Assembly (NCBI GenBank): GCA_040902225.1 | Contig: JBBDXT010000002.1 | Location: 94,036 to 158,035 of the forward strand | Origin: Chloroflexota bacterium | GTDB lineage: Bacteria > Chloroflexota > Limnocylindria > QHBO01 | DNA: 64,000 nucleotides | Direction of reading: 5' to 3' | Shown: positions 1 to 64,000 of the stretch, in pieces | How positions within the stretch are numbered: the stretch's first letter is position 1 | Layout: every line of letters starts with the position of its first letter | Program-made: the position numbers and the translations under genes | Notes under the pieces: generated by a model | What the model saw: the letters and a program-made list of their open reading frames with translations, nothing else | Told to the model about the DNA's origin: nothing | Database searches by the model: none

Positions 1-815
1 AGGAGAGCGGCGGCGCCGTCATTGATCCCGCTGCTGTTGCCCGCGGTTACCGATCCAGACGCATCACGCTTGAAGGCAGGCTTCAGCGCAGCGAGTTGCT
101 CGAGAGTGGTGTCCGGCCGGGGGTGCTCGTCACGGTCCACCGTCGTGGTGGCGCCTCTGGCACCGGGCGCCTCGATCGGCACCACCTCGTCGCCGAAGCG
201 ACCTGCCGCGCGCGCCGCGGCCCAGCGCTGGTGCGATTCGAACGCGAATCGGTCCTGGTCCTCGCGGGTGACGCCACAGCGCTCAACAACGTTCTCGGCG
301 GTCTCGCCCATCGAATAGGGGTAGTAGGCATCCGCCAGGCGCGGGTTGGTGAAGCGCCAGCCCAGGGTCGTGTCGTACAGGGTCTGCTCGCCTCGCGGGA
401 AGGCGGCGGATGCCTTGGCCATCACGAACGGGGCCCGGGTCATCGACTCCACGCCCCCGGCCACGAACAGGTCACCGTCGCCCGAGGTAATGGCATGAGC
501 GGCGCCGATGACCGCCTGCATCCCCGATCCGCACAGCCGGTTGACGGTCTGGCCGGCCACCTCGATCGGCATCCCGGCAAGCAGTGCAGCCATTCGACCG
601 ACATTGCGATTGTCCTCGCCGGCCTGGTTGGCAGCCCCCAGGATCACGTCGTCGACGGCAGCGGGTTCCACGCCGGTGCGCTCGAGGAGCGCACGGATAA
701 CGTGCGCGGCCATGTCGTCCGGCCTGACCTCGCGCAGGGCGCCGCCGTAGCGGCCGAACGGCGTGCGCAGCCCGTCGACGACCACGGGGGTGCGGGCTGG
801 TTCGTGCTGGCGCAT
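1..815 (-). CDS. Acetyl-CoA/beta-ketoadipyl-CoA thiolase, C-terminus cut by window edge
   Basis: Thiolase that would cleave a 3-ketoacyl-CoA with CoA in the last step of beta-oxidation or phenylacetate-type degradation. The visible 271 residues start [20 protein letters not shown]. They carry the nucleophilic cysteine at about residue 95 in [11 protein letters not shown], then [11 protein letters not shown], as in PaaJ/PcaF thiolases. The His and second-Cys motifs of the C-terminal half lie outside the window. It is transcribed away from the FAD oxidase that begins 39 bp away. It fits with the PaaF/G/H-like enzymes at 6-9 kb, although it is not in their operon. Exact chain-length specificity cannot be read from this part. 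Confidence 0.93.
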
Positions 816-853
816 CAGGCGTGGATGCTAGCACCGGGTTAGGATCGCGCGAC

Positions 854-2290
854 GTGACCGCCCTAGCGCCACATGAGCTGCCGATCCCCGGCCAACGCCG
901 CGCCTGGTGGCTGCGCGAGGCGCTGGCCGCGGAACATCCGAGCCTGCTCGCTCCCTCGCTCTTCGGGGAGGTGAGCGCGGACGTGGCGATCGTCGGCGGC
1001 GGCTACACCGGGATGTGGACCGCCTATTTCCTGGGCGAGATTGCGCCCGAGATGCGGATCGTCCTGCTCGAGGCGGACATCTGCGGCGGCGGCCCGAGCG
1101 GTCGCAACGGAGGGTTCCTACACGGCTGGTGGGAGTACCTCCCATTCCTGGCCAAGCGCTACGGGGCGGCCGAGGGCCTGCGCATCGCCGAGGCCGCGGA
1201 CGAGGTCGTGACCGGCATCGGCGATTGGTGCAAGCGTCATGGGGTCGATGCCCACTTCGCGCCCGATGGATACCTGCGCGTCAATGCATTCCCGAAGGTC
1301 GCCAACGACTGGGGCGAGTCAATCGCAGATCTCGATCGACTGGGGGCGCCGGGTGTGCTCCGGCACATGGACCGGGAGGCGGTCCAGCAGATATGCGCTT
1401 CCCCGGCATTCGGTGAGGGCGTCTTCATGCCCAGCGCCGCGACGGTCCAGCCGGCGCTCCTGGCTCGGGGCTTGAGGCGCGTCCTGCTGGAGCGCGGGGT
1501 CCAGATCCACGAGGGAACCACGGTCGAGCGGATGGATCCGCGGGCGAGCGGCATGCACCTGAAGACACCCCGCGGCACTGTGCGAGCGGATCGCGTCGTG
1601 CTCGCGGTGAACGCCTGGGCCGCCGGCTGGCCGGGCTTCTGGACCCGGGTCCTCGCGTGGGGCAGCTACATGGTGGTGACCGAGCCGATCCCCGACCGGC
1701 TTGCCGAACTCGGCTGGACCGGTGGCGAGGCGATCGCCGATTCGCGCTTCACGATCAGCTACTTCCGAACCACGCGCGACGGTCGCATCGCATTTGGTGC
1801 CGGCGTCGGCGCGGCCGGCTTCGACGGGCGCATCGGTCCCATCTTCACGCACGACCGCCAGGCGATCGCGCGGGTGGTCGCCAACTTTCGCCACCTTTTC
1901 CCGATGCTCGGAGACGTTCGGATGGAGGATGCCTGGGGCGGGCCGATCGACATCACCGCTGATCGCTTCCCCGAGATCGGCTCAACCGATGGCGGTCGCG
2001 TGCTGTACGCGCATGGCTTCGCCGGCAACGGGGTGGGGCCCGCCCGCCTGGCGGGACGCATCCTCGCCGCTCGCATCGCCGGCGGTGGCGACCCGATCGC
2101 CCTCCTCCCGCTCTTCGGCCGGCGCCAGCGATTCCTGCCTCCCGAGCCGTTCCGCTTCGTCGGGGCACGCGCCATCCGCGAGGCGCTGATCCGACAGGAC
2201 GACGCGCTGGATGCCGGGCGTCGACCGGGACTGCTCACCCAGGTGGTGGCGCGCGTGCCGAGTCTCCTCGGATATCGGTTCAAGCATTAG
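854..2290 (+). CDS. FAD-dependent amine/amino-acid oxidase (DAO family, PuuB-like)
   Basis: Flavoprotein of the D-amino-acid oxidase family, probably oxidising an amine or N-substituted amino acid. The FAD-binding glycine motif VAIVGGGYTGMWTAYF is near residues 32-47, followed by the family motif GPSGRNGGF. Residues near the C-terminus (HGFAGNGVGPARLAG) form the second FAD contact. I chose the GTG at 854, giving 478 aa, because TAGGAT lies 8 nt upstream as in the leaderless genes here; an in-frame GTG at 821 is possible. A PotD/B/C-like importer follows directly and a PuuD-like hydrolase lies at 41.3 kb. A gamma-glutamylputrescine-type substrate is therefore plausible, but this is inference from context. 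Confidence 0.9.
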   Translation: MTALAPHELPIPGQRRAWWLREALAAEHPSLLAPSLFGEVSADVAIVGGGYTGMWTAYFLGEIAPEMRIVLLEADICGGGPSGRNGGFLHGWWEYLPFLAKRYGAAEGLRIAEAADEVVTGIGDWCKRHGVDAHFAPDGYLRVNAFPKVANDWGESIADLDRLGAPGVLRHMDREAVQQICASPAFGEGVFMPSAATVQPALLARGLRRVLLERGVQIHEGTTVERMDPRASGMHLKTPRGTVRADRVVLAVNAWAAGWPGFWTRVLAWGSYMVVTEPIPDRLAELGWTGGEAIADSRFTISYFRTTRDGRIAFGAGVGAAGFDGRIGPIFTHDRQAIARVVANFRHLFPMLGDVRMEDAWGGPIDITADRFPEIGSTDGGRVLYAHGFAGNGVGPARLAGRILAARIAGGGDPIALLPLFGRRQRFLPPEPFRFVGARAIREALIRQDDALDAGRRPGLLTQVVARVPSLLGYRFKH

Positions 2291-2300
2291 GGTGTAAGCG

Positions 2301-2330
2301 TTGACCGCGCCGATGGCCGCGGCGTAGGAT
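2301..2330 (+). promoter_or_regulatory. Housekeeping promoter of the PotD-like transporter operon
   Basis: TTGACC at 2301-2306 and TAGGAT at 2325-2330 are separated by 18 bp, a good sigma70-type arrangement. Transcription would start near 2337, leaving a short leader with a GAGGAG ribosome site at 2348-2353 before the GTG start at 2361. This is one of the few genes here with a recognisable -35 box. Confidence 0.6.
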
Positions 2331-2360
2331 CGCGCAATCCAACCCTTGAGGAGACCGCCC

Positions 2361-3416
2361 GTGCCCGCACGATTCGCCCCTGTCCGCACAATTCTCGCGA
2401 TCTTCGTCGGCAGCATGCTGATCCTGGCCGCCTGTGCCGCACCCAACAAGCTCCTCGTCCTGGAGTGGAGCGGGTACGAAGAGGAAGACTTCTGGACCGA
2501 TTTCAAGGAGGCCAATCCCGACGCTGCGGTGACCTTCGAGCCCGGCAGCTCGGATGCGGACGTCCTCGGCAAGATGGAGCAGGGCAGCCAGGCCGACATC
2601 TTCCACTTCTACACCGGCTGGCAGCAGCTCTTTGTCGATGCGGGGCTGGCAAAGGAGATCGACACCAGCAAGCTGACCAACTGGGACAAGGTGCCGCAGA
2701 GCTTCCAGGACCTGGGCAAGGTCGACGGCAAGCAGTACTTCGTTCCGTGGGACTGGGGCTTCACCTCGATCCTCTACAACACCGATCAGGTTGCCAGCGT
2801 CGAGAGCTGGGACATCCTCTTCGATGAAACCTATGCCGGCCACATCTCGATGTGGGATGACGGGCCCGCGGCGGTGACCGTGTCCTCCTATATCCATGGC
2901 TGGGACGAGGAGGCGATCACCGACGAGCAGCTGGCGGAGGCAGAGCAGGAGTGGAAGGACCAGAAGGCCCTGAACTTCAAGTACTGGGCCGACGAGTACG
3001 CGGACCTCTGCCCCGATGTTGAAGGGGGCGACATCTGGGTGGCCTACGCGTGGCAGGGCTGCTACGCGCAGACCCTCTACAACGAGAGCCAGCCGGTTGC
3101 CTACGCGACCCCCAAGGAGGGGCGCAACTCGTGGGTGGGCCTGTACGGCATCAGCGCCGACACCGCCAACTACGACCTGGCGCTCGAGTTCCTGGACATG
3201 AAGCTGGCGACGCTGACCTGCAGCAACGCGGTGACCCTCTTCTACTACGGCTGCGCCAACCAGGAGGTCATGGACGCGATCGAGGACCCGGTCCTGATCG
3301 AGGCCTTCGGCATCGACGACCCGTCGATCCTGGAGAGCACCAACTTCACGCCGCCCGTCACCGACGCACAGCGGGAGGCGTGGACCGAGATGTGGGCGAA
3401 CGTCAAGGCCGACTAG
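2361..3416 (+). CDS. Spermidine/putrescine ABC transporter substrate-binding lipoprotein (PotD-like)
   Basis: Extracellular solute-binding protein of the polyamine (PotD/PotF) type. It delivers substrate to the two permeases encoded directly downstream. A lipoprotein signal ends in the lipobox LAAC near residue 25, so it should be membrane anchored. The mature part begins with LLVLEWSGYEEEDFW and has the acidic and aromatic pocket residues (PWDWGFTSILYN, WDILFD) typical of the family. The GTG at 2361 is preferred over an upstream TTG (2346) because GAGGAG lies 7 nt before it. Mature length fits the family. The ATPase subunit is not in this window, so it must be encoded elsewhere or shared. 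Confidence 0.92.
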   Translation: MPARFAPVRTILAIFVGSMLILAACAAPNKLLVLEWSGYEEEDFWTDFKEANPDAAVTFEPGSSDADVLGKMEQGSQADIFHFYTGWQQLFVDAGLAKEIDTSKLTNWDKVPQSFQDLGKVDGKQYFVPWDWGFTSILYNTDQVASVESWDILFDETYAGHISMWDDGPAAVTVSSYIHGWDEEAITDEQLAEAEQEWKDQKALNFKYWADEYADLCPDVEGGDIWVAYAWQGCYAQTLYNESQPVAYATPKEGRNSWVGLYGISADTANYDLALEFLDMKLATLTCSNAVTLFYYGCANQEVMDAIEDPVLIEAFGIDDPSILESTNFTPPVTDAQREAWTEMWANVKAD

Positions 3417-3434
3417 CAGCGCGCGTCTAGACCG

Positions 3435-4295
3435 ATGCTCGGACGGCGAGGAAGCCTTCGGTTCCTCGCCGTCCCTCCGTTCGCCTGGCTGATCCTTTTC
3501 TTCGTCGCGCCCCTCCTGCTCGCAATACTCATCAGCTTCCGGGGCGAACGCGGCCCGATCGACTTCGGCAGCCTTCTGCAGCTCTCGACGCTCCAGTACG
3601 AGAAGGTCGTCGACTCGCCGTCGTGGGTGCGGCTGCTGGGCATTTCGGCCGTCATGGCCCTGATCGTCGCCGCGATGGCGACCGTGCTCGCCTTCCCGAT
3701 CGCCTATTTCCTGGCTTTTCGGGCGCGCCATCGGGCGCCGATCTTCCTGGTGCTCCTTCTCGTGCCGGCCGCGACGAGCTTCCTGATGCGGGTTTTGGCC
3801 TGGAAGCTGCTCCTCGGCAGCAGCGGCGCCATCAACTCGTTCCTGGTCTGGATCGGTGTCATCCATGAGCCGATCGGCCTGCTTCTCTACTCGCAGGCGG
3901 CGGTGGTGATCACGCTTGTCTACGTCTGGATCCCGTTCGCCGCGCTGCCGATCTACGCCGCGCTGCAACGGGTGGATCGCAGCCACCTGGAGGCTGCCGC
4001 CGACCTCGGCTCCGGCCCCTGGTCGCGGTTCTGGCGGGTGACCGTCCCCCTCAGCCTGCCGGGGGTGCTGGCGACCTTCTTCATGGTCTTCATCCCGACC
4101 ATCGGTGAATACGTGACGCCGTTCCTCGTGGGCGGCACCGAGGGGATCATGTACGGCAACCTGATCCAGGACTTCTTCACGCGGGCCGGCAACTGGCCCC
4201 TGGGGTCGGCACTGGCGGTGATCATGCTGGTGGTGACCCTGGCGCTCGTGGCGATCGCCCTCCGCATCGTCGACCTGCGCAGGGCGGTGGCATGA
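3435..4295 (+). CDS. Polyamine ABC transporter permease (PotB-like)
   Basis: Inner-membrane permease of 286 aa with about six transmembrane segments. The EAA loop that docks the ATPase reads EAAADLGSGPWSRFWRVTVP near residue 185. It starts 18 nt after the binding-protein gene and its 3' end overlaps the second permease by 4 nt (ATGA), so the three genes form one operon. The PotB assignment rests on order and on the conserved FIPTIGEYVTPFLVGG stretch. Confidence 0.93.
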   Translation: MLGRRGSLRFLAVPPFAWLILFFVAPLLLAILISFRGERGPIDFGSLLQLSTLQYEKVVDSPSWVRLLGISAVMALIVAAMATVLAFPIAYFLAFRARHRAPIFLVLLLVPAATSFLMRVLAWKLLLGSSGAINSFLVWIGVIHEPIGLLLYSQAAVVITLVYVWIPFAALPIYAALQRVDRSHLEAAADLGSGPWSRFWRVTVPLSLPGVLATFFMVFIPTIGEYVTPFLVGGTEGIMYGNLIQDFFTRAGNWPLGSALAVIMLVVTLALVAIALRIVDLRRAVA

Positions 4296-5110
4296 CAACC
4301 GTCAGGCGGCCCGTCCGGAGCGGCGCGATCGGTGTGGGAAAGACTCGCCTGCCGCTGGGGCCGACGTACGCGCTCCTGCTCGCCTTCCTCTACCTGCCGA
4401 TCGTGCTGCTCGCCGTCTTCTCGTTCAGCGCCAACACCTCGCTCAGCTTCCCGCTGAAGGGACTCACGTTCGACTGGTACGCCAAGGTCTTCGATGACCC
4501 CGCTTTGCTCGCAGCGGCCCGCAACAGCCTGGTGGTGGCCACCGTGGCCGCGACCGCAGCGACCGCCCTCGGCTTTGCCGTCAGCCTGGCTGTGCTGCGC
4601 TTCCGCTTCGCCGGACGGCGCCTCCTCCTCGCCCTGGCGGCCGCCCCGCTGGTCGTGCCATTCGTCGTGCTGGGCGTTGCCCTCTTCCTGCTCTTCAACC
4701 TTCTTGGGGTGCCGCGTTCGCTGCTGACCGTCGCCCTGGGGCACAGTGTGATTGCGCTGCCGTATGCGACGCTGATCCTGCTGTCGCGCATCGTGGGTCT
4801 CGATCCGGCGCTCGAAGATGCCGCCATGGACCTGGGGGCGTCCTACCCGACCACTCTGCGGCGGGTGATCCTGCCGCTGGTGGGGCCAACCCTGATCTCC
4901 GCCTGGCTGACGGCATTCATCGTCTCGTTTGACGAGGTCGCGCTCGCCAACTTCCTGGCCGGCGGGGACCCCACCTTCCCGGTCTTCCTGTACGGGCAGC
5001 TGCGATTCGCGGGGCGGATACCGGTGCTGATCGCCATGGCGGTGCTGCTGATGACCGCCACCATCATCCTGACCTTGATCGCCAACCGGCTCCGGACCCG
5101 AAACCAATGA
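4292..5110 (+). CDS. Polyamine ABC transporter permease (PotC-like)
   Basis: Second inner-membrane permease, 272 aa, with about six hydrophobic segments. Its EAA-type loop reads EDAAMDLGASYPTTLRRVIL, and the conserved SFDEVALANFLAGG follows. Its start overlaps the preceding stop (ATGA), so translation is coupled. The operon ends here; no potA-like ATPase follows, and the next gene is on the opposite strand. Confidence 0.93.
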   Translation: MTTVRRPVRSGAIGVGKTRLPLGPTYALLLAFLYLPIVLLAVFSFSANTSLSFPLKGLTFDWYAKVFDDPALLAAARNSLVVATVAATAATALGFAVSLAVLRFRFAGRRLLLALAAAPLVVPFVVLGVALFLLFNLLGVPRSLLTVALGHSVIALPYATLILLSRIVGLDPALEDAAMDLGASYPTTLRRVILPLVGPTLISAWLTAFIVSFDEVALANFLAGGDPTFPVFLYGQLRFAGRIPVLIAMAVLLMTATIILTLIANRLRTRNQ

Positions 5111-5132
5111 CCAAGCCCGATCTGAGAGGCAG

Positions 5133-5354
5133 TTAGCTTGCGCGGCGGGCCGGATGGGTGGCGGTCACTGCCTCCAGCAGGCGGCTCGAGGCAATGGCGA
5201 TCTCTTCGACGGCGTGATTGAAGGCGTGCTCGTTGGCCGGCGACGGCTTGCGGTAGCCACTCACCTTGCGCACGTACTGCAGAGCGGCCGCGCGGACCTC
5301 TTCATCGGGGGCAGGCTCGTCAAGGGTTCGGAGGGTCTTGATGCTTCGACACAT
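5133..5354 (-). CDS. DUF2277 family protein
   Basis: Small 73-aa protein that begins MCRSIKTLRTLDEPAPDEEV and contains AALQYVRKVSGYRKPS, which is characteristic of DUF2277, a family without assigned function. The start at 5354 is fixed by this conserved N-terminus. TACCCT (AGGGTA at 5362-5367 on the plus strand) sits 7 nt upstream with no ribosome site between, so the transcript is probably leaderless. It does not look co-transcribed with its neighbours. Confidence 0.88.
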   Translation of the reverse strand: MCRSIKTLRTLDEPAPDEEVRAAALQYVRKVSGYRKPSPANEHAFNHAVEEIAIASSRLLEAVTATHPARRAS

Positions 5355-5382
5355 GCTGCAGAGGGTACCCCGCCGCCGGTTG

Positions 5383-6030
5383 TCACGCCTCGGGCAGCAG
5401 TCGCTCGAGCGAGTCGATGACGCGGTCCGCCTCCGAGACATCGGTCTCGGCGAACTGTGGGACGGCGATACAGGTCAGCCCGGCCGCCTTGGCGGCCGCG
5501 ATCCCCGATGCGGTGTCCTCGAGGGCCAGCGTCTCCGCCGGATCGACGCCCAGCCGCTCGCAGACGAGGAGATAGAGATCGGGTGCGGGCTTGTGCCGCG
5601 CAACGTCGTCGGAGCTGACCACCGCGTCGAATGCTTCGGTGAACGCTGCGCTCTGGAGGGCGACGTCGACGAGGAAGCGAGGAGAGTTCGAGGCGAGACC
5701 CAGTGGCACGCGGCCACGCAGCCGCTCGACGAGCTCGATCGCGCCCGGGCGAGCCTCGACCTGGGCCTGCAGCTCCTCGTGCATCAGCTCGCTCACCTCG
5801 CGAATGAGCGCCGCCGCCTGGTCGTTCCCGTACCCCAGGCGGCGTGCGAAGAACTCGCCGGTGAACGCCGCGCTGGTGCCCATCACCGTCAGCTTGTCCT
5901 CGAACGTGAATTCGGCGCCGTGCCGCTCGAAGAGGCGACCCTCGGCGCGCTGCCAGAGCACCTCGGTATCCAGCAGCAGGCCGTCCATGTCGAAGACGAC
6001 CGCCTTGAACCGATGCAGCGGCTCGCTCAC
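5383..6030 (-). CDS. HAD-superfamily hydrolase (beta-phosphoglucomutase-like)
   Basis: Haloacid-dehalogenase-type phosphatase or phosphomutase of 215 aa. Motif I is VVFDMDGLLLDTE with the nucleophilic Asp near residue 13. Motif II is LASNSPR, motif III uses the Lys in RHKPAPD, and motif IV is ALEDTASG. The cap domain lies between motifs I and II. The start is a GTG at 6030 that overlaps the TGA of the upstream dehydrogenase by 4 nt, so it is the last gene of that unit. The substrate is unknown. An adjacent acyl-CoA pathway does not obviously need a HAD phosphatase, so it may be a damage-control enzyme. Confidence 0.9.
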   Translation of the reverse strand: MSEPLHRFKAVVFDMDGLLLDTEVLWQRAEGRLFERHGAEFTFEDKLTVMGTSAAFTGEFFARRLGYGNDQAAALIREVSELMHEELQAQVEARPGAIELVERLRGRVPLGLASNSPRFLVDVALQSAAFTEAFDAVVSSDDVARHKPAPDLYLLVCERLGVDPAETLALEDTASGIAAAKAAGLTCIAVPQFAETDVSEADRVIDSLERLLPEA

Positions 6031-7238
6031 GCGCGCGGCGCGAAGAAGGATCCGCCGCCCTCGACGAGGGAACGCAGGAGCGGCACGACCCGATAGCGTC
6101 CGTCTGGCTCCACGCCGTGCAGGGAATCCAGGGTGCGCACGACCTCGATCAGGCCGATCCGCTCGCCCCACTCCAGCGGGCCGGAGGGGTAGTTGGCACC
6201 CAGCCGCATCGCGGCGTCGATCGACTCCGGCGGCGCAACGCCGTCCCCCACCGCAGACGCCGCCTCGTTGACGATGGTGGCCAGCAGCCGTTCAGCGATC
6301 TGCGACTCGGTCAGGCGCTCCCCGGTTGGCGCGGACGCCAGTCCGGACCAGGTTGCGCCGCGTACACCATCGGGCGAGAAATCGTAGAAGCCGCCTCCCG
6401 CCTTGCGGCCCAGGCGCCCCGCATCGACCAGCGCGCGCTGCAATTCGTGCGGTCGATACCGCGGATCGCGTCCGAACGCCTCGTACACGCTCTCGCTCAC
6501 CGCCAGGTTGACGTCGGCGCCGATGGTGTCGACGAGCTCGAACGGCCCCATCCGAAAGCCGATCCCGCGCGCCGACGCATCGATCTCCTCGATCCGAGCC
6601 AATCCTTCGCCGGCGATCCGCATCGCTTCGAGGTAGAAGGGGCGCGCCACCCGGTTGACGATGAAACCGGGGGTGTCGGCCGCGAGCACCGGCGTCTTGC
6701 CGAGCCGGCGCGCAGCCCTTATGGTCGCCTCCGCGACCTCCGGAGCGGTTCGCTTCCCGGCGATCACCTCGACCAGCGCCATCAGCGGGACCGGGTTGAA
6801 GAAGTGCATCCCGATCACGCGCTCCGGGCGGCTGGTGGCCGCCGCGATGGCGCTGATCGACAGGCTGCTCGTGTTGCTCGCCAGGATGGTGGCGGCACCG
6901 GCAGCGGCGTCCAGGCGACGGAAGGCGTCGCGCTTGAGCTCGAGCTCCTCGGGGATCGCCTCGATGACGAGGTCTGCGGCCGCCAGTGCCTGGAGGGTGG
7001 CGGCCGGCGCGATGCGCGTCAAGGCCGCCGCGCGCAACGCCTCGCTCAGCTGCCCCTTCTCGACCTTGCGGGCCAGGAAGGCTGCCGTGCGCTCGAGCGC
7101 GCGCTCGTAGGCCCCCGCAACCGGGTCGTGCATCACAACGGCGATCCCCGCTTCGGCGGCCAGCTGGGCGATGCCCGCCCCCATCGTGCCGGCACCCAGG
7201 ACTCCGATTCGCTCGACGGCCGGGGGCTTAGCGTCCAA
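6027..7238 (-). CDS. 3-hydroxyacyl-CoA dehydrogenase (PaaH/Hbd-like)
   Basis: NAD-dependent oxidation of 3-hydroxyacyl-CoA to 3-ketoacyl-CoA. The Rossmann motif GVLGAGTMGAGIAQLA lies near residue 11. The catalytic region MHFFNPVPLM has the conserved His, and NTSSLS and TPGFIVNR are typical. About 403 aa covers the NAD domain plus two C-terminal helical domains, as in PaaH. The TTG at 7238 is my best start and overlaps the upstream isomerase gene by 11 bp. No ATG or GTG lies nearer the conserved N-terminus. It shares a transcript with the crotonase at 7228-8013 and the HAD gene downstream. Confidence 0.92.
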   Translation of the reverse strand: MDAKPPAVERIGVLGAGTMGAGIAQLAAEAGIAVVMHDPVAGAYERALERTAAFLARKVEKGQLSEALRAAALTRIAPAATLQALAAADLVIEAIPEELELKRDAFRRLDAAAGAATILASNTSSLSISAIAAATSRPERVIGMHFFNPVPLMALVEVIAGKRTAPEVAEATIRAARRLGKTPVLAADTPGFIVNRVARPFYLEAMRIAGEGLARIEEIDASARGIGFRMGPFELVDTIGADVNLAVSESVYEAFGRDPRYRPHELQRALVDAGRLGRKAGGGFYDFSPDGVRGATWSGLASAPTGERLTESQIAERLLATIVNEAASAVGDGVAPPESIDAAMRLGANYPSGPLEWGERIGLIEVVRTLDSLHGVEPDGRYRVVPLLRSLVEGGGSFFAPRA

Positions 7239-8013
7239 CGAAGCGCGGCTCCCGCTTCTCGCCGAACGCGGCCGCCCCTTCGGCGTGGTCCTCGGTGCGG
7301 CCCGCCAGCTCCTGGAGCGAGGCCTCCATGGCCAGGCTCTCAGCCAGCATCGCATCCTCGGCGTGGTTGATGGCCCGCTTGACCAGCCCGATTGCCCGCG
7401 TCGGCGCCGCCGCCAGCTTCGCCGCTGCGGCCTTCACGCTGACGGCCAGCTGGTCCGCCGGCATGACGTCGTTGACCAGTCCGACCGCGTGGGCCTCGGC
7501 GGCTCCCAGTGGCTCGCCGCTGAAGATCAGGGCCGCCGCCCGGTGGCGTCCCAGTGCGCGGACGAGGGTTCGGGTCGAGCCCGAATCGGGCACCAGCCCG
7601 ATCCGCACGAACGCCTGGATGAACCGCGCGTCCTCGCTCGCGTAGACGAGGTCGCAAGCCAGCGCCAGCGACACGCCCGCCCCGGCGGCGACGCCGTTCA
7701 CCGCGGCGATCACCGGCTTCGGCAGCTCGCGGATCGCCACGATCAGCGGGTTGTACTCATCGGTCAGGACGCGGCGGAAGGCGCGCTCCTCGGCGCCGCC
7801 CCGAAGGTCGGCTCCGCTGCAGAATCCACGGCCCGCGCCGGTCAGAACGACCGCCCGGATCGCCTCATCGCGCCCCGCCGCCTTGAAGGCGGCCAACAGC
7901 TCGCGCCGCATCGCGCCGTTCAGCGCATTGAGGGAGTCCGGGCGGTTGAGCGTGATGGTCGCGACGCCATCGGCCACCTCGACCAGGATCGTGTCGTAGC
8001 TGGCGTCCGGCAT
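7228..8013 (-). CDS. Crotonase-fold isomerase (PaaG-like enoyl-CoA isomerase/hydratase)
   Basis: Crotonase of 261 aa. The first catalytic Glu of true hydratases is absent (GAGVSLALACDL), and the second site carries Asp in LVPDSGST. That pattern is known for PaaG, the ring 1,2-epoxyphenylacetyl-CoA isomerase, and for related delta-isomerases. Oxyanion-hole residues are in FCSGADL and the GVAAGAG turn. It is first in a unit with the 3-hydroxyacyl-CoA dehydrogenase and HAD genes. TAGAAT (8021-8026 on the plus strand) is 7 nt before the ATG, so the transcript is likely leaderless. The exact substrate is not determined. Confidence 0.88.
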   Translation of the reverse strand: MPDASYDTILVEVADGVATITLNRPDSLNALNGAMRRELLAAFKAAGRDEAIRAVVLTGAGRGFCSGADLRGGAEERAFRRVLTDEYNPLIVAIRELPKPVIAAVNGVAAGAGVSLALACDLVYASEDARFIQAFVRIGLVPDSGSTRTLVRALGRHRAAALIFSGEPLGAAEAHAVGLVNDVMPADQLAVSVKAAAAKLAAAPTRAIGLVKRAINHAEDAMLAESLAMEASLQELAGRTEDHAEGAAAFGEKREPRFVGR

Positions 8014-8020
8014 GTCGCGG

Positions 8021-8030
8021 ATTCTATCCT
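8021..8030. promoter_or_regulatory. Overlapping divergent -10 elements
   Basis: The ten bases ATTCTATCCT hold TAGAAT on the minus strand, 7 nt from the crotonase start at 8013. They also hold TATCCT on the plus strand, in front of the SnoaL-like gene. The two -10 elements share two bases, so RNA polymerase could serve only one side at a time. No -35 box is evident on either side. Confidence 0.5.
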
Positions 8031-8051
8031 CAGAATGGAGACTGCCGAAGA

Positions 8052-8456
8052 ATGGCGCGCTATGAGGTTGATCGAATGGATCGGACCGACGTTGAACGAT
8101 CGCTGGCCGCCTACCGCCGTGCCTGGGAGACCGATGACCCGCAGGCCATCGCCGCCCTCTTCACCGAGGACGCGACCTACGCGCCACGGCCCTTCGGCAA
8201 GCCATGGGAGGGCCGGGATGCGATCGTCGCGAACTGGATCGAGCTGGGCGATTCGAAGAATGCCTGGCAGTTCGAGTCCGAGATCGTTGCTGTGGATGGC
8301 GATACCGGCGTGGTCCGCGGCCTGACCACGTACGCCGCCCACGACAATGAGCCGGAGGAGGTCTACAGCAACATCTGGGTGGTTCGCCTAGCGCCGGAGG
8401 GACGCGCCCGCTCCTTCGCCGAATGGTGGGTCCAGCTCCCCGAGCGGAAGGACTAG
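8052..8456 (+). CDS. SnoaL-like nuclear transport factor 2 family protein
   Basis: 134-aa cone-shaped NTF2-like protein, recognised from AAYRRAWETDDPQAIAALFTED, the GREAIVANW-type segment (here GRDAIVANW) and the tryptophan-rich C-terminus SFAEWWVQLPE. Family members are small-molecule isomerases, hydrolases or binding proteins, so the activity cannot be told. The ATG at 8052 is used; an in-frame ATG at 8076 is possible. Its stop overlaps the convergent hydratase stop within a CTAG. Confidence 0.82.
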   Translation: MARYEVDRMDRTDVERSLAAYRRAWETDDPQAIAALFTEDATYAPRPFGKPWEGRDAIVANWIELGDSKNAWQFESEIVAVDGDTGVVRGLTTYAAHDNEPEEVYSNIWVVRLAPEGRARSFAEWWVQLPERKD

Positions 8457-9235
8457 CGGCCCGTGAAGTCGGGATCGCGCTTCTCGAGGAAGGCGGCCAT
8501 CCCCTCCTTCTGGTCATCGGAGGCGAAGAGCAGGTAGAAGAGGCGGCGCTCGTGCGCGAGTGCATCGGTCAGGCTCATCTCGTACGCCGCATTGACCGCT
8601 TCCTTGGCCAGCCGCAGCGCCAGCGGTGACTTGGTGGCGATCTTGGCCGCGAGCTCCAGCGCATCCTCCACGAGCAGCTCGTTCGGAACGACGCGGGCGA
8701 CCAGTCCGAGCCGATGCGCCTCACGCGCGTCGATTGGCTCCCCGGTGAGTATCATCTCCATGGCGACGCTCTTGCCGACGGCCCGTGTCAGGCGCTGGGT
8801 GCCGCCGGCTCCCGGGATGACGCCCAGGTTGATCTCCGGCTGGCCGAAGCGCGCGCTCTCGGCGGCCACGATCAGGTCCAGGGCCATCGCCAGCTCGCAG
8901 CCGCCGCCAAGGCACCAGCCGGAGACCGCGGCGATGACCGGCTTGCCGATCCGACGCACGCGATCCCACTGGGCGATGCGATTGGTGCGCAGCATGTCGA
9001 TCGGGCTGGCGCCTGCCATCTCGCCGATATCGGCGCCCGCCGCGAACGCCCGGTCGTTGCCGGTCACGACGAGAACGCGAATGGTATCGTCCCGATCGAG
9101 TGCCTCGAGCGTGGAGCACAGCTCGTCCATCACCTCCCCGTTCAGCGCGTTCAGCTGCTTGGGGCGGTTGAAGCGAAGCAGTGCCACGCGCCGCTCCTCG
9201 TGGCGCTCGATCAGGATCAGCGGCTCGTCAGTCAC
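8453..9235 (-). CDS. Enoyl-CoA hydratase (PaaF-like)
   Basis: 260-aa crotonase with both catalytic glutamates: one in LGGGCELAMALDL and one in FGQPEINLGVIPGAGGTQRL. It should add water to trans-2-enoyl-CoA. The N-terminal FNRPKQLNALN and FAAGADI give the CoA site and oxyanion hole. The GTG start at 9235 overlaps the stop of the upstream crotonase (GTGA), so it ends the operon ferredoxin, EthD, ring-hydrolase-like crotonase, hydratase. It is convergent with the SnoaL-like gene and overlaps it by 4 nt. Confidence 0.95.
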   Translation of the reverse strand: MTDEPLILIERHEERRVALLRFNRPKQLNALNGEVMDELCSTLEALDRDDTIRVLVVTGNDRAFAAGADIGEMAGASPIDMLRTNRIAQWDRVRRIGKPVIAAVSGWCLGGGCELAMALDLIVAAESARFGQPEINLGVIPGAGGTQRLTRAVGKSVAMEMILTGEPIDAREAHRLGLVARVVPNELLVEDALELAAKIATKSPLALRLAKEAVNAAYEMSLTDALAHERRLFYLLFASDDQKEGMAAFLEKRDPDFTGR

Positions 9236-10191
9236 GGGATCGCCTCGAACGCATCGGAAAGCTGCGCTCCGCAGCCCGGGCAGTACGCGGCGTAGACCGA
9301 GATGCCGGTCTCTCCGCAGGAGGCGCAGGCGCGCCCGGCGCCGGCTTGGAGGCGTCGCACCTCCTCGTATCGCGGGGCCCGCTTCTCGTGGAAGGCGGCC
9401 ACCGCCTCCCGTGTCTCATCGGCCATCGAGTGGATGGCCAGCCAGTCCCGCGCGTGCGTCACCGTCTGCGACCAGACGAGGTCGCGCCACCAGTTCAGCT
9501 GGGTCTTCGTGTAGCGCAGCGCCTCCGGCAGCTTGGCGCGGAGATTCGCCGCCATCGTGGCGACCGTCTCGTCCAGGTCGGCGCGCGGCACGACACGGTT
9601 GACGAGGCCCCAGTCGAGCGCCTGGATGGGATGGATCGGCTCACACAACATCAGGATCTCGCGCGCGCGACGGTCGCCCACCAGGATCGGCAGCCACTGC
9701 GTCGCTCCGCCGGCCGGAACGGAGCCGTGCTCCGGCCCGACGTGCCGGATGTAGGCATCATCGACCAGAACGGACAGGTCGCACGCCATCTGCAGCTCGT
9801 TGCCGCCGCCGACGCAGATCCCATTGATGCGCGCGATTGTCGGCTTGCCGATGTTGCGCAGGCGATCGTGCATCTCGATGAAGGCGCCCATCCAGCGCCA
9901 GTACTGGCCGCTGGTAGCGCCCATGGCCGCCTGCTCGTCGAGGTCCGCGCCGGTGCAGAAGGCATGATCCCCCGCCCCGGTCACCACCACAACCGCGATG
10001 CCGTCGTCCCAGGACGCGTCCTCGAAGGCGCGCCCCAGCTCGCGCAGCGTCTGGAAGTCGAAGGCGTTGAGGACCTGGGGTCGCTCGATCGTCACCGTCG
10101 CCACGGCGGTTCCCGCGTCCTTGACGTAGCGGACCCGCTCGAAGCCGAGCGACTCCGGGTCGACCGCCAGCGGGGCGCTCGGCTCAGCCAT
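9232..10191 (-). CDS. Crotonase resembling 6-oxocyclohex-1-ene-1-carbonyl-CoA hydrolase, with C-terminal zinc ribbon
   Basis: 319-aa crotonase. The segments GPEHGSVPAGGATQWLPILV, MLCEPIHPIQALDWGL and ARDWLAIHSMADETREAV resemble Oah/BamA, the ring-opening hydrolase of anaerobic benzoyl-CoA degradation, more than common hydratases. I judge this from memory of the family. One acid residue is in VGGGNELQMACDL. The last 35 residues add CASCG-x8-YCPGCG, a four-cysteine zinc ribbon that is usual in acyl-CoA-binding DUF35 proteins but not in crotonases. The ATG at 10191 overlaps the EthD stop by 8 bp. It could instead be a generic enoyl-CoA hydratase. Confidence 0.72.
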   Translation of the reverse strand: MAEPSAPLAVDPESLGFERVRYVKDAGTAVATVTIERPQVLNAFDFQTLRELGRAFEDASWDDGIAVVVVTGAGDHAFCTGADLDEQAAMGATSGQYWRWMGAFIEMHDRLRNIGKPTIARINGICVGGGNELQMACDLSVLVDDAYIRHVGPEHGSVPAGGATQWLPILVGDRRAREILMLCEPIHPIQALDWGLVNRVVPRADLDETVATMAANLRAKLPEALRYTKTQLNWWRDLVWSQTVTHARDWLAIHSMADETREAVAAFHEKRAPRYEEVRRLQAGAGRACASCGETGISVYAAYCPGCGAQLSDAFEAIP

Positions 10192-10498
10192 CGGTCGCAT
10201 CCGCGTCATCCGCCACGAAGAGCGTGACCCCGGCTCCAGCGAAGTTGCGCAGGTCGCGACCGCTCTCGCGCCCGGCATCGGAGGCGAGCGCCTCGTCGAG
10301 ATCCGCACGCGACGCGAAGTTCATCTCAGCCATAAGGTAGAAGGCGGCCGGGCGGCCGCCGATCCCATCGGCCCTGGTCAGTCGCATGCCGACCAGGTTG
10401 GGGTACCGGCGCACGATCGGGGCGTGCACCTCGCGGTAGTGCACGTCGAATGCGGCCGAGTCTTCAGGCTGGCTGTAGAGGGCGATCAGGCGGACCAC
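10184..10498 (-). CDS. EthD-domain small protein
   Basis: 104-aa ferredoxin-fold dimer of the EthD family. It has VRLIALYSQPEDSAAFDVHY, then HAPIVRRYPNLVGMRLTR, and a C-terminal strand with GVTLFVAD. EthD-type proteins are small accessory or catalytic dimers often found in degradation operons; the function here is unknown. The GTG start at 10498 lies 6 nt after the ferredoxin stop. The gene overlaps the next crotonase, so it is internal to the operon. Confidence 0.8.
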   Translation of the reverse strand: MVRLIALYSQPEDSAAFDVHYREVHAPIVRRYPNLVGMRLTRADGIGGRPAAFYLMAEMNFASRADLDEALASDAGRESGRDLRNFAGAGVTLFVADDADATDG

Positions 10499-10504
10499 GA
10501 TCCG

Positions 10505-10747
10505 CTACTTCTTGAAGAAGTCAGCGTTGATCTGGGTAAAGTTGGTCCACTGCTCCGGCACCGCGTCCTCGGCGAAGATCGCGGTCACCGGGCATTCAGG
10601 CTCGCACGCACCGCAGTCGATGCACTCATCGGGATCGATGTAGAAGAGCGGCGCCTCGTCGCTGGTATGGATGCAGTCGACCGGGCAGACGTCCACGCAG
10701 GAGGCGTCCTTGACGCCGATGCACGGCTCCGCGATCACGTACGTCAT
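10505..10747 (-). CDS. fdxA: 7Fe/8Fe bacterial ferredoxin
   Basis: 80-aa two-cluster ferredoxin. The first cluster motif C-x7-C-x3-CP (CIGVKDASCVDVCP) is the 7Fe [3Fe-4S] type. The second, CIDCGACEPECP, binds a [4Fe-4S]. The start at 10747 has GGGAG upstream, and TATCCT sits about 45 nt upstream as a likely -10, giving a leadered mRNA. It leads the operon with EthD and two crotonases. It is a plausible electron acceptor for the 2-oxoacid oxidoreductase at 12.9-16.4 kb, a link inferred from proximity. Confidence 0.95.
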   Translation of the reverse strand: MTYVIAEPCIGVKDASCVDVCPVDCIHTSDEAPLFYIDPDECIDCGACEPECPVTAIFAEDAVPEQWTNFTQINADFFKK

Positions 10748-10815
10748 GCTGTCGAACTCCCTCGATCGGGGCTTCTCATTCGGCGCGGTGAGGATACACC
10801 GAGCGGGCGGCTGAC

Positions 10816-11928
10816 CTAGGCCACCCCGATCTCCGCTGACGACGCCTCGGCCCGCAGGCGGGCATAGCCGGGCTTCACCTGTTCGTTGATGATTCTCAGC
10901 CGCCCGTCGAACGGCAGGAAGGCGCTCTTGATGGCGTTGAGCGTAACCCACTCCATGTCGGCCAGGTCCCAGCCGAAGGTGGCGACCATGCTGGCGAACT
11001 CGTCCGACAGGCTGATCTGGCTCATCAGCCGATTGTCCGTGTTCAGGGTGACGCGGAAGCGGAGGCGCTTGAGCAGGTCGATCGGGTGGTCCTCGAGCCG
11101 GGCGACGGCCCCGGTATCGACGTTCGAGGTCGGGCACATCTCGAGCGGGATGCGCCGATCGCGGACATAGGCGGCCAGGCGCCCGATGGCGACCCGGCCG
11201 TCGGGTTGCGTCGCGATGTCGTCGACGATCCGTACCCCGTGCCCCAGGCGCTCGGCGCCGCAGAACTGGAGCGCCTCCCAGATCGATGGCAGCCCGAAGG
11301 CCTCCCCGGCATGGATGGTGAAGTGGAAGTTCTCGTGGGCGATCAGCTGAAAGGCGTCGAGGTAGCGGGTGGGCGGGTAGCCCGCCTCCGGCCCGGCCAC
11401 GTCGAAGCCCAGGACCCCGCGGTCCCGATGACGAACCGCAAGCTCCGCAATCTCGACCGAGCGCGCTGCCTGGCGCATCGCGCTCAGCAGCAGACCCACC
11501 ACGATCGGCCGCCCGGTGGACGCGCGCCGCACGCCCGCGGCCGCCGCCTCCACCACCTCGTCGAGCGACAGGCCCTCACGGAGGTGCTGCTCCGGCGCGA
11601 ACCGAACCTCGGCATACACGACCCCGTCGGCCGCGAGATCCTCGACCTCCTCGGCCGCCACGCGTTCGATGGCGGCCGCGGTCTGCATGACGGCGACGGT
11701 ATGGTCGAACGCCTCCAGGTAGCGCACCAGCGACCGCCCTCCCTCGCCTGCGGCCGGCTTGAACCAGCCGGCCAGCTCAACGGCATCGTGTGTCGGCAGC
11801 GCGGTGTACCCGAGTTCGTCTGCCAGCTCGATCAGGGTGGACGGCCGAAGGCCCCCGTCCAGGTGCTCGTGCAGCAGAACCTTGGGAGCGCGGCGGATGG
11901 TCGCATGGTCGAGGGCGATGGGTGCCAT
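10816..11928 (-). CDS. add: Adenosine deaminase
   Basis: 370-aa amidohydrolase that deaminates adenosine to inosine. Metal ligands are in [10 protein letters not shown] near residues 18-22 and in FTIHAGE. Further catalytic residues are in RLGHGVRI, in the usual CPTSN motif ([11 protein letters not shown]), and in the Asp pair of LNTDNRLM. The ATG at 11928 is preferred; TAGGCT lies 10 nt upstream. It starts 64 bp from the divergent aldolase gene. It is a single-gene unit. Confidence 0.94.
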
Positions 11929-11992
11929 GGTGTCGGGCAGCCTAGCCCGCCTCCTGCGCGGCCACAAGCCGAAAGCCGCTACCCTTCCGGCC

Positions 11993-12868
11993 ATGCCCGA
12001 ACGCCCGCCGCTCATCGTCGCTGCCGCGACGCCGCTGGGCCCCGGTGGCGATGCGCTCGACGAGGCCGCGATCTGGCCGATGGTGCGCTTCCTGGAGGAT
12101 CGCGGCGCCGACGGGGTCTTTGCCTGCGGCACCACCGGCGAGGGGATCCTGCTCAGCACCGAGGAACGCAGGCGGGCGGCGGGCGTATTCCGCGCGGCGG
12201 TTCGTGGGCGACTGATCGTGCACTGCGGAGCGCAGACGACCGCGGAGACGGTCTTGCTGGCCGCCCACGCGGGCGAGATCGCGGCCGATGCGGTCGCGGT
12301 GATCCCGCCTCCGTACTTCCCGCTCGATGACGATGCGCTGACGGCGCATCTGCTGGCTGCCGCCGAGGCCTGCGCCCCGCTCCCCTTCTACATCTATGCC
12401 TTCGCCGCTCGCAGCGGGTATCCGGTCCCGCTCGAGGTGGTGGCCCGCGTCCGCGACGGTGCCAGGAACCTGGCAGGCCTCAAGGTCAGCGAGTCCCCCT
12501 TCCTGAAGGTCGAGCCGTATCTCGACCTCGGATTGCCGGTCTACATCGGCTCCGAGCCGCTCATCCCGGCCGCCATGGCTCGTGGCGCGCTGGGCGCGGT
12601 GTCAGGCCTGGCCGCGGCGTTCCCCGAGGTCGTTCGTGACGCGCTTGACGCGCCCGACACGATCGCCGAGTCACGCCTGCGCACCCTGCGCTCCGCCATG
12701 GAGACGCACCCCTTCATCGCCTCGGTGAAACACGTTCTCCGACGTCGAGGGGTCCCCATCCACCCGGACCTGCGAGCGCCGCTGCGCGCGCTGACCGCGG
12801 CCGAGGGCGCCGCCCTGGACTCGGTGCTCGGCGAGCTGGACCCAGATTTCCCGCTCGACGAGGGCTAG
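11993..12868 (+). CDS. DapA-family lyase (dihydrodipicolinate synthase/N-acetylneuraminate lyase type)
   Basis: 291-aa class I aldolase of the DapA superfamily. It has [18 protein letters not shown], where the GTTGE substrate loop is conserved. The Tyr is in FYIYAF and the Schiff-base Lys in LAGLKVSES. It could be a sugar-acid aldolase or another family member; true DapA cannot be claimed. TACCCT ends 7 nt before the ATG, a leaderless arrangement. The stop overlaps the convergent oxidoreductase gamma gene by 4 nt in a shared CTAG. Confidence 0.88.
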
Positions 12869-13488
12869 CCCGACTCCCCCACTCCGCCGATATCCATCGC
12901 GCCTCCGGTTCCCACCCCCGTTCGACGGTGGTGCGGCGCGGTGGCCGCGTCGTTCATCTCGAACCGGCTCGGCGGGGCCGCAGCGGCCAGCCGTGCGATC
13001 TCCTCGGCCGTCAGCTCGTACCCGAAGCGGATCGCGGCCACGTTCTCCTCGACAAAGCGATGTGGCAGCGACTCGCGGATCGAGGGCTCGTCGAACTCGA
13101 TTGCGGCCAGTCGCAGCAGGCGGCCCAGCGCGATCATGTTGCCGAACAGCTCCCTGCCGAAATGCTCGCTGCCCAGGGTCGCGAAGGGGATCTGCTCGTC
13201 GCCCGGGCGGCCGAGGCCGAGATCGGTCACGACCTTGCGCCCGCTGATGCGCAGATGCCCTCTATCGGCGAGCTTCAGCAGGATGTCGGCCTCTTCGACC
13301 ACGGGGTTGGCGATCGGCTCGTCGTCGAAGATGACGAATGCGTCGGACATGCTGCCGCGCACGCTCGAGTCGTAATCGAAGAGGACGGTGACCTGTTTGC
13401 CCATCCGCGCCAGCAGCGCGCCGAGGACGCCGGCAATCAGTCGCACCCCCTGGCCACCGACCCCGTCAAGCGCGATCCGCGTCGTCAC
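12865..13488 (-). CDS. 2-oxoacid:ferredoxin oxidoreductase, gamma subunit
   Basis: 207-aa gamma subunit. It opens with IALDGVGGQGVRLIAGVLG, the conserved nucleotide/CoA-binding glycine motif. DYDSSVRGSMSDAFVIFDDE and FGNMIALGRLL are typical of KorC/OorC. It is the last gene of the delta-alpha-beta-gamma operon. Its GTG start overlaps the beta stop by 4 nt. The last 30 residues are poorly conserved and glycine-rich. Confidence 0.94.
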   Translation of the reverse strand: MTTRIALDGVGGQGVRLIAGVLGALLARMGKQVTVLFDYDSSVRGSMSDAFVIFDDEPIANPVVEEADILLKLADRGHLRISGRKVVTDLGLGRPGDEQIPFATLGSEHFGRELFGNMIALGRLLRLAAIEFDEPSIRESLPHRFVEENVAAIRFGYELTAEEIARLAAAAPPSRFEMNDAATAPHHRRTGVGTGGAMDIGGVGESG

Positions 13489-14933
13489 GTGATCGCGTCG
13501 GGGTCGATGCCGGCCGCGCGCAGCGCATCGGCAAGGGTCATCTCCCCCTTGGCCACCCGCAGCTTCACGTCAGAGGGGAGGCGCTGCATCAGCGCCAGCT
13601 TGCGCTGGGCCACCGCCCGCTTGGACTCCTTCGGATCGGCGGGCATGGAGGGAGGCGCGGCATCGTGCGCAGTGTGCGGCGCGGCTGGCTGCGTGTCGCT
13701 ACCAACCGTCCCGCCGATCAGGTTGCGCTCTTCGACCGCCGCCTCCGCCTTCTGGGCATCGAGCTCAGTTGGCTGCTCTTCCGTGTGCGGGTCCTGGCCG
13801 GTGGCGCTGATCTGCACTTCGCCGGGTGCCACCGGAGCACCGGACGGGGCGCTGGCGCCGGTCCGCAGCCACTCGGGGATCGGGATCCCCGCCTGCGTCA
13901 GCGCATCGGTCAGGGTCAGCTCCTTCTTCGCCACGGCGAGCTTGACCTCGGCCGAGAGCTGAGCCATGACCGCCGCCCGCTCCTGGGATTCCGCCCTGCG
14001 CCGGGCCTTCTCGTCGTCCGTCGCGGGCGTCGCGGCCCCGGTGGCCCCCGTCGCACCGGGCGACTCGGTGGCGGACGCCATCGGTCCCGCCGGCTGTTGC
14101 GGCAGAGCTGCCGGTCGCTCCGGCGTGCTGGTGGTTCCCGCGCCGTTCCCATTCGTGCTGCCCGCATCGGCCGGCCGCGGGGAGAGGATCCCGATCTCGA
14201 ATGGATTGAGGTGCTCAGCGTCCTTGGCCGCGCGCTTGTAGGTCTTGCGGTAGAAGTTGAGCATGTCATTGGCGCTGGCAAAGCCGATGCGTCGCCCGTT
14301 GTTCTCGATGCACTGGCTGGTGATGTCCACGAAGCTGAAGCCGGGGTGCTCGATCGCCTCGCGGATGACATTCCGCATGTGGAGCTGGTGGTAGACGGTC
14401 GTCTTGGCGTACAACGCCTGCGGCGAGGAGCGGACCAGGCCCTGCAGGTTGATCGGCGTATTCGGGTTGCCGGCGGGGGAGGAGAGGGTCTTGGTGCCGG
14501 TCGGGGTGGTCGGCCCGGTCTGCCCCCCGGTCAGGCCATAGATCTCGTTGTTGTTGCAGAGCACCGTCAACGGCGCATTGCGGCGAATGGCGTGGATCAG
14601 GTGATTGCCGCCGATGCTGGCTGTGTCGCCGTCCCCCGCCACCACCACGACGTGCATCTCGGGGCGAACGGCCTTGATCGCCTCGGCCACCGGCAGGGTG
14701 CGGCCGTGGAGCGTGTAGACGCTCTCGAACTTCATGTAGCTGCCCATCCTGCCGGTGCAGCCGATCCCGGTGACCAGGATCGTGTTCGTCTCGTCCATCC
14801 CCATCTCGTCGAGGACCATGGCTAGCTCGATCATGATGGTGCCGATCCCGCAGCCTGGGCACCAGATGGTCGGGAACAGGTCGACCTTCAGGTGCCGCTT
14901 GAAGTCGAGCTCGGCGAAGGGTGCCTCCGGCAT
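13485..14933 (-). CDS. 2-oxoacid:ferredoxin oxidoreductase, beta subunit with long repeated C-terminal extension
   Basis: Thiamine-diphosphate subunit that decarboxylates a 2-oxoacid and passes electrons to ferredoxin. Residues 1-250 are a standard beta subunit. Cluster cysteines are in CPGCG (25, 28), C59 and C208, and the ThDP/Mg site is GDGDTASIGGNH with NNNEIYG. The protein is 482 aa against about 280-350 in the family. After residue 255 comes a Pro/Ala/Gly linker. Two copies of a helical module follow, near 305-350 and 433-477, each ending VKL-x-VAK-x-E-(L/M)TL-x-DAL-x2-AGI. The ATG start overlaps the alpha stop (TGATG). The tail function is unknown; I see no frameshift producing it. Confidence 0.92.
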   Translation of the reverse strand: MPEAPFAELDFKRHLKVDLFPTIWCPGCGIGTIMIELAMVLDEMGMDETNTILVTGIGCTGRMGSYMKFESVYTLHGRTLPVAEAIKAVRPEMHVVVVAGDGDTASIGGNHLIHAIRRNAPLTVLCNNNEIYGLTGGQTGPTTPTGTKTLSSPAGNPNTPINLQGLVRSSPQALYAKTTVYHQLHMRNVIREAIEHPGFSFVDITSQCIENNGRRIGFASANDMLNFYRKTYKRAAKDAEHLNPFEIGILSPRPADAGSTNGNGAGTTSTPERPAALPQQPAGPMASATESPGATGATGAATPATDDEKARRRAESQERAAVMAQLSAEVKLAVAKKELTLTDALTQAGIPIPEWLRTGASAPSGAPVAPGEVQISATGQDPHTEEQPTELDAQKAEAAVEERNLIGGTVGSDTQPAAPHTAHDAAPPSMPADPKESKRAVAQRKLALMQRLPSDVKLRVAKGEMTLADALRAAGIDPDAIT

Positions 14934-16069
14934 CAGCCGATCCCCAGCGGCGAGCGCTCGACCGCCTCCATGGGAGCGGCCGGGATGGGTGGCTCCGAGG
15001 GACCGCCGCCGAGCACGCGGTCGAGCCCGTCGCACACCGCCTCCAGGCTGATCCGCCCGCCCAGCAGCGGGACGCGCTTCACCTCGCGACGCAAGGCCAG
15101 CTCGACCATGTCGGCGTATTGGCCGTCGTTGGCCTCGATGCACACGATCTGCTCGTAGCGCTCCGCGATGGCGCGCAGCTCATCGGTCAGCATCGGGTGG
15201 ATCCGGATCGGGCGGAAGAGGGCGTGCTCGGTCGAGAGCGGCGATGCGACCCGGCTGACGATCCCGTAGCAGACGATGAGTACCTTGGCGTCGCGATTCC
15301 AGCCGTGCTCGTAGAGCGCGTATCGCTCAGCCACCTCGGTGTGCCGATGCTTGGCGTCGTAGTACTGGCGCAGGTACTCATCGGCGTCGGCGGTGGCGGG
15401 CTCGCCGGCGTTCGGCCCCTGCTCGTACATGACCACACCCGCGAAGAAGCGCGGCTTGCCCGGCTCGTGCTCCCCCAACGGCACGAGGCTGCGCGGCACG
15501 ATCTCGATGCTGGCCGCCACCTCGTCCAGGTCGACCACCTCGTTGAGGTGCGCCACGAACGTGTCCGACAGGATGACGACCGGCGAGAGCGACTCCTCGG
15601 CGGCGTTGAAGGCCTGCACGGTGACGCGGAATGCCTCCTCGACCCCATTGGGATAGAAGGCGAGCGGGGTGTAGTCGCCGGTGCTCCCGTAGCGGACCTG
15701 CATGATGTCGCCCTGGCCGGGCATCGTCGGCATCCCCGTCGCGGGGCCGACTCGCTGGACGTCGACGAAGACGCATGGCACGCCGACCTTCTGGGCGTAG
15801 CCGACCGCCTCCTGCATCAGGCTGAAGCCCGGCCCGCTGGTGGCGGTGAACGCCTTCGCGCCGGCCAGGCTTGCGCCGATGATGGCGTTGGCGCTGGCGA
15901 TCTCATCCTCCGCCTGCAGGAAGTGGAACTCCGCATGTTCGGCTGCCCAGCCGGAGGCGACGTTGAGGATCTCCGTCGACGGGGAGATCGGGTAGCCGGC
16001 GTAGTACGACGCCCCCGCGGCGAGCGCTCCGCGGAAGACGGCCTCGTTGCCCTGGGTCAGCTTCCGCAT
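14933..16069 (-). CDS. 2-oxoacid:ferredoxin oxidoreductase, alpha subunit
   Basis: 378-aa alpha subunit that forms the active site with the beta subunit. It begins MRKLTQGNEAVFRGALAAGA with the YYAGYPISPSTEI signature, followed by QAEDEIASANAIIGAS and GPGFSLMQEAVGYA. The ATG at 16069 lies 4 nt after the delta stop. KorA, VorB and related subunits share these motifs, so the 2-oxoacid (2-oxoglutarate, branched-chain or aryl) is not determined. The acyl-CoA enzymes nearby would fit any acyl-CoA product. Confidence 0.94.
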   Translation of the reverse strand: MRKLTQGNEAVFRGALAAGASYYAGYPISPSTEILNVASGWAAEHAEFHFLQAEDEIASANAIIGASLAGAKAFTATSGPGFSLMQEAVGYAQKVGVPCVFVDVQRVGPATGMPTMPGQGDIMQVRYGSTGDYTPLAFYPNGVEEAFRVTVQAFNAAEESLSPVVILSDTFVAHLNEVVDLDEVAASIEIVPRSLVPLGEHEPGKPRFFAGVVMYEQGPNAGEPATADADEYLRQYYDAKHRHTEVAERYALYEHGWNRDAKVLIVCYGIVSRVASPLSTEHALFRPIRIHPMLTDELRAIAERYEQIVCIEANDGQYADMVELALRREVKRVPLLGGRISLEAVCDGLDRVLGGGPSEPPIPAAPMEAVERSPLGIG

Positions 16070-16073
16070 CGGC

Positions 16074-16385
16074 CTAGGAAGAGTCCGCGGTCGAGCCGCC
16101 GCGCGCCGCGTGAGCGGCAACCGCCTCAGGCAGCATCTCGATGGCGAGGTCGGGGCAGTAGCGCTCGCAGAGCCCGCACAGGATGCAATCCTGCTCCTCG
16201 ATGATGGCGTCGTTGCGCAGGACGAGCGTGTTCTTGGGGCAGATCTCGACGCAGATGTCGCAGCGCTTGCAGAAGACCGGGTTCCAGCTGATGTTCGAGT
16301 AGTCGACCCAGCGGATCCCGTCCTTGTGGTCGTCGGAGATCCCGGAGCCGAAGCCGATTGGGTCCGAGGCGCCTTCGCGAGTCAT
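16074..16385 (-). CDS. 2-oxoacid:ferredoxin oxidoreductase, delta (ferredoxin) subunit
   Basis: 103-aa two-cluster ferredoxin subunit with CKRCDICVEICP and CILCGLCERYCP. It is first in the operon, so the order is delta, alpha, beta, gamma. TAGAAT (16395-16400 on the plus strand) is 9 nt before the ATG without a ribosome site, so the operon mRNA is probably leaderless. N- and C-terminal ends outside the cluster domain are not conserved. Confidence 0.94.
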   Translation of the reverse strand: MTREGASDPIGFGSGISDDHKDGIRWVDYSNISWNPVFCKRCDICVEICPKNTLVLRNDAIIEEQDCILCGLCERYCPDLAIEMLPEAVAAHAARGGSTADSS

Positions 16386-16443
16386 GGGACGGCGATTCTA
16401 CGCGGGTCGGGGGTGTGCGCGTCTGAGACGGAGCTCCCGCGCG

Positions 16444-18042
16444 CTAGTAATCGACCTCCCCCCTGCTCCAGCTGCGCTCGAGGACGTAGTGGCCGTCGCC
16501 CTCCGGGTCGGTGAGGCTCGCGCGGGCGGAGAGGACCATGACGTATGGGTGGAGCCTGACGTTCGCGAGGGTCTTGCCGCGGAACGTCAGGTAGAGGATG
16601 ACGCCCTCCTGTGTCTCCTGCCACCAGGGCTGGCCGTACATGTAGTTGCCGGGGCCGGCATGAATGAGGCTGACGCCATTCGGACGCTCGCGCAGGAACA
16701 TTCCGCCCGCCACGTGCAGGCCGCCGCCGATGATCTGGTCGCACCCGGCCTGGTCCATCCAGCCCACAGCCTCCAGCTGCGTCTCCCACAGGTCCGAGTG
16801 GTACTCGTCACCGCCCCACCACTGCGGGTCGCAGATGACGAGGTCGGCACTGGCGGCACGGGCCTTGGCCACGGCCGCGCTGACGTTCTCCTCCGTCAGC
16901 CACGCGACGCCTGGCGTGGTTGGGCCGGCGTGGGTTGGGCCCAGGACCTCGTTCCAGGACACGAACGCCACCTTCAGCCCGGCAACCTCGACGTAGGCCG
17001 GCTCGAGGGCCTCGTCGAGGTTCATGCCAAGGCCGGTACCCGGGAACCCGTACTCCTCAAGGAGCTGGAGCGTCGTGCTGATGCCGGCGACGCCCCGATC
17101 GCTCTGGTGGTCGGCCGCGAGATACACGGCGTCAATGCCGAGGAAGTCCTTCCACCGTGTCAGGACCGCCTCCGGCACGGCCAAGCTCGGCGGGCCAGTC
17201 TGGGTCGGCGCCCACTGCTCGTTCGTGAGGACCGGGCATTTGTGATCCGCGAGGGCGACGTCGGATCGCCTGCTGATGCTCGCGGTGACGCCGTCGTTGC
17301 CAGCTTCGACCGCCTTGACGATTGGGTAAGCAGAGATGCCAGCCGGCGGGTTGGGGTTGATGAATGGCTCACCCGTAAGCGTCGCGGTCCCGCCATTGAA
17401 GGGCCAGTCCCAGCCCTTGCCCAATGTGACGGCGTGATAGGCGGCCACACGATCCGCGCAGAGGCTCCCAATGGCGGTCAGGGTCCAGGTTTGTGAGGCG
17501 TCGTATGCGGTCCAGGCCGGGTCGAGTGCGCCAGGACCCTCCGCCGGCGCGGAAGCCATGACCGGATAGGGCAGCGCCCGGGCCTCCGGGTCACCGAAGA
17601 GGTCAGGCCCGAAGAGCCCGAACGGCCCCTCGCCCTCGATCGAGAGGACCTTTGTTGCCGGCTCGACGAGGCCTGGCGGCAGGAGTGCCACGAGCTCCTG
17701 GTCAGCTTGGAGTTCACCCGCGATCTGGTCGGCCGCGATACAGGGCGCGGTCGCCGTGAGGTTCGGCTGATCGAACGTGGCACCACAGGGCACCATGAGC
17801 TGGCCGCTGCTGGCGAGCGTCCCGAGCTCGTCGAGGGTGATCGTCGCCTTGAGATTCGTGATGCCGGTAACGACGGCGAGCGGGAAGGATACAGGGGGGA
17901 TGGGCGTGGCCGTCGGAGTTGGCTGGGGCGACGGGGTGGCGCTGGGGAACGGCACGAGGCTGGGGCTGGGACTCACGCATCCGACGAGCAGCGTCACGAC
18001 GGTGACGGAGGTGACTTCTCGGAGCGTCGCCAGGGGCCTCAT
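16444..18042 (-). CDS. CapA-like (PgsA metallophosphatase-fold) lipoprotein
   Basis: 532-aa exported lipoprotein. A signal sequence ends at LLVGC, and a Pro/Ser/Thr-rich linker follows. The C-terminal 250 residues match the CapA/PGA-biosynthesis fold: FLGIDAVYLAADHQSDRGVA, a segment with LKVAFVSWNEVLG, and GPGNYMYGQPWW. In the usual family the first motif is NNHxxD; here it is ADHQSD, so a metal ligand seems changed. The N-terminal 250 residues are unrecognised. TACGAT is 6 nt from the ATG. Poly-gamma-glutamate synthesis is not implied, as no capB/capC is present. The sequence end resembles a relic at 19122-19247. Confidence 0.8.
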   Translation of the reverse strand: MRPLATLREVTSVTVVTLLVGCVSPSPSLVPFPSATPSPQPTPTATPIPPVSFPLAVVTGITNLKATITLDELGTLASSGQLMVPCGATFDQPNLTATAPCIAADQIAGELQADQELVALLPPGLVEPATKVLSIEGEGPFGLFGPDLFGDPEARALPYPVMASAPAEGPGALDPAWTAYDASQTWTLTAIGSLCADRVAAYHAVTLGKGWDWPFNGGTATLTGEPFINPNPPAGISAYPIVKAVEAGNDGVTASISRRSDVALADHKCPVLTNEQWAPTQTGPPSLAVPEAVLTRWKDFLGIDAVYLAADHQSDRGVAGISTTLQLLEEYGFPGTGLGMNLDEALEPAYVEVAGLKVAFVSWNEVLGPTHAGPTTPGVAWLTEENVSAAVAKARAASADLVICDPQWWGGDEYHSDLWETQLEAVGWMDQAGCDQIIGGGLHVAGGMFLRERPNGVSLIHAGPGNYMYGQPWWQETQEGVILYLTFRGKTLANVRLHPYVMVLSARASLTDPEGDGHYVLERSWSRGEVDY

Positions 18043-18047
18043 GGCGC

Positions 18048-18054
18048 TATCGTA
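18048..18054. promoter_or_regulatory. Shared bidirectional -10 between CapA-like and VanY-like genes
   Basis: The bases TATCGTA read TATCGT on the plus strand and TACGAT (18049-18054) on the minus strand. The minus-strand hexamer is 6 nt from the CapA-like start at 18042. The plus-strand one is 18 nt from the VanY-like start at 18072. The whole intergenic space is 29 bp, so the two genes must share this promoter region. Confidence 0.5.
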
Positions 18055-18071
18055 GCCAACGCCAAGCAGCC

Positions 18072-19121
18072 ATGAAGAAACTCGACGACGCTTCCTCTCC
18101 TCGCGCCGTCGTGGGGCGCAAACCCGTTCGGCGTCCGCGCTCGGACGAACGCCGGGCCTCGCCTGCGCTGCGCGCGCTAGCTATCGGGCTGGTCCTCGGC
18201 GCTGCTCTTGTCGCCACCCCGGCGACTGCTCCGCCGCGCGTCACCGCTGTCGGGCCGCTCCCGGAATGCCGCATCGCCGACATCCTGACGGTCCCGCGCG
18301 ACTACGACAGCTGGAGCACCACACTCGTCGACTGGCTCCTGACCGTCGGGGAGGACTACGAGCCACCCGATCTCGTGCCGGTGAGCGAGGCGGGCATTGC
18401 TGGCCCCGGGCTCATCCGCCAGGTGGCGATCGAGGATCTCCGTGCCATGGCCCAGGCTGCGGCCGAGGCCGGCACACCGATCGCCGTCAACAGCCCCTAC
18501 CGCAGCTACCAGGACCAGGTCGCCAGCTTCAACGGGTGGGTCGCTGTGGACGGCTACGACGACGCGATCACCTACTCGCAGCGACCGGGCCACTCGGAGC
18601 ACCAACTCGGCCTCACGATCGACTTCATGACGGAAGGGGGCGGCAGCGCGCTGGAGGGCGACTGGGCGACGACCCCGGCAGGAGGGTGGATGGCGGAGAA
18701 CGCCTGGAGATACGGGTGGCTCATGAGCTACCCGAAGGGCGAGGGAGGCGCTCTCTTTTCGGACGTCACCTGCCTCCATTACGAGCCGTGGCATTACCGC
18801 TACCTCGGGCGGGAGGTGGCCGCGAAGGTCCACGAATCCGGGCTGACCATCCGGGAGTACCTCTGGACCAACTTCACGACGGTCGACCCGATTACCGGTG
18901 AACCCCTTCCGACCGCGACGCCGACCCCATCGCCCACCCCCACCCCGACGCCCACCCCATCGCCCACTCCGGCGGCCACGACCACGCCGTCGGCGGCGCC
19001 GAGCGCCGGGACGCAGCCTGTCGGCACCTGGGTCGAACCGCCCGTGGTGCTCGCGGGCTTCTTGTTCATCGTGCTGGCGTCGATCGGATTCGCCGCCTGG
19101 CGCGGCTTCTTACGGCGCTAG
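18072..19121 (+). CDS. VanY-type D-alanyl-D-alanine carboxypeptidase, membrane anchored at both ends
   Basis: 349-aa peptidase of the LAS/M15B group that trims cell-wall peptides. Zinc-site motifs are GHSEHQLGLTIDF and YEPWHYRY, with SPYRSYQDQ upstream. An N-terminal hydrophobic segment (residues 34-53) exports the protein. After the catalytic domain comes a (T/S)P repeat linker near residues 275-305, then one transmembrane helix (VLAGFLFIVLASIGFAAW) and an RR end. The linker encodes an imperfect CCNACN tandem repeat. It is divergent from the CapA-like gene, and both are surface proteins. Confidence 0.9.
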   Translation: MKKLDDASSPRAVVGRKPVRRPRSDERRASPALRALAIGLVLGAALVATPATAPPRVTAVGPLPECRIADILTVPRDYDSWSTTLVDWLLTVGEDYEPPDLVPVSEAGIAGPGLIRQVAIEDLRAMAQAAAEAGTPIAVNSPYRSYQDQVASFNGWVAVDGYDDAITYSQRPGHSEHQLGLTIDFMTEGGGSALEGDWATTPAGGWMAENAWRYGWLMSYPKGEGGALFSDVTCLHYEPWHYRYLGREVAAKVHESGLTIREYLWTNFTTVDPITGEPLPTATPTPSPTPTPTPTPSPTPAATTTPSAAPSAGTQPVGTWVEPPVVLAGFLFIVLASIGFAAWRGFLRR

Positions 19122-19247
19122 CTGCCGTCGATCTGCGTGGACCCCTACGCCATGCTCGACCAGGCGCAGATCAACCTGACGGATCCAGAAGCCGATGGAC
19201 ACCAAACGCTGCAGCGAATCTTCGACTACAGCGACACGAGTTACTGA
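19122..19247 (+). pseudogene. Relic of a CapA-like gene: C-terminal fragment without start
   Basis: Reading straight on in frame from the vanY-like stop gives 41 codons ending in TGA at 19247. The text PYAMLDQAQINLTDPEADGH aligns without gaps to PYVMVLSARASLTDPEGDGH at the end of the CapA-like protein (16444-18042). LQR then aligns with LER, and the stop position is the same (…DTSY versus …EVDY). It has no start codon or upstream homology, so it is the tail of a lost paralog. It overlaps the end of the EamA gene by 7 nt. Confidence 0.75.
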
Positions 19248-20239
19248 GCCTTGGCCTCCGACTCGAGGGTCGCGGTGTCCGGCGAGGGACCGGCCTCCTC
19301 CGCGTCGCGTGGGCGCCCGCTGACCATCGCGACCACGGCGCCGATGATCAGGCCCATGGCCAGCAGCGAGCGTGGGGTGAGCGTCTCGCCACGGAAGGCG
19401 ACGCCAAGCGCCACCGCCACCACCGGGTTGACGTACGCGTAGGTGGCGACCGTCGTCACCGCCACGTGGTTCAGCAGCCAGACGTACGCCGTGAAGGCCA
19501 GCAGCGAGCCGAAGACGATCAGGAATGCCAGCGCGAGCAGGGACGAGGTCGTCACCGCGGCAGGATCGAAGCGACCGATCTCGCCGATGGCCACGCCAAC
19601 CGTCAGCAGGAGGAGGCCACCGGCGAGCTGCTCCATCCCGGTCCCCAGCAGCTGGTTGCGCGGCAGCGGACCGCGGCGCGCATACAGGGAGCCGGCTGCC
19701 CAGCATACGGTGGCCAGCACCAGGATGCCGATCCCGACCGGGTTGAACGAGTCGAGCCCGCTGGACGGGAGCAGCAGGATCGCCACCCCCAGCAGTCCGA
19801 CCACCAGCCCGCCGATCGCGAGCAGGCTCGGCATGCGGCGCGTCAGCAGGGCGTCGAAGATGCTGAGCCAGATGGGTGTCGTGGCGACGATGACCGCCGC
19901 GATGCCGGACGGGATCGTCTGTTCGGCGATCGAGACTCCCCCGTTGCCACCGAGCAGGAGCAGTGCGCCGACGATGAAGGCGGTTCGCCACTCCACGACC
20001 TTTGGCCGTGCCAGACCCTCGCCGACGATGCCACGCCGCCGTCGCCATCGATCATGTGCGACCAGGAAGGCAACGAGCGAGAGCCCGGCCACCCCGAAGC
20101 GGGTGCCGGCCGACAGCAACGGCGGCATGCTGTCGACCACGAAGGCGATGGCCAGGTAGGTCGAGCCCCAGACGAGGTAGACGGTGCCGAGCGCCGCGGC
20201 CACCGCCAGAGTGGACGGGCGACCTGAAGCGGGAGTCAT
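19241..20239 (-). CDS. EamA-family (drug/metabolite) transporter
   Basis: 332-aa inner-membrane protein with about ten hydrophobic segments arranged as two EamA repeats (LVWGSTYLAIAFVVDSMPPL and TAYVWLLNHVAVTTVATYAY). The substrate is unknown; such carriers export amino acids or metabolites. The ATG at 20239 follows a 140-bp region shared with the YCII/sigma unit. It is transcribed alone. Confidence 0.9.
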   Translation of the reverse strand: MTPASGRPSTLAVAAALGTVYLVWGSTYLAIAFVVDSMPPLLSAGTRFGVAGLSLVAFLVAHDRWRRRRGIVGEGLARPKVVEWRTAFIVGALLLLGGNGGVSIAEQTIPSGIAAVIVATTPIWLSIFDALLTRRMPSLLAIGGLVVGLLGVAILLLPSSGLDSFNPVGIGILVLATVCWAAGSLYARRGPLPRNQLLGTGMEQLAGGLLLLTVGVAIGEIGRFDPAAVTTSSLLALAFLIVFGSLLAFTAYVWLLNHVAVTTVATYAYVNPVVAVALGVAFRGETLTPRSLLAMGLIIGAVVAMVSGRPRDAEEAGPSPDTATLESEAKAQ

Positions 20240-20383
20240 GGGTGCATTGTGAAGTAACCGGCCATGAGGCGTATAACGGTGTCGTGCACCATTCGTGAGG
20301 TCGAAGTCGAGAACGGGACTGCTCGTTCGTCGTCATCATGAGAGGGTCACGCCTGCCGTGACCGATGCATCGGAGGTGGCGCG

Positions 20384-20737
20384 ATGAAGTACATGCTCCT
20401 GATCGGCGGTGCCGAAGACGGCTGGGACCATCTGGACGAAGTCGGGCAGCGAGCGCTCTACTCCCGCATCGAGACCTGGTGGGACGAGCGGAAGGCGGCG
20501 GGCGAGCTAGTGGAGGGTGCTCAGCTCCAGCCCTCGACCACCGCCACCACGGTTCGACGCAGCATCGACGGCGACGTCACCGTCACCGATGGTCCGTTCG
20601 TGGAGGGCAAGGAGATGATCGGCGGCTACGGGGTCATCGACGTCCCCGACCTCGATGCCGCGATCCGGCTCGCCTCTTCGTGGCCCGCGCCCGACACCCT
20701 CGAGATTCGGCCGCTCGTCACGGGGGAGATGGGGTAG
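20384..20737 (+). CDS. YCII-related (DGPF-domain) protein
   Basis: 117-aa alpha/beta dimer of the YCII family. It begins MKYMLLIGGAEDGWDHL and carries the VTDGPFVEGKEMIGGYGVID motif. Such genes regularly precede ECF sigma factors of the DUF6596 group, as here. GGAGG lies 7 nt upstream of the ATG. Its role, catalytic or sensing for the sigma factor, is not established. Confidence 0.9.
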   Translation: MKYMLLIGGAEDGWDHLDEVGQRALYSRIETWWDERKAAGELVEGAQLQPSTTATTVRRSIDGDVTVTDGPFVEGKEMIGGYGVIDVPDLDAAIRLASSWPAPDTLEIRPLVTGEMG

Positions 20738-20745
20738 CGGCTGGC

Positions 20746-21987
20746 TTGACTCCGCGCCGGACCGTCGACAGCTCGCTTGAGCGTGTCCTGCGCGAGGAGC
20801 GAACCCGCCTGATCGCCTCGCTGGTCCGCATCCTGGGAGACTGGGACCTGGCCGAGGAGCTGGTCCAGGAGGCGGCCGTGGCGGCGCTCGAGCACTGGCC
20901 GACCGATGGCCTGCCGCGAAACCCTGGCGCCTGGCTGATGACGACGGCGCGTCGCCGCGCCATCGACCGGCTGCGGCGCGACGCGCGATTCCGGCAGCGG
21001 CTCGAGCAGCTCGGAGAGGAGGCTGATGAGATGGAACGACCGATCCCGACCGGCGGGCCACTCGCGGTGGACGATCGGCTGCGCCTCCTCTTCACCTGCT
21101 GCCACCCGGCCCTGTCGCGCGAGGCGCAGGTGGCGCTCACCCTGCGAACCGTTGGCGGCCTCGACTCGGCGCAGGTGGCACGAGCCTTCCTCGTGCCCGA
21201 GGCGACGGTTGCCCAGCGATTGGTCCGTGCCAGGCGCAAGATCCGCGATGCGGGCATCCCGTACGGGGTTCCCGACGAGGGCGAGCTGCCACAACGTCTC
21301 GAGCAGGTCCTCGCGGTCCTCTACCTCGTGTTCAACGAGGGCTACCTCGCGTCGGACGGCGCAGCAACCGAGCGGCGCGACCTGGCCCGCGATGCCGAGT
21401 GGCTCACCTCGCTGCTCGTGCGCCTGATGCCGGACGAGCCCGAACCACTCGGCCTGCTGGCGCTCATGCGACTCCATCTGGCCAGGGTGGAGGCGCGCTT
21501 CGCACCCGACGGATCACTGATCCTCCTCCCCGACCAGGACCGCTCGCGTTGGGACGCGGGCGCGATCGCGGACGCCGGGGACCTAGTCGAGCGCGGACTG
21601 CGCATGGGACGCCCGGGGCCGCACCTGCTCCAGGCGGCGATCGTGGCGGTGCACGCCAACGCGCCCTCGTATGGCGAGACCGACTGGGCCGAGATCGTGG
21701 CCCTGTACGACCGCCTGCTCAGCCTGCAGCCGACGCCGGTGGTCGCCCTGAATCGAGCCCTCGCGCTGGCGGAGGTGGCGGGTCCCGAGGTCGCGCTCAT
21801 CGAGATCGAACCGCTGGCCGCCCGCCTTGACGGCTATCACCTCTTCCACGCGGCGCGCGGCGAACTCTTGCGCAGGCTTTGGCGCCTCGACGAAGCGCGG
21901 TCAGCCGATCGCCGCGCGCTGTCCCTGACCGACAATCCGGCCGAACGGCGACTCCTCCAGGCGAGGCTCGGGCCCCACGACGGCTGA
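20746..21987 (+). CDS. ECF-type RNA polymerase sigma factor with DUF6596 C-terminal domain
   Basis: 413-aa sigma factor. Region 2 is ILGDWDLAEELVQEAAVAAL with NPGAWLMTTARRRAIDRLRR. Region 4 is LRTVGGLDSAQVARAFLVPE. The long C-terminal half (VFNEGYLASDG through the end) is the helical extension known from the YCII-linked ECF group. The TTG at 20746 is chosen because no ATG or GTG precedes the conserved region in frame; it starts 8 nt after the YCII stop, so the two form an operon. No classical anti-sigma gene is adjacent. Confidence 0.92.
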   Translation: MTPRRTVDSSLERVLREERTRLIASLVRILGDWDLAEELVQEAAVAALEHWPTDGLPRNPGAWLMTTARRRAIDRLRRDARFRQRLEQLGEEADEMERPIPTGGPLAVDDRLRLLFTCCHPALSREAQVALTLRTVGGLDSAQVARAFLVPEATVAQRLVRARRKIRDAGIPYGVPDEGELPQRLEQVLAVLYLVFNEGYLASDGAATERRDLARDAEWLTSLLVRLMPDEPEPLGLLALMRLHLARVEARFAPDGSLILLPDQDRSRWDAGAIADAGDLVERGLRMGRPGPHLLQAAIVAVHANAPSYGETDWAEIVALYDRLLSLQPTPVVALNRALALAEVAGPEVALIEIEPLAARLDGYHLFHAARGELLRRLWRLDEARSADRRALSLTDNPAERRLLQARLGPHDG

Positions 21988-22074
21988 TGACGCGGTAACG
22001 AATCGCCTATGGCGAGCGTCGGAGAGAAGGCTGGAGCAGCCAGCACCGGAGCCACACGAATGGAGCAACGCACG

Positions 22075-22725
22075 ATGATTCGCATGCAACCTTCGCGCCG
22101 CGGGCTCGGCGCGCTCGCCCTGATCGCCAGCATCGCACTGGCGGGCTGCGCCGCCGAAAGCCCGTCACCCAGCTCGGCTGGCTCGAGCGCCTCGGCGATC
22201 GCCTCAGTAGCCGTCGAGCCTTCCATCCCGGCGTCGCAGCCCGCCAGTGTCGAGCCGTCGGCCGCCGCCAGCGAGCCGACGGACGGCTTGCCTGCGTTCG
22301 AATGCACGCCATCGGTCACCATCCCGTCCACGACGGATCGCGCGCAGATCACCGATGTCAGGGTCGGCACCCACGACGGGTACGACCGGGTCGTGTTCGA
22401 GTTCGCCTCGGGAATCCCGGACGCGGTGATCGGAGGCGTCCTGCCTCCCCTGTACGAAGATGGCAGCGGCCTCGAGATGGATGTTGCCGGGAGCGCGTTC
22501 CTGAAGGTCACCATGCACGACGCCAGCAGGGTCTCGCCTGAAGGTGGCATGACGTACGACGGATCGACCAACTTCGAGCCGGGCTTCGACCGACTTGCTC
22601 AGCTCATCGAGGGCGGTGACTTCGAGGCGGTCAGCACCTGGTACCTGGGCCTCGACGGCGCAGGATGCTATCGGGTCCTGACCCTCGCCGCCCCGAGCCG
22701 CCTGGTGATCGACATCGAGCACTGA
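22075..22725 (+). CDS. Exported AMIN-like-domain lipoprotein
   Basis: 216-aa lipoprotein. The signal peptide ends in the lipobox LAGC near residue 24, and a Ser/Ala/Pro-rich linker reaches about residue 75. The folded domain contains ITDVRVGTHDGYDRVVFEFA and APSRLVIDIEH, as in the AMIN-like beta-sandwich found in secreted actinobacterial and chloroflexotal proteins. It probably binds wall polymers. The start could also be the ATG at 22060; GGAG sites precede both. Transcribed alone. Confidence 0.72.
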   Translation: MIRMQPSRRGLGALALIASIALAGCAAESPSPSSAGSSASAIASVAVEPSIPASQPASVEPSAAASEPTDGLPAFECTPSVTIPSTTDRAQITDVRVGTHDGYDRVVFEFASGIPDAVIGGVLPPLYEDGSGLEMDVAGSAFLKVTMHDASRVSPEGGMTYDGSTNFEPGFDRLAQLIEGGDFEAVSTWYLGLDGAGCYRVLTLAAPSRLVIDIEH

Positions 22726-22800
22726 ATGTGGCAGGGACGGACGCGTCCGGCCGGCCTGGGCTAGCATCGGTCCGTCCCATTCCGCACCCTCGGAGTACGC

Positions 22801-23307
22801 ATGGCTGACCAATTGATGGCGCCCACCGGCGCGCTGGACCTCACCAAGTCGTATGCGGCGCACTTCAAGACTGAACGCGGCGAGTTCGCCTGTGAGCTGT
22901 TCGCCGCGGACGCACCGATGACGGTCGAGAACTTCGTCAACCTGGCACGCGCCGGCTTCTATGACGGCACGACCTTTCACCGCGTGATCCCCGGCTTCAT
23001 GGCCCAGGGTGGCGACCCAACCGGCACCGGGACAGGCGGCCCCGGCTACTCGTTCCGAGATGAGCTGTCATTGAAGCGGCGCCACGAGGGGCCTGGGGTG
23101 CTCTCGATGGCCAACGCAGGTCCGAACACGAACGGGTCGCAATTCTTCATCACCCTTGCCGCCACGCCACACCTGGATGGGCGACACACGGTCTTCGGTC
23201 GCGTGACGTCCGGAATGGACGTCGTGAACAGCCTCCGAGAGCGCGATCCTCAGCGAGACCCGCAGCCCGGAGACCGGATCGAAACGATCGAGATCGACGA
23301 AAGCTGA
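22801..23307 (+). CDS. ppiB: Peptidyl-prolyl cis-trans isomerase (cyclophilin)
   Basis: 168-aa cytoplasmic cyclophilin. Active-site motifs are [19 protein letters not shown] and [12 protein letters not shown], with HTVFGRV at the end. It has no signal peptide. TAGCAT at 22763-22768 gives a short leader containing CGGAG just before the ATG. Transcribed alone. Confidence 0.96.
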
Positions 23308-23308
23308 A

Positions 23309-23467
23309 TTACGCGACAGACGCGTACAGCAGCTCGTAGGTGACGCCGGGGTCGGGCGCGAAGTCCATGCGCGTGGAGCAGCTACCGCACACGAGCTCCT
23401 CATCGGCTTCGTCGATGGTGAAGGTGACCTCATCGGAGCACCAGGGACACGAAAGTTGAATGGTCAT
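23309..23467 (-). CDS. Small zinc-ribbon protein
   Basis: 52-aa protein with two CxxC pairs, CPWCSDEV and CGSCSTRMDF, forming one zinc ribbon. The start at 23467 is set by the conserved MTIQLSCPWC opening. The same type of orphan ribbon is common in high-GC genomes and has no known function. It lies back to back with the ArsR gene and end to end with the cyclophilin gene. Confidence 0.72.
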   Translation of the reverse strand: MTIQLSCPWCSDEVTFTIDEADEELVCGSCSTRMDFAPDPGVTYELLYASVA

Positions 23468-23537
23468 GTCGGCATCCTGTCCACGCTGCGTGACACCTTG
23501 CCTGTCGCGGCCAGCCAACGGTTTCGGGCAGGGGACA

Positions 23538-23555
23538 CTTGCGTCCTTGCGCAAG
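23538..23555. promoter_or_regulatory. Palindromic operator CTTGCG-N6-CGCAAG in the arsR-type promoter
   Basis: Perfect 6-bp inverted repeat with 6-bp spacer (TCCTTG), 19 bp before the start of the ArsR-family gene. Its core TTGCGTCNNNGCGCAA recurs exactly at 56544-56559 and 57733-57748. The position fits autorepression by the adjacent regulator. Confidence 0.6.
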
Positions 23556-23574
23556 CAGTGACACAATCGTGGAG

Positions 23575-23868
23575 ATGGAAGCCACGCTCAATCCCGACCT
23601 TCTCCGCGATCGCGCCGCCGCGATTGCCCGAGCGCTCTCGGACGCCAAGCGGCTGTGCGTGGTCGAACGGCTGGCCGACGGGGAGCGATCGGTGAGCGAT
23701 CTCTCGCGCGACGTGGGCTGCCAGGTGCCGAACATGAGTCAGCACCTCTCTGTCCTGCGCGCTGCGGGAATCGTCGCCTCGCGACGCGAGGGGAGCACCG
23801 TCTTCTATCGGCTCGCGCACCCGCAGGTGCTCGAGATCTATCGCATCCTTCGACAAGTCGCCAGCTGA
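23575..23868 (+). CDS. ArsR-family transcriptional regulator
   Basis: 97-aa winged-helix repressor. The DNA-reading helix is in VSDLSRDVGCQVPNMSQHLS, and the wing is ASRREGSTVFYRLAHP. Cysteines occur in KRLCVVERL and DVGCQV, but the ELCVCDL metal motif of ArsR/SmtB is not present. A thiol or redox signal is therefore as likely as a metal. The thioredoxin gene follows 26 nt downstream. The start at 23575 puts the palindrome at 23538-23555 in the promoter. Confidence 0.88.
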   Translation: MEATLNPDLLRDRAAAIARALSDAKRLCVVERLADGERSVSDLSRDVGCQVPNMSQHLSVLRAAGIVASRREGSTVFYRLAHPQVLEIYRILRQVAS

Positions 23869-23894
23869 CGACGCAGAAAGGACCAACCCAACCG

Positions 23895-24233
23895 ATGTCG
23901 AACGTCCAAGAGGCGACCGACGCCAACTGGGAGCAGCTCGTGCTCCAGAACAATAAGCCCGTCATCGTCGATTTCTGGGCCGCCTGGTGCGGACCCTGTC
24001 GACTGGTGGCACCAGAGATCGAGAAGCTGGCCGAGAAGTACGCCGGCTCGGTCGAGGTGCTCAAGCTCGACGTCGACGCGAATCCGCACACGGCCATGCA
24101 CTACGGGGTGATGAGCATCCCCACCGTCGCCTTCTTCGCGCCGGGCGAGCCGCCCAAGGCCGCCGTCGGCTTCCGACCGGCCGAGCAGCTGGAGACCGCA
24201 TTCGGGCTCGAGGCGTTCGCCAAAAGCGCCTGA
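23895..24233 (+). CDS. trxA: Thioredoxin
   Basis: 112-aa thioredoxin with the redox motif WCGPC in FWAAWCGPCRLVAPEI and the cis-Pro loop SIPTVAFF. It is downstream of the ArsR-type regulator, probably in the same transcript and under the same operator. The ATG at 23895 is preceded by AGAAAGGA about 13 nt away. It should reduce cytoplasmic disulfides; reductase partners are not adjacent. Confidence 0.95.
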   Translation: MSNVQEATDANWEQLVLQNNKPVIVDFWAAWCGPCRLVAPEIEKLAEKYAGSVEVLKLDVDANPHTAMHYGVMSIPTVAFFAPGEPPKAAVGFRPAEQLETAFGLEAFAKSA

Positions 24234-24262
24234 CGGCGCTCTCCGCCTATCCTGCGGGGGTC

Positions 24263-26329
24263 ATGCGCCGAACGACAAACCGCATCATCCCCCTCGCCGC
24301 GGCTGCGGCACTCGCGCTGCTGGGCGTTGTCCCAGCAGCGCTCCCCGGGCGCGTGGCCATGGCCGCGGACCGCGGGCTGGTCGTGGTCGCGCAGACCCGC
24401 TACCAGGCACTGCCGGCGGAGCGTCGCGTCCACGTCACGATTGACGCGGTGGCGACCTCGTACACGCCGAATCCGGTTGACGCGACCGCCTACTACGTCA
24501 ATGCCACCTTCGTGATGCAGGCGGGCGCCACGAACGTGGCTGCGTCCTCGGGCGGGCAGCGGCTTGCGGTCGCGGTGGACGCCTCGGATCCGGACTTCGT
24601 GAGCGTGACGGTCACGTTCGCCGAAGGAGTCACCTTCGAGCAGAGCTACCCGTACCGCGTGACCTATGACCTGCCTGACCCGGGCGGTGCCCAGGATCGC
24701 AACCTGCGCATCAGCTCGACCATCGTTGCCTTCCCGATCTGGGCCTTCGGTAGCTCAGGCGAGCCGGGCGGAAGCGTCACCGTCATCCTGCCCCGGGGAT
24801 TTCGCCCGAGCCTGCAGGGCGACGATCTGGCTTCCTCGATCGGGGCCGGAGGCGAGATCGTCCTGGCGACCACCTCGTTGCCAGACCCCTTCGACTTCTT
24901 TGCCTACCTCTCGGCGGATCGACCGGGAGCTTTCAGCGACACGCTGCTGACCGTCCAGGTCGGTGGTCAGCCGGCTCCCCTGAGAATCCGCGCCTGGCAG
25001 GACGACCCCGAGTGGGGAACGGCCATGACCGACCTGATGACCGATGGGCTGCCCGCTCTGCAGAGCCTCATCGGGCTGCCGTATGACGCCCCGGGTACGC
25101 TGGTCGTCGAGGAGGCTGCCACCAGCCGCCTGGGAGACTACGCGGGCATCTACAACAAGCTGAGCGGCATCATTCGGGTCCGATACGACGCCGATGCCTA
25201 CGTCGGGCTGCACGAGGCCGCGCACGTCTGGTTCAACGGCGACCTCTTCCGGGATCGCTGGATCGGTGAGGCATACGCGGAGTTCTACGGGGTGCAGGCG
25301 GCGCTGGCAATCGGCGCAACGGGCGATGCGTTCGACCTGACAGAGGACCTCCTGGCGAACAGGATTCCGCTGAACGACTGGGGAGAGATCGGAGGGGTCG
25401 AGATCGGGGTGGAGGGATACGCCTATGCCGCGAGCTACCACCTCGCCGTGCTGATCTTCGACCGAACCGACCTCGCGGCACTGCGGGCGGTGTGGCGCGG
25501 CGCCAGTGACAGCGAAATGGCGTACCAGCCCGCGAACGCGGACGGCGATCCCGAGATCGCTGGCGACGTCAATCTCGAGGGCTGGCAACAGCTGCTGGAC
25601 CTGCTTGACGAGCGTGCGGGTGCGACCTTCGACGACCTGTGGATCGACTGGGTGGTCAACGACCAGGAGGAGCGGCTGCTGGAGGTGCGCGCCGACGCGC
25701 GCGATCATTACGCCACCGTCGTCGAGGACGCCGGCACCTGGGACCTGCCGAAGGACCTGCGAAATTCGATGGGGTCATGGAAGTTCGAGGATGCCGAGGC
25801 GGCCCTGGCCCTGGCCGGTGTCGTGCTCGACGCGCGCGACGAGATCGTGTCAGACGCCGGCGACCTGGATCTCACGCCCCCGGCTGAGCTGGAGGAGCTC
25901 TTCGAACGAGAGGGAGGCCTGAAGGCCGCCGAGGCTGAGGCCGACCTGCAGCTCGAGGTGCTGGCGGACATCTCCGTTGCAACCGAACGAATGGCGGAGA
26001 AGGAGACCATTCTCGAGTCGATCGGCCTGCTGGGGGCGGACCCGGCGGCCGACCTCGAGGCGGCACGCGACGCGTTTGAGGCCGATGAGCTTGACGACGC
26101 GGGCCGTGATGCGGAGCGGTCGCTGGCCGAGCGCAGCGGGGCGGCCGAGGCCGGCCAGACCCGTGTCCTGGTCGCCGGCGGTGGGGTCGTCCTGCTGACC
26201 GGCGTGACGATCGCCGGCGTCCGGTTCAGGCGCGGCCGGCGGCGAGCGATTGCGAGCGCTGTCTCGGCCCCGACTGAACCCGCGCAGCCCGGGGAGCTTG
26301 AGGACGAGCCATTGGACCGCCCGGCGTGA
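24263..26329 (+). CDS. Membrane-anchored M1-like (gluzincin) metallopeptidase
   Basis: 688-aa exported protein. Signal peptide at 1-33, a beta-rich domain to about residue 250, then the zinc motif HEAAH (317-321) with the third ligand in GEAYAEF (Glu336). M1 enzymes have HExxH-x18-E; here the gap is 14, so the loop is four residues shorter. A helical, acidic region (about 520-640) follows, then one transmembrane helix (VAGGGVVLLTGVTIAGV) and a basic cytoplasmic tail. TATCCT lies 9 nt before the ATG. It overlaps the MFS gene by 4 nt. The substrate is unknown. Confidence 0.78.
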   Translation: MRRTTNRIIPLAAAAALALLGVVPAALPGRVAMAADRGLVVVAQTRYQALPAERRVHVTIDAVATSYTPNPVDATAYYVNATFVMQAGATNVAASSGGQRLAVAVDASDPDFVSVTVTFAEGVTFEQSYPYRVTYDLPDPGGAQDRNLRISSTIVAFPIWAFGSSGEPGGSVTVILPRGFRPSLQGDDLASSIGAGGEIVLATTSLPDPFDFFAYLSADRPGAFSDTLLTVQVGGQPAPLRIRAWQDDPEWGTAMTDLMTDGLPALQSLIGLPYDAPGTLVVEEAATSRLGDYAGIYNKLSGIIRVRYDADAYVGLHEAAHVWFNGDLFRDRWIGEAYAEFYGVQAALAIGATGDAFDLTEDLLANRIPLNDWGEIGGVEIGVEGYAYAASYHLAVLIFDRTDLAALRAVWRGASDSEMAYQPANADGDPEIAGDVNLEGWQQLLDLLDERAGATFDDLWIDWVVNDQEERLLEVRADARDHYATVVEDAGTWDLPKDLRNSMGSWKFEDAEAALALAGVVLDARDEIVSDAGDLDLTPPAELEELFEREGGLKAAEAEADLQLEVLADISVATERMAEKETILESIGLLGADPAADLEAARDAFEADELDDAGRDAERSLAERSGAAEAGQTRVLVAGGGVVLLTGVTIAGVRFRRGRRRAIASAVSAPTEPAQPGELEDEPLDRPA

Positions 26330-27666
26330 ACCCCGCGGCGAATCGTTCGATCCAGGCCGTCCTGTTCGGCACCTTCACGCTGCGTTTCAGCACCGGCCTG
26401 ACCGGTGGACTCTTCGCCTACTACGCCGCGCAGCTCCCGCAGCACGGCGGCGTGGAGATGAGCGCCTTCCTGCTGGGCCTGATGATGGCCACGTACTTCA
26501 TCGCAGAGCTGATCCTCTCGCCCGGCTTCGGCGTCCTCTCCGATCACCTCGGAGCGCACCGCGTCATGCAATGGGGGCCGGTCTTCGGCGCCATCGCGGT
26601 GGTCCTCACCTTCGCCACCACCGACCTCTTCCTGCTCGGCGTGACGCGCTTCATCGAGGGAGCGGCGGCCGGCGCCAGCATTCCGTCGATCCTCGGATAC
26701 ATCGCCATCGCCACCAGCCGCGACGTGCAGCTCCGCGGCCGGACGGTGGCCCGCTTCGAGGCCGCCACAATCGCGGGGCTGGGGGTGGGGATCGTGGCGG
26801 CCGGTCCGATGTGGGAAGTCTTCGCGCGCGTTGCGTTCCTGCTCAACGCCGCGCTGTACGGCGTCTCCTTCGCCATCTACCGCTGGGGGGTCGCCGACGT
26901 GGCGACGCACGGCCACCCGCCCGATGTCCAGCCCGTGCACTCCGCCGAACTGCGCCCCGCCAGGTTCGATTTCGCCAGGTATCGACGGGTGATCGGCAGC
27001 CCGCGGGTGTGGCTCCTGGCGCCGACCTGGATCGCGCTCAACGCGGTCATCGGCACATGGACCTCGCAGTCGATCTTCCAGCTGGTGCGTGCGCCCTCGC
27101 CCCGGTTCGCTGATCAGCTGCTGATGGGTGGCTTCGGGCCGACCCAGATCAGCATCGGCCTGGGCGGTGCGCTCCTCGTCTTCTTCGCGGGGCTCCTCTT
27201 CTGGGGTGGGCGCTTCAAGGCCTATCGGCGCACCACGATCATCGTGATCGGGCTCGTGGGAGGACTGGCGATGGTTGGCGCCGCATTCGGCCTCAACCAC
27301 TCGGCCGATTTCGGCCTTCTCCTGCAGGCACCGCTGGGCCTCATCGCCCTGGGGGGCCTCTTTGTGCTGGCAGGCGCGACCCCGGCTGCGCTTGGACTGC
27401 TGGCTGATATCAGCGAGGCGCACCCCGCCGACCGCGGGGCGATCATGGGCCTGTATTCGGTCTTCTTGGCGCTTGGCCAGATCACCGGCGCCCTGCTGGG
27501 TGGCGGCGCGGCACAGTGGCAGGGCGTCGACGGCCTGCTGGCCGCCTCGCTCGGCCTGCTCGTGCTTGCCCTGCTGCCAGTCCGCGCGCTGCGCGAGAGC
27601 GAGCACCTGGTCGGACTGGCTCACGACGACGACGGGACGGCAGTCCGGGATCCTGAGCCCAACTGA
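26326..27666 (+). CDS. MFS transporter
   Basis: 446-aa inner-membrane carrier with about twelve segments. The cytoplasmic loop 2 motif is GFGVLSDHLGAHRVMQWGPV and a second one, PADRGAIMGLYSVFL, follows TM10. Its GTG start overlaps the peptidase stop (GTGA), so both are one transcript. Perhaps it handles products of, or lipids near, the peptidase. The substrate is not predictable. Confidence 0.9.
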   Translation: MNPAANRSIQAVLFGTFTLRFSTGLTGGLFAYYAAQLPQHGGVEMSAFLLGLMMATYFIAELILSPGFGVLSDHLGAHRVMQWGPVFGAIAVVLTFATTDLFLLGVTRFIEGAAAGASIPSILGYIAIATSRDVQLRGRTVARFEAATIAGLGVGIVAAGPMWEVFARVAFLLNAALYGVSFAIYRWGVADVATHGHPPDVQPVHSAELRPARFDFARYRRVIGSPRVWLLAPTWIALNAVIGTWTSQSIFQLVRAPSPRFADQLLMGGFGPTQISIGLGGALLVFFAGLLFWGGRFKAYRRTTIIVIGLVGGLAMVGAAFGLNHSADFGLLLQAPLGLIALGGLFVLAGATPAALGLLADISEAHPADRGAIMGLYSVFLALGQITGALLGGGAAQWQGVDGLLAASLGLLVLALLPVRALRESEHLVGLAHDDDGTAVRDPEPN

Positions 27667-27704
27667 GCCGATCGTCGTTTGCGACAGCAGGTGGCAATCT
27701 CTCG

Positions 27705-27836
27705 ATGGTGAAGTTGCCGCATCGCAATGGGGTTGGCCTTAGGCGCGCTGAACGGCAGGGCAGGCGTTGGCGCCAGACTAAGCCGAGCGTGGATCCGTAC
27801 CTGGATCGGCTTATGAAGGCCGTCGAAGCTCCCTAA
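27705..27836 (+). CDS. Possible 43-aa basic small protein in the MFS-proS gap
   Basis: Short reading frame that starts MVKLPHRNGVGLRRAERQGR and ends PYLDRLMKAVEAP. Its N-terminal part is strongly basic. No ribosome site or homolog is recognised. The C-terminus has protein-like composition, so it may be a small gene or the tail of a lost one. The remaining gap (27667-27704 and 27837-27931) shows only the proS -10. Confidence 0.25.
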   Translation: MVKLPHRNGVGLRRAERQGRRWRQTKPSVDPYLDRLMKAVEAP

Positions 27837-27931
27837 TAGCAGTCAGGTTGCGATCTGGCGACGAACGGGCCCGGTGCAGGCCGCGTGGCCCGACCGCCAG
27901 CGAGGCAGCAGTCCGCTATTCTTCGCGCTCC

Positions 27932-29632
<1,701 letters not shown>

Positions 29633-29641
29633 CAGCGTTAT

Positions 29642-29937
29642 AGTGCCGGCCCAGCCTCGCGACCCGAACATTCCGGACGCCTTCGACGTCTACACGCTCG
29701 TGCTGCTCCGTCGCCCGGCCGACGCGCCACAGATGTCCGACGCCGAGCTTGATGCGCTCCAGGCACAGCACCTCGCCTACCGCACCCAGCTGCGGCGCGA
29801 GGACCGAAGGCGATCCCTCGGTCAAGGCTGGACGGCTCGCCTACGACGTGATGGAGTGGTGGGTGGCCGCGGACTCCATGTCGTTCCCCGCGGCCGGTCG
29901 GCCCGTCGGGAAGAGGCGGGCGATGCCCGACGACTGA
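29642..29937 (+). pseudogene. YciI-family gene with central deletion and frameshift
   Basis: The first 47 codons from the GTG at 29642 read PDAFDVYTLVLLRRP then ELDALQAQHLAYRTQLRRED, the first half of a YciI-type domain. From about 29812 a different frame gives DPSVKAGRLAYDVMEWWVAA and a C-terminus ending at 29937. The middle of the domain (roughly 50 residues) is gone and the two halves are out of frame, so no full product can be made. The junction is near 29800-29815. Confidence 0.75.
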
Positions 29938-29952
29938 GCGACCCGGCCGTCG

Positions 29953-30852
29953 TCAGCGCAACTGGGGGAAGACCTCGGCCGCGAGGCGCTCCAGCTTCGC
30001 CGTGTCGCTGACGCCGCGCACGCTGAACAGGATGTGCTGCGCGCCTGCCTCGCCGAGGGCGCTGAAGCGCTCGACGATCTCGGACGCCGACTCGCGGTCG
30101 GGATCGACCGACTGCAGCGTGCTCCTCTCGATCTCGTCGCAGGGACGCCCGAGTCGGTCGCAGTGCTCTCGCAGGACCTCGTACTTGTGCGCAATGCGCT
30201 CGGGGCCGCCGAACACGTTGCAGGCATCCGCGTACTGCGCCACCAGCCGGAGCGTCTTTCGCTCCCCACCACCCCCGATCATGATCGGCACTCGCGGCCG
30301 CGAGATGGCCTGCGGCGAGTTGAGGAGGCGGGTCGCTGTGAAGTGATTCCCGTGGAAGGCCTCCCCGCTTCCGCTGCCACCCGACCACATGGCCTGCGCC
30401 ATCTGCAATGTCTCTTCGAGCATCTCGAACCGGTCGCGAAGGGGCGGGAACGGGAAGCCGAGAGCGGTTGACTCCTCCTCGTTCCACGCCGCGCCGATCC
30501 CGAACCACGCTCGGCCGTTGGAGAGCACGTCGAGTGTTGTCACTGCCTTGATCCAGAGGCCAGGCAGCCGGTAGTGGATGCCACCGACCATCAGCCCCAA
30601 CCGCGCCCGATCCGAGTTGGCGGCCATGAAGCCGAGCGCGGTCAGCCCCTCGAGCATCGGCGCCTCAGGCGGTCCGAGGCCCCGGATCTGGAAGAAGTGG
30701 TCCATCACCCAGATCGAGTCGAATCCGACGTCATCGGCTGTCCGCGTGACCCGTCCCAGGGTTGGACCGATGGCGGCTGCGCCGCCTGGCCATGTGAAGC
30801 TGTTGATCTGCAGGCCGAACTTCATCCTCGCGTGAGACCCATTGGCACACAT
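29953..30852 (-). CDS. Luciferase-like monooxygenase (LLM class, F420-dependent type)
   Basis: 299-aa TIM-barrel oxidoreductase. N-terminal MKFGLQINSFTWPGG, FDSIWVMDHFFQ, then GRAWFGIGAAWNEEES and VPIMIGGGGERKTLRL are hallmarks of the LLM F420 family. The cofactor could be F420 or FMN. TAAGCT is 7 nt before the ATG at 30852, which I use; the conserved domain starts at the ATG at 30825. Transcribed alone, divergent from the methyltransferase. Confidence 0.88.
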   Translation of the reverse strand: MCANGSHARMKFGLQINSFTWPGGAAAIGPTLGRVTRTADDVGFDSIWVMDHFFQIRGLGPPEAPMLEGLTALGFMAANSDRARLGLMVGGIHYRLPGLWIKAVTTLDVLSNGRAWFGIGAAWNEEESTALGFPFPPLRDRFEMLEETLQMAQAMWSGGSGSGEAFHGNHFTATRLLNSPQAISRPRVPIMIGGGGERKTLRLVAQYADACNVFGGPERIAHKYEVLREHCDRLGRPCDEIERSTLQSVDPDRESASEIVERFSALGEAGAQHILFSVRGVSDTAKLERLAAEVFPQLR

Positions 30853-30958
30853 TACCCCGAGCTTAGCGACGAGTGCGCAGGGCGAATCCCTGCGGCGAGT
30901 GGTCCGTTTGGCCCTCCCGTGACCTTCCCATCACTCGTTGCTCGGCTACGATGCGACG

Positions 30959-31621
30959 ATGCCCAAGGGATCGATCGGGCTCAGCAACGAGCTGAACGCC
31001 TACCTCGTCGCGGTCGGGGTCCGGGAGCCCGACGTGCTGGCTCGCCTGCGTGAAGAGACGGCCGTGCTGCCAGAGGCCCGGATGCAGATCGCCGTCGAGC
31101 AGGGAGCCCTCCTCTCGATGCTGGTCAAGCTCCTCGGCGCGCGGCGATTGCTCGAGATCGGCACCTTCACCGGCTATTCGTCGACCGCCATGGCGCTCGC
31201 CCTGCCTCCCGACGGTCGGATCGTGTGCTGCGACCTGTCCCGAGAGTTCACCGACGTCGCGCGACGCACCTGGGCCGCCGCGGGAGTTGAGGATCGGGTC
31301 GACCTGCGCCTGGCCCCGGCGCTCGAGACGCTCGACGCGCTGCTGGCAGCGGACGGGGCGGGGACCTTCGACCTGGCCTTCATCGATGCCGACAAGGCCA
31401 ACTATCGCGGCTACGTGGAAGGCGCGCTGCTGCTCGTGCGCCCAGGTGGCCTGATCGCGATCGACAACGTGCTGTGGAGCGGCCGCGTCATCGATCCGGA
31501 GGTGACCGACGAGGCCACCCAGGCCATCCGCGATCTGAACGCGGACCTTGCGACCGACGAGCGTGTCGACATCGCGATGGTGCCGATCGCCGACGGGCTG
31601 ACGCTGCTAAGGGTTCGCTAG
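30959..31621 (+). CDS. SAM-dependent O-methyltransferase (CCoAOMT type)
   Basis: 220-aa methyltransferase. The SAM site is LLEIGTFTGYSSTAMALAL. The metal-binding acids are in FDLAFIDADKANYRGYVEGA and IDNVLWSGRV. Catechol-type hydroxyls are the usual target of the family. TACGAT is 6 nt from the ATG, a leaderless start. The stop is shared with the convergent DUF427 relic in a CTAG. Confidence 0.92.
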   Translation: MPKGSIGLSNELNAYLVAVGVREPDVLARLREETAVLPEARMQIAVEQGALLSMLVKLLGARRLLEIGTFTGYSSTAMALALPPDGRIVCCDLSREFTDVARRTWAAAGVEDRVDLRLAPALETLDALLAADGAGTFDLAFIDADKANYRGYVEGALLLVRPGGLIAIDNVLWSGRVIDPEVTDEATQAIRDLNADLATDERVDIAMVPIADGLTLLRVR

Positions 31622-31900
31622 CGCTCCACCTTGACCCCGTTCCAGAAGGCGACGTAGCCCTCGATCGGCTTCGCCTTCTCGGAGGCATCGGGGTAGAACC
31701 AGGCGGCGTCCGCGTTCTGCTTGCCGTCGACCTCGAGGGTGTAGTAGCTCGCCTCGCCCTTCCACCAGCAGGTGGTGTGGGTGTCGGACGGGCGCAGGAA
31801 CTCGGACTTCACGCTCTCCGGCGGGAAGTAGACGTTCCCTCCACCATCTCGAACTTGTCGCTCTCGGCGATGACGGCGCCGTTCCAGATTGCGCGTGCAT
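31618..31900 (-). pseudogene. DUF427 family gene with frameshifts
   Basis: The C-terminal two thirds read NVYFPPESVKSEFLRPSDTH and HTTCWWKGEASYYTLEVDG in one frame. The N-terminal part (AIWNGAVIAESDKFEMVEG) lies in another frame. A 1-nt loss in the GGG run near 31837-31842 explains the break. A second shift is needed to reach the ATG at 31900, which has TAGCAT 6 nt upstream. It could be a genuine recent pseudogene or assembly error. Intact DUF427 proteins are about 95 aa. Confidence 0.75.
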
Positions 31901-32043
31901 GGCGGCATGCTACCGTGCAAGATTCTTGCCCTCATCGACGGCGGTTCGCCGCACCACCGTAGTTGAACCGCAGGCCAGCCATCGTATGGTGCATCGACAC
32001 CGCGCCGGCTTACGGCTAACGGAACCCCTGGAGGGACTCGATC

Positions 32044-32850
32044 ATGCGACGTACTGTCGGCATTCTTCTCACCGTGAGCCTTGGGCTCCTCATGACCACA
32101 GGCACAGCAACCGCGAGAACGCCAAGCACGTACCTTGCCCTCGGCGACTCATTGGCCTGGGGCGACGGGGCATCACTCCCGACTCGTACGGCCTATGTAC
32201 CGCGCCTGGGCGGGTATTTCCGTGGGAATGCGGGCACGACCGACCTTCTCAATATCGCGGTCCGCGGAGAGAACACCAGTTCTTTCATCGCCGCGCAGCT
32301 CAGCGCCGCGCTCGCGAGCATCGCCGATCCATCGACCGATACCGGTGTCGTGACCTTGAGCATCGGCGGCAACGACCTTGGTGACCTCTTGTCGGTGCCG
32401 CCCTGCAGTGCTGACCCCGGCAGCACGGATTGCCAGCTCGCGGTCTACACCGCCATGGTCGGCGTCAGTAACAACTTCCCGGTGATCGTCGGCAGCCTGC
32501 AAGCTGCGCTGGCCGCCGATCCCGGCGAGGAGAAGCTCTTCGTCATCACCTATTGGAACGCATTCGGCGGAACCGGAAGTCCGTTTGAGGTGCCGATTGA
32601 CTTCGCGCTGCTGGGCAGCGACCTGACTATTGACTGCGCCGCCAACCAGGTGGATGCAACCAAGGTCGGGCTGAACGATCTGCTCGCTTGTATCGGGACG
32701 GTCCTCGGCGCTGTTGTCGTGGACCTCTACCCAGCTATCGGTGACAACGCGCTGATCTATACCCACATCGCAGAGGGTGACTTCCATCCCAATGACGGCG
32801 GGTATGCCGTCATCGCGCGGGCGCACCGTCAGGCGGATCGCACCTCCTAG
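32044..32850 (+). CDS. Secreted SGNH/GDSL-family hydrolase
   Basis: 268-aa secreted esterase/lipase-like protein. A signal peptide (residues 1-24) ends TATA. Block I is YLALGDSLAWG with the nucleophilic Ser. Block III is VTLSIGGNDLGDLL with the Asn. Block V is GDFHPNDGGYAVIA with the His. GGAGGG precedes the ATG. A strong hairpin follows the stop. The codon and base mix is slightly less GC-rich than its neighbours. Confidence 0.92.
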   Translation: MRRTVGILLTVSLGLLMTTGTATARTPSTYLALGDSLAWGDGASLPTRTAYVPRLGGYFRGNAGTTDLLNIAVRGENTSSFIAAQLSAALASIADPSTDTGVVTLSIGGNDLGDLLSVPPCSADPGSTDCQLAVYTAMVGVSNNFPVIVGSLQAALAADPGEEKLFVITYWNAFGGTGSPFEVPIDFALLGSDLTIDCAANQVDATKVGLNDLLACIGTVLGAVVVDLYPAIGDNALIYTHIAEGDFHPNDGGYAVIARAHRQADRTS

Positions 32851-32854
32851 AGCC

Positions 32855-32886
32855 GATGTGGGCGCGGATCCGTCCGCGCCCACATC
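32855..32886. terminator. Long GC hairpin between convergent genes
   Basis: A perfect 14-bp stem (32855-32868 with 32873-32886) around the loop TCCG, just after the GDSL stop and 46 bp before the end of trpB. There is no T-run on either side, so it may act as a factor-assisted, two-way terminator or RNA 3'-end protector. Confidence 0.75.
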
Positions 32887-32931
32887 ACCATGGCTCGCCG
32901 GCCGTCGCTGCCCCTGATCCGGGCAAGGCCT

Positions 32932-34278
<1,347 letters not shown>

Positions 34279-34295
34279 CGGTGACCTCCTGAGAA

Positions 34296-34599
34296 CAACA
34301 AACCCCTTCGTCTTGAAAGGACGAGGGGGTCTTCTCGTGGTGCCACCTTTGTTCCCCGGTGCTCTCACCCGGGCTCCTTCGACCGCGGCCCGCCGTTGCC
34401 GGCTGGCGATGGTCTCGGCCTCGATAACGGTGCCTCTCCGCCGGTCGCTACTGGCGCTGGACCGATGTCCGACGCGTTCTCGTCCGGAGCTCCCGGGTCC
34501 ATTCGCCGGTCGCGCCGCCGCCGGGGTCCCACTGCTCCCGGCTCCCTGTGGGCTCGCCTGACCGGGTACTCGTCCCGATCGTCGCCGTATTCAGATGTG
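34296..34599 (-). promoter_or_regulatory. T-box riboswitch, Trp (UGG) specifier, upstream of trpB
   Basis: The 5' leader of trpB has the T-box core GGTGGCACCACG (34336-34347 on the plus strand). It is followed by an intrinsic terminator (stem 34303-34312 with 34320-34329, then a T-rich stretch). The stem I region contains the AGTA and AGGGAGC conserved bits. The likely specifier loop GAATGGACC holds TGG at 34499-34501, which matches tRNA-Trp. Uncharged tRNA-Trp should stabilise the antiterminator and turn trpB on when tryptophan is short. The T-box is certain to me; the specifier rests on one motif. Confidence 0.88.
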
Positions 34600-34605
34600 C
34601 CGCGG

Positions 34606-34635
34606 ACGGTACGCGTTCTGCCCGGCCGATGTCAA
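34606..34635 (-). promoter_or_regulatory. Promoter of the T-box/trpB transcript
   Basis: On the minus strand, TTGACA (34630-34635) and TACCGT (34606-34611) are 18 bp apart, the best sigma70-type match in the window. It puts the RNA start near 34599. The -35 box lies 5 bp before the end of the adjacent membrane-protein gene. Confidence 0.7.
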
Positions 34636-34639
34636 GAAC

Positions 34640-35119
34640 TCAAAATGGCTTGAACATCATCAGCCACAGGATGACCGCGACGCCGCCAATCCCGAGGACT
34701 GACATGCCGATGGTGTGCCAACTGTGTCGGGCGGCGTCGTAGGCAGCTTGGGGACCTCGATTCGACGGATCAGCGGTGCGCGCCGCGACGGCAGCCTCTG
34801 CGGCCTCCTGCACGAGGCCAAAGAACCCTCCACCGAAGCGCCACATCGCGACGGCGATGAATGCCAAGAGCACCAATGAGGTCCAGATCCAGCCGCTGCC
34901 CCACCACGAACCCATGAAGCCCGCGGCCGCCCCACTGGCCACGACGACAGCGAGCAGAATCCGGAGTCCGGTCGCGGTCGGAAGGTCGTTGAAGAAGGTC
35001 AGCATCCGCTCGGGATCGGCCTCGCGGCGCGTCGCCCACATCGCCGTCATGTGGACGCCGTGCGCCAGCATGAACGCCAAAACCGACGCCACGTGAACGA
35101 AGACGATCCACCCGTACAT
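34640..35119 (-). CDS. Four-helix membrane protein (DUF2269-like)
   Basis: 159-aa inner-membrane protein with about four segments; MYGWIVFVHVASVLAFMLAH opens it, and His residues lie near the membrane face. A loop with AARTADPSNRGPQAAYDAA precedes the last helix. It resembles the protein at 50661-51164 in layout. TACGGT is 9 nt before the ATG at 35119, so I prefer this over an upstream TTG. Function unknown. Confidence 0.65.
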   Translation of the reverse strand: MYGWIVFVHVASVLAFMLAHGVHMTAMWATRREADPERMLTFFNDLPTATGLRILLAVVVASGAAAGFMGSWWGSGWIWTSLVLLAFIAVAMWRFGGGFFGLVQEAAEAAVAARTADPSNRGPQAAYDAARHSWHTIGMSVLGIGGVAVILWLMMFKPF

Positions 35120-35154
35120 GCGCCGCCGACCGTACGCCGCGCGACGGCGGGCGG

Positions 35155-36507
35155 TCAAGGTGTCGGCGAACCTGCCTCTGCCGCTCGCGCCGGTAGGGTC
35201 ACAGGAAGGGTGACGATGAAGCAGGTTCGTCCCGGCTCGGACTCGAGGTCGATCCGGCCGCCGTGGCGCACGACGACCTGGTGGCTGATGTGCAACCCCA
35301 GCCCGCTGCCGATCCCTGGCGGTTTGGTTGTAAAGAAAGGCTCGAAGATCTTCGCGGCCACCTCGGGCGGGATGCCCGGCCCGGTGTCACAGATCGTGAC
35401 GGTGACCTCGTCGGCACCGTCGCGCTCGGCGCGGATGGAGATCGCGCCGCGCCCGTCCATCGCATCGGCGGCGTTGTCGATCAGGTTGGTCCAGACCTGG
35501 TTGAGCTCCGAGCCCCAGGCCTCGATCTCGGGCAGGTCCGGGTCGTAGTCGCCGGTCACCTCGATCCCGGCCTTGAGCTTGTGGCGCAGGATCACGAGGG
35601 TGTCGTCCAGGCCCTTTCGCACGTCGATGCGCTGCACGGGAGCCTGGTCGAGGTACGCGTACGACTTCACGGCGCCGACGATCTCGCTGATCCGGTCGCC
35701 GGCCATGCGCACCTCGCCGATCAGCGTCTCGACCGTGGCGGTGGCCGCCAGCCAGGCCGCCGCCTCGCGCACGGCGGAAGCATCCATGCCGGCGAAGGCG
35801 CCCCGCAGCTCATGGGTCGTCCAGCCGGCGTCCACCAGGGCGGCCGCCATCTCGGCGTCGCCGATCAGGGTCTCGATCTCGTCGACGGCATCGGCCCGGT
35901 CGAGGGCGTCGAGCGCGGCACGGCCGGCGGGGCGCAACAGCGTGAGCGAATGCGGCGGATGGAGGGCGTTGCGTGTCGCGATCGCCTGGTCGAGCGCATC
36001 CACCGAGCGGCGAATGGCCGCGGCGGGGTTGTTCAGCTCGTGCGCCAGGCCGGCGGCCAGCGTCCCGAGACCCGCCAGCTTCTCGCGCTGGCGCAGGGTC
36101 GCCTCCATCCCGCGCAGCCGCCCGATGACGGTGCGAATGATGCTGAGGGCGGCATCCGGACCCCCGGAGAGCAGGTCGCGCATGGCCAGGTACGGGATGC
36201 GCAGCACCTCGGCGTCCGAGACCGCCTGCACGGATGCCATCCGCTTGCCACGCTCGAGCGCCGCAAGCTCGCCCTGGATCGCCCCTGGGCCAACTCGCGC
36301 AAGTGGAATCTCGCTCGTCCCGGAGCGCTTTGTCACGTCGAACTCGCCAGAGACGACCACGAACAGGTCGTCGGCCTGGTCGCCCTCGTTGATCAGGAAG
36401 TCGCCCTCGCGCAGCGACATCGGGATGGCCTGGTCCGCCAAGCGCTGGAGGTTCTCGTCGGGCACCTCGGCAAAGATCGGCGTCGCCCGCAGGGCGTCGA
36501 GCACCAT
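35155..36507 (-). CDS. Sensor histidine kinase with N-terminal cyclic-nucleotide-binding domain
   Basis: 450-aa soluble kinase without membrane segments. Residues 1-120 are a cNMP-binding domain (REGDFLINEGDQADDLFVVV, GAIQGELAALERG). The phosphoacceptor is in LGTLAAGLAHELNNPAAAI. The ATPase has NLIDNAADAM, DTGPGIPPE and GSGLGLHISHQV. It starts 4 nt after the REC-TrxB gene, so the two are co-translated and probably cognate. The ligand may be cAMP, or the domain may only respond to redox through its partner; this is inference. Confidence 0.94.
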   Translation of the reverse strand: MVLDALRATPIFAEVPDENLQRLADQAIPMSLREGDFLINEGDQADDLFVVVSGEFDVTKRSGTSEIPLARVGPGAIQGELAALERGKRMASVQAVSDAEVLRIPYLAMRDLLSGGPDAALSIIRTVIGRLRGMEATLRQREKLAGLGTLAAGLAHELNNPAAAIRRSVDALDQAIATRNALHPPHSLTLLRPAGRAALDALDRADAVDEIETLIGDAEMAAALVDAGWTTHELRGAFAGMDASAVREAAAWLAATATVETLIGEVRMAGDRISEIVGAVKSYAYLDQAPVQRIDVRKGLDDTLVILRHKLKAGIEVTGDYDPDLPEIEAWGSELNQVWTNLIDNAADAMDGRGAISIRAERDGADEVTVTICDTGPGIPPEVAAKIFEPFFTTKPPGIGSGLGLHISHQVVVRHGGRIDLESEPGRTCFIVTLPVTLPARAAEAGSPTP

Positions 36508-36511
36508 CGGC

Positions 36512-38176
36512 CTAAAGCCCGGACAGGTACTGGTGCACGAACTGCACCGCCATGGCGCCCTCGCCGACCGCGCTGGCAATCCGTTTGACGGACCGATGAC
36601 GCACGTCGCCCGCCACGAAGATCCCGGGGAGGCTCGACTCGAGCAGGAATGGGTCCCGATCCAGGCCCCATCCAGCGGGCCGCTTGCCGTCCTCGGTCAG
36701 CTGCGCGCCGGTCAGCACGAAGCCGCCGGGATCGCGAATGACCGTTCCCTCCAGCCACTCGGTGCGGGGCTGCTGGCCGATGAAGACGAAGATGGCGGCC
36801 AGCGGCAGCTCCTCCTCGCCGTTCGGACCGGTGATGCTCACGGAGGCCAGGTGCCCCTCGCCGTGCGCTACGGTGATCGACGTCTCGAAGCGCACCTCGA
36901 TATTCGAGCAGGCGCCGATCTGGTCGACCAGGTATTGGCTCATGCCCGACAACGCCGGCGTGCGGACCATCAGCACCACGCGCTTCGCAAAGCGGGACAG
37001 GTACACGGCGGCCTGTCCGGCGGAGTTGCCGCCACCCGCGACCCCCACCTCCTGGTCGCGGTACAGAACGGCCTCGGTAGTCGCGGCTCCGTAGTAGATG
37101 CCGGCCCCGGCCAGCTCGGCGGCGCCCGGCACGTCGAGCTGCCGGTAGCTGACCCCGGTCGCCACCACCACCGTCTGGCAGGACACGTCCCCCGCCGCGG
37201 CGAGCGTGACGACCCGGTACGGATCCTCGCGCCGGATCGCGGTCACCTCGTCCGGCGACAGGATCTCCGCCCCCAGCCGGCGCGCCTGGGCGAGGCCGCG
37301 GCGCGCCAGGTCCCCACCCGACAGCCCCGCCGGGAAGCCCAGGTAGTTCTCGATGCGGCTGGTGGTCCCGGCCTGCCCGCCCGGGGCCTCCTGCTCGACC
37401 AGGATCGTCTTGAGCCCCTCGCTGGAGGCGTAGACCGCCGCCGCCAGGCCCGCGGGCCCGCCTCCCACGATGACCAGGTCATAGAAGGGCAGCGCGGCAC
37501 GCGTCTGCAGCCCGACCTTCTCGGCGATCTGCCGGGTCGAGGGGTCGCGCAGGGTCGAGCCGTCCGCGAACAGGATCAAGGGGATTGCCGGGTCGAGCGG
37601 ATCCTCTCCGGCCAGGGAAGCGGCGAGCTTCCGTCCCTCGGCGTCTTCGGTCGGATCGAGCCACGCGTACGGGACCTGGTTGCGGGTCAGAAAGTCGCGG
37701 ATGAGGTGCCCGCCCGGCGCCCAGCGCCCGGCCAGCAGGCGCACCCCCTCGAAGGCGGGTCGGAAGGTTGCGATCCAGTCCGAGAGCAGGTCGTCGAGGA
37801 TCGGGTACAGCTTCTCGTCGGGCGGATCCCAGGGCTTGAGGATGTAATGGTCGAGGCGGATGTCGTTGATCGCCTTGATCGCGACGTCCGTGTCCGCGTA
37901 CGCCGTCAGCAGCACGCGGCGGGCATCGGCCTGCAGCTCGACCGCCTGCGCCAGGAACTCGATCCCGGTCATCTGGGGCATCCGCTGGTCGACCATGAAG
38001 AGCGCGACCGCGCTGCCGCGCAGGGTCAGCTGCCGAACGGCCTCCAGGGCGTCCTGGCCGGAGTTGGCGGCCACGATCCGGTATTGATCCCCGTAGCGAG
38101 CGCGAAGGTCGCGCTCGACGGCGCGCAGGACAGGCAGATCGTCATCGACGGCCAGGATGACCGGCTTGGTGGCCAT
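36512..38176 (-). CDS. Fused response regulator-thioredoxin reductase-like flavoprotein
   Basis: 554-aa protein. REC domain at 1-125 with phospho-Asp63 in FMVDQRMPQMTG and Lys in YILKPWDPP. A thioredoxin/glutaredoxin-like segment lies near 140-225, then a TrxB-type FAD/NAD module. FAD: VIVGGGPAGLAAAVYASSEG. NAD(P): GVAGGGNSAGQAAVYLSRF. C-terminal FAD: GIFVAGDVRHRSVKR. The redox CxxC of TrxB is absent (IYYGAATTEA at that position). It cannot be a classical thioredoxin reductase. TAGACT is 9 nt before the ATG. Known as a fusion family, but its output is unclear. Confidence 0.93.
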   Translation of the reverse strand: MATKPVILAVDDDLPVLRAVERDLRARYGDQYRIVAANSGQDALEAVRQLTLRGSAVALFMVDQRMPQMTGIEFLAQAVELQADARRVLLTAYADTDVAIKAINDIRLDHYILKPWDPPDEKLYPILDDLLSDWIATFRPAFEGVRLLAGRWAPGGHLIRDFLTRNQVPYAWLDPTEDAEGRKLAASLAGEDPLDPAIPLILFADGSTLRDPSTRQIAEKVGLQTRAALPFYDLVIVGGGPAGLAAAVYASSEGLKTILVEQEAPGGQAGTTSRIENYLGFPAGLSGGDLARRGLAQARRLGAEILSPDEVTAIRREDPYRVVTLAAAGDVSCQTVVVATGVSYRQLDVPGAAELAGAGIYYGAATTEAVLYRDQEVGVAGGGNSAGQAAVYLSRFAKRVVLMVRTPALSGMSQYLVDQIGACSNIEVRFETSITVAHGEGHLASVSITGPNGEEELPLAAIFVFIGQQPRTEWLEGTVIRDPGGFVLTGAQLTEDGKRPAGWGLDRDPFLLESSLPGIFVAGDVRHRSVKRIASAVGEGAMAVQFVHQYLSGL

Positions 38177-38215
38177 GGAGCGTCGAGTCTACTTGGCACG
38201 CGCTAGCATCGGCCT

Positions 38216-39403
38216 GTGACCAAGTCCGAGCACGCCGATGTCGTCATCGTCGGTGGCGCGATCGTGGGCAGCTGCGTCGCCACCTTCCTGGCTGGCCGGC
38301 CCGACTGGCATCGGCGGATCGTGGTGGTCGAGCGTGATCTCACCTTCCGGACTTCGTCCACCACGCTCTCTGCGGCCTCGATCCGGCTCCAGTTCAGCAC
38401 CCCACTGAACATCGAGATCAGCCGGTTCGGGGTCGACGTGATCCGGAACCCGGGACGCTGGCTTTCGGTCGAGGGCGAGGCGGCTCCCGAGATCGACTTC
38501 GTGGAGGGCGGCTATCTCTTCCTGGCCAGCCCTGCCGGGTTGGCGATCCTCGAGAGCAACCACGCGGTGCAGCGCGAGCACGGCGTCCAGGTGGCGCTCA
38601 TGACGCCGATGGAGCTGCGGACCCGATTCCCGTGGCTCAACGTCGACGACGTGGCGGGTGGCTCGCTCGGCCTGGCCGATGAGGGATGGTTCGACGCCTA
38701 CGCCCTGCTGCAGGCATTCCGCCGCAAGGCCCGCTCGCGTGGCGTCGAGGAGCTCGCCGGCGAGGTGGTCGAGATCGAGCGTGACGGTGGCCGCGCAACC
38801 GGGGTCCGATTGGCCGATGGACGTCGCATCACGGCGGACTGGGTCGTCAATGCCGCCGGGCCGCGAGCGGGCGGCGTTGCCGCCATGGCCGGCCTCCAGC
38901 TGCCGGTCAGTCCGCGCAAGCGAATGGTCTTCCACTTCGACTGCCGCACGCGGGTGGAGAGCCCGCTGACGATTGACACCTCCGGGGTCTATTTCCGGCC
39001 GGAGGGGCCGAATTACATCGCCGGCTCCTCCCCGCACGGCGAGCAGCCGGATCCCGACACCCTTGACCTGGAGGTGGATCGGTCCTGGTTCGAGCAGGTG
39101 ATCTGGCCGGCGATCGCCCACCGTGTTCCGGCCTTCGAGGCGATCCGCCTGCTCGACGCCTGGGCCGGCCACTACGAGGTGAACACGCTCGATCACAACG
39201 CCGTGATCGGTCCGCACCCTGACCTGCCCAACTTCCTGTTCGCGAACGGCTTCTCCGGGCACGGCCTGCAGCAGGCCCCCGCGGCCGGACGAGCGCTGTC
39301 CGAGTGGATCGCCACCGGCGATTACGAGACGATCGACGTGAGGCCGCTCGGCTACGAGCGGATCGCCGCCAACCAGCCCTACCGGGAGCTCAACGTCATC
39401 TAA
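38216..39403 (+). CDS. FAD-dependent oxidoreductase (DAO family)
   Basis: 395-aa DAO-fold flavoprotein. FAD motif: ADVVIVGGAIVGSCVATFL. Near the C-terminus: FLFANGFSGHGLQQAPAAGR. It resembles sarcosine/dimethylglycine-type or FOXRED1-like oxidases. The substrate is unknown. The GTG start at 38216 has TAGCAT 6 nt before it, one of the clearest leaderless starts. It is divergent from the two-component pair. Confidence 0.92.
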   Translation: MTKSEHADVVIVGGAIVGSCVATFLAGRPDWHRRIVVVERDLTFRTSSTTLSAASIRLQFSTPLNIEISRFGVDVIRNPGRWLSVEGEAAPEIDFVEGGYLFLASPAGLAILESNHAVQREHGVQVALMTPMELRTRFPWLNVDDVAGGSLGLADEGWFDAYALLQAFRRKARSRGVEELAGEVVEIERDGGRATGVRLADGRRITADWVVNAAGPRAGGVAAMAGLQLPVSPRKRMVFHFDCRTRVESPLTIDTSGVYFRPEGPNYIAGSSPHGEQPDPDTLDLEVDRSWFEQVIWPAIAHRVPAFEAIRLLDAWAGHYEVNTLDHNAVIGPHPDLPNFLFANGFSGHGLQQAPAAGRALSEWIATGDYETIDVRPLGYERIAANQPYRELNVI

Positions 39404-39963
39404 TCGGCCGGCAAGTTCAGCTCGTAGAGCTGCGGCACGAGGCGCAGGAACTCGTCGCATTCGCTCAGCGGTTCCGCCTGGCAGTTGGCCATCAGATAGG
39501 CCACGCCTCCGCGGCTGGGGATGGCATACGCCACCACGGCTACCTCGTCGGGCGTCCCACTGTCGAACGTGAGCCGGACCTCCACGGCAGGACCGATCGG
39601 CAGGAGGACCGATGAGCTCTCGTACGACTCCGGCCGCCGGCTCGAGATGATCGACAACAGCCACACCGCCAGGCTCGATTCCGTGAACGGAGGCGTCGGC
39701 TGTGACACGACGGTCGGCCCGATGGCCGCGACACCCACGGACGACGGGTTTGCGGCTGGGTCGTGAAACCCCGACACGATGCCGCTCTGGTTGTCGTCCA
39801 GCCTGAACTCCCCCGGAACCGTCACCGCCAGGTCGCGCTGTGCCGTCGTGAAGCGGATCCAGCCTTCCGGGACGGGTGGGCGCGAGGGAAGCGGGCTCGA
39901 CGTTGGCGACGCGCATGCCGCCAGCAGGACCAGTGCCGCCATCCAGCCGCGCCTGGCGGTCAT
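39400..39963 (-). CDS. Uncharacterised lipoprotein after the Rieske gene
   Basis: 187-aa lipoprotein with the lipobox LLAAC near residue 18. The mature part has a strand-rich domain (ITFTTAQRDLAVTVPGEF-like opening, here IRFTTAQRDLAVTVPGEF) and several charged ends. It starts 4 nt after the Rieske stop, so it is translated with it, and it may be an accessory factor. No family recognised. It overlaps the convergent FAD oxidase stop (CTAA). Confidence 0.7.
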   Translation of the reverse strand: MTARRGWMAALVLLAACASPTSSPLPSRPPVPEGWIRFTTAQRDLAVTVPGEFRLDDNQSGIVSGFHDPAANPSSVGVAAIGPTVVSQPTPPFTESSLAVWLLSIISSRRPESYESSSVLLPIGPAVEVRLTFDSGTPDEVAVVAYAIPSRGGVAYLMANCQAEPLSECDEFLRLVPQLYELNLPAD

Positions 39964-39967
39964 CGGC

Positions 39968-40822
39968 TTACTGGCATTTGCGTTCGTAGGGCGCCGCGTC
40001 GACGAAGGTGAGGGAGTTGACGTCCTGCCGGTCGAGGGTCCCCAACGTGTACTGCGAGGTGTCGATGACGACGACCCCTTTCGCGTTGATCTGCACCGCG
40101 AAGCGATCCATGCCGCGCTGTGCCGGCCCCTCCTTGAGCTTCTCGCCGATGATGTTGTAGGTGCTGCCATGGCAGCGGCAGGTGAATCGCTTGAGCTCGT
40201 CGCACAGCCCCGGCACCTGGCAGCCAAGGTGCGGGCACTTCCGATACAGGGCCAGCAGCTGATCGGCACTCGGGTCCGGGATCAAGGCCTCGTGTCCGAG
40301 GGCCAGTTCCTTCGCGGCAGGCACGTTGATCAGGAAGGACCGGGCGGTCCCCACCGGGTACGGCCAGCCATTGGCGAATGAGGGCTGTTCGGCCAGGATG
40401 TCGGCCAGCGTTCCGACCGGGAACTTCGCCCCCAGCCCGGAGCGGATCTGCGGCCAGAGGAAGGCGATGCTTCCGCCGATGAATTCCAGCGCCAGGATGC
40501 CCGCCCCCACCCCCAGCATGCGACCCATGAACGCGCGCCGGCTGAGCTCGCCGATCGGCTGCTTTTCGACCACGCCATACGGTCGGGGAACGGGCACTGC
40601 CATGACGACCTCCCTGCGCGGCATGGCCGCGACCAACTGAGTCGGTGGCCTGACCAGCCGGTGCAGCCGCGCGTCAAGGCCACCGCGCGCTAGGTCGAGC
40701 AGGTCTCGCCAGCCGGGCTCGCGCTCGGCGAGCAGCGCTGCCATCTCCGCGCCGTAGCGTTCGCGCCAGCGGCGCGGGTATGCGCGCAGGACGAGGCCGA
40801 CCGCCCGGGCGGGAGCGGGCAT
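39968..40822 (-). CDS. Rieske [2Fe-2S] protein fused to a PadR-partner N-terminal domain
   Basis: The reading frame codes for 284 aa. Residues 1-55 (YPRRWRERYGAEMAALLAER, then DLARGGLDARLHRLV) match the N-terminal segment typical of membrane proteins encoded next to PadR regulators. From residue 74 comes a Rieske protein: a membrane anchor near 100-118, then CPHLGC and CRCHGSTYN ligating a [2Fe-2S]. The frame is open throughout. An internal ATG at 40603 has a strong GGGAGG site, so a 211-aa Rieske protein may also be made. The gene starts 2 nt after padR. Confidence 0.85.
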   Translation of the reverse strand: MPAPARAVGLVLRAYPRRWRERYGAEMAALLAEREPGWRDLLDLARGGLDARLHRLVRPPTQLVAAMPRREVVMAVPVPRPYGVVEKQPIGELSRRAFMGRMLGVGAGILALEFIGGSIAFLWPQIRSGLGAKFPVGTLADILAEQPSFANGWPYPVGTARSFLINVPAAKELALGHEALIPDPSADQLLALYRKCPHLGCQVPGLCDELKRFTCRCHGSTYNIIGEKLKEGPAQRGMDRFAVQINAKGVVVIDTSQYTLGTLDRQDVNSLTFVDAAPYERKCQ

Positions 40823-40824
40823 CG

Positions 40825-41154
40825 TCAGCCGTTCGCTGCGCCCAGGCGAGCGCGGCCGACCTGGACCAGCCGCCGCATCTCGGCCAGGTGGCTGCTCAGC
40901 GCCTCCGAGCCGGCGCCCGTCAGTCGATAGGGCCGCCGGCGGTCCTCGGGCCCCATCGGCTCGATCAGCCCGCGCCGCTCCAGTCGCGCGAGGGCGGCGT
41001 ACAGCGTGCCGGGGCCGATCGGGCTCGCCGCGAAGACGTTGACGTCGGTCATGATCGCGTAGCCGTGCTTCGGAGCGTCGGCAAGGCTCAGCAGGATGAG
41101 GAGCGCCGGCTCGGCAAATCGGCCCAGGTCGCTGGTGGATCGGTCAGTTCCCAA
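40825..41154 (-). CDS. PadR-family transcriptional regulator
   Basis: 109-aa winged-helix repressor. Core: ALLILLSLADAPKHGYAIMT, SPIGPGTLYAALARLERRGL and GPEDRRRPYRLTGAG. It begins at a TTG (41154) with GGGAGG 6 nt upstream. It is coupled to the Rieske gene. The palindrome at 41181-41203 is its likely operator. Confidence 0.92.
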   Translation of the reverse strand: MGTDRSTSDLGRFAEPALLILLSLADAPKHGYAIMTDVNVFAASPIGPGTLYAALARLERRGLIEPMGPEDRRRPYRLTGAGSEALSSHLAEMRRLVQVGRARLGAANG

Positions 41155-41180
41155 GATGCGCCTCCCATCGGTCGTGAACC

Positions 41181-41203
41181 GATATAGCGCTACCCGCTAT
41201 ATC
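41181..41203. promoter_or_regulatory. PadR operator (GATATAGCG-N5-CGCTATATC)
   Basis: Perfect 9-bp inverted repeat with spacer CTACC, 27 bp before the padR start. AT-rich palindromes of this form are the normal PadR binding sites, so autorepression of padR-Rieske-lipoprotein is likely. The arms also carry candidate -10 hexamers. Confidence 0.8.
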
Positions 41204-41272
41204 GTCGCGCGTACTATGCGCGCCAGCCTCGCGGGCGTCAAGGGTCACCCGGCGGGCAGGTAGGATGACCGC

Positions 41273-42010
41273 ATGGATCGGCCTCGCATCGTCACGACCC
41301 TCGCCAATCCCGCCAGCTCCCCCGATCCCTCGGTGGCTGAGCTCAAGAACCGCCGATACGTCGAGGCACTGGAAAGGGCGGGTGCAGCTCCGGTGCCGCT
41401 CGACGAGCGGACATCAGCGGCCGAACGGGCGGCGGCCTTTGCCGCGATGGACGGGCTGCTCCTCTCCGGTGGCGCCGATATCGACCCGGCTCGCTACGGG
41501 GAGGCGCCCGCCGGGGCCAGGGCCGCCGAGCCGGGACGCGATGCCCTGGAGGACGAGGCGTTCCATGCGGCTATGGAGGCCGGGGTGCCGATCCTCGGGG
41601 TCTGCCGCGGACTCCAGGCGATCAACGTCTTCGCCGGTGGCTCGCTGGTCCAGCACCTCGACGACCACGAGAGCAGCCCGTACCCGTCGCCGGACGTGAC
41701 GCGGCATCGGCTCGAGCTCAGCGGGGGGTCGCGGTTGGCAGCGATCCTCGGCGACTCGAACGACCTGGTGGTCAACAGCTACCACCACCAGGCGATCACT
41801 GCCGATCGCGTGGCGCCTGGACTGCGGATATCGGCCGTTGCCGAGCACGCGGACGCGGGCGAACTGGTGGAGGGAGTGGAGTCAACGGATCCTGACCGCT
41901 GGCTGATTGGGGTCCAGTGCCACCCGGAGAGGACCGAGTCGTCACCCCCGGTCCTCGAGCGCCTGTGGGCATCGTTCGTGGCGGCGTGTATGGACCGGGC
42001 TGGGCGGTAG
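41273..42010 (+). CDS. Class I glutamine amidotransferase-like gamma-Glu-GABA hydrolase (PuuD-like)
   Basis: 245-aa enzyme with the Cys nucleophile in ILGVCRGLQAINVF and the His-Glu pair in IGVQCHPERTE. VNSYHHQAI is a PuuD-type signature. It hydrolyses gamma-glutamyl-GABA or related amides. Together with the polyamine importer and DAO oxidase at 1-5 kb it could serve putrescine use, although the genes are far apart. TAGGAT is 6 nt from the ATG. Confidence 0.9.
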   Translation: MDRPRIVTTLANPASSPDPSVAELKNRRYVEALERAGAAPVPLDERTSAAERAAAFAAMDGLLLSGGADIDPARYGEAPAGARAAEPGRDALEDEAFHAAMEAGVPILGVCRGLQAINVFAGGSLVQHLDDHESSPYPSPDVTRHRLELSGGSRLAAILGDSNDLVVNSYHHQAITADRVAPGLRISAVAEHADAGELVEGVESTDPDRWLIGVQCHPERTESSPPVLERLWASFVAACMDRAGR

Positions 42011-42041
42011 GGGATAGTCCACCGGCCAGCGCCAACGCGGC

Positions 42042-43217
42042 CTACGCCCCGATCGAGGGTCCCAGCAGGAGCGGCATCCCGAGCCGATGGTCGTACATCG
42101 GCCGGAACCGCTCGGTGCTGTACATGGTCGCCACGGCCACGTGCCGTGGACCCAGGGCCGGGTCCGGCAGGGCGGCGTGCGAGTACTTGCCATCGCGAAT
42201 CGCGACCATTCGCCCGTGCACACCAGCGGCAAGCAGGTCGACCGCCACGTTCGCGAAGGTGGTCGCCACCATCTGGTCGAGGGCATCGGGATCGCCGCTG
42301 CGCAGGTCATAGGTGAGGTCGGAATGGACGGCCTCCACGCCGGTGCGCCTGTGCAGTTCATCGGCCAGCATCGAGCCGACATCGACCGGTCGACGGTGGC
42401 CGTAGGCGTCGGGTTCTCCGTACTCCTCCAGCGTCCCTCCGGCCCAAGAGGCTCCCTCAGATGCGATCACCAGCGCATAGCGACTCGGGTTGGCGGCGCG
42501 ATCCTCGGCCAGCAGCTTGGCGAGCTTGTCCAGGTCGAAAGGGGCCTCGGGGATGACGCAGCGGGTGCTCGTCACGTAGGCGGCGTACCAGGCCGAGTAG
42601 CCGCTGTTGCGCCCGAAGATGCGAAAGACGCCGATCCGTTCGTGGCTGCCCAGCGTGGTCCGCTGCCGGTTGATGAGCTCTTTGGCCCGCGTGACGGCGG
42701 TCGAGAAGCCGACGCAATACTCGGTCCCCTGCACGTCGTTGTCCATCGTCTTGGGAATGGCGACCAGCGGAACCCCCTCGCGCGCGAGCCGGTCGGCGTA
42801 TCCCAGGGTGTCGTCCCCGCCGATGGCGACCAGGTGGGTGAGCCCCAGGCGTTCGATGTTCTCCAGCACCACTGGCGTCAGGTCATAACGACCCTCGGCC
42901 ACCTCGAGCCCGGCCAGGCGCCCGGGGTCGAGCTGCTCGGGCAGGCGATCCTGCTTCATGCGGGCCGGGTTGGTGCGTGAGGTATGCAGGATGGTGCCCC
43001 CGCTCCGGTCGATGGTCCGCGTGCTCTCGCGACTGAGCGCGACCACGAACTCGCCATCCGAAGCGGCCGCAGGACCCAGGTGGGTCAGGCCTTTCCATCC
43101 TCGCCGAATGCCGATCGTCTCCCAGCCGATCTCCCAGCCTCGATAGACGACGCTCTTGATGATGGAATTGAGCCCCGGCACGTCGCCGCCGCCGGTCAGG
43201 ATGCCGATGCGTGTCAC
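42042..43217 (-). CDS. pfp: 6-phosphofructokinase, PPi-dependent type
   Basis: 391-aa PfkA-family enzyme. It opens TRIGILTGGGDVPGLN. The phosphoryl-donor site is IGGDDTLG, with Asp where ATP enzymes have Gly, and the substrate site is PKTMDNDVQGTEYCVG with Lys. Both changes are the known marks of pyrophosphate use. The GTG at 43217 is chosen from the conserved N-terminus. It would act in reversible glycolysis/gluconeogenesis. Convergent with the PuuD-like gene. Confidence 0.9.
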   Translation of the reverse strand: MTRIGILTGGGDVPGLNSIIKSVVYRGWEIGWETIGIRRGWKGLTHLGPAAASDGEFVVALSRESTRTIDRSGGTILHTSRTNPARMKQDRLPEQLDPGRLAGLEVAEGRYDLTPVVLENIERLGLTHLVAIGGDDTLGYADRLAREGVPLVAIPKTMDNDVQGTEYCVGFSTAVTRAKELINRQRTTLGSHERIGVFRIFGRNSGYSAWYAAYVTSTRCVIPEAPFDLDKLAKLLAEDRAANPSRYALVIASEGASWAGGTLEEYGEPDAYGHRRPVDVGSMLADELHRRTGVEAVHSDLTYDLRSGDPDALDQMVATTFANVAVDLLAAGVHGRMVAIRDGKYSHAALPDPALGPRHVAVATMYSTERFRPMYDHRLGMPLLLGPSIGA

Positions 43218-43276
43218 GCCACCATCATGCCGCGCCGGGCGACGGCTCGTCATCGCCTCCACGCGCCTGGGCCCGC

Positions 43277-43305
43277 TTGTGCCGGAGCCCGTTCTCGGGC
43301 ACAAT
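43277..43305 (+). promoter_or_regulatory. Candidate promoter of the 65-aa gene, embedded in an inverted repeat
   Basis: TTGTGC (43277-43282) and CACAAT (43300-43305) are 17 bp apart. They are also the arms of an inverted repeat (TTGTGCC...GGCACAA), so the site might bind a regulator. Support is weak. Confidence 0.35.
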
Positions 43306-43353
43306 ATGCGTCCCCGCCGCGACGCCCGCGGTCCCCCTGCGCCAAGGATCGAG

Positions 43354-43551
43354 ATGACAACGACAACCACGACGAACGAACGACGCTACGTGACCTGGCG
43401 CCTGCCAGACCGGCAGTTCTCGAAGGTGCATCTGCAGCGCGATCCGGAGCAGACGATCTGCGGCCGGACCCTGCCACGCGCCACCGGCTCGCCGCAGCCA
43501 CCGATCCCCGACGCGGCCATGTGCCAGGAGTGCGCGGCCTCGGAGGCCTGA
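43354..43551 (+). CDS. Small conserved-looking two-Cys-pair protein
   Basis: 65-aa protein starting MTTTTTTNERRYVTWRLPDR. It has TICGRTL and AAMCQECAASEA, so three Cys could bind a metal or form a disulfide. No family is recalled. It lies 22 nt before the SRAP gene, possibly as the first gene of that unit. ATG chosen after GGATCGAG. Confidence 0.6.
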   Translation: MTTTTTTNERRYVTWRLPDRQFSKVHLQRDPEQTICGRTLPRATGSPQPPIPDAAMCQECAASEA

Positions 43552-43573
43552 GCCTCCCGTCCTCCCCGGGAAG

Positions 43574-44281
43574 ATGTGCGGTCGATTCGCGCAGCCGCGC
43601 TCGGCCGAGGAGCTGGCCCTCATCTTCCACGCGCGGCCGGCCGCGGACATTGCCGGCGACCGATTCAACGTCGCCCCGACCGACGAGGTGGCGGCGGTCG
43701 TCGAGCACCACGGTGAGCGCACCGTCGACGCCTTCCGCTGGGGCCTGGTCCCCTTCTTCGCCAAGACAGCCAGGGGTGGCGCGGGCCTGATCAATGCCCG
43801 CGCGGAAACGGCTGAGACATCGCCGGCCTTCCGCTCGGCATTTGCGGACCACCGCTGCATCATCCCGGCCGATGCCTTCTACGAATGGCGACGCCGTCGC
43901 GATCCAGGTACGGGCCGCGTCGTCCGATCGGAGCCCTTCGCGGTGCGCCGATCCGATGGGGAACCACTCGCCCTCGCCGGGCTCTGGTCGAGCTGGCGCG
44001 ACCCCGATACGGCGGCTCGCCTCTATACGTGCTCGATCCTGACCACCGATCCGAACGAGCTCGTGGCTCGCCTCCACGACCGGATGCCGGTCGTCCTCGA
44101 CCCGACGGCCTGGGACGCCTGGCTGAACGAGACGACGTCGGCCATAGAGGTTCGGTCGCTGCTGCGCCCTGCGCCAGCAGAGTCCCTGGATGCATACGCC
44201 GTCTCACCGGCGGTCAACAACGTGCGGAATGAGGGACCCGAGCTGCTGGCTCCCCTCTCGCGTTGGAGCGACGGCGTGTGA
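43574..44281 (+). CDS. SRAP/HMCES-type abasic-site DNA-protein crosslink protein (YedK-like)
   Basis: 235-aa SOS response-associated peptidase family protein. Cys2 in MCGRFAQPRS forms the covalent bond with abasic sites. Other active residues are Asn in GLINARAET, Glu in DAFYEWRRR and His in RLHDRMPVVL. It shields abasic sites in single-stranded DNA. Its stop overlaps the kinase gene by 4 nt. No LexA box was recognised in front. Confidence 0.94.
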   Translation: MCGRFAQPRSAEELALIFHARPAADIAGDRFNVAPTDEVAAVVEHHGERTVDAFRWGLVPFFAKTARGGAGLINARAETAETSPAFRSAFADHRCIIPADAFYEWRRRRDPGTGRVVRSEPFAVRRSDGEPLALAGLWSSWRDPDTAARLYTCSILTTDPNELVARLHDRMPVVLDPTAWDAWLNETTSAIEVRSLLRPAPAESLDAYAVSPAVNNVRNEGPELLAPLSRWSDGV

Positions 44282-44793
44282 CCATTCGCATCCCCGGCGA
44301 TGCCATGGTCGTCCTGGTCGGCCCGAGCGGATCGGGAAAGAGCACCTTCGCGACACGCCACTTCATGCCCACCCGGGTGCTCTCGTCCGATGCACTGCGC
44401 GCCATGGTCGCGGACGATGCAAACGACCAGACGGCGACGAATGCGGCGTTCGAGCTGCTCCATACGGCGCTGGCCATGCGCCTCGCCCGTCGCAAGCTCA
44501 CGGTGGTCGATGCGACGAGCGTCGAGAGCTGGGCCCGAGAGCGCCTGCTGGCGGTGGCGAGGCGGCTCGGCCGCCCCGCTGCGGCGATCGTCTTCAACCT
44601 GCCGCTTGCCACATGCCTGGAGCGGAATGCGGCGCGCACCGATCGACGGCTTCCGCCCGCGTCGATCAAGCGCCAGCACGCGTTCATGCGGGCGTCCCTG
44701 GACGGACTCGCCGCCGAGGGGTTCGATCCGATCGCGGTGCTCACGACGATCGATGAGGTGGAGGCGATGAGCGTCGAGCACGGCGACCGCTAG
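44278..44793 (+). CDS. Stand-alone 5'-polynucleotide kinase-like P-loop protein
   Basis: 171-aa protein similar to the N-terminal kinase domain of bacterial Pnkp. Walker A is [10 protein letters not shown] (residues 15-24), the catalytic Asp is in VLSSDALRAMV (Asp38), and VVDATSVE is the Walker-B region. LPPASIKRQHAFMRASL ends the lid. The phosphatase and ligase domains of Pnkp are absent. The GTG start overlaps the SRAP stop (GTGA). The pair suggests end healing at abasic or crosslink repair, which is inference. Confidence 0.82.
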   Translation: MTIRIPGDAMVVLVGPSGSGKSTFATRHFMPTRVLSSDALRAMVADDANDQTATNAAFELLHTALAMRLARRKLTVVDATSVESWARERLLAVARRLGRPAAAIVFNLPLATCLERNAARTDRRLPPASIKRQHAFMRASLDGLAAEGFDPIAVLTTIDEVEAMSVEHGDR

Positions 44794-45151
44794 ACCTCGG
44801 TGGTGGTGGCGACCGCCACGTCCCGCTCGTAAACCACAGCCCACCGTGGGTCGCTCACTGGCGGGATCCTTCAAGGAGGCGGGCAATGAAATGCCCCGAA
44901 GGAACTGCGCCCGGCGCCGCAGTGCGAGACTGCCACACCGGTACCGGAACGCTTGATGCAATCTCGTGATCCGGTATCGCTGCCCCTTCGGGACGACCGC
45001 AGAATAGCCCGCTCTGCCTGGGAGCGGCAACCCCATTTATCCCCGAGTTTCTTGGACCGATTCGTCCTTTTCCACAGGCCTTCCCCAACCCGGTCCAGTG
45101 CCGGTCTCGCCGCGCGTAGAATCGTGTCTCCACACCACTGGAGACGTTTCG
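44794..45151 (+). other. 358-bp intergenic region with a -10 and weak inverted repeats
   Basis: No protein-like frame or tRNA seen. It contains TAGAAT at 45117-45122, about 29 nt upstream of the next ATG, with GGAGA between (a leadered promoter). An imperfect inverted repeat TACCGGA...TCCGGTA flanks about 21 bp near 44941-44976. A structured RNA cannot be excluded; none of the standard ones (tmRNA, RNase P, SRP, 6S) was recognised. Confidence 0.4.
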
Positions 45152-45571
45152 ATGACGGCGAGCCGAGCAACGGGATCGGGCACGAAGGCCGACCCCTGGG
45201 AGCTGCGGACTCCGACCGGAACCTCGGAGTACGAGATGTATCGCGACGAGACGCTCGATCCGCCCGCGATCGTGTGCCAGGTGGGGTCCACCCAGCTGCG
45301 CTACGACCTTCGCGCGATCGAGGATCTGCACGCGAGGCTGAAAGCCCACGGCGACTGGATGCCGCTCGGCAGTGCGGACGAGCAGAAAGAGGCGGCCGAG
45401 GGAACGGTCGAATCGTGGGGCCGCTCCCCGGACAACCCGGTTGGGGGCTGGTACGGCCTGAAGAAGGGCCTGCGCGGCCGATTCGGGATGTACATGCCAC
45501 CCCTGCTCGAAGCGTTGGGGCTCGCCGAGGTCGAGCACAACCCCAAGAACAACCGGATGCGGGCCCTCTAG
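45152..45571 (+). CDS. Conserved protein of unknown function (DUF6855-like)
   Basis: 139-aa cytoplasmic protein. Segments ADPWELRTPTGTSEYEMYRD, LRYDLRAIEDLHARLKAHGD and NPVGGWYGLKKGLRGRFGM are strongly conserved-looking and match an uncharacterised family seen in Actinobacteria and Chloroflexota. No catalytic motif is evident. It is followed by the MBL gene after 11 nt. Confidence 0.72.
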   Translation: MTASRATGSGTKADPWELRTPTGTSEYEMYRDETLDPPAIVCQVGSTQLRYDLRAIEDLHARLKAHGDWMPLGSADEQKEAAEGTVESWGRSPDNPVGGWYGLKKGLRGRFGMYMPPLLEALGLAEVEHNPKNNRMRAL

Positions 45572-45582
45572 GCCACCGCCAG

Positions 45583-46146
45583 GTGGCCGCGGCGCATCAC
45601 CTTCTCCACGCGGGCTACGTCCGGGACGACGGCGTGGCGAGCAGCGTCAGCCTCGTGCTCGACGGTGCGGCGGTGATCGTGGTGGACCCGGGGATGGTGG
45701 CGGATCCGGAGCTGATCCTTGCTCCTCTCCGCCGGCTGGGCATGAGGCCCGGTGACGTCACCCACGTGGTCGTCACCCACCACCATCCCGATCACACCAT
45801 CAACATCGGTCTTTTCGAAAACGCCGAGGTGGTCGACTTCTGGGCGCGCTATCGGGGCGACCAGTGGCTCGACCATGAAGGAGACGGATACCAGGTCAGC
45901 GACCATGCGCGGCTGATCCTGACGCCCGGTCACACCAACCAGGATGCGACCCTGTTGGTTGAGACCGATGCGGGCGTCGTGGCCTGCACTCATGCCTGGT
46001 GGCGGACCGACCGAACGCCGGAGGTCGATCCGCTGGCCGATGACCAATGGGCGCTGGAGACGAGCCGCGCCCGAATATTGGCAGAGGCGGACATCGTCGT
46101 TCCAGGCCATGGCGAGTCGTTTGCAACCGGTCGTCACTCGATCTGA
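45583..46146 (+). CDS. Metallo-beta-lactamase-fold hydrolase (MBLAC1-like)
   Basis: 187-aa di-metal hydrolase. Metal motif [12 protein letters not shown], then [15 protein letters not shown] and VPGHGES. Such proteins hydrolyse thioesters or nucleic-acid ends; the substrate is unknown. The GTG start at 45583 is the only one before the conserved [20 protein letters not shown]. It is in the same direction as the gene before, 11 nt apart. Confidence 0.9.
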
Positions 46147-46205
46147 CAACGAACCTTCATCGAGCCTTCACCCGACCCTGTCTCGCCTCACGTAGACTTC
46201 GCTCC

Positions 46206-46865
46206 ATGTTCAGCTTCGGTCACAAGTCCAGCATGCCCGATCCGGCCGACGCGCACCGCGGCCGCACCGAGCCCCTCCCCACCGCAGAGCGCCACCTTGT
46301 CAATGGACAGCCGCTGACGGGCCCGTATCCCGATGGTGCCCAGGTCATCGACTTCGCCCTTGGCTGCTTCTGGGGCGCCGAGAAGGACTTCTGGCAGGTG
46401 CCAGGCGTCATCGTCACCGCCGTCGGCTACCAGGGTGGCTTCACGCCCAACGCCAACTACAACGAGGTCTGCTCGGGACGCACCGGCCATGCCGAAAGCG
46501 TGCGCGTGGTCTACGACCCGCAACGGGTCAGCGTCGAAGAGCTGCTGCGGGTCTTCTGGGAGCACCATGACCCGACCCAGGGCTACCGCCAGGGGAACGA
46601 CATGGGGACCCAGTATCGGTCAGCTATCTTCACCCACACCGATGCCCAGCGGGACGCCGCCAACGCGTCGCGGGCGATGTACCAGGCCGAGCTTTCGAAG
46701 GCCGGCTACGGTGCCATCACCACCGAGATCGTGGATGCCCCGGAGTTCTACTTCGCCGAGGACTACCACCAGCAATACCTGGCCAGGAACCCGGCTGGTT
46801 ACTGCCCCATCCACGCCACCGGTGTTAGGTTCGCCGGACCGATCCAGCAGATGCAGCAGGTCTAG
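46206..46865 (+). CDS. msrA: Peptide methionine sulfoxide reductase A
   Basis: 219-aa MsrA. The catalytic Cys54 is in [34 protein letters not shown]-type segment (here [18 protein letters not shown]) and [17 protein letters not shown] follow. TAGACT is 7 nt before the ATG. It repairs oxidised methionine, which fits the other redox genes here. MsrB is not nearby. Confidence 0.96.
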
Positions 46866-46944
46866 CCCGCGGACCCTGGGCCCGCGGATGAGCGGTCGCG
46901 CCGCACCGGCGGAACCAAACAGCGGATGCCTGCGTCGGGACGGC

Positions 46945-47436
46945 GTGCGCAAGGCGCTTGCGGTCGCCGTCCTTCTCGCGACCTCGGGGTGTTCGTTGCC
47001 GTGGGAGGTCCACGATCCCCCGGAGGCGTTCCTTGATCCGGAGCGTCCGCCGGCGCTCTCTATCTTTCCTCCCCTCGTGGATTCCGAGATCGCCGTCGAC
47101 ATTCCAGCCTTTGCCTACTGCTGGGGCCCGCTCGATGGTCGTGGAGTGGAAACCTGCGTTGAGGCGGAGCCCGACTTCGATGAGATGCCGGTCAGCCTGC
47201 CCGCACCGGGTGACGTCGCCCTTAGCTGGATAAACCTCACGGGCTGGTCCTTCACCGCATCGGCCACGGAGGTGGACGGCCCAGCCAACAGCCCGGCGGA
47301 GCTGGTGGTGAGAGAGGAGAACGACCTTCTCATCACCATGCCCAAGGCCGGTGTCTGGGATGTGACCCTCCAGGGCCAAGGGCCGCAGGGTGACGCGGCG
47401 TATGCCTTCCGCGTGTCGGTGGGCGGAGCCGACTGA
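46945..47436 (+). CDS. Uncharacterised small lipoprotein
   Basis: 163-aa protein with a signal ending ATSGC near residue 16. The mature part contains PPEAFLDPERPPALSIFPPL and YAFRVSVGGAD with one Cys pair (AYCWGPLDGRGVETC). It is probably an extracellular beta-sandwich. An in-frame ATG at 46888 is an alternative start. No family recognised. Confidence 0.62.
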   Translation: MRKALAVAVLLATSGCSLPWEVHDPPEAFLDPERPPALSIFPPLVDSEIAVDIPAFAYCWGPLDGRGVETCVEAEPDFDEMPVSLPAPGDVALSWINLTGWSFTASATEVDGPANSPAELVVREENDLLITMPKAGVWDVTLQGQGPQGDAAYAFRVSVGGAD

Positions 47437-47559
47437 CCGGCACAGCGTCCCGGAGCCATGCGGCAGATCTAGCGGTTTTCACGGCCGGCACTTGCGGATT
47501 AGGGACCATCGAGCCCCTTGGCGCTGTCGCTTTTCGCCGCGGCAATCCGGCAACGTCGC

Positions 47560-47667
47560 CTACTTCTTCTTCGGCGCTGCCTTCTTGGCGGCCGGCTTGG
47601 CCGCTGCCTTCTTGGCGGCCGGCTTGGCCGCTGCCTTCTTGGCGGCCGGCTTGTCGTGGTGGCTCAT
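47560..47667 (-). CDS. 35-aa Lys/Ala/Pro repeat peptide (histone H1-tail-like)
   Basis: The product begins MSHHDKPAAKKAAAKPAAKK and consists of three tandem copies of KPAAKKAAA with a final PKKK, encoded by a 27-bp repeat. GGAG is 8 nt before the ATG. Such AAKP tails occur at the C-terminus of histone-like DNA-binding proteins, but here the tail stands alone. It may bind DNA or RNA. It is shorter than common annotation cut-offs. Confidence 0.6.
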   Translation of the reverse strand: MSHHDKPAAKKAAAKPAAKKAAAKPAAKKAAPKKK

Positions 47668-47715
47668 TGCTCGGCTCCCTGTGGAAAGGAGATCGACAGG
47701 CCGATTCTAGGCAGA

Positions 47716-47994
47716 CGCTACGGTCGCGGTTCCGCAGTTCGCGCAGAACTTCGCGCCGCGGCGAGGTCGTTCCCACCCTTCACCGAGCTTCGGCGCGGCG
47801 TTGCCGAGTACTGCGTGCTCGCCGTCCTGCGCGATGCCGAGTCGTACGCGTTCGACATCGTGCGCGTGCTGGCCCAGGCCGGAGGCCTGGTGACGAGTGA
47901 AGGAACGATCTATCCCCTGCTTGCGAGGCTGCGCCGCGATGACCTGGTGACAACCTCATGGCGCAAATGGATATCAGTCCGTTCACCCTGTTGA
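47716..47994 (+). pseudogene. PadR-family gene remnant, truncated at both ends
   Basis: Contains the PadR core FTELRRGVAEYCVLAVLRD, ESYAFDIVRVLAQAGGLVTS and EGTIYPLLARLRRDDLVTTS. No ATG/GTG/TTG precedes this in a sensible place. After TTSWR the wing and C-terminal helix are lost, and it runs into KWISVRSPC and a stop. The fusion point is at the start of a 33-aa membrane peptide gene, as if a deletion removed the middle of a padR-partner operon. Confidence 0.72.
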
Positions 47995-48059
47995 TCCCGC
48001 TGGCGGGGATCCTGGCCGCCATCTACCTGGTGGTAGTGCTGCGGCGACGCGGGCGCTGA
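47958..48059 (+). CDS. 33-aa single-helix membrane peptide
   Basis: Reads MAQMDISPFTLLIPLAGILA followed by a hydrophobic stretch and RRRGR. Typical of small membrane peptides or the end of a larger partner gene. It overlaps the PadR remnant in another frame. It may be real, or it may be the leftover end of the lost PadR partner. Confidence 0.4.
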   Translation: MAQMDISPFTLLIPLAGILAAIYLVVVLRRRGR

Positions 48060-48065
48060 CCGGCG

Positions 48066-48332
48066 TCAGACGGCGCGGATCTCGAGGTAGGCAGCGCCGC
48101 TCACGTCGATGAGCGTGCGCGACGGGGTCCGAACGATCCGCACCACCACGTCGCGGCAGATGCAGCAGCGCAGCGTCACGCCGGGGCCCTGCGTCCAGGC
48201 CAGCAGCGTGCCCATCGCGCCAACATTGCCGCAATGGTTGCAGCGGTGGATCGCAGCCGTCATCTCGAAGCCGAACAGTTCCGCCAGGTCTCCCGCAATC
48301 GCGTTCGCGTCCAGCATCAGCGTGTCCTGCAT
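48066..48332 (-). CDS. DUF6510 zinc-ribbon protein
   Basis: 88-aa protein with CNHCGN and CCICRD pairs forming a zinc ribbon and the opening MLDANAIAGDLAELFGFEMT. It is found with the two oxidoreductase genes upstream in the same order in other genomes. AAAGGAG lies 8 nt before the ATG. Perhaps it assists Mo-enzyme assembly; no evidence for a reaction. Confidence 0.85.
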   Translation of the reverse strand: MQDTLMLDANAIAGDLAELFGFEMTAAIHRCNHCGNVGAMGTLLAWTQGPGVTLRCCICRDVVVRIVRTPSRTLIDVSGAAYLEIRAV

Positions 48333-48346
48333 CTGACGGTCTCCTT

Positions 48347-49084
48347 TCAGCTCGTGGGTCCGAAGCGCTCGGTGCGCACCTGCGCCGGCGGCACGCCGTG
48401 CTCCACCAGTCCATTGGCGGCTGCCTCGACCAGCAGGGTCGGGCCGCAGATGTAGACCAGCGGATCAGGACCGGCGGCATCGATCGCCTCGGTCAGCATG
48501 GGCCGATCGATGCGGCGGTCATATCCGGCCCAGCCTGCGGGATGAGAGCGCGTCAGGGTCTGAATGACCCGCAGCCCGGCGTCGCCGGAGTCCAGCGAGG
48601 CGAGCTCGTCGCGGTAGATGACGTCGTCGTAGGTGCGCGAGGAATAGAGGAGGACCGCCGCCGGCTTCGGCTCGGCCGATGCACGCTCCCGCAGCATCGC
48701 CATCAGCGGGACGATGCCAGAGCCGCCGGCGACCAGGACCAGCGGTCCGCCGATGGCAGGCTCCCAGACGAAATAGCCGCCGATCGGCCCGCGCACCTCG
48801 ACCTGATCCCCCACCGTCAGGATGTCATGGAAATACGGTGGTACCTCCCCGTCGGCGATCTTCTCGATCGTGAGATCTACCTCGCCCGTGCGGGAAGGAG
48901 GGGAGGCGATCGAGTACGAGCGCTGAGCCTGGTAGCCATCGGACGCGGTGAGGCGAACGTCGTAATGCTGCCCGGCGCGGTGAACCCGCCAGTTCGGCAG
49001 CCTGAGCGTGAAGGAGCTGACCTCCGGCGTTTCGGCGCGGATGGCGGTGACCGTTGCGATCTGCCAGGCGAGGGGCTCAGGCAT
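48347..49084 (-). CDS. Ferredoxin-NADP reductase-type flavoprotein
   Basis: 245-aa oxidoreductase. The FAD site is RSYSIASPPSRTGEVDL. NAD(P) site: VLVAGGSGIVPLMAMLRER and YICGPTLLVEAAANGL. No [2Fe-2S] domain. It lies 14 nt before the DUF6510 gene. It likely passes electrons from NAD(P)H to the Mo protein encoded upstream. Confidence 0.92.
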   Translation of the reverse strand: MPEPLAWQIATVTAIRAETPEVSSFTLRLPNWRVHRAGQHYDVRLTASDGYQAQRSYSIASPPSRTGEVDLTIEKIADGEVPPYFHDILTVGDQVEVRGPIGGYFVWEPAIGGPLVLVAGGSGIVPLMAMLRERASAEPKPAAVLLYSSRTYDDVIYRDELASLDSGDAGLRVIQTLTRSHPAGWAGYDRRIDRPMLTEAIDAAGPDPLVYICGPTLLVEAAANGLVEHGVPPAQVRTERFGPTS

Positions 49085-49100
49085 CGGTCTCCTGGCCGTC

Positions 49101-49721
49101 TCAGTCGCCGGAATAGCGCTCTTCGCGCCAGGGATCGCCGCGGTTGTGGTAGCCGAGCGACTCCCAGAATCCCGGCTCATCGTCCTCGCGCAGCTGCAGG
49201 CCGTGGACCCATTTCGCGCTCTTCCAGAAGTAGAGGTGCGGGACCACCAGGCGGGCCGGCCCGCCGTGTGCAGGCTCGAGCGGCGCCCCGTCGTACTGCC
49301 ACGCGACGAATGCCTGGTTGTTGAGCAGGTCGGTCAGCGGCAGGTTGGTGGTGTAGCCGCCATAGCAGTGGGCCGTGACGAACCGGGCTCGCGGCTCGAT
49401 CTCGACGGCGGCCAGGATGTCGTCGACGCTGACTCCATGCCAGGGCGTGTCCAGCTTCGTCCACTTGGTTACGCAGCTGATGTCGACCGTCCAATCCCGC
49501 GAAGGGAGCGCGGTGAACTCCTGCCAGCTCCATCGGACCGGTGCCTTCACCAGCCCGGTGAGCGTGAACTCCCACGTGTCGAGGGGCACCTGGGGCGTCG
49601 GCCCGGCGGAGAGGACGGGAAACCCCTCGGTCAGGTACTGGCCAGGCGGAATGCGGCCAGCGCTGTCGCCAGGATCCCGAGCACGCCCCACAAAGCCGCG
49701 CGAGACGAATCGGTCGGTCAT
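49101..49721 (-). CDS. Sulfite-oxidase-like molybdopterin oxidoreductase
   Basis: 206-aa molybdopterin protein of the sulfite oxidase fold. The Mo-ligating Cys is in VDISCVTKWTKLDTPWHGV. It also has TAHCYGGYTTNLPL and GPARLVVPHLYFWKSAKWV. It has no signal peptide or dimer domain. GGGAAGG precedes the ATG. It heads the three-gene operon with the flavoprotein and DUF6510. The substrate is unknown. Confidence 0.92.
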   Translation of the reverse strand: MTDRFVSRGFVGRARDPGDSAGRIPPGQYLTEGFPVLSAGPTPQVPLDTWEFTLTGLVKAPVRWSWQEFTALPSRDWTVDISCVTKWTKLDTPWHGVSVDDILAAVEIEPRARFVTAHCYGGYTTNLPLTDLLNNQAFVAWQYDGAPLEPAHGGPARLVVPHLYFWKSAKWVHGLQLREDDEPGFWESLGYHNRGDPWREERYSGD

Positions 49722-49812
49722 GACCTTCCCATGCGAGGAACGAATTATGGCTTCGGGCAGCATATCCGGGTAGCATCCAAACGGACGGACCGTGCTCAGC
49801 ACAGGAGAACCC

Positions 49813-50091
49813 ATGAAGGGCGATCGAGTCGAGGCGGTGGTGGACACCGGCCAGGGCACTCAGACCTTCGCGATCGAGGCGACCCGCGCCGGGCGTCGGA
49901 TCGAGGTGACGACCAGCCGAGGGGTGGTCGAGGTCAGCGAGGTGACCCGCGGCGGGACGCCGGTCCGAACCGGACGCTTCATGTCGAGCCGGCTGATCGC
50001 CCTGGTCGAACATCCTGCCCACGAGGGACGCGAGTCGAAGGTCGACATTCAGACCCGGCGTCGCATCACCAAGGCAGGTGACGGGCTGTAG
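49813..50091 (+). CDS. Small basic protein of unknown function
   Basis: 92-aa protein starting MKGDRVEAVVDTGQGTQTFA with IEVTTSRGVVEVSEVTRGG in the middle and an Arg/Lys-rich end. It has no Cys. GGAG lies 7 nt before the ATG. TAGCAT at about 49772 is a likely -10. I recognise no family; the strand-rich pattern suggests a small beta-barrel. Confidence 0.6.
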   Translation: MKGDRVEAVVDTGQGTQTFAIEATRAGRRIEVTTSRGVVEVSEVTRGGTPVRTGRFMSSRLIALVEHPAHEGRESKVDIQTRRRITKAGDGL

Positions 50092-50251
50092 CCAAAGGTC
50101 CCGTTGTCGTCCAGGCGGCAAGATGTGGTACGGTACGGGGACATCGCCCCGAATGCGGGGCACATAAGACCGCGGCATCGACGTTCACTCCTCCTCACGG
50201 CTTTAACGGCGAGACAGGATCGCTGAGGCCGCACGAGAAGGAGTTTTCTCT
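50092..50251 (+). promoter_or_regulatory. Long 5' leader of the zinc-ribbon/GGY protein
   Basis: TACGGT at 50129-50134 could be the -10, with RNA starting near 50141. The leader has a hairpin GCCCCG-AATG-CGGGGC (50146-50161) and ends with AAGGAG 8 nt before the TTG start. A leader of about 110 nt with a 5' hairpin is unusual in this window and suggests post-transcriptional control, as for cold-shock genes. Confidence 0.45.
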
Positions 50252-50608
50252 TTGTATACCCCATCCACCTATTCAGACAAGATCCTGAGCTGCGTCGATT
50301 GCAACCAGGAATTCGTCTTCGCCGCGACTGACCAGCAGTTCTACGCGGAGAAGGAATTCAGCGAGCCGCGCCGCTGTCCGTCATGCCGCGCAGCCCGCAA
50401 GGCAGCACGCGGCGAGAGCGGTGGCTACAGCAGCGGATCCAGCTACGGCGGAGGCTCCGGCTACGGCGGAGGCTCCAGCTACGGCGGCGGTCAGCGCGAG
50501 ATGTTCACCGCGACTTGTGACGGATGCGGCGGCGAGGCGCGCGTTCCGTTCCGCCCGACCGGCTCCAAGCCCGTCTACTGCAGCAACTGCTTCAGCACGC
50601 GGCGCTAA
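50252..50608 (+). CDS. Double zinc-ribbon protein with Gly-Tyr-Ser linker
   Basis: 118-aa protein. N-terminal ribbon CVDCNQEFVFAATDQQFYAE and CPSCRAARKAARG. Then a low-complexity linker (YGGGSGYGGGSSYGGG) of the RGG/GGY type known from RNA-binding proteins. Then CDGCGGEARVPFRPTGSKPV with CSNC. It starts at TTG. It probably binds RNA or ribosomes. It ends with a strong terminator, and is likely well expressed. Confidence 0.85.
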   Translation: MYTPSTYSDKILSCVDCNQEFVFAATDQQFYAEKEFSEPRRCPSCRAARKAARGESGGYSSGSSYGGGSGYGGGSSYGGGQREMFTATCDGCGGEARVPFRPTGSKPVYCSNCFSTRR

Positions 50609-50623
50609 CCCGCCCAGCGAGAC

Positions 50624-50661
50624 GAGGCCCGGCGAGAGATCGCCGGGCCTCTTCGTTTTTT
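50624..50661 (+). terminator. Intrinsic terminator after the zinc-ribbon gene
   Basis: A perfect 12-bp stem (50624-50635 with 50640-50651), loop GAGA, then TTCGTTTTTT to 50661. It is the best intrinsic terminator in the window. Its T-run ends on the stop codon of the convergent membrane-protein gene. Confidence 0.95.
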
Positions 50662-51164
50662 CAGAAGCCGAGGTTCGGCTTCACCACCATCAGGAAGACG
50701 ATCACCGCCACCATCGCGGTCAGGAAGAGGCCGCCTCGCTGCACCTTGTGGACCTGAGCCATCAGGGCCGGCGGCGGACCGCTCGGCGCAGAGCCGGCCG
50801 GCGTCTCTGGCGGGGGACCGGAGGTCATGTCGATGATCCGCTGCGTGATCGGGATCTGAACGGTCAGGGCGAACGTGAGCAGCACCACGTACAGCACGAT
50901 GCCGAGCGCCAGCCAGCGCGTATCGCGGCTGACGGGATCGATCCCGGCCGCCCAGATCAGGCCGATCCCGGTCACCGGCAGGGTCAGTGCGACGGGGACC
51001 ACTCGCTTGGTCGAGATGGCGTGCGAGACGCGGGTGGCGAAGTTGCCATGCGTCCGGTCCGCGGCCCCCATCGCCCCGATGATCGAGAACGAGAAGCTCG
51101 GCCCGAAGGCGATGATCGCGCCCAGCACGTGCAGGAAGAGAAACCATGGGATCAGCTCGGGCAT
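50661..51164 (-). CDS. DUF2269 family membrane protein
   Basis: 167-aa protein with four segments. PWFLFLHVLGAIIAFGPSFS opens it, and a loop with PPPETPAGSAPSGPPPALM lies before the last helix. GAGGAG is 5 nt before the ATG; TAGACT about 38 nt upstream is the likely -10. Similar layout to 34640-35119. Function unknown. Confidence 0.8.
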   Translation of the reverse strand: MPELIPWFLFLHVLGAIIAFGPSFSFSIIGAMGAADRTHGNFATRVSHAISTKRVVPVALTLPVTGIGLIWAAGIDPVSRDTRWLALGIVLYVVLLTFALTVQIPITQRIIDMTSGPPPETPAGSAPSGPPPALMAQVHKVQRGGLFLTAMVAVIVFLMVVKPNLGF

Positions 51165-51237
51165 CGGGTCTCCTCAACGGCTCAATATTGGAGTCGGCAG
51201 TCTAAGCCCCGTGGGTGGCGCTGATACGCTTCGCAGG

Positions 51238-51631
51238 ATGACGTTCCAGAGCCTGGACTTCGTCTACATGCCCAGCCGCGACGTGGCAACGGACATGGCG
51301 TACTTCACCGATGTCCTCGGCGGGCGGCTGGTATTCGCGGTCGAGGGGATGGGAACCAGGGTCGCAATGGTCGAGCTCACGGAGGCGCCGCCCAGAATCC
51401 TGCTGGCCGGCCATCTCGAGGGGGACCAGCCGGTGCTCGTCTATCGAGTCGACAACTTCGAGAACGCCAAGCTAGAGCTCGCGGCGCGGGGCTGGCACCA
51501 GGAGCCCACGTTCGAGATTCCACACGGACCCGTCTGCTCATTTCCGTGCGACTGGGGGACATCGCATCGCGATCTACCAGCTCGTTCGACCCGAGGCCGG
51601 CGAGCATTTCGAAGGCCGTCGCGATTTCTGA
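51238..51631 (+). pseudogene. VOC (glyoxalase/dioxygenase) family gene with one-base insertion
   Basis: The first 100 codons are a normal VOC domain (SLDFVYMPSRDVATDMAYFT, GTRVAMVELTEAPPRILLAG). At TTTCC (51541-51545) one extra T shifts the frame. Removing it restores GGHRIAIYQLVRPEAGEHFE and a stop at 51631. It is either a fresh pseudogene or a sequencing error. TACGCT is 7 nt before the ATG. Confidence 0.8.
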
Positions 51632-51676
51632 CATGGCCGCGGGCAACCGAAGCGGCTCCATCGGCGTCCTTGCGGC

Positions 51677-52423
51677 ATGAAAGCATTGATCCTGATGGTG
51701 GTGCTGTCCGGCTGTTCCCTCCTGACGAGCGGGGCGTCGGCCTCGCTCGACGGGGAATGGCAGCTTCAAGCCGGTACGAACCAGGGCCAGCCGATTCCGA
51801 TCGTGGCGGGCAGCCGGCTCACCCTGAATGTGGATGGAACGCAGGTCGGCGGCAGCGCCGCCTGCAACAGCTACGGCGGCACGATCCAGATCAATGGCGG
51901 ATCGATCGTGATCAGCGCCCTGTCGATGACCGAGATGGCATGCCAGGAGAATTTGATGGCCTCCGAGGCGGCCTACCTGGCTGCTCTGCCACGGGTCACC
52001 GACGCGGCTCGCGATGGAAACAGCCTGGTCTTGAGCGGCCCACAGGTGGAGGTGCGCTTCGCTCGCGTCGCGGAACTGGCGGACGTGGACCTCGCGGGCA
52101 CGACCTGGATCCTGGATTCCCTGATCAGCGGCGACTCCGTCTCCTCGACCGTGGGCGAGGCAACCCTCCTGCTGAGCGGCGACGGGAAGATCTCCGCCTC
52201 GACGGGCTGTCGGGACGTCACCGGGAGGTACACGCTATCCGAGGGGCAGGTTCAGGTCACGCTGGACCCCTATGACACGATCGGATGCGCTGCGCCGCTC
52301 GAGGCCCAGGACACGCATGTCCTGGATGTCCTCTCCAACGGCTTTGTAGTCAGCATCGACGGAGACCGCCTGACCCTGACCCTGAGCGTGGGAGGAAAGG
52401 GCCTCGGCTACCGCGCCGACTAG
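51677..52423 (+). CDS. Lipoprotein with two META domains (HslJ-like)
   Basis: 248-aa lipoprotein: lipobox VLSGC near residue 13, then two META domains (GSAACNSYGGTIQINGGSI with MACQEN, and GTTWILDSLISGDSVSSTVG with TGCRDVTGRY and IGCAAP). META proteins are heat-shock or metallo-resistance related. Its stop is shared with the convergent antiporter in a CTAG. Confidence 0.9.
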   Translation: MKALILMVVLSGCSLLTSGASASLDGEWQLQAGTNQGQPIPIVAGSRLTLNVDGTQVGGSAACNSYGGTIQINGGSIVISALSMTEMACQENLMASEAAYLAALPRVTDAARDGNSLVLSGPQVEVRFARVAELADVDLAGTTWILDSLISGDSVSSTVGEATLLLSGDGKISASTGCRDVTGRYTLSEGQVQVTLDPYDTIGCAAPLEAQDTHVLDVLSNGFVVSIDGDRLTLTLSVGGKGLGYRAD

Positions 52424-53577
52424 CTGCTGGTCGCCGCCACACTCGTGCGCGCCCCGACATAGCGCACCGCAATCGTGGAGACCGCGATCGTGATCGCCAC
52501 GGCGCTCAGCATGGCCGCGTACAAGGGCCGTTCGATCACCCCCGCCGCGAGGCCGACTGAAGCCAGCACGAAGCTGAACTCCCCAACCTGGCTGAGCCCT
52601 ACCGCCAGCTGCAGCGGCCGCGCCGTCAGTCGCGTGAGCCTCGCAAGGAGGTAGGCAACCAGGACCTTGCCGACCACGAGCACGCCGAGCAGAAGCGCAA
52701 GCCAGCCGAGACCGCGCCCGAGCTCGTCGGGATCGATGAGTGATCCGACGGAGACGAAGAAGAGGACCGCGAACAGGTCCCTGAAGGGAAGGAGACGGCG
52801 CCGAGCCTCGTCGGCGGCGTGGCTCTGGGTGATGGTCAGCCCCGCGACGAACGCGGCAAGCGCCATCGGCACCCCAAACGCCACCGCGCCGATTCCGGCG
52901 ATGGTCAGTCCGCTGGCCACCGACACGATCAGAAACAGGTCGTGATCCGACGCCAGCAGATGCAGCACCCGGGGCAGGATCCAGGCGGTGGCTACCGCGA
53001 CCGCAACGAATGCGCCAATGCCGGCCAGCGCCACCAGCGGAGAACGAGAGGAGGCGCCCATGGCCGCGATCACGCCTGCCGCCACCAGCACGCCGGTCAG
53101 GTCCTGCAGCACGCTCCAGCCGATGAGCCCGTGCTCGGTGGCCCGGTCCGTCCGGCGGCGACTGCTCTTGGTGATGTTGACGATCACCACGCTGGACGAG
53201 AGTGCCAGGCAGAGGCCGATCAGCAGCGCCCCCACCAGCGTCAGTCCCGCTGCGAAGGCCGCCCCAGCTCCGATGGCTGTCGTGAGCAGCGTCTGCAATG
53301 GCGCAGCCACGAACAGGCCGCGTTGTTCTCGCCGCAGGCGCATCACGTCGATCTCGATGCCGACCTCGAAGAGGAGCAGGATGACGCCGATATCGGCCAG
53401 CACCCGCAGCTGCTCGCGATGTGCGATGTAGCCCGGTGTGAAGGGCGAGACGGCCACTCCCACCACCAGGTAGCCGATCACCGCCGGGAGCCCCGCGCGA
53501 CGTGCGAGCCAACCGGCGCCGGCAGCCGCGAGCAGCAGGCCGCCGAGCTCCGCGATGATCGGCGCAGTCAGCTCCAT
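52420..53577 (-). CDS. CPA2 cation:proton antiporter (KefB-like membrane domain)
   Basis: 385-aa membrane protein with about twelve segments. LPAVIGYLVVGVAVSPFTPG, LLLFEVGIEIDV and LSQVGEFSFVLASVGLA are CPA2 marks. The TrkA-N/RCK domain of KefB is absent. TATCCT is 6 nt before the ATG, a leaderless start. It may exchange K+ or Na+ for H+. Confidence 0.92.
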   Translation of the reverse strand: MELTAPIIAELGGLLLAAAGAGWLARRAGLPAVIGYLVVGVAVSPFTPGYIAHREQLRVLADIGVILLLFEVGIEIDVMRLRREQRGLFVAAPLQTLLTTAIGAGAAFAAGLTLVGALLIGLCLALSSSVVIVNITKSSRRRTDRATEHGLIGWSVLQDLTGVLVAAGVIAAMGASSRSPLVALAGIGAFVAVAVATAWILPRVLHLLASDHDLFLIVSVASGLTIAGIGAVAFGVPMALAAFVAGLTITQSHAADEARRRLLPFRDLFAVLFFVSVGSLIDPDELGRGLGWLALLLGVLVVGKVLVAYLLARLTRLTARPLQLAVGLSQVGEFSFVLASVGLAAGVIERPLYAAMLSAVAITIAVSTIAVRYVGARTSVAATSS

Positions 53578-53605
53578 GGCGGCAGGATACGCGGCCGATC
53601 CTTCC

Positions 53606-54312
<707 letters not shown>

Positions 54313-54316
<4 letters not shown>

Positions 54317-55482
54317 TCGTAGCGCAGCGCTTCGACCGGGTCGAGGCGCGCCGCGCTCCAGGCGGGGATGACGCCCGCCAGCATCCCGAGGATGGTCGAA
54401 AAGGCCACGGCGAATATCGCCGTGCCCGGCGTGAGGTCGAACAGGATCGTGCCCGACGAGCGGCCGGCCTCGTTGGCAAGGACCACCACGATGGCACCCA
54501 GCACCAGGCCGATGAGGCCGCCGATGAACCCGATAAAGGCCGCCTCGGTCACCAGCTCGCGAATGATCCGCCGCCGCGAGCCGCCGATCGCACGCTTGAT
54601 CCCGATCTCTCGTGTGCGCTCCGCGACCGACATGGCCATGGTGTTGATGACCGACAGGCCGCCGACCACCAGGCTGATGACCGCGACCCCGATGATGATC
54701 GCGTTGAAGATCGCCGTGGCCGATCCGACCTGCTCGTCGAACTCGGCGCCGGTCAACGTCCTGACGTTGTCGACCCGTTCCTTGATGAGCGTCGCGAGCG
54801 CGGCTGGATCGGTCCCCGGCTCGGGATAGACGACGACCTGGCTGATCAGCAGGTCGGCCGGGATCGCGTCCTGCACCGCCACCGGCAGGGTCTTGTGGAA
54901 GAGAAGCTGGGCGGCGCTCAGCGGGACGAAGACCGAGCTGTCCGGCGCGGTCAGGGTCGGCTCGAGGATGCCGACCACCTCGAACTGCTCACCGCGCATG
55001 TCGATCATGTCGCCGACTCCGGCCGACTGCTGGCGAGCCATGTCGCTGCCGAGCACGACCACCAGGGAATCCTCGTCCGCCGCTGACAACAGCTCGCCCT
55101 GTGCCGCACGGAGCTCGTACGTCTCGTGGCCCTCATCGGAGCCGGCGACGAGTCCGACGATCGTCTGGGCACCCCCGAACGCGTTGGCTTCGGGGTCGAA
55201 GATGAGCTGGACCTCTCCGGCTGCTGCCGCCACGCCGTCCAGGTCGCGAATCTGGTCCGTGACGTCGGCCCGCATCGGCGTGAAGCCGGCGCCGACCGCC
55301 AGGTTGGAGGCATCTGTCACCAGGATCTTGCCGGCGAAGTACTCGCTGCCGCCGGCGACCAGTGAGTTGATCTTGTTCGCCATGGAGCTGAAGACGACGA
55401 GCGCCCAGATCCCGATCGTGATGCCCATGATCGTGAGCGTGGTTCGCAGCTTGCGGCGTGACAGCTGGCGCAGCAGGCGCAT
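54313..55482 (-). CDS. MacB-type ABC transporter permease (FtsX-like)
   Basis: 389-aa permease: one N-terminal helix ([20 protein letters not shown]), an extracytoplasmic MacB core domain (about 50-260), then three helices in the FtsX domain ([39 protein letters not shown]). GAGAGG precedes the ATG. It forms a two-gene operon with the ATPase downstream. Confidence 0.95.
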
Positions 55483-55541
55483 GAATACCTCTCTAGGGGA
55501 CCGCCGCCAGGCCGGCGGAGGCGAAGACTACTACGCCAAGG

Positions 55542-56495
55542 TCAACGGATCGTGATCACCAGCTTGCCGCGCACGTGCCCGGCCGCCATCGCCTGCAACG
55601 CATCCGGGGTGGCCTCGAGCGGGAATGCGGTGATCGGCGGCACGCGGAGCTGGCCACCGTCGATCAGGGCCGTCAGCTCCGGCAGTCGCTCCGGAGGCAG
55701 CCGGTTCGCGCTCTTGAAGGCGACGCCGAGCGGCTCCAGGGCCGCCTTGGCGATGTCAGCACGCATCGCCGGGGAGACGACCAGCCCGCCCTTGCGCAGG
55801 GAGGCGGCGATGCCGGCCACGACCTCCACGTCGCCGTAGGTGGAAATGATCGTGTCAATCCCGTCGGGGTACCGATCGCGGAGGACCGCGGCGACGTCAG
55901 CGGCCTGGTAGTCGATCGTCTCGGCCGCGCCGTATTCGCGGGCCTGTGTCGCTCCCGCGGCGGTCGTCAGGGCGACGACGGTCGCTCCCCGCGCGGAGGC
56001 CAGCTGGGTGACGAAGCTGCCAACCCCGCCGGTGGCACCAACCACCACGATCGTCTGGCCGGGCTGCAGATCGGCCTCCTCGATGGCCGCCAGGGCGGTG
56101 AGCCCCACGTGCGGGACCGAGGCCGCCTGGGCGTAATCGATCGATTCCGGCTTTGGGGCCGCGCCATCGGCCCCGACCACGAGGGATTCGGCGAAGGTGC
56201 CGGCGCCGATCCACGGCTTCGAGTTGATGCCGTAGACATCGTCTCCTGTGGCAAAGCGTTCGACGGCAGCGCCTACGCCCTCCACCACTCCCGCGAAGTC
56301 GATCCCGGGCACCAGCGGAAAGCGGTGCTCCATGTAGTCCTTCACCACGCCCGCGACGTAGAGGGGATCCATGACATTCACGCCGGCAGCGTGAACAGCC
56401 ACGAGGATCTCGCCCGGGCCTGAGTCAGGGATCGACAGCTCATGGATGGAGCCGGGGGCTCCGAACTCGTCGACGGCGAAAGCGCGCATGGACAT
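55542..56495 (-). CDS. NADPH:quinone reductase-like MDR oxidoreductase
   Basis: 317-aa medium-chain dehydrogenase of the zinc-less quinone oxidoreductase group. N-terminal MRAFAVDEFGAPGSIHEL. The NADPH site is IVVVGATGGVGSFVTQLAS. No catalytic zinc Cys. Possible starts are 56489, 56495 and 56510. The promoter has two palindromes (56519-56560) also found at the arsR-type gene and the Vgb-like gene, so it probably answers quinone or redox stress. Confidence 0.9.
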   Translation of the reverse strand: MSMRAFAVDEFGAPGSIHELSIPDSGPGEILVAVHAAGVNVMDPLYVAGVVKDYMEHRFPLVPGIDFAGVVEGVGAAVERFATGDDVYGINSKPWIGAGTFAESLVVGADGAAPKPESIDYAQAASVPHVGLTALAAIEEADLQPGQTIVVVGATGGVGSFVTQLASARGATVVALTTAAGATQAREYGAAETIDYQAADVAAVLRDRYPDGIDTIISTYGDVEVVAGIAASLRKGGLVVSPAMRADIAKAALEPLGVAFKSANRLPPERLPELTALIDGGQLRVPPITAFPLEATPDALQAMAAGHVRGKLVITIR

Positions 56496-56518
56496 TGTCT
56501 CGATCCTCATGGGAAGCA

Positions 56519-56560
56519 GTTGCTGACGCAACTATCGCAGGGCTTGCGTCTCGGCGCAAG
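56519..56560. promoter_or_regulatory. Two tandem operators upstream of the quinone oxidoreductase
   Basis: Site 1 is GTTGC-TGAC-GCAAC (56519-56532). Site 2 is CTTGCG-TCTCGG-CGCAAG (56543-56560). Their spacing is 25 bp from first arm to first arm, exactly as at 57708-57748. Site 1 lies closest to the start codon and site 2 upstream, as expected for a repressor overlapping promoter elements. Confidence 0.65.
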
Positions 56561-56594
56561 TCACGCCTGGTACCGAAGCGGCGCCGTCGTCTCG

Positions 56595-57678
56595 TCATTC
56601 GCCGGCGAAGGCATACCTCACCACGACCAGCCGGTCGGCCGCGGATTCAGCGCCCCAGACCTCACCTGCTCGGCCAAGGAGCTGGCGCACGGCCGAAGGA
56701 GAGCTCTGCGGCGGGAAGGAGCGGAAGGTGGCGGTCACCGGGTCGAAACGGACGATGGCATCGGCGGTGAAGTCGGTCAGCCAGACGGCGTCGAGCTCGT
56801 CCACGTACACGGCATAGGCCTGCGGCGACTCCCCGGGGAGTGGCCACTCCTGCCACGAGCCGTCAGAGGGGTCGTAGACGCCGACTTGGCCGGCGTCCCA
56901 CTCGGCGACCCAGATCCGGCCAGATGAGTCCGACCACGCGCGACGGACGCCGGCTGGGGCGGTCGGCGGCTCGAGGACCGTGACGGACCCGTCCTCGATG
57001 GCAACCTCCCCAAGGTACGAGCCGGCCAACGACGCGAAGTAGATCTCGCCGGCTGGCGTGGCGGTGATCCCGTACGGGCCGACGCCACGTGGAGCCTCCC
57101 AGAACATCCACCGTGCCCGAGGCGGGGTCGACGCGCCCGTACCAGCCAGCCTGGCCGGTAAACCAGAGCATGCCGTGGCGATCGAAGGCCGCTGTGTTGA
57201 GGTTCGCGCCCGATGCCTGGGACGGAAGGGGAAACGTCGTCACCTCCTCGGTCTCGGGATCCACGCGCAGGATGGCGTTCAGGCCGCTGTCGGTGATCCA
57301 CGGCGCGTCATCCGGACCGACGATGACGCCATGGGGGGCCGAGCCCGCCCCCAGCGCGACCTCGCGGATCTCACCGGTCTCCGGGTCGAGCCATCCCAGG
57401 CGTCCTGTGTGCTGTGCCGAGTACCACACCCCACCATCCGCCGCGGGCGCCACGTCGTGGGGATGGGTGCCTGCCGGTACGGGGAACGTCTCGACCTCGA
57501 AGGCCAGCTCACCTGAGGACGATGGCGAGGAGTCGGCGCTGGCGGACGCCAGCGGCGAGGTGGAGTCGCGCGCGGAGGAGGGCGTGCTCGCGCTCGGCGA
57601 CGGTGCTGTCGAGCACCCCATGGCCATGACACCGACCAGCAGGGCGCACGTTCGTGCGGCGAAGTGGCTGGAACGCAT
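56595..57678 (-). pseudogene. Virginiamycin-B-lyase-like (NHL/Vgb propeller) lipoprotein, frameshifted
   Basis: A beta-propeller lipoprotein. Signal with lipobox VMAMGC near residue 22, Ser-rich linker, then repeats such as PHDVAPAADGGVWYSAQHTG and PHGVIVGPDDAPWITDSGL. At about 57098-57108 the frame breaks. SGTVDV lies in the first frame and FWEAPRGVGPYGITATP in the second, ending at 56595. One missing base explains it. A single restored frame is about 360 aa. It may be a real pseudogene or an error. It shares the operator architecture of the quinone oxidoreductase. Confidence 0.8.
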
Positions 57679-57707
57679 GCCTGAGATCCTCGGTGGACGA
57701 ACGCCTA

Positions 57708-57748
57708 GTTGCCGGTGCAACTGTCTCAGGAGTTGCGTCGTTGCGCAA
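57708..57748. promoter_or_regulatory. Two tandem operators upstream of the Vgb-like lipoprotein
   Basis: Site 1 GTTGC-CGGT-GCAAC (57708-57721) and site 2 TTGCG-TCGTTG-CGCAA (57733-57748). The 25-bp offset and the bases between (ACTGTCTCAGG against ACTATCGCAGG) match the array at 56519-56560. The flanking coding regions are unrelated. Confidence 0.65.
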
Positions 57749-57763
57749 GCAGCGGCCGAGTGG

Positions 57764-58774
57764 CTAGCGCGGGGTGACCACCCCGGCGCCACGCGCCACC
57801 CGATGCTCGGACGACCCCGGGATCTGCGGACGACCGAAGAACAGGATGCTCGCGCCAATGAGCGTGGTGAGCACCAGCGCCACCCGCCCCAGGAGGAGGC
57901 CGGCAAGGGCGGTCTGCGGGGCGAGGCCAAGGCCGGTGAAGAGCAGGGCCAGGATCGCCTCGTTGGCTCCCAGCCCGCTCGGCAGGATGGGGACGGCAAG
58001 GCTCAGTCGGGCGACCACGATCGCCGCCACGACCGGGGCCCCGACCGCCGAGGGGTCGACCGCTGCGATGAGCACCGCCGTAAGCAGGACGCTGACCCCG
58101 TGGAATGCCAATCCCAGCCCCGTACCGGTGACCATGCTCCGGACCGGGGGGCGCGCCCAGGTGCCCATCGCCGCTCCATCGGCGTCCTCCGCGGTCCGGG
58201 AGAGGCGGGATAGGAGCCTGGTCAGGCCCGATGGGGCGGCGAGCATGACGATCCCGACCCCGCCGGCCAACCCGCAGAGCAGGGTGGCCGCGGGGAGGAT
58301 CGCGCTTGACAGGTGGGAGCCGAAGGCCAGCAGTCCGATCGCCGGCAGCGCCAGCAGGGCGACGGCCAGGTAGCTGGTCGCGCGCTGGACGAGCACCGGC
58401 GCCACTGCAGCGCCCCAGCCCGAGCCGGCGTTGCGCACCGCCACGACCCGGTACGCGTCTCCGCCGAGGTTGGCTGGGGTGACGCCTCCCAGCGCCTGTC
58501 CGGCGTAATAGACGCGGAGCGCGGATGCCCACCCGAGTCGCAGCCCGGCGAGCTGCCGGCACAGGATCGCCCAGGTGGTCGCGCCCAGGACGTGCACCGC
58601 GGTCAGCCCCAGGACCGCCACCACGACCAGGAGGCCATTGGCCGCGGTGATGCGTGCCATGACCTCTGCAGCATCGAGTCCCACGACCATCAGCGCCACG
58701 ACGCCGATGCCGAGCGCCCAGCGCGCGGCGTTCCAAGCTCGCCGGCGGGTGAGGTGCGGTCGTTCGGCGTTCAC
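57764..58774 (-). CDS. Flippase-like membrane protein (LPG synthase TM family)
   Basis: 336-aa protein with about eight segments. YYAGQALGGVTPANLGGDAY and PILPSGLGANEAILALLF mark the lysylphosphatidylglycerol synthase/AglD-like membrane family. It is the last gene of the glycan operon, with a GTG start overlapping the upstream stop. It may move or modify a lipid-linked sugar. Confidence 0.88.
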   Translation of the reverse strand: MNAERPHLTRRRAWNAARWALGIGVVALMVVGLDAAEVMARITAANGLLVVVAVLGLTAVHVLGATTWAILCRQLAGLRLGWASALRVYYAGQALGGVTPANLGGDAYRVVAVRNAGSGWGAAVAPVLVQRATSYLAVALLALPAIGLLAFGSHLSSAILPAATLLCGLAGGVGIVMLAAPSGLTRLLSRLSRTAEDADGAAMGTWARPPVRSMVTGTGLGLAFHGVSVLLTAVLIAAVDPSAVGAPVVAAIVVARLSLAVPILPSGLGANEAILALLFTGLGLAPQTALAGLLLGRVALVLTTLIGASILFFGRPQIPGSSEHRVARGAGVVTPR

Positions 58775-59754
58775 GACGCTCGGCTCCGAGCCGGCAGGAT
58801 GCGGGCCAGGGCTCGCGAGAGTCCTGCCACGGTCGCGGGCACGGCGCGCAGGCGGCGCTCGGCAAGCCACGCGTCACTCTTGGCGGCATACGAGAGCGGC
58901 ACGAGCGGGACGCCGGCCCGCTCCGCGAAGAGGAGGCTGTGGTAGCGCATGCCGACCACCGCGTCGAGCGAGCCGAAGAGCGACAGGAGTGCGGACGGGT
59001 GGTGCGCCCCCTCCACGATCCTCAGCCCTGGCCAGCTCGCCTGCAGCCGGCGGGCCAGGACGAGGTCGTTGTGGCCCTCCAGGTACGGGTGCTGGCTCAT
59101 CGGGATGAAGCAGAACTCCATCTCGGGGTGGCGTCGCATGGCGGCCAGCACGGCGGCGCTCACGCGATCGGTGATCGCGTCGTTCACCGCCGTCAGGCAC
59201 AGGCCGACGACCTTGCGCCCCTCGCCGACGCCGGCCGTCCGCAGGAGCCCGCGCCCGATGGCCGCCGGTGCAGCCGGCATGTGGGCCGACAGGTCGTCTG
59301 AGGCGACGACGTCGAATCCCCACTCACGCACGACCGCCGCTGAGACCCCGTCGCGGACGCTGACCTGCGCGGCTGCCTGCAGCAGGCGCCTGACGAGAAG
59401 CCGATGGATCCCGGTCAGATCCGGGTCGATCCCGACCCCCTCGATCCGAACGGTTCGGCCCAGCGCCGCGGCGAGCAGCCCGTAGAGCGGCAGCAGCCGC
59501 CCGATGCGGCCCATGTCGCGCCCGAACAGCCCTCCCCCGCCGATCAGCACACTGCGGTGCCGGCGCAGCGCTCCGACGGACCCTGACAGGCCGATGGCGC
59601 AGACGCCATGCAGCGCAGCGGTCTCTGCCGGGGAGCGCGACACGACAGTGACCCGTCGCCCGGCCAGGGTCCGCAGCAGCCCGGCCAGGATTGCCTCGTC
59701 GCCGGCGTTGCGGTAGCCGTAAGCACCCACCACCAGGATCGGCTCTGGCGACAT
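58771..59754 (-). CDS. Polysaccharide pyruvyl transferase (CsaB-like)
   Basis: 327-aa transferase that adds pyruvate ketals to surface glycans from PEP. N-terminal VVGAYGYRNAGDEAILAGLL, then VLIGGGGLFGRDMG, GMRYHSLLFAERAGVPLVPL. CsaB pyruvylates cell-wall polymers that hold S-layer proteins. The ATG at 59754 overlaps the upstream TGA; a GTG just before it is possible. In the same operon as GT genes. Confidence 0.92.
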   Translation of the reverse strand: MSPEPILVVGAYGYRNAGDEAILAGLLRTLAGRRVTVVSRSPAETAALHGVCAIGLSGSVGALRRHRSVLIGGGGLFGRDMGRIGRLLPLYGLLAAALGRTVRIEGVGIDPDLTGIHRLLVRRLLQAAAQVSVRDGVSAAVVREWGFDVVASDDLSAHMPAAPAAIGRGLLRTAGVGEGRKVVGLCLTAVNDAITDRVSAAVLAAMRRHPEMEFCFIPMSQHPYLEGHNDLVLARRLQASWPGLRIVEGAHHPSALLSLFGSLDAVVGMRYHSLLFAERAGVPLVPLSYAAKSDAWLAERRLRAVPATVAGLSRALARILPARSRAS

Positions 59755-61922
59755 CACGACGGCGCCATGACGATGTACGGCCCAAAGGTCTGCACGACGT
59801 GGAAGCCGAGCGCCTCGAGGCGGATGCGCCGATCCTCGAAGGCCGGATCCCTGACCAGCAGGACGGCACCCACTCCGTAGGCGGAGATGAGCTGCGCCGG
59901 GTCCAGAAACTGGGCGCCGATCGTCGGCGAGTCCGCGCCGGAGAGGTCGGTGATCAGGAGCCGGATCGGTCCACCCGCCGAGCGAACGCGAAGCCCGCCA
60001 TCGGGCAGTGGCTCGAGCGTTGCCGACAGGCCCGACACCACCACCCGGACGCGCGGCGCGCTCGACCCGGCAACGGCGAAGGTGAGCTCCGCAGCCCGGT
60101 CGATCATCCCGAGTCCAGTGAGCGCCAGCTGCCCCGGGGTCAGCTCGAGCTCGAACCCGGTCGGGGTCGATGTTGCGGCCGAGGCACGGATCTCGAGGGT
60201 CGACGAGCCGTTGCGCACCGCGACGATCTGGTGGAACGTCACCGGCACGCCATGTCGCTCGGCGGTCCAGCTCGAGGTCACGCTGGCCGAGACCGCGTCA
60301 GCGCTCACGCTCCGCCCCTCACCCGCGAGGTTCGGTAGCGTGGCCAGCGTGGTCAGCCCATCGGCCTCCAGCAGGCGCGTCCCCTCGCCGGCGATCTTGA
60401 GCAGGTCCAGGTACTCGCCGCCGTGGTTCACACCGACGACGACGGTGCGCGGCACGCCGGTGGCAGCGACGCCATCAGTGAACCTGGCGAAGAAGAACTC
60501 GTTGGCCAGTGCCCCGCCGCTGCGCAGCACGGCATCGGCGGCCAGGCTCCGCCGCCACTCCTCCGGTCGGAAGCTGTAGCGCACCGCGGAGCTGAAGAGG
60601 GCCGGATGCCCGCTCAGACCCTCGATCCATTTCCCTTCTCGCACCGGCGCCACCACGGTGGCCCCATTCGGCACGTTGCCGTCGATCCACGCGACCGCCT
60701 GGACGAGGCTGCCCGGATCGACCAGTCGATAGCCGTTCGCCTGGGTTCCGAACGCGATCACGGCCGGCGGCACGCTCGCCACGACCAGCGCCACCGCCAG
60801 CGAGACCGACCAGCCGGCCGTCGTCCCACGCCGCAGCACGGTGGCGAGCCAGCCGCCCGCCTCGTGGATCACGAGCACCGCGGCGCCTGCCGCCGCAATC
60901 ACCAATGGCGCCAGCAACGGGGTGGCGAAGCGCGGATAGTCGGTCGCCGCACCGGTTCGGACGGCCGCCATGACCACCAGCCCGGTCACGGCCATCCAGG
61001 CCGCCAGGACCGTCCAACGTCCGATGGCACGCCGCCGCAGCTCGGCGACAAGCCCCACGATCATTCCCACGAGGCCCAGGCCGGCCATCAGAACGCCAGG
61101 CCAGTACGCGGTCAGCGCATCGAGCAGGCGGGAGGGGCCGCGGTAGGTGAGGCTCGCAGGGTTTCGCGCGAATTCGGTCCCCCCCGGCAGCAGGAAGAGG
61201 AGCCAGTAGGCGCCGGCGATGACGAGTGCCACCCCCAGCGGCGCGAGCCGGATGAGTCGCTGCTGCGAGGTAGGCGCAGCACGCATCGCGATGAGCATGC
61301 CGATCACGAGCCCAGCCGGAACGATGATGGTGGCGGTCCCGACGTGCGTCACCGCCGCCAGGCCGATGCACAGGCTGCCGGCCCACCACCATGCCCGCTC
61401 CCAGCGACCCGGCCTCCCCGCTCGCAGCAGTGCCGCGGAGCCCAGCCACAGCAGCACGATCGCTCCAGCCTGGAGCAGTCCGCCGAACGCGAACAGCTCC
61501 ATGAAGCGGTCCGATAGCAGGAGCGTGCCGACCAGCGCCATCAGCCCTGCCCATCTTGTCCCGAAGAAGGTCGCGCCCGCCGCGTAGGCGCTGAGTCCCA
61601 ACGCGACGAGGAGCAGCACGGCGAACAGGTGGACACCGAGCACCGGATCGCCCGTGGCCCGCACCGTCAGGCCGAGCAGGAATGGCATCACCGGCGGCAC
61701 CGCCGACGCGGCACGATACTCGGGCACGGCCTCACCGAGGTACGGCCGCGCGGTCATCAGCCATTGGCCGTAGTCGCCGCTGCCGATCTCGGTGGTGGCG
61801 AGCACCAGGGCGACGCCCACCAGCACCGACCCGAGCAGCAGCACGGGCCACAGATCCATCGATGGCCATCGGATCGCCAACGCGACCCGCACGGGCCGTC
61901 GCTCCCAGGCCGTCGTCCTCAC
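59754..61922 (-). CDS. Large multi-pass membrane glycosyltransferase-like protein (GT39/PMT-like)
   Basis: 722-aa protein. About eleven transmembrane segments in the first 420 residues, with an acidic loop after TM1 (GSGDYGQWLMTARPYLGEAV) and PPVMPFLLGLT, as in GT-C enzymes. The last 300 residues are an extracytoplasmic beta-rich domain. It likely transfers sugar from a lipid donor outside the membrane. The exact family is uncertain. Starts with GTG overlapping the upstream stop. Confidence 0.75.
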   Translation of the reverse strand: MRTTAWERRPVRVALAIRWPSMDLWPVLLLGSVLVGVALVLATTEIGSGDYGQWLMTARPYLGEAVPEYRAASAVPPVMPFLLGLTVRATGDPVLGVHLFAVLLLVALGLSAYAAGATFFGTRWAGLMALVGTLLLSDRFMELFAFGGLLQAGAIVLLWLGSAALLRAGRPGRWERAWWWAGSLCIGLAAVTHVGTATIIVPAGLVIGMLIAMRAAPTSQQRLIRLAPLGVALVIAGAYWLLFLLPGGTEFARNPASLTYRGPSRLLDALTAYWPGVLMAGLGLVGMIVGLVAELRRRAIGRWTVLAAWMAVTGLVVMAAVRTGAATDYPRFATPLLAPLVIAAAGAAVLVIHEAGGWLATVLRRGTTAGWSVSLAVALVVASVPPAVIAFGTQANGYRLVDPGSLVQAVAWIDGNVPNGATVVAPVREGKWIEGLSGHPALFSSAVRYSFRPEEWRRSLAADAVLRSGGALANEFFFARFTDGVAATGVPRTVVVGVNHGGEYLDLLKIAGEGTRLLEADGLTTLATLPNLAGEGRSVSADAVSASVTSSWTAERHGVPVTFHQIVAVRNGSSTLEIRASAATSTPTGFELELTPGQLALTGLGMIDRAAELTFAVAGSSAPRVRVVVSGLSATLEPLPDGGLRVRSAGGPIRLLITDLSGADSPTIGAQFLDPAQLISAYGVGAVLLVRDPAFEDRRIRLEALGFHVVQTFGPYIVMAPS

Positions 61923-63103
61923 GTTGCGGCCGCCAGCGACACCGATCGGCGCGCGATCTGCAGGTAGACATGTTCGATGCGATCGGCGAGCAGGTCCCAG
62001 TCATAGCGCTGCGCCACGCGACGTGCACGGCGCGACATCGCCGCCAGGCGCGTCGGGTCGGAGAGGAGCGCCGTTATGGCACCGGCAAGCGAGGCCGGCG
62101 TCGGATCGCATAGGAGCCCGTCGACGCCGTCTTCCACCAGGGCCGGAGCGGCGCTCATGGGGCTGCGCACCACGATGGGGACGGTGCCGCAGGCCTGTGC
62201 CTCGGCCACGCTGATGCCGAATCCCTCGCGCGCCGACGGCATGACCAGGATGCGAGCCGCCTTCATCAGGCCGTACAGGCGTGAGCCATCGACGCGACCG
62301 GTGAACGTGACTCGCTGCTGCAGACCGAGCCGGATCGCTCGCCCCTCGAGGGCGGCCCGCTCTGGCCCATCGCCGATCACCGTGCAGCGCAGGTCGGGAT
62401 GGTCGCCGGCGAGGCTGTGGATCGCCTCGAGCAGGAGGTCGACCCGCTTCTCGTCGATCAGGCGTCCTACGAAGACAAGATCGGTCCCGGCAGGGGCCCG
62501 GCGCGCTCTGCGGATCGCCGCGAGGTCGACGCCATTGCCCACGATCGTGTCCCGGCCGTCGACGTCGGGCAGGCCCATGCGCTGCGCCGTGAACGGGGAG
62601 ACGGGGACACGCACGTCGCCGAGCCGGCGTGATCCCGCCTCGATGGCGCGAGCGACGCGCGCCACGACCGGGCGGTGCGGCAGGTAGTCGAGCCAGTGAT
62701 CGCCCCAGAACTCGTGCCAGGTGGCGATCAGCGGGGTGCGCGTGGTACGGGTCGCCAGCCAGGCCGCGTACAGGGGCAGGTACGGAGTCGCCGAGCAATC
62801 GACCACGTCCAGTCGCTGGCGCAGCAGGACCGGGAGCAGTCGGGCGCTGAAGGCGGCCGCCTCGCGCACGGTGCGCTTGCCGTCGGCTCCGTACAGGGAC
62901 GGGGCACGGCCCACGCCATGCAGCGTGATCCCGTCCTCGACCACCTGTCTCGGCCCATCCCAGAACTGCCAGGTCAGGTAATGCACCTCGTGCCGCTCCG
63001 CCAGGCGCGAAGCGAGCTCGCGGTACCGCTTCTCGGCGCCGCCGGTGACGTACGGGTAGAGCGCGTCATACACGAGGCCGATGCGCAGGCCCGATCGGCT
63101 CAT
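61919..63103 (-). CDS. Glycosyltransferase family 4
   Basis: 394-aa GT-B enzyme. N-terminal VYDALYPYVTGGAEKRYREL; donor site PSAREGFGISVAEAQACGTV and VFVGRLIDEKRVDLLLEAIH. It acts in the cytoplasm using an NDP-sugar. ATG start overlaps the GT2 gene by 4 nt. Part of the glycan operon. Confidence 0.95.
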   Translation of the reverse strand: MSRSGLRIGLVYDALYPYVTGGAEKRYRELASRLAERHEVHYLTWQFWDGPRQVVEDGITLHGVGRAPSLYGADGKRTVREAAAFSARLLPVLLRQRLDVVDCSATPYLPLYAAWLATRTTRTPLIATWHEFWGDHWLDYLPHRPVVARVARAIEAGSRRLGDVRVPVSPFTAQRMGLPDVDGRDTIVGNGVDLAAIRRARRAPAGTDLVFVGRLIDEKRVDLLLEAIHSLAGDHPDLRCTVIGDGPERAALEGRAIRLGLQQRVTFTGRVDGSRLYGLMKAARILVMPSAREGFGISVAEAQACGTVPIVVRSPMSAAPALVEDGVDGLLCDPTPASLAGAITALLSDPTRLAAMSRRARRVAQRYDWDLLADRIEHVYLQIARRSVSLAAAT

Positions 63104-64000
63104 GGCGACTCGATGGTGACGATCAGGAAGCCCGCCATGCCCAGCTCAGCCCCGACGATCAGGAGCGTCTGGGCCAGCGCCGCCAGCTGCCCGCCCATCG
63201 CAAGGTGCGAGCTCGACGCCCACACGACGAAGAGCAGCCCGTCGATCAGCAGGCCGCTGAAGAAGAGCAGCGCCGCCAGCGCGAGGATCCACTCCAGGTG
63301 AAACCAGCGGCGGTAGAGATGGACCCAGCGGTCCTCCGTTCGCAGCCCGTGGGTCGCGCCGTACAGCTTGGCAACGACCCCCACCAGGACCGAATTGACG
63401 CCGATCGCCAGCAGGATCGTCCCGGCAAAGACCGGCTGCCAGCTGATCGAGCCGATCTCCACGCCGGCGGGCGCCACGAACGAGAGGACGGACGTGACCG
63501 CTCCCAGTCCGATCATGGCCAGGCCCGGCAGCGTGAACAGGAAGTCGGGCGCCGCCAGGAGCAGGTAGCGGATGTGGCGCCAGCCATCGCGGACCGTGTT
63601 CAGCTTGCTCTCGCCCTGGCGCACGGCGTAGGGAGCCGGGACCTCGGTGATGGTCATCCCGGCACGCGCCGCGCTGACGATCATCTCGGAGGCGAGCTCC
63701 ATCCCGCCCGAGCGCAGCTGCAGACGCTCCGGTACGCTGCGCCGGAAGGCGCGCAGACCGCTCTGGCTGTCGCCGATCCGAGTCCCGAAGAAGAGCCGGA
63801 TGACGAAGTTGATGATCGGGCTGCCGATGTATCGGTGCGCCCAGGGCATGGCGCCGCGTGAGATCCCGCCGGAGAAGCGGTTGCCGACGACCATATCGGC
63901 CCCATGCTTGAGCGGTTCGATCAGCGCCGATAGATCGCTGAAGTCGTAGGTGTCGTCCGAGTCGCCCATCACGATGAACTCGCCGCGCGCCTCGGTGAAG
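63100..64000 (-). CDS. Glycosyltransferase family 2 (dolichyl-phosphate-sugar synthase-like), N-terminus cut
   Basis: The last 300 residues are seen; the gene starts beyond the window. It has the metal motif GDSDDTYDFSDL and RLFFGTRIGDSQSGLRAF, typical of DPM1-like GT2 enzymes with two to four C-terminal membrane helices. It makes a lipid-linked sugar, which would feed the GT39-like enzyme two genes downstream. Stop overlaps GT4 (ATGA). Confidence 0.93.
   Translation of the reverse strand, partial: FTEARGEFIVMGDSDDTYDFSDLSALIEPLKHGADMVVGNRFSGGISRGAMPWAHRYIGSPIINFVIRLFFGTRIGDSQSGLRAFRRSVPERLQLRSGGMELASEMIVSAARAGMTITEVPAPYAVRQGESKLNTVRDGWRHIRYLLLAAPDFLFTLPGLAMIGLGAVTSVLSFVAPAGVEIGSISWQPVFAGTILLAIGVNSVLVGVVAKLYGATHGLRTEDRWVHLYRRWFHLEWILALAALLFFSGLLIDGLLFVVWASSSHLAMGGQLAALAQTLLIVGAELGMAGFLIVTIESP

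Follow-up and report, generated by a model that had tools for sequence, protein, structure and literature searches.

Ordinary beta subunits of 2-oxoacid:ferredoxin oxidoreductases (OFOR) end near residue 300, so what could one of them do with about 230 further residues that hold the same small module twice? The question is raised by the window, a stretch of 64,000 nucleotides from a 2.28-Mb, 99% complete Chloroflexota genome, for which a preliminary description from the sequence alone had reported such a tail. The gene, korB, belongs to a tight korD-korA-korB-korC operon on the minus strand. Its reading frame runs from 14933 to 13485, opens with MPEAPFAEL and closes with a stop codon at 13485-13487; korA and korB overlap by 1 base, and the start of korC overlaps the stop of korB by 4 nt (GTGA).

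16074..16385, minus strand: korD-like ferredoxin subunit with two [4Fe-4S] clusters (ORF, family model, neighbourhood comparison)
14933..16069, minus strand: korA, alpha subunit (ORF and family model)
13485..14933, minus strand: korB, 2-oxoacid:ferredoxin oxidoreductase beta subunit, 482 aa (ORF and start; PF02775, E 2.5e-28; PorB_KorB/KorB models)
12865..13488, minus strand: korC, gamma subunit (ORF and family model)

The N-terminal part of the protein is conventional. TPP_enzyme_C (PF02775) was matched with 99.2 bits, above its cut-off of 21.9, and the CxGCG - GDG - C motif for TPP and [4Fe-4S], as defined in PMC2773412, is present as C25PGC28G, G100DGD103 and C208. Genes for the alpha, gamma and ferredoxin subunits share the operon with korB, as in the operons of other KorB/PorB beta subunits (PDB 8ys5, 5b46 and 6n2n), which have the same catalytic core. 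The curated NCBIfam PorB_KorB cut-off was missed (195.9 bits vs 261.9, with the alignment ending at residue 212), and "KorB" is therefore used here as a superfamily name. Judged on these matches, the core clearly belongs to the OFOR beta superfamily and lies outside the curated PorB_KorB subfamily model. Similarity to beta subunits in Pfam, NCBIfam and PDB sequences stops at residues 212-248, placing the end of the core near residue 250. The boundary had been put at 14250 (about residue 229), which is still part of the core; residue 251 (14183) is approximately where the tail starts. Solved beta chains (8ys5, 5b46, 6n2n) have 273-305 aa and most of those from the sister family about 260-298 aa, whereas KorB of the window has roughly 230 more residues, including two modules of no known family. 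Its parts are as follows:

14184..14933, minus strand: catalytic TPP/[4Fe-4S] core, residues 1-250, with C25-P-G-C28-G, C59, GDGD 100-103 and C208 (domain matches, PDB-sequence matches, motif)
14019..14183, minus strand: linker 1, residues 251-305, 80% P/A/G/S/T, predicted disordered (AlphaFold2, composition)
13857..14018, minus strand: module 1, residues 306-359, four predicted helices (repeat alignment, hhalign, AlphaFold2 pLDDT about 84-92)
13635..13856, minus strand: linker 2, residues 360-433, mostly disordered (alignment of relatives; dN/dS, see below)
13488..13634, minus strand: module 2, residues 434-482, same helix pattern, reaching the protein end (repeat alignment, hhalign, AlphaFold2 pLDDT about 70-90)

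The duplication claimed for the tail could be confirmed. The pattern VKL-x-VAK-x-E-(L/M)TL-x-DAL-x2-AGI had been given exactly; it reads VKLAVAKKELTLTDALTQAGI in module 1 and VKLRVAKGEMTLADALRAAGI in module 2. The two modules share 23 identities over 44 aligned residues, and their alignment score of 105 far exceeds that of 300 shuffles (mean 24, maximum 44). Scores of 102-145 in the ten two-copy KorBs compared indicate that the homology holds in close relatives as well, and hhalign aligned the module 1 and module 2 profiles with a probability of 99.7% (E 7e-27), the second profile also including single-copy modules. By sequence comparison, modules 1 and 2 are true paralogues. The predicted helical nature of the modules was also borne out, since AlphaFold2 of the isolated tail placed four helices in each, at residues 306-325, 328-335, 341-348 and 354-359 and at residues 434-451, 454-461, 467-473 and 478-481. 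The limits first proposed (about 305-350 and 433-477) were right in location and slightly too short, as helices extend to 359 and 481. Across the linkers the pLDDT was mostly below 50, and a pTM of 0.31 gives no confident placement of the modules relative to each other. The tail-only model was relied on, since the full-length prediction of KorB modelled the core poorly (mean pLDDT 54), a shallow alignment being the probable cause.

Could such a tail be merely tolerated? Nine positions (R7, M17, L20, K25, A29, E32, A38, A42 and G43 in alignment numbering) show no variation across the 24 module copies, and in the same set charged R, K and E vary little or not at all. Median dN/dS by a simple counting method was 0.17 for the core, 0.30 for module 1 and 0.18 for module 2; the linkers gave 0.43 (linker 1) and 0.24 (linker 2). 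On these estimates purifying selection is acting on the tail (dN/dS about 0.2-0.4), and it is very likely that the tail is translated and under constraint. If the tail were instead a lineage-specific extension that is largely dispensable, held by weak selection and without a dedicated partner, this could explain why single-module forms turn up at separate places in the tree, why linker lengths vary and why the sister family has no tail. Nevertheless, this explanation appears rather improbable, because the dN/dS of the modules is close to that of the core, the charged residues hardly vary, and no genome of the family has a KorB without the module.

The distribution of the module is just as strict. 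A module profile found two copies in 12, one copy in four and none in six of 22 family genomes; the module was present in all 16 genomes having the tail-bearing KorB, and the six without it are exactly those that lack this KorB (G001, G004, G016, G017, G018 and G020). Missing KorB in some of these genomes may reflect incomplete assemblies. G004, which is 94% complete, lacks it nevertheless, so that the operon appears to be dispensable in part of the family. Among 177 class genomes, the family included, no match at E <= 0.001 fell outside the family, and among 400 phylum genomes only four partial matches of chance quality lay outside it, none of them a reliable copy on a protein other than KorB. 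Partial weak matches in C4 of the genome itself and at L086-L089 were rejected as relatives, being different proteins in about the number expected by chance for 400 genomes. The sister family keeps the korDABC operon with a KorB free of the module, and a distant KorB paralogue in the class (340-345 aa) has an unrelated C-terminus. Within the class and phylum genomes searched, the module is confined by profile search to one Chloroflexota family, and KorBs elsewhere, among the sequences examined, do not commonly have the tail. The spacing of the genes differs in some relatives: where the window has a 4-nt overlap, a gap or unrelated reading frames separate korB and korC at L041 (3780-4060), L043 (1182-1530) and L045 (4422-5060).

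No named family could be attached to the module. The tail gave at most chance-level matches against Pfam, NCBIfam and PDB sequences; an NCBIfam scan with the modules, run to E 10, matched no family, PHROGs gave weak matches only, and none of 137 pattern matches in a viral collection was a relative. Foldseek against the PDB yielded no usable structural relative (best E 1.6), and literature searches found no account of the KorB tail. The module is an orphan helical domain without a named family. A likeness to actinobacterial IHF was discarded after no match to NF041260 and no genome match above the cut-off were obtained. Relocation from KorC was considered for the sister-family C-terminus FAERYAERVLAGTAPAEAVEQA, which is similar by eye, and was rejected because the hhalign scores lay within the shuffled null. 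This segment, an extra helix-turn-helix-like end of the sister-family KorC (L047-L075), showed no homology to the KorB module when profiles were compared. The rhythm of VAKGE-TLADALREAGI is itself that of a helix-turn-helix, and weak Foldseek or profile matches to ParB (27 residues), sigma factors and a possible helix-turn-helix frame in L086 would be consistent with nucleic-acid-binding units that give the enzyme a regulatory side role. This seems very improbable: every Foldseek E-value exceeded 1, no helix-turn-helix family or actinobacterial IHF was matched above the cut-off, and several module-2 copies stop just after AGIDPE, leaving no space for a full recognition helix.

The trees and alignments suggest how the repeat arose. 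In the module tree, built on few columns and moderately supported, all module 1 copies stand apart from module 2 copies (88/96), so that the duplication probably predates the radiation of the family. In the core tree the tail-bearing clade is fully supported (100/100), with the single-module proteins scattered within it. The single-module tails are chimeric, module-1-like in the first ten columns and module-2-like in the last ones, with a later switch point in L014 than in the other three, and most two-module relatives have the linker 2 elements SATG.DP, ELDAQKAEAA and DTQPA.PRTA.DA in common. These sequence features favour one early duplication followed by in-frame deletions between the repeats. 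Present-day repeats are 54-63% identical at the DNA level, and recent homologous recombination would thus need short matches. The reverse history, with a single-module ancestor, may apply to some lineages.

The position of the tail invites comparison with known OFOR extensions. In PFOR, domain VII forms a long arm over the other subunit, seen in DaPFOR, and the C-terminal helix of the Sulfolobus OFOR (StOFOR) beta subunit spans the other subunit in a resembling way (PMC5020499); domain VII has about 62 residues and a Cys1195-Cys1212 disulfide (PMC8945911). Both are, like the KorB tail, C-terminal extensions after the TPP domain (PMC5020499, PMC8945911). The KorB tail differs in its two predicted folded modules, its long linkers and its lack of cysteine (14 of 14 tails examined) and of a sequence match: the phmmer alignment of KorB to 1b0p ends at residue 1091 of the latter, before domain VII. 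The missing match and the missing disulfide cysteines together argue that the tail is not domain VII. KorAB of M. tuberculosis is likewise a ferredoxin-dependent 2-oxoacid oxidoreductase; it differs in having a fused alpha/gamma subunit, and the passages of PMC2773412 consulted mention no comparable tail.

We propose, tentatively and with a probability of roughly 0.4, that the tail serves the KorABCD 2-oxoacid:ferredoxin oxidoreductase as a tethered docking arm, specific to the lineage, whose modules make contacts inside the same complex. Small conserved units predicted to fold and carried on flexible Pro/Ala/Gly-rich linkers have the layout of such an arm. Each module would fold on its own and make weak, repeated contacts with a surface of its own enzyme complex; a different Kor subunit or the second protomer is the likeliest site. 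The arm would leave the core at the point from which domain VII in PFOR, and the C-terminal helix of the beta subunit in Sulfolobus OFOR, cross to the other subunit, and by this analogy a contact across protomers or with KorA/KorC may be the likeliest use. The second module could raise the local concentration or bridge two sites; a single one is presumably enough in four species. The strict tie between module and KorB (16 of 16 genomes with both, six without either, no reliable copy elsewhere) suggests a partner within the enzyme complex, and the tail appears to act with the KorB enzyme rather than as a general adaptor. KorA and KorC of the tail-bearing family end in conserved C-terminal peptides that are absent from the tail-less sister family and could for this reason be candidate ligands of the modules. 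Against the arm acting within the complex stand the copy number, which is one or two among members, and a fold with no known relative from which the ligand could be named.

The C-terminal peptides themselves follow variable linkers: the extreme end of KorA (window 14936-15000) is family-conserved, such as RSPLG(I/V)G, and that of KorC (window 12868-12930) is mostly E(S/T)G. The sister-family KorD (L047, L050, L055) has a conserved C-terminal tail of its own, ARGPAVAGTDPHRG(M/I)TD.ES..., with no counterpart in the family of the window.

Linkers of 55 and 74 residues exceed what an intra-complex contact needs, so that an external partner would fit as well. The modules could dock an electron acceptor or the next enzyme, the arm acting by fly-casting to raise the partner's local concentration at KorAB. 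Long P/A/G-rich linkers with repeated small modules resemble tethered docking arms, of which the 2-oxoacid dehydrogenase E2 is an example. Its Ala/Pro-rich swinging linkers and small helical docking unit offer a functional analogy only, in a different enzyme class; the E2 peripheral-subunit-binding domain was absent from the Pfam matches of KorB (E up to 10) and of the 24 module copies (E up to 1). At a distance of about 3 kb there is a gene for a dicluster ferredoxin, which several relatives also have close to korB. Five of the six family genomes that lack this KorB encode the ferredoxin too, and its distribution is not tail-specific; the operon already has its own ferredoxin subunit, KorD, and the tail is net acidic in nearly all members while module 1 is neutral, which gives no obvious dock for an acidic ferredoxin. 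The earlier suggestion of docking helices is therefore a reasonable one by analogy, its ferredoxin-specific form finds no support, and an external partner in general remains somewhat doubtful.

The tail could also drive higher-order assembly into clusters, filaments or a metabolon through module-module or module-enzyme contacts. A dimeric complex would display four modules, two from each beta subunit, on flexible spacers, a multivalent arrangement, and the genome encodes several E1-type dehydrogenases as potential metabolon partners. Such assembly is nevertheless unlikely, as AlphaFold2 gave no confident module-module contact and single-module species occur. Assembly into larger particles had been suggested; for known particle types it finds no support, as neither encapsulin (PF04454) nor microcompartment (PF00936) shell proteins were found in the 99% complete genome, and a shell cargo tag was rejected on the same ground. 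Among the proteins examined for an E1_dh match was L096 (frame 1-3693, from the C7:27429-28403 region of the same genome), a 1226-aa protein that by eye looks to be of the actinobacterial Kgd/OdhA-like type, with an E2 acyltransferase-like domain fused to an E1 2-oxoglutarate dehydrogenase. If it is a Kgd-type dehydrogenase, as it seems, KorABCD coexists with a dehydrogenase route.

Returning to the docking arm, the locus presents a known enzyme with a new tail, an orphan duplicated domain on an OFOR beta subunit. A more far-reaching reading, which we regard as doubtful, is that an undescribed small helical domain arose and was duplicated once in one Chloroflexota family to form a multivalent tether that organises KorABCD assembly or channels electrons towards one dedicated partner, with no counterpart among known ferredoxin oxidoreductases. 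The solved structures of OFOR beta subunits from central carbon metabolism are compact, whereas this KorB carries a grafted, conserved and repeated docking-like module. The zero-, one- and two-module states within the class make the effect of copy number testable with natural proteins, and the KorB tail would show, in a natural example, how an enzyme of this kind gains a tethered partner or assembly.
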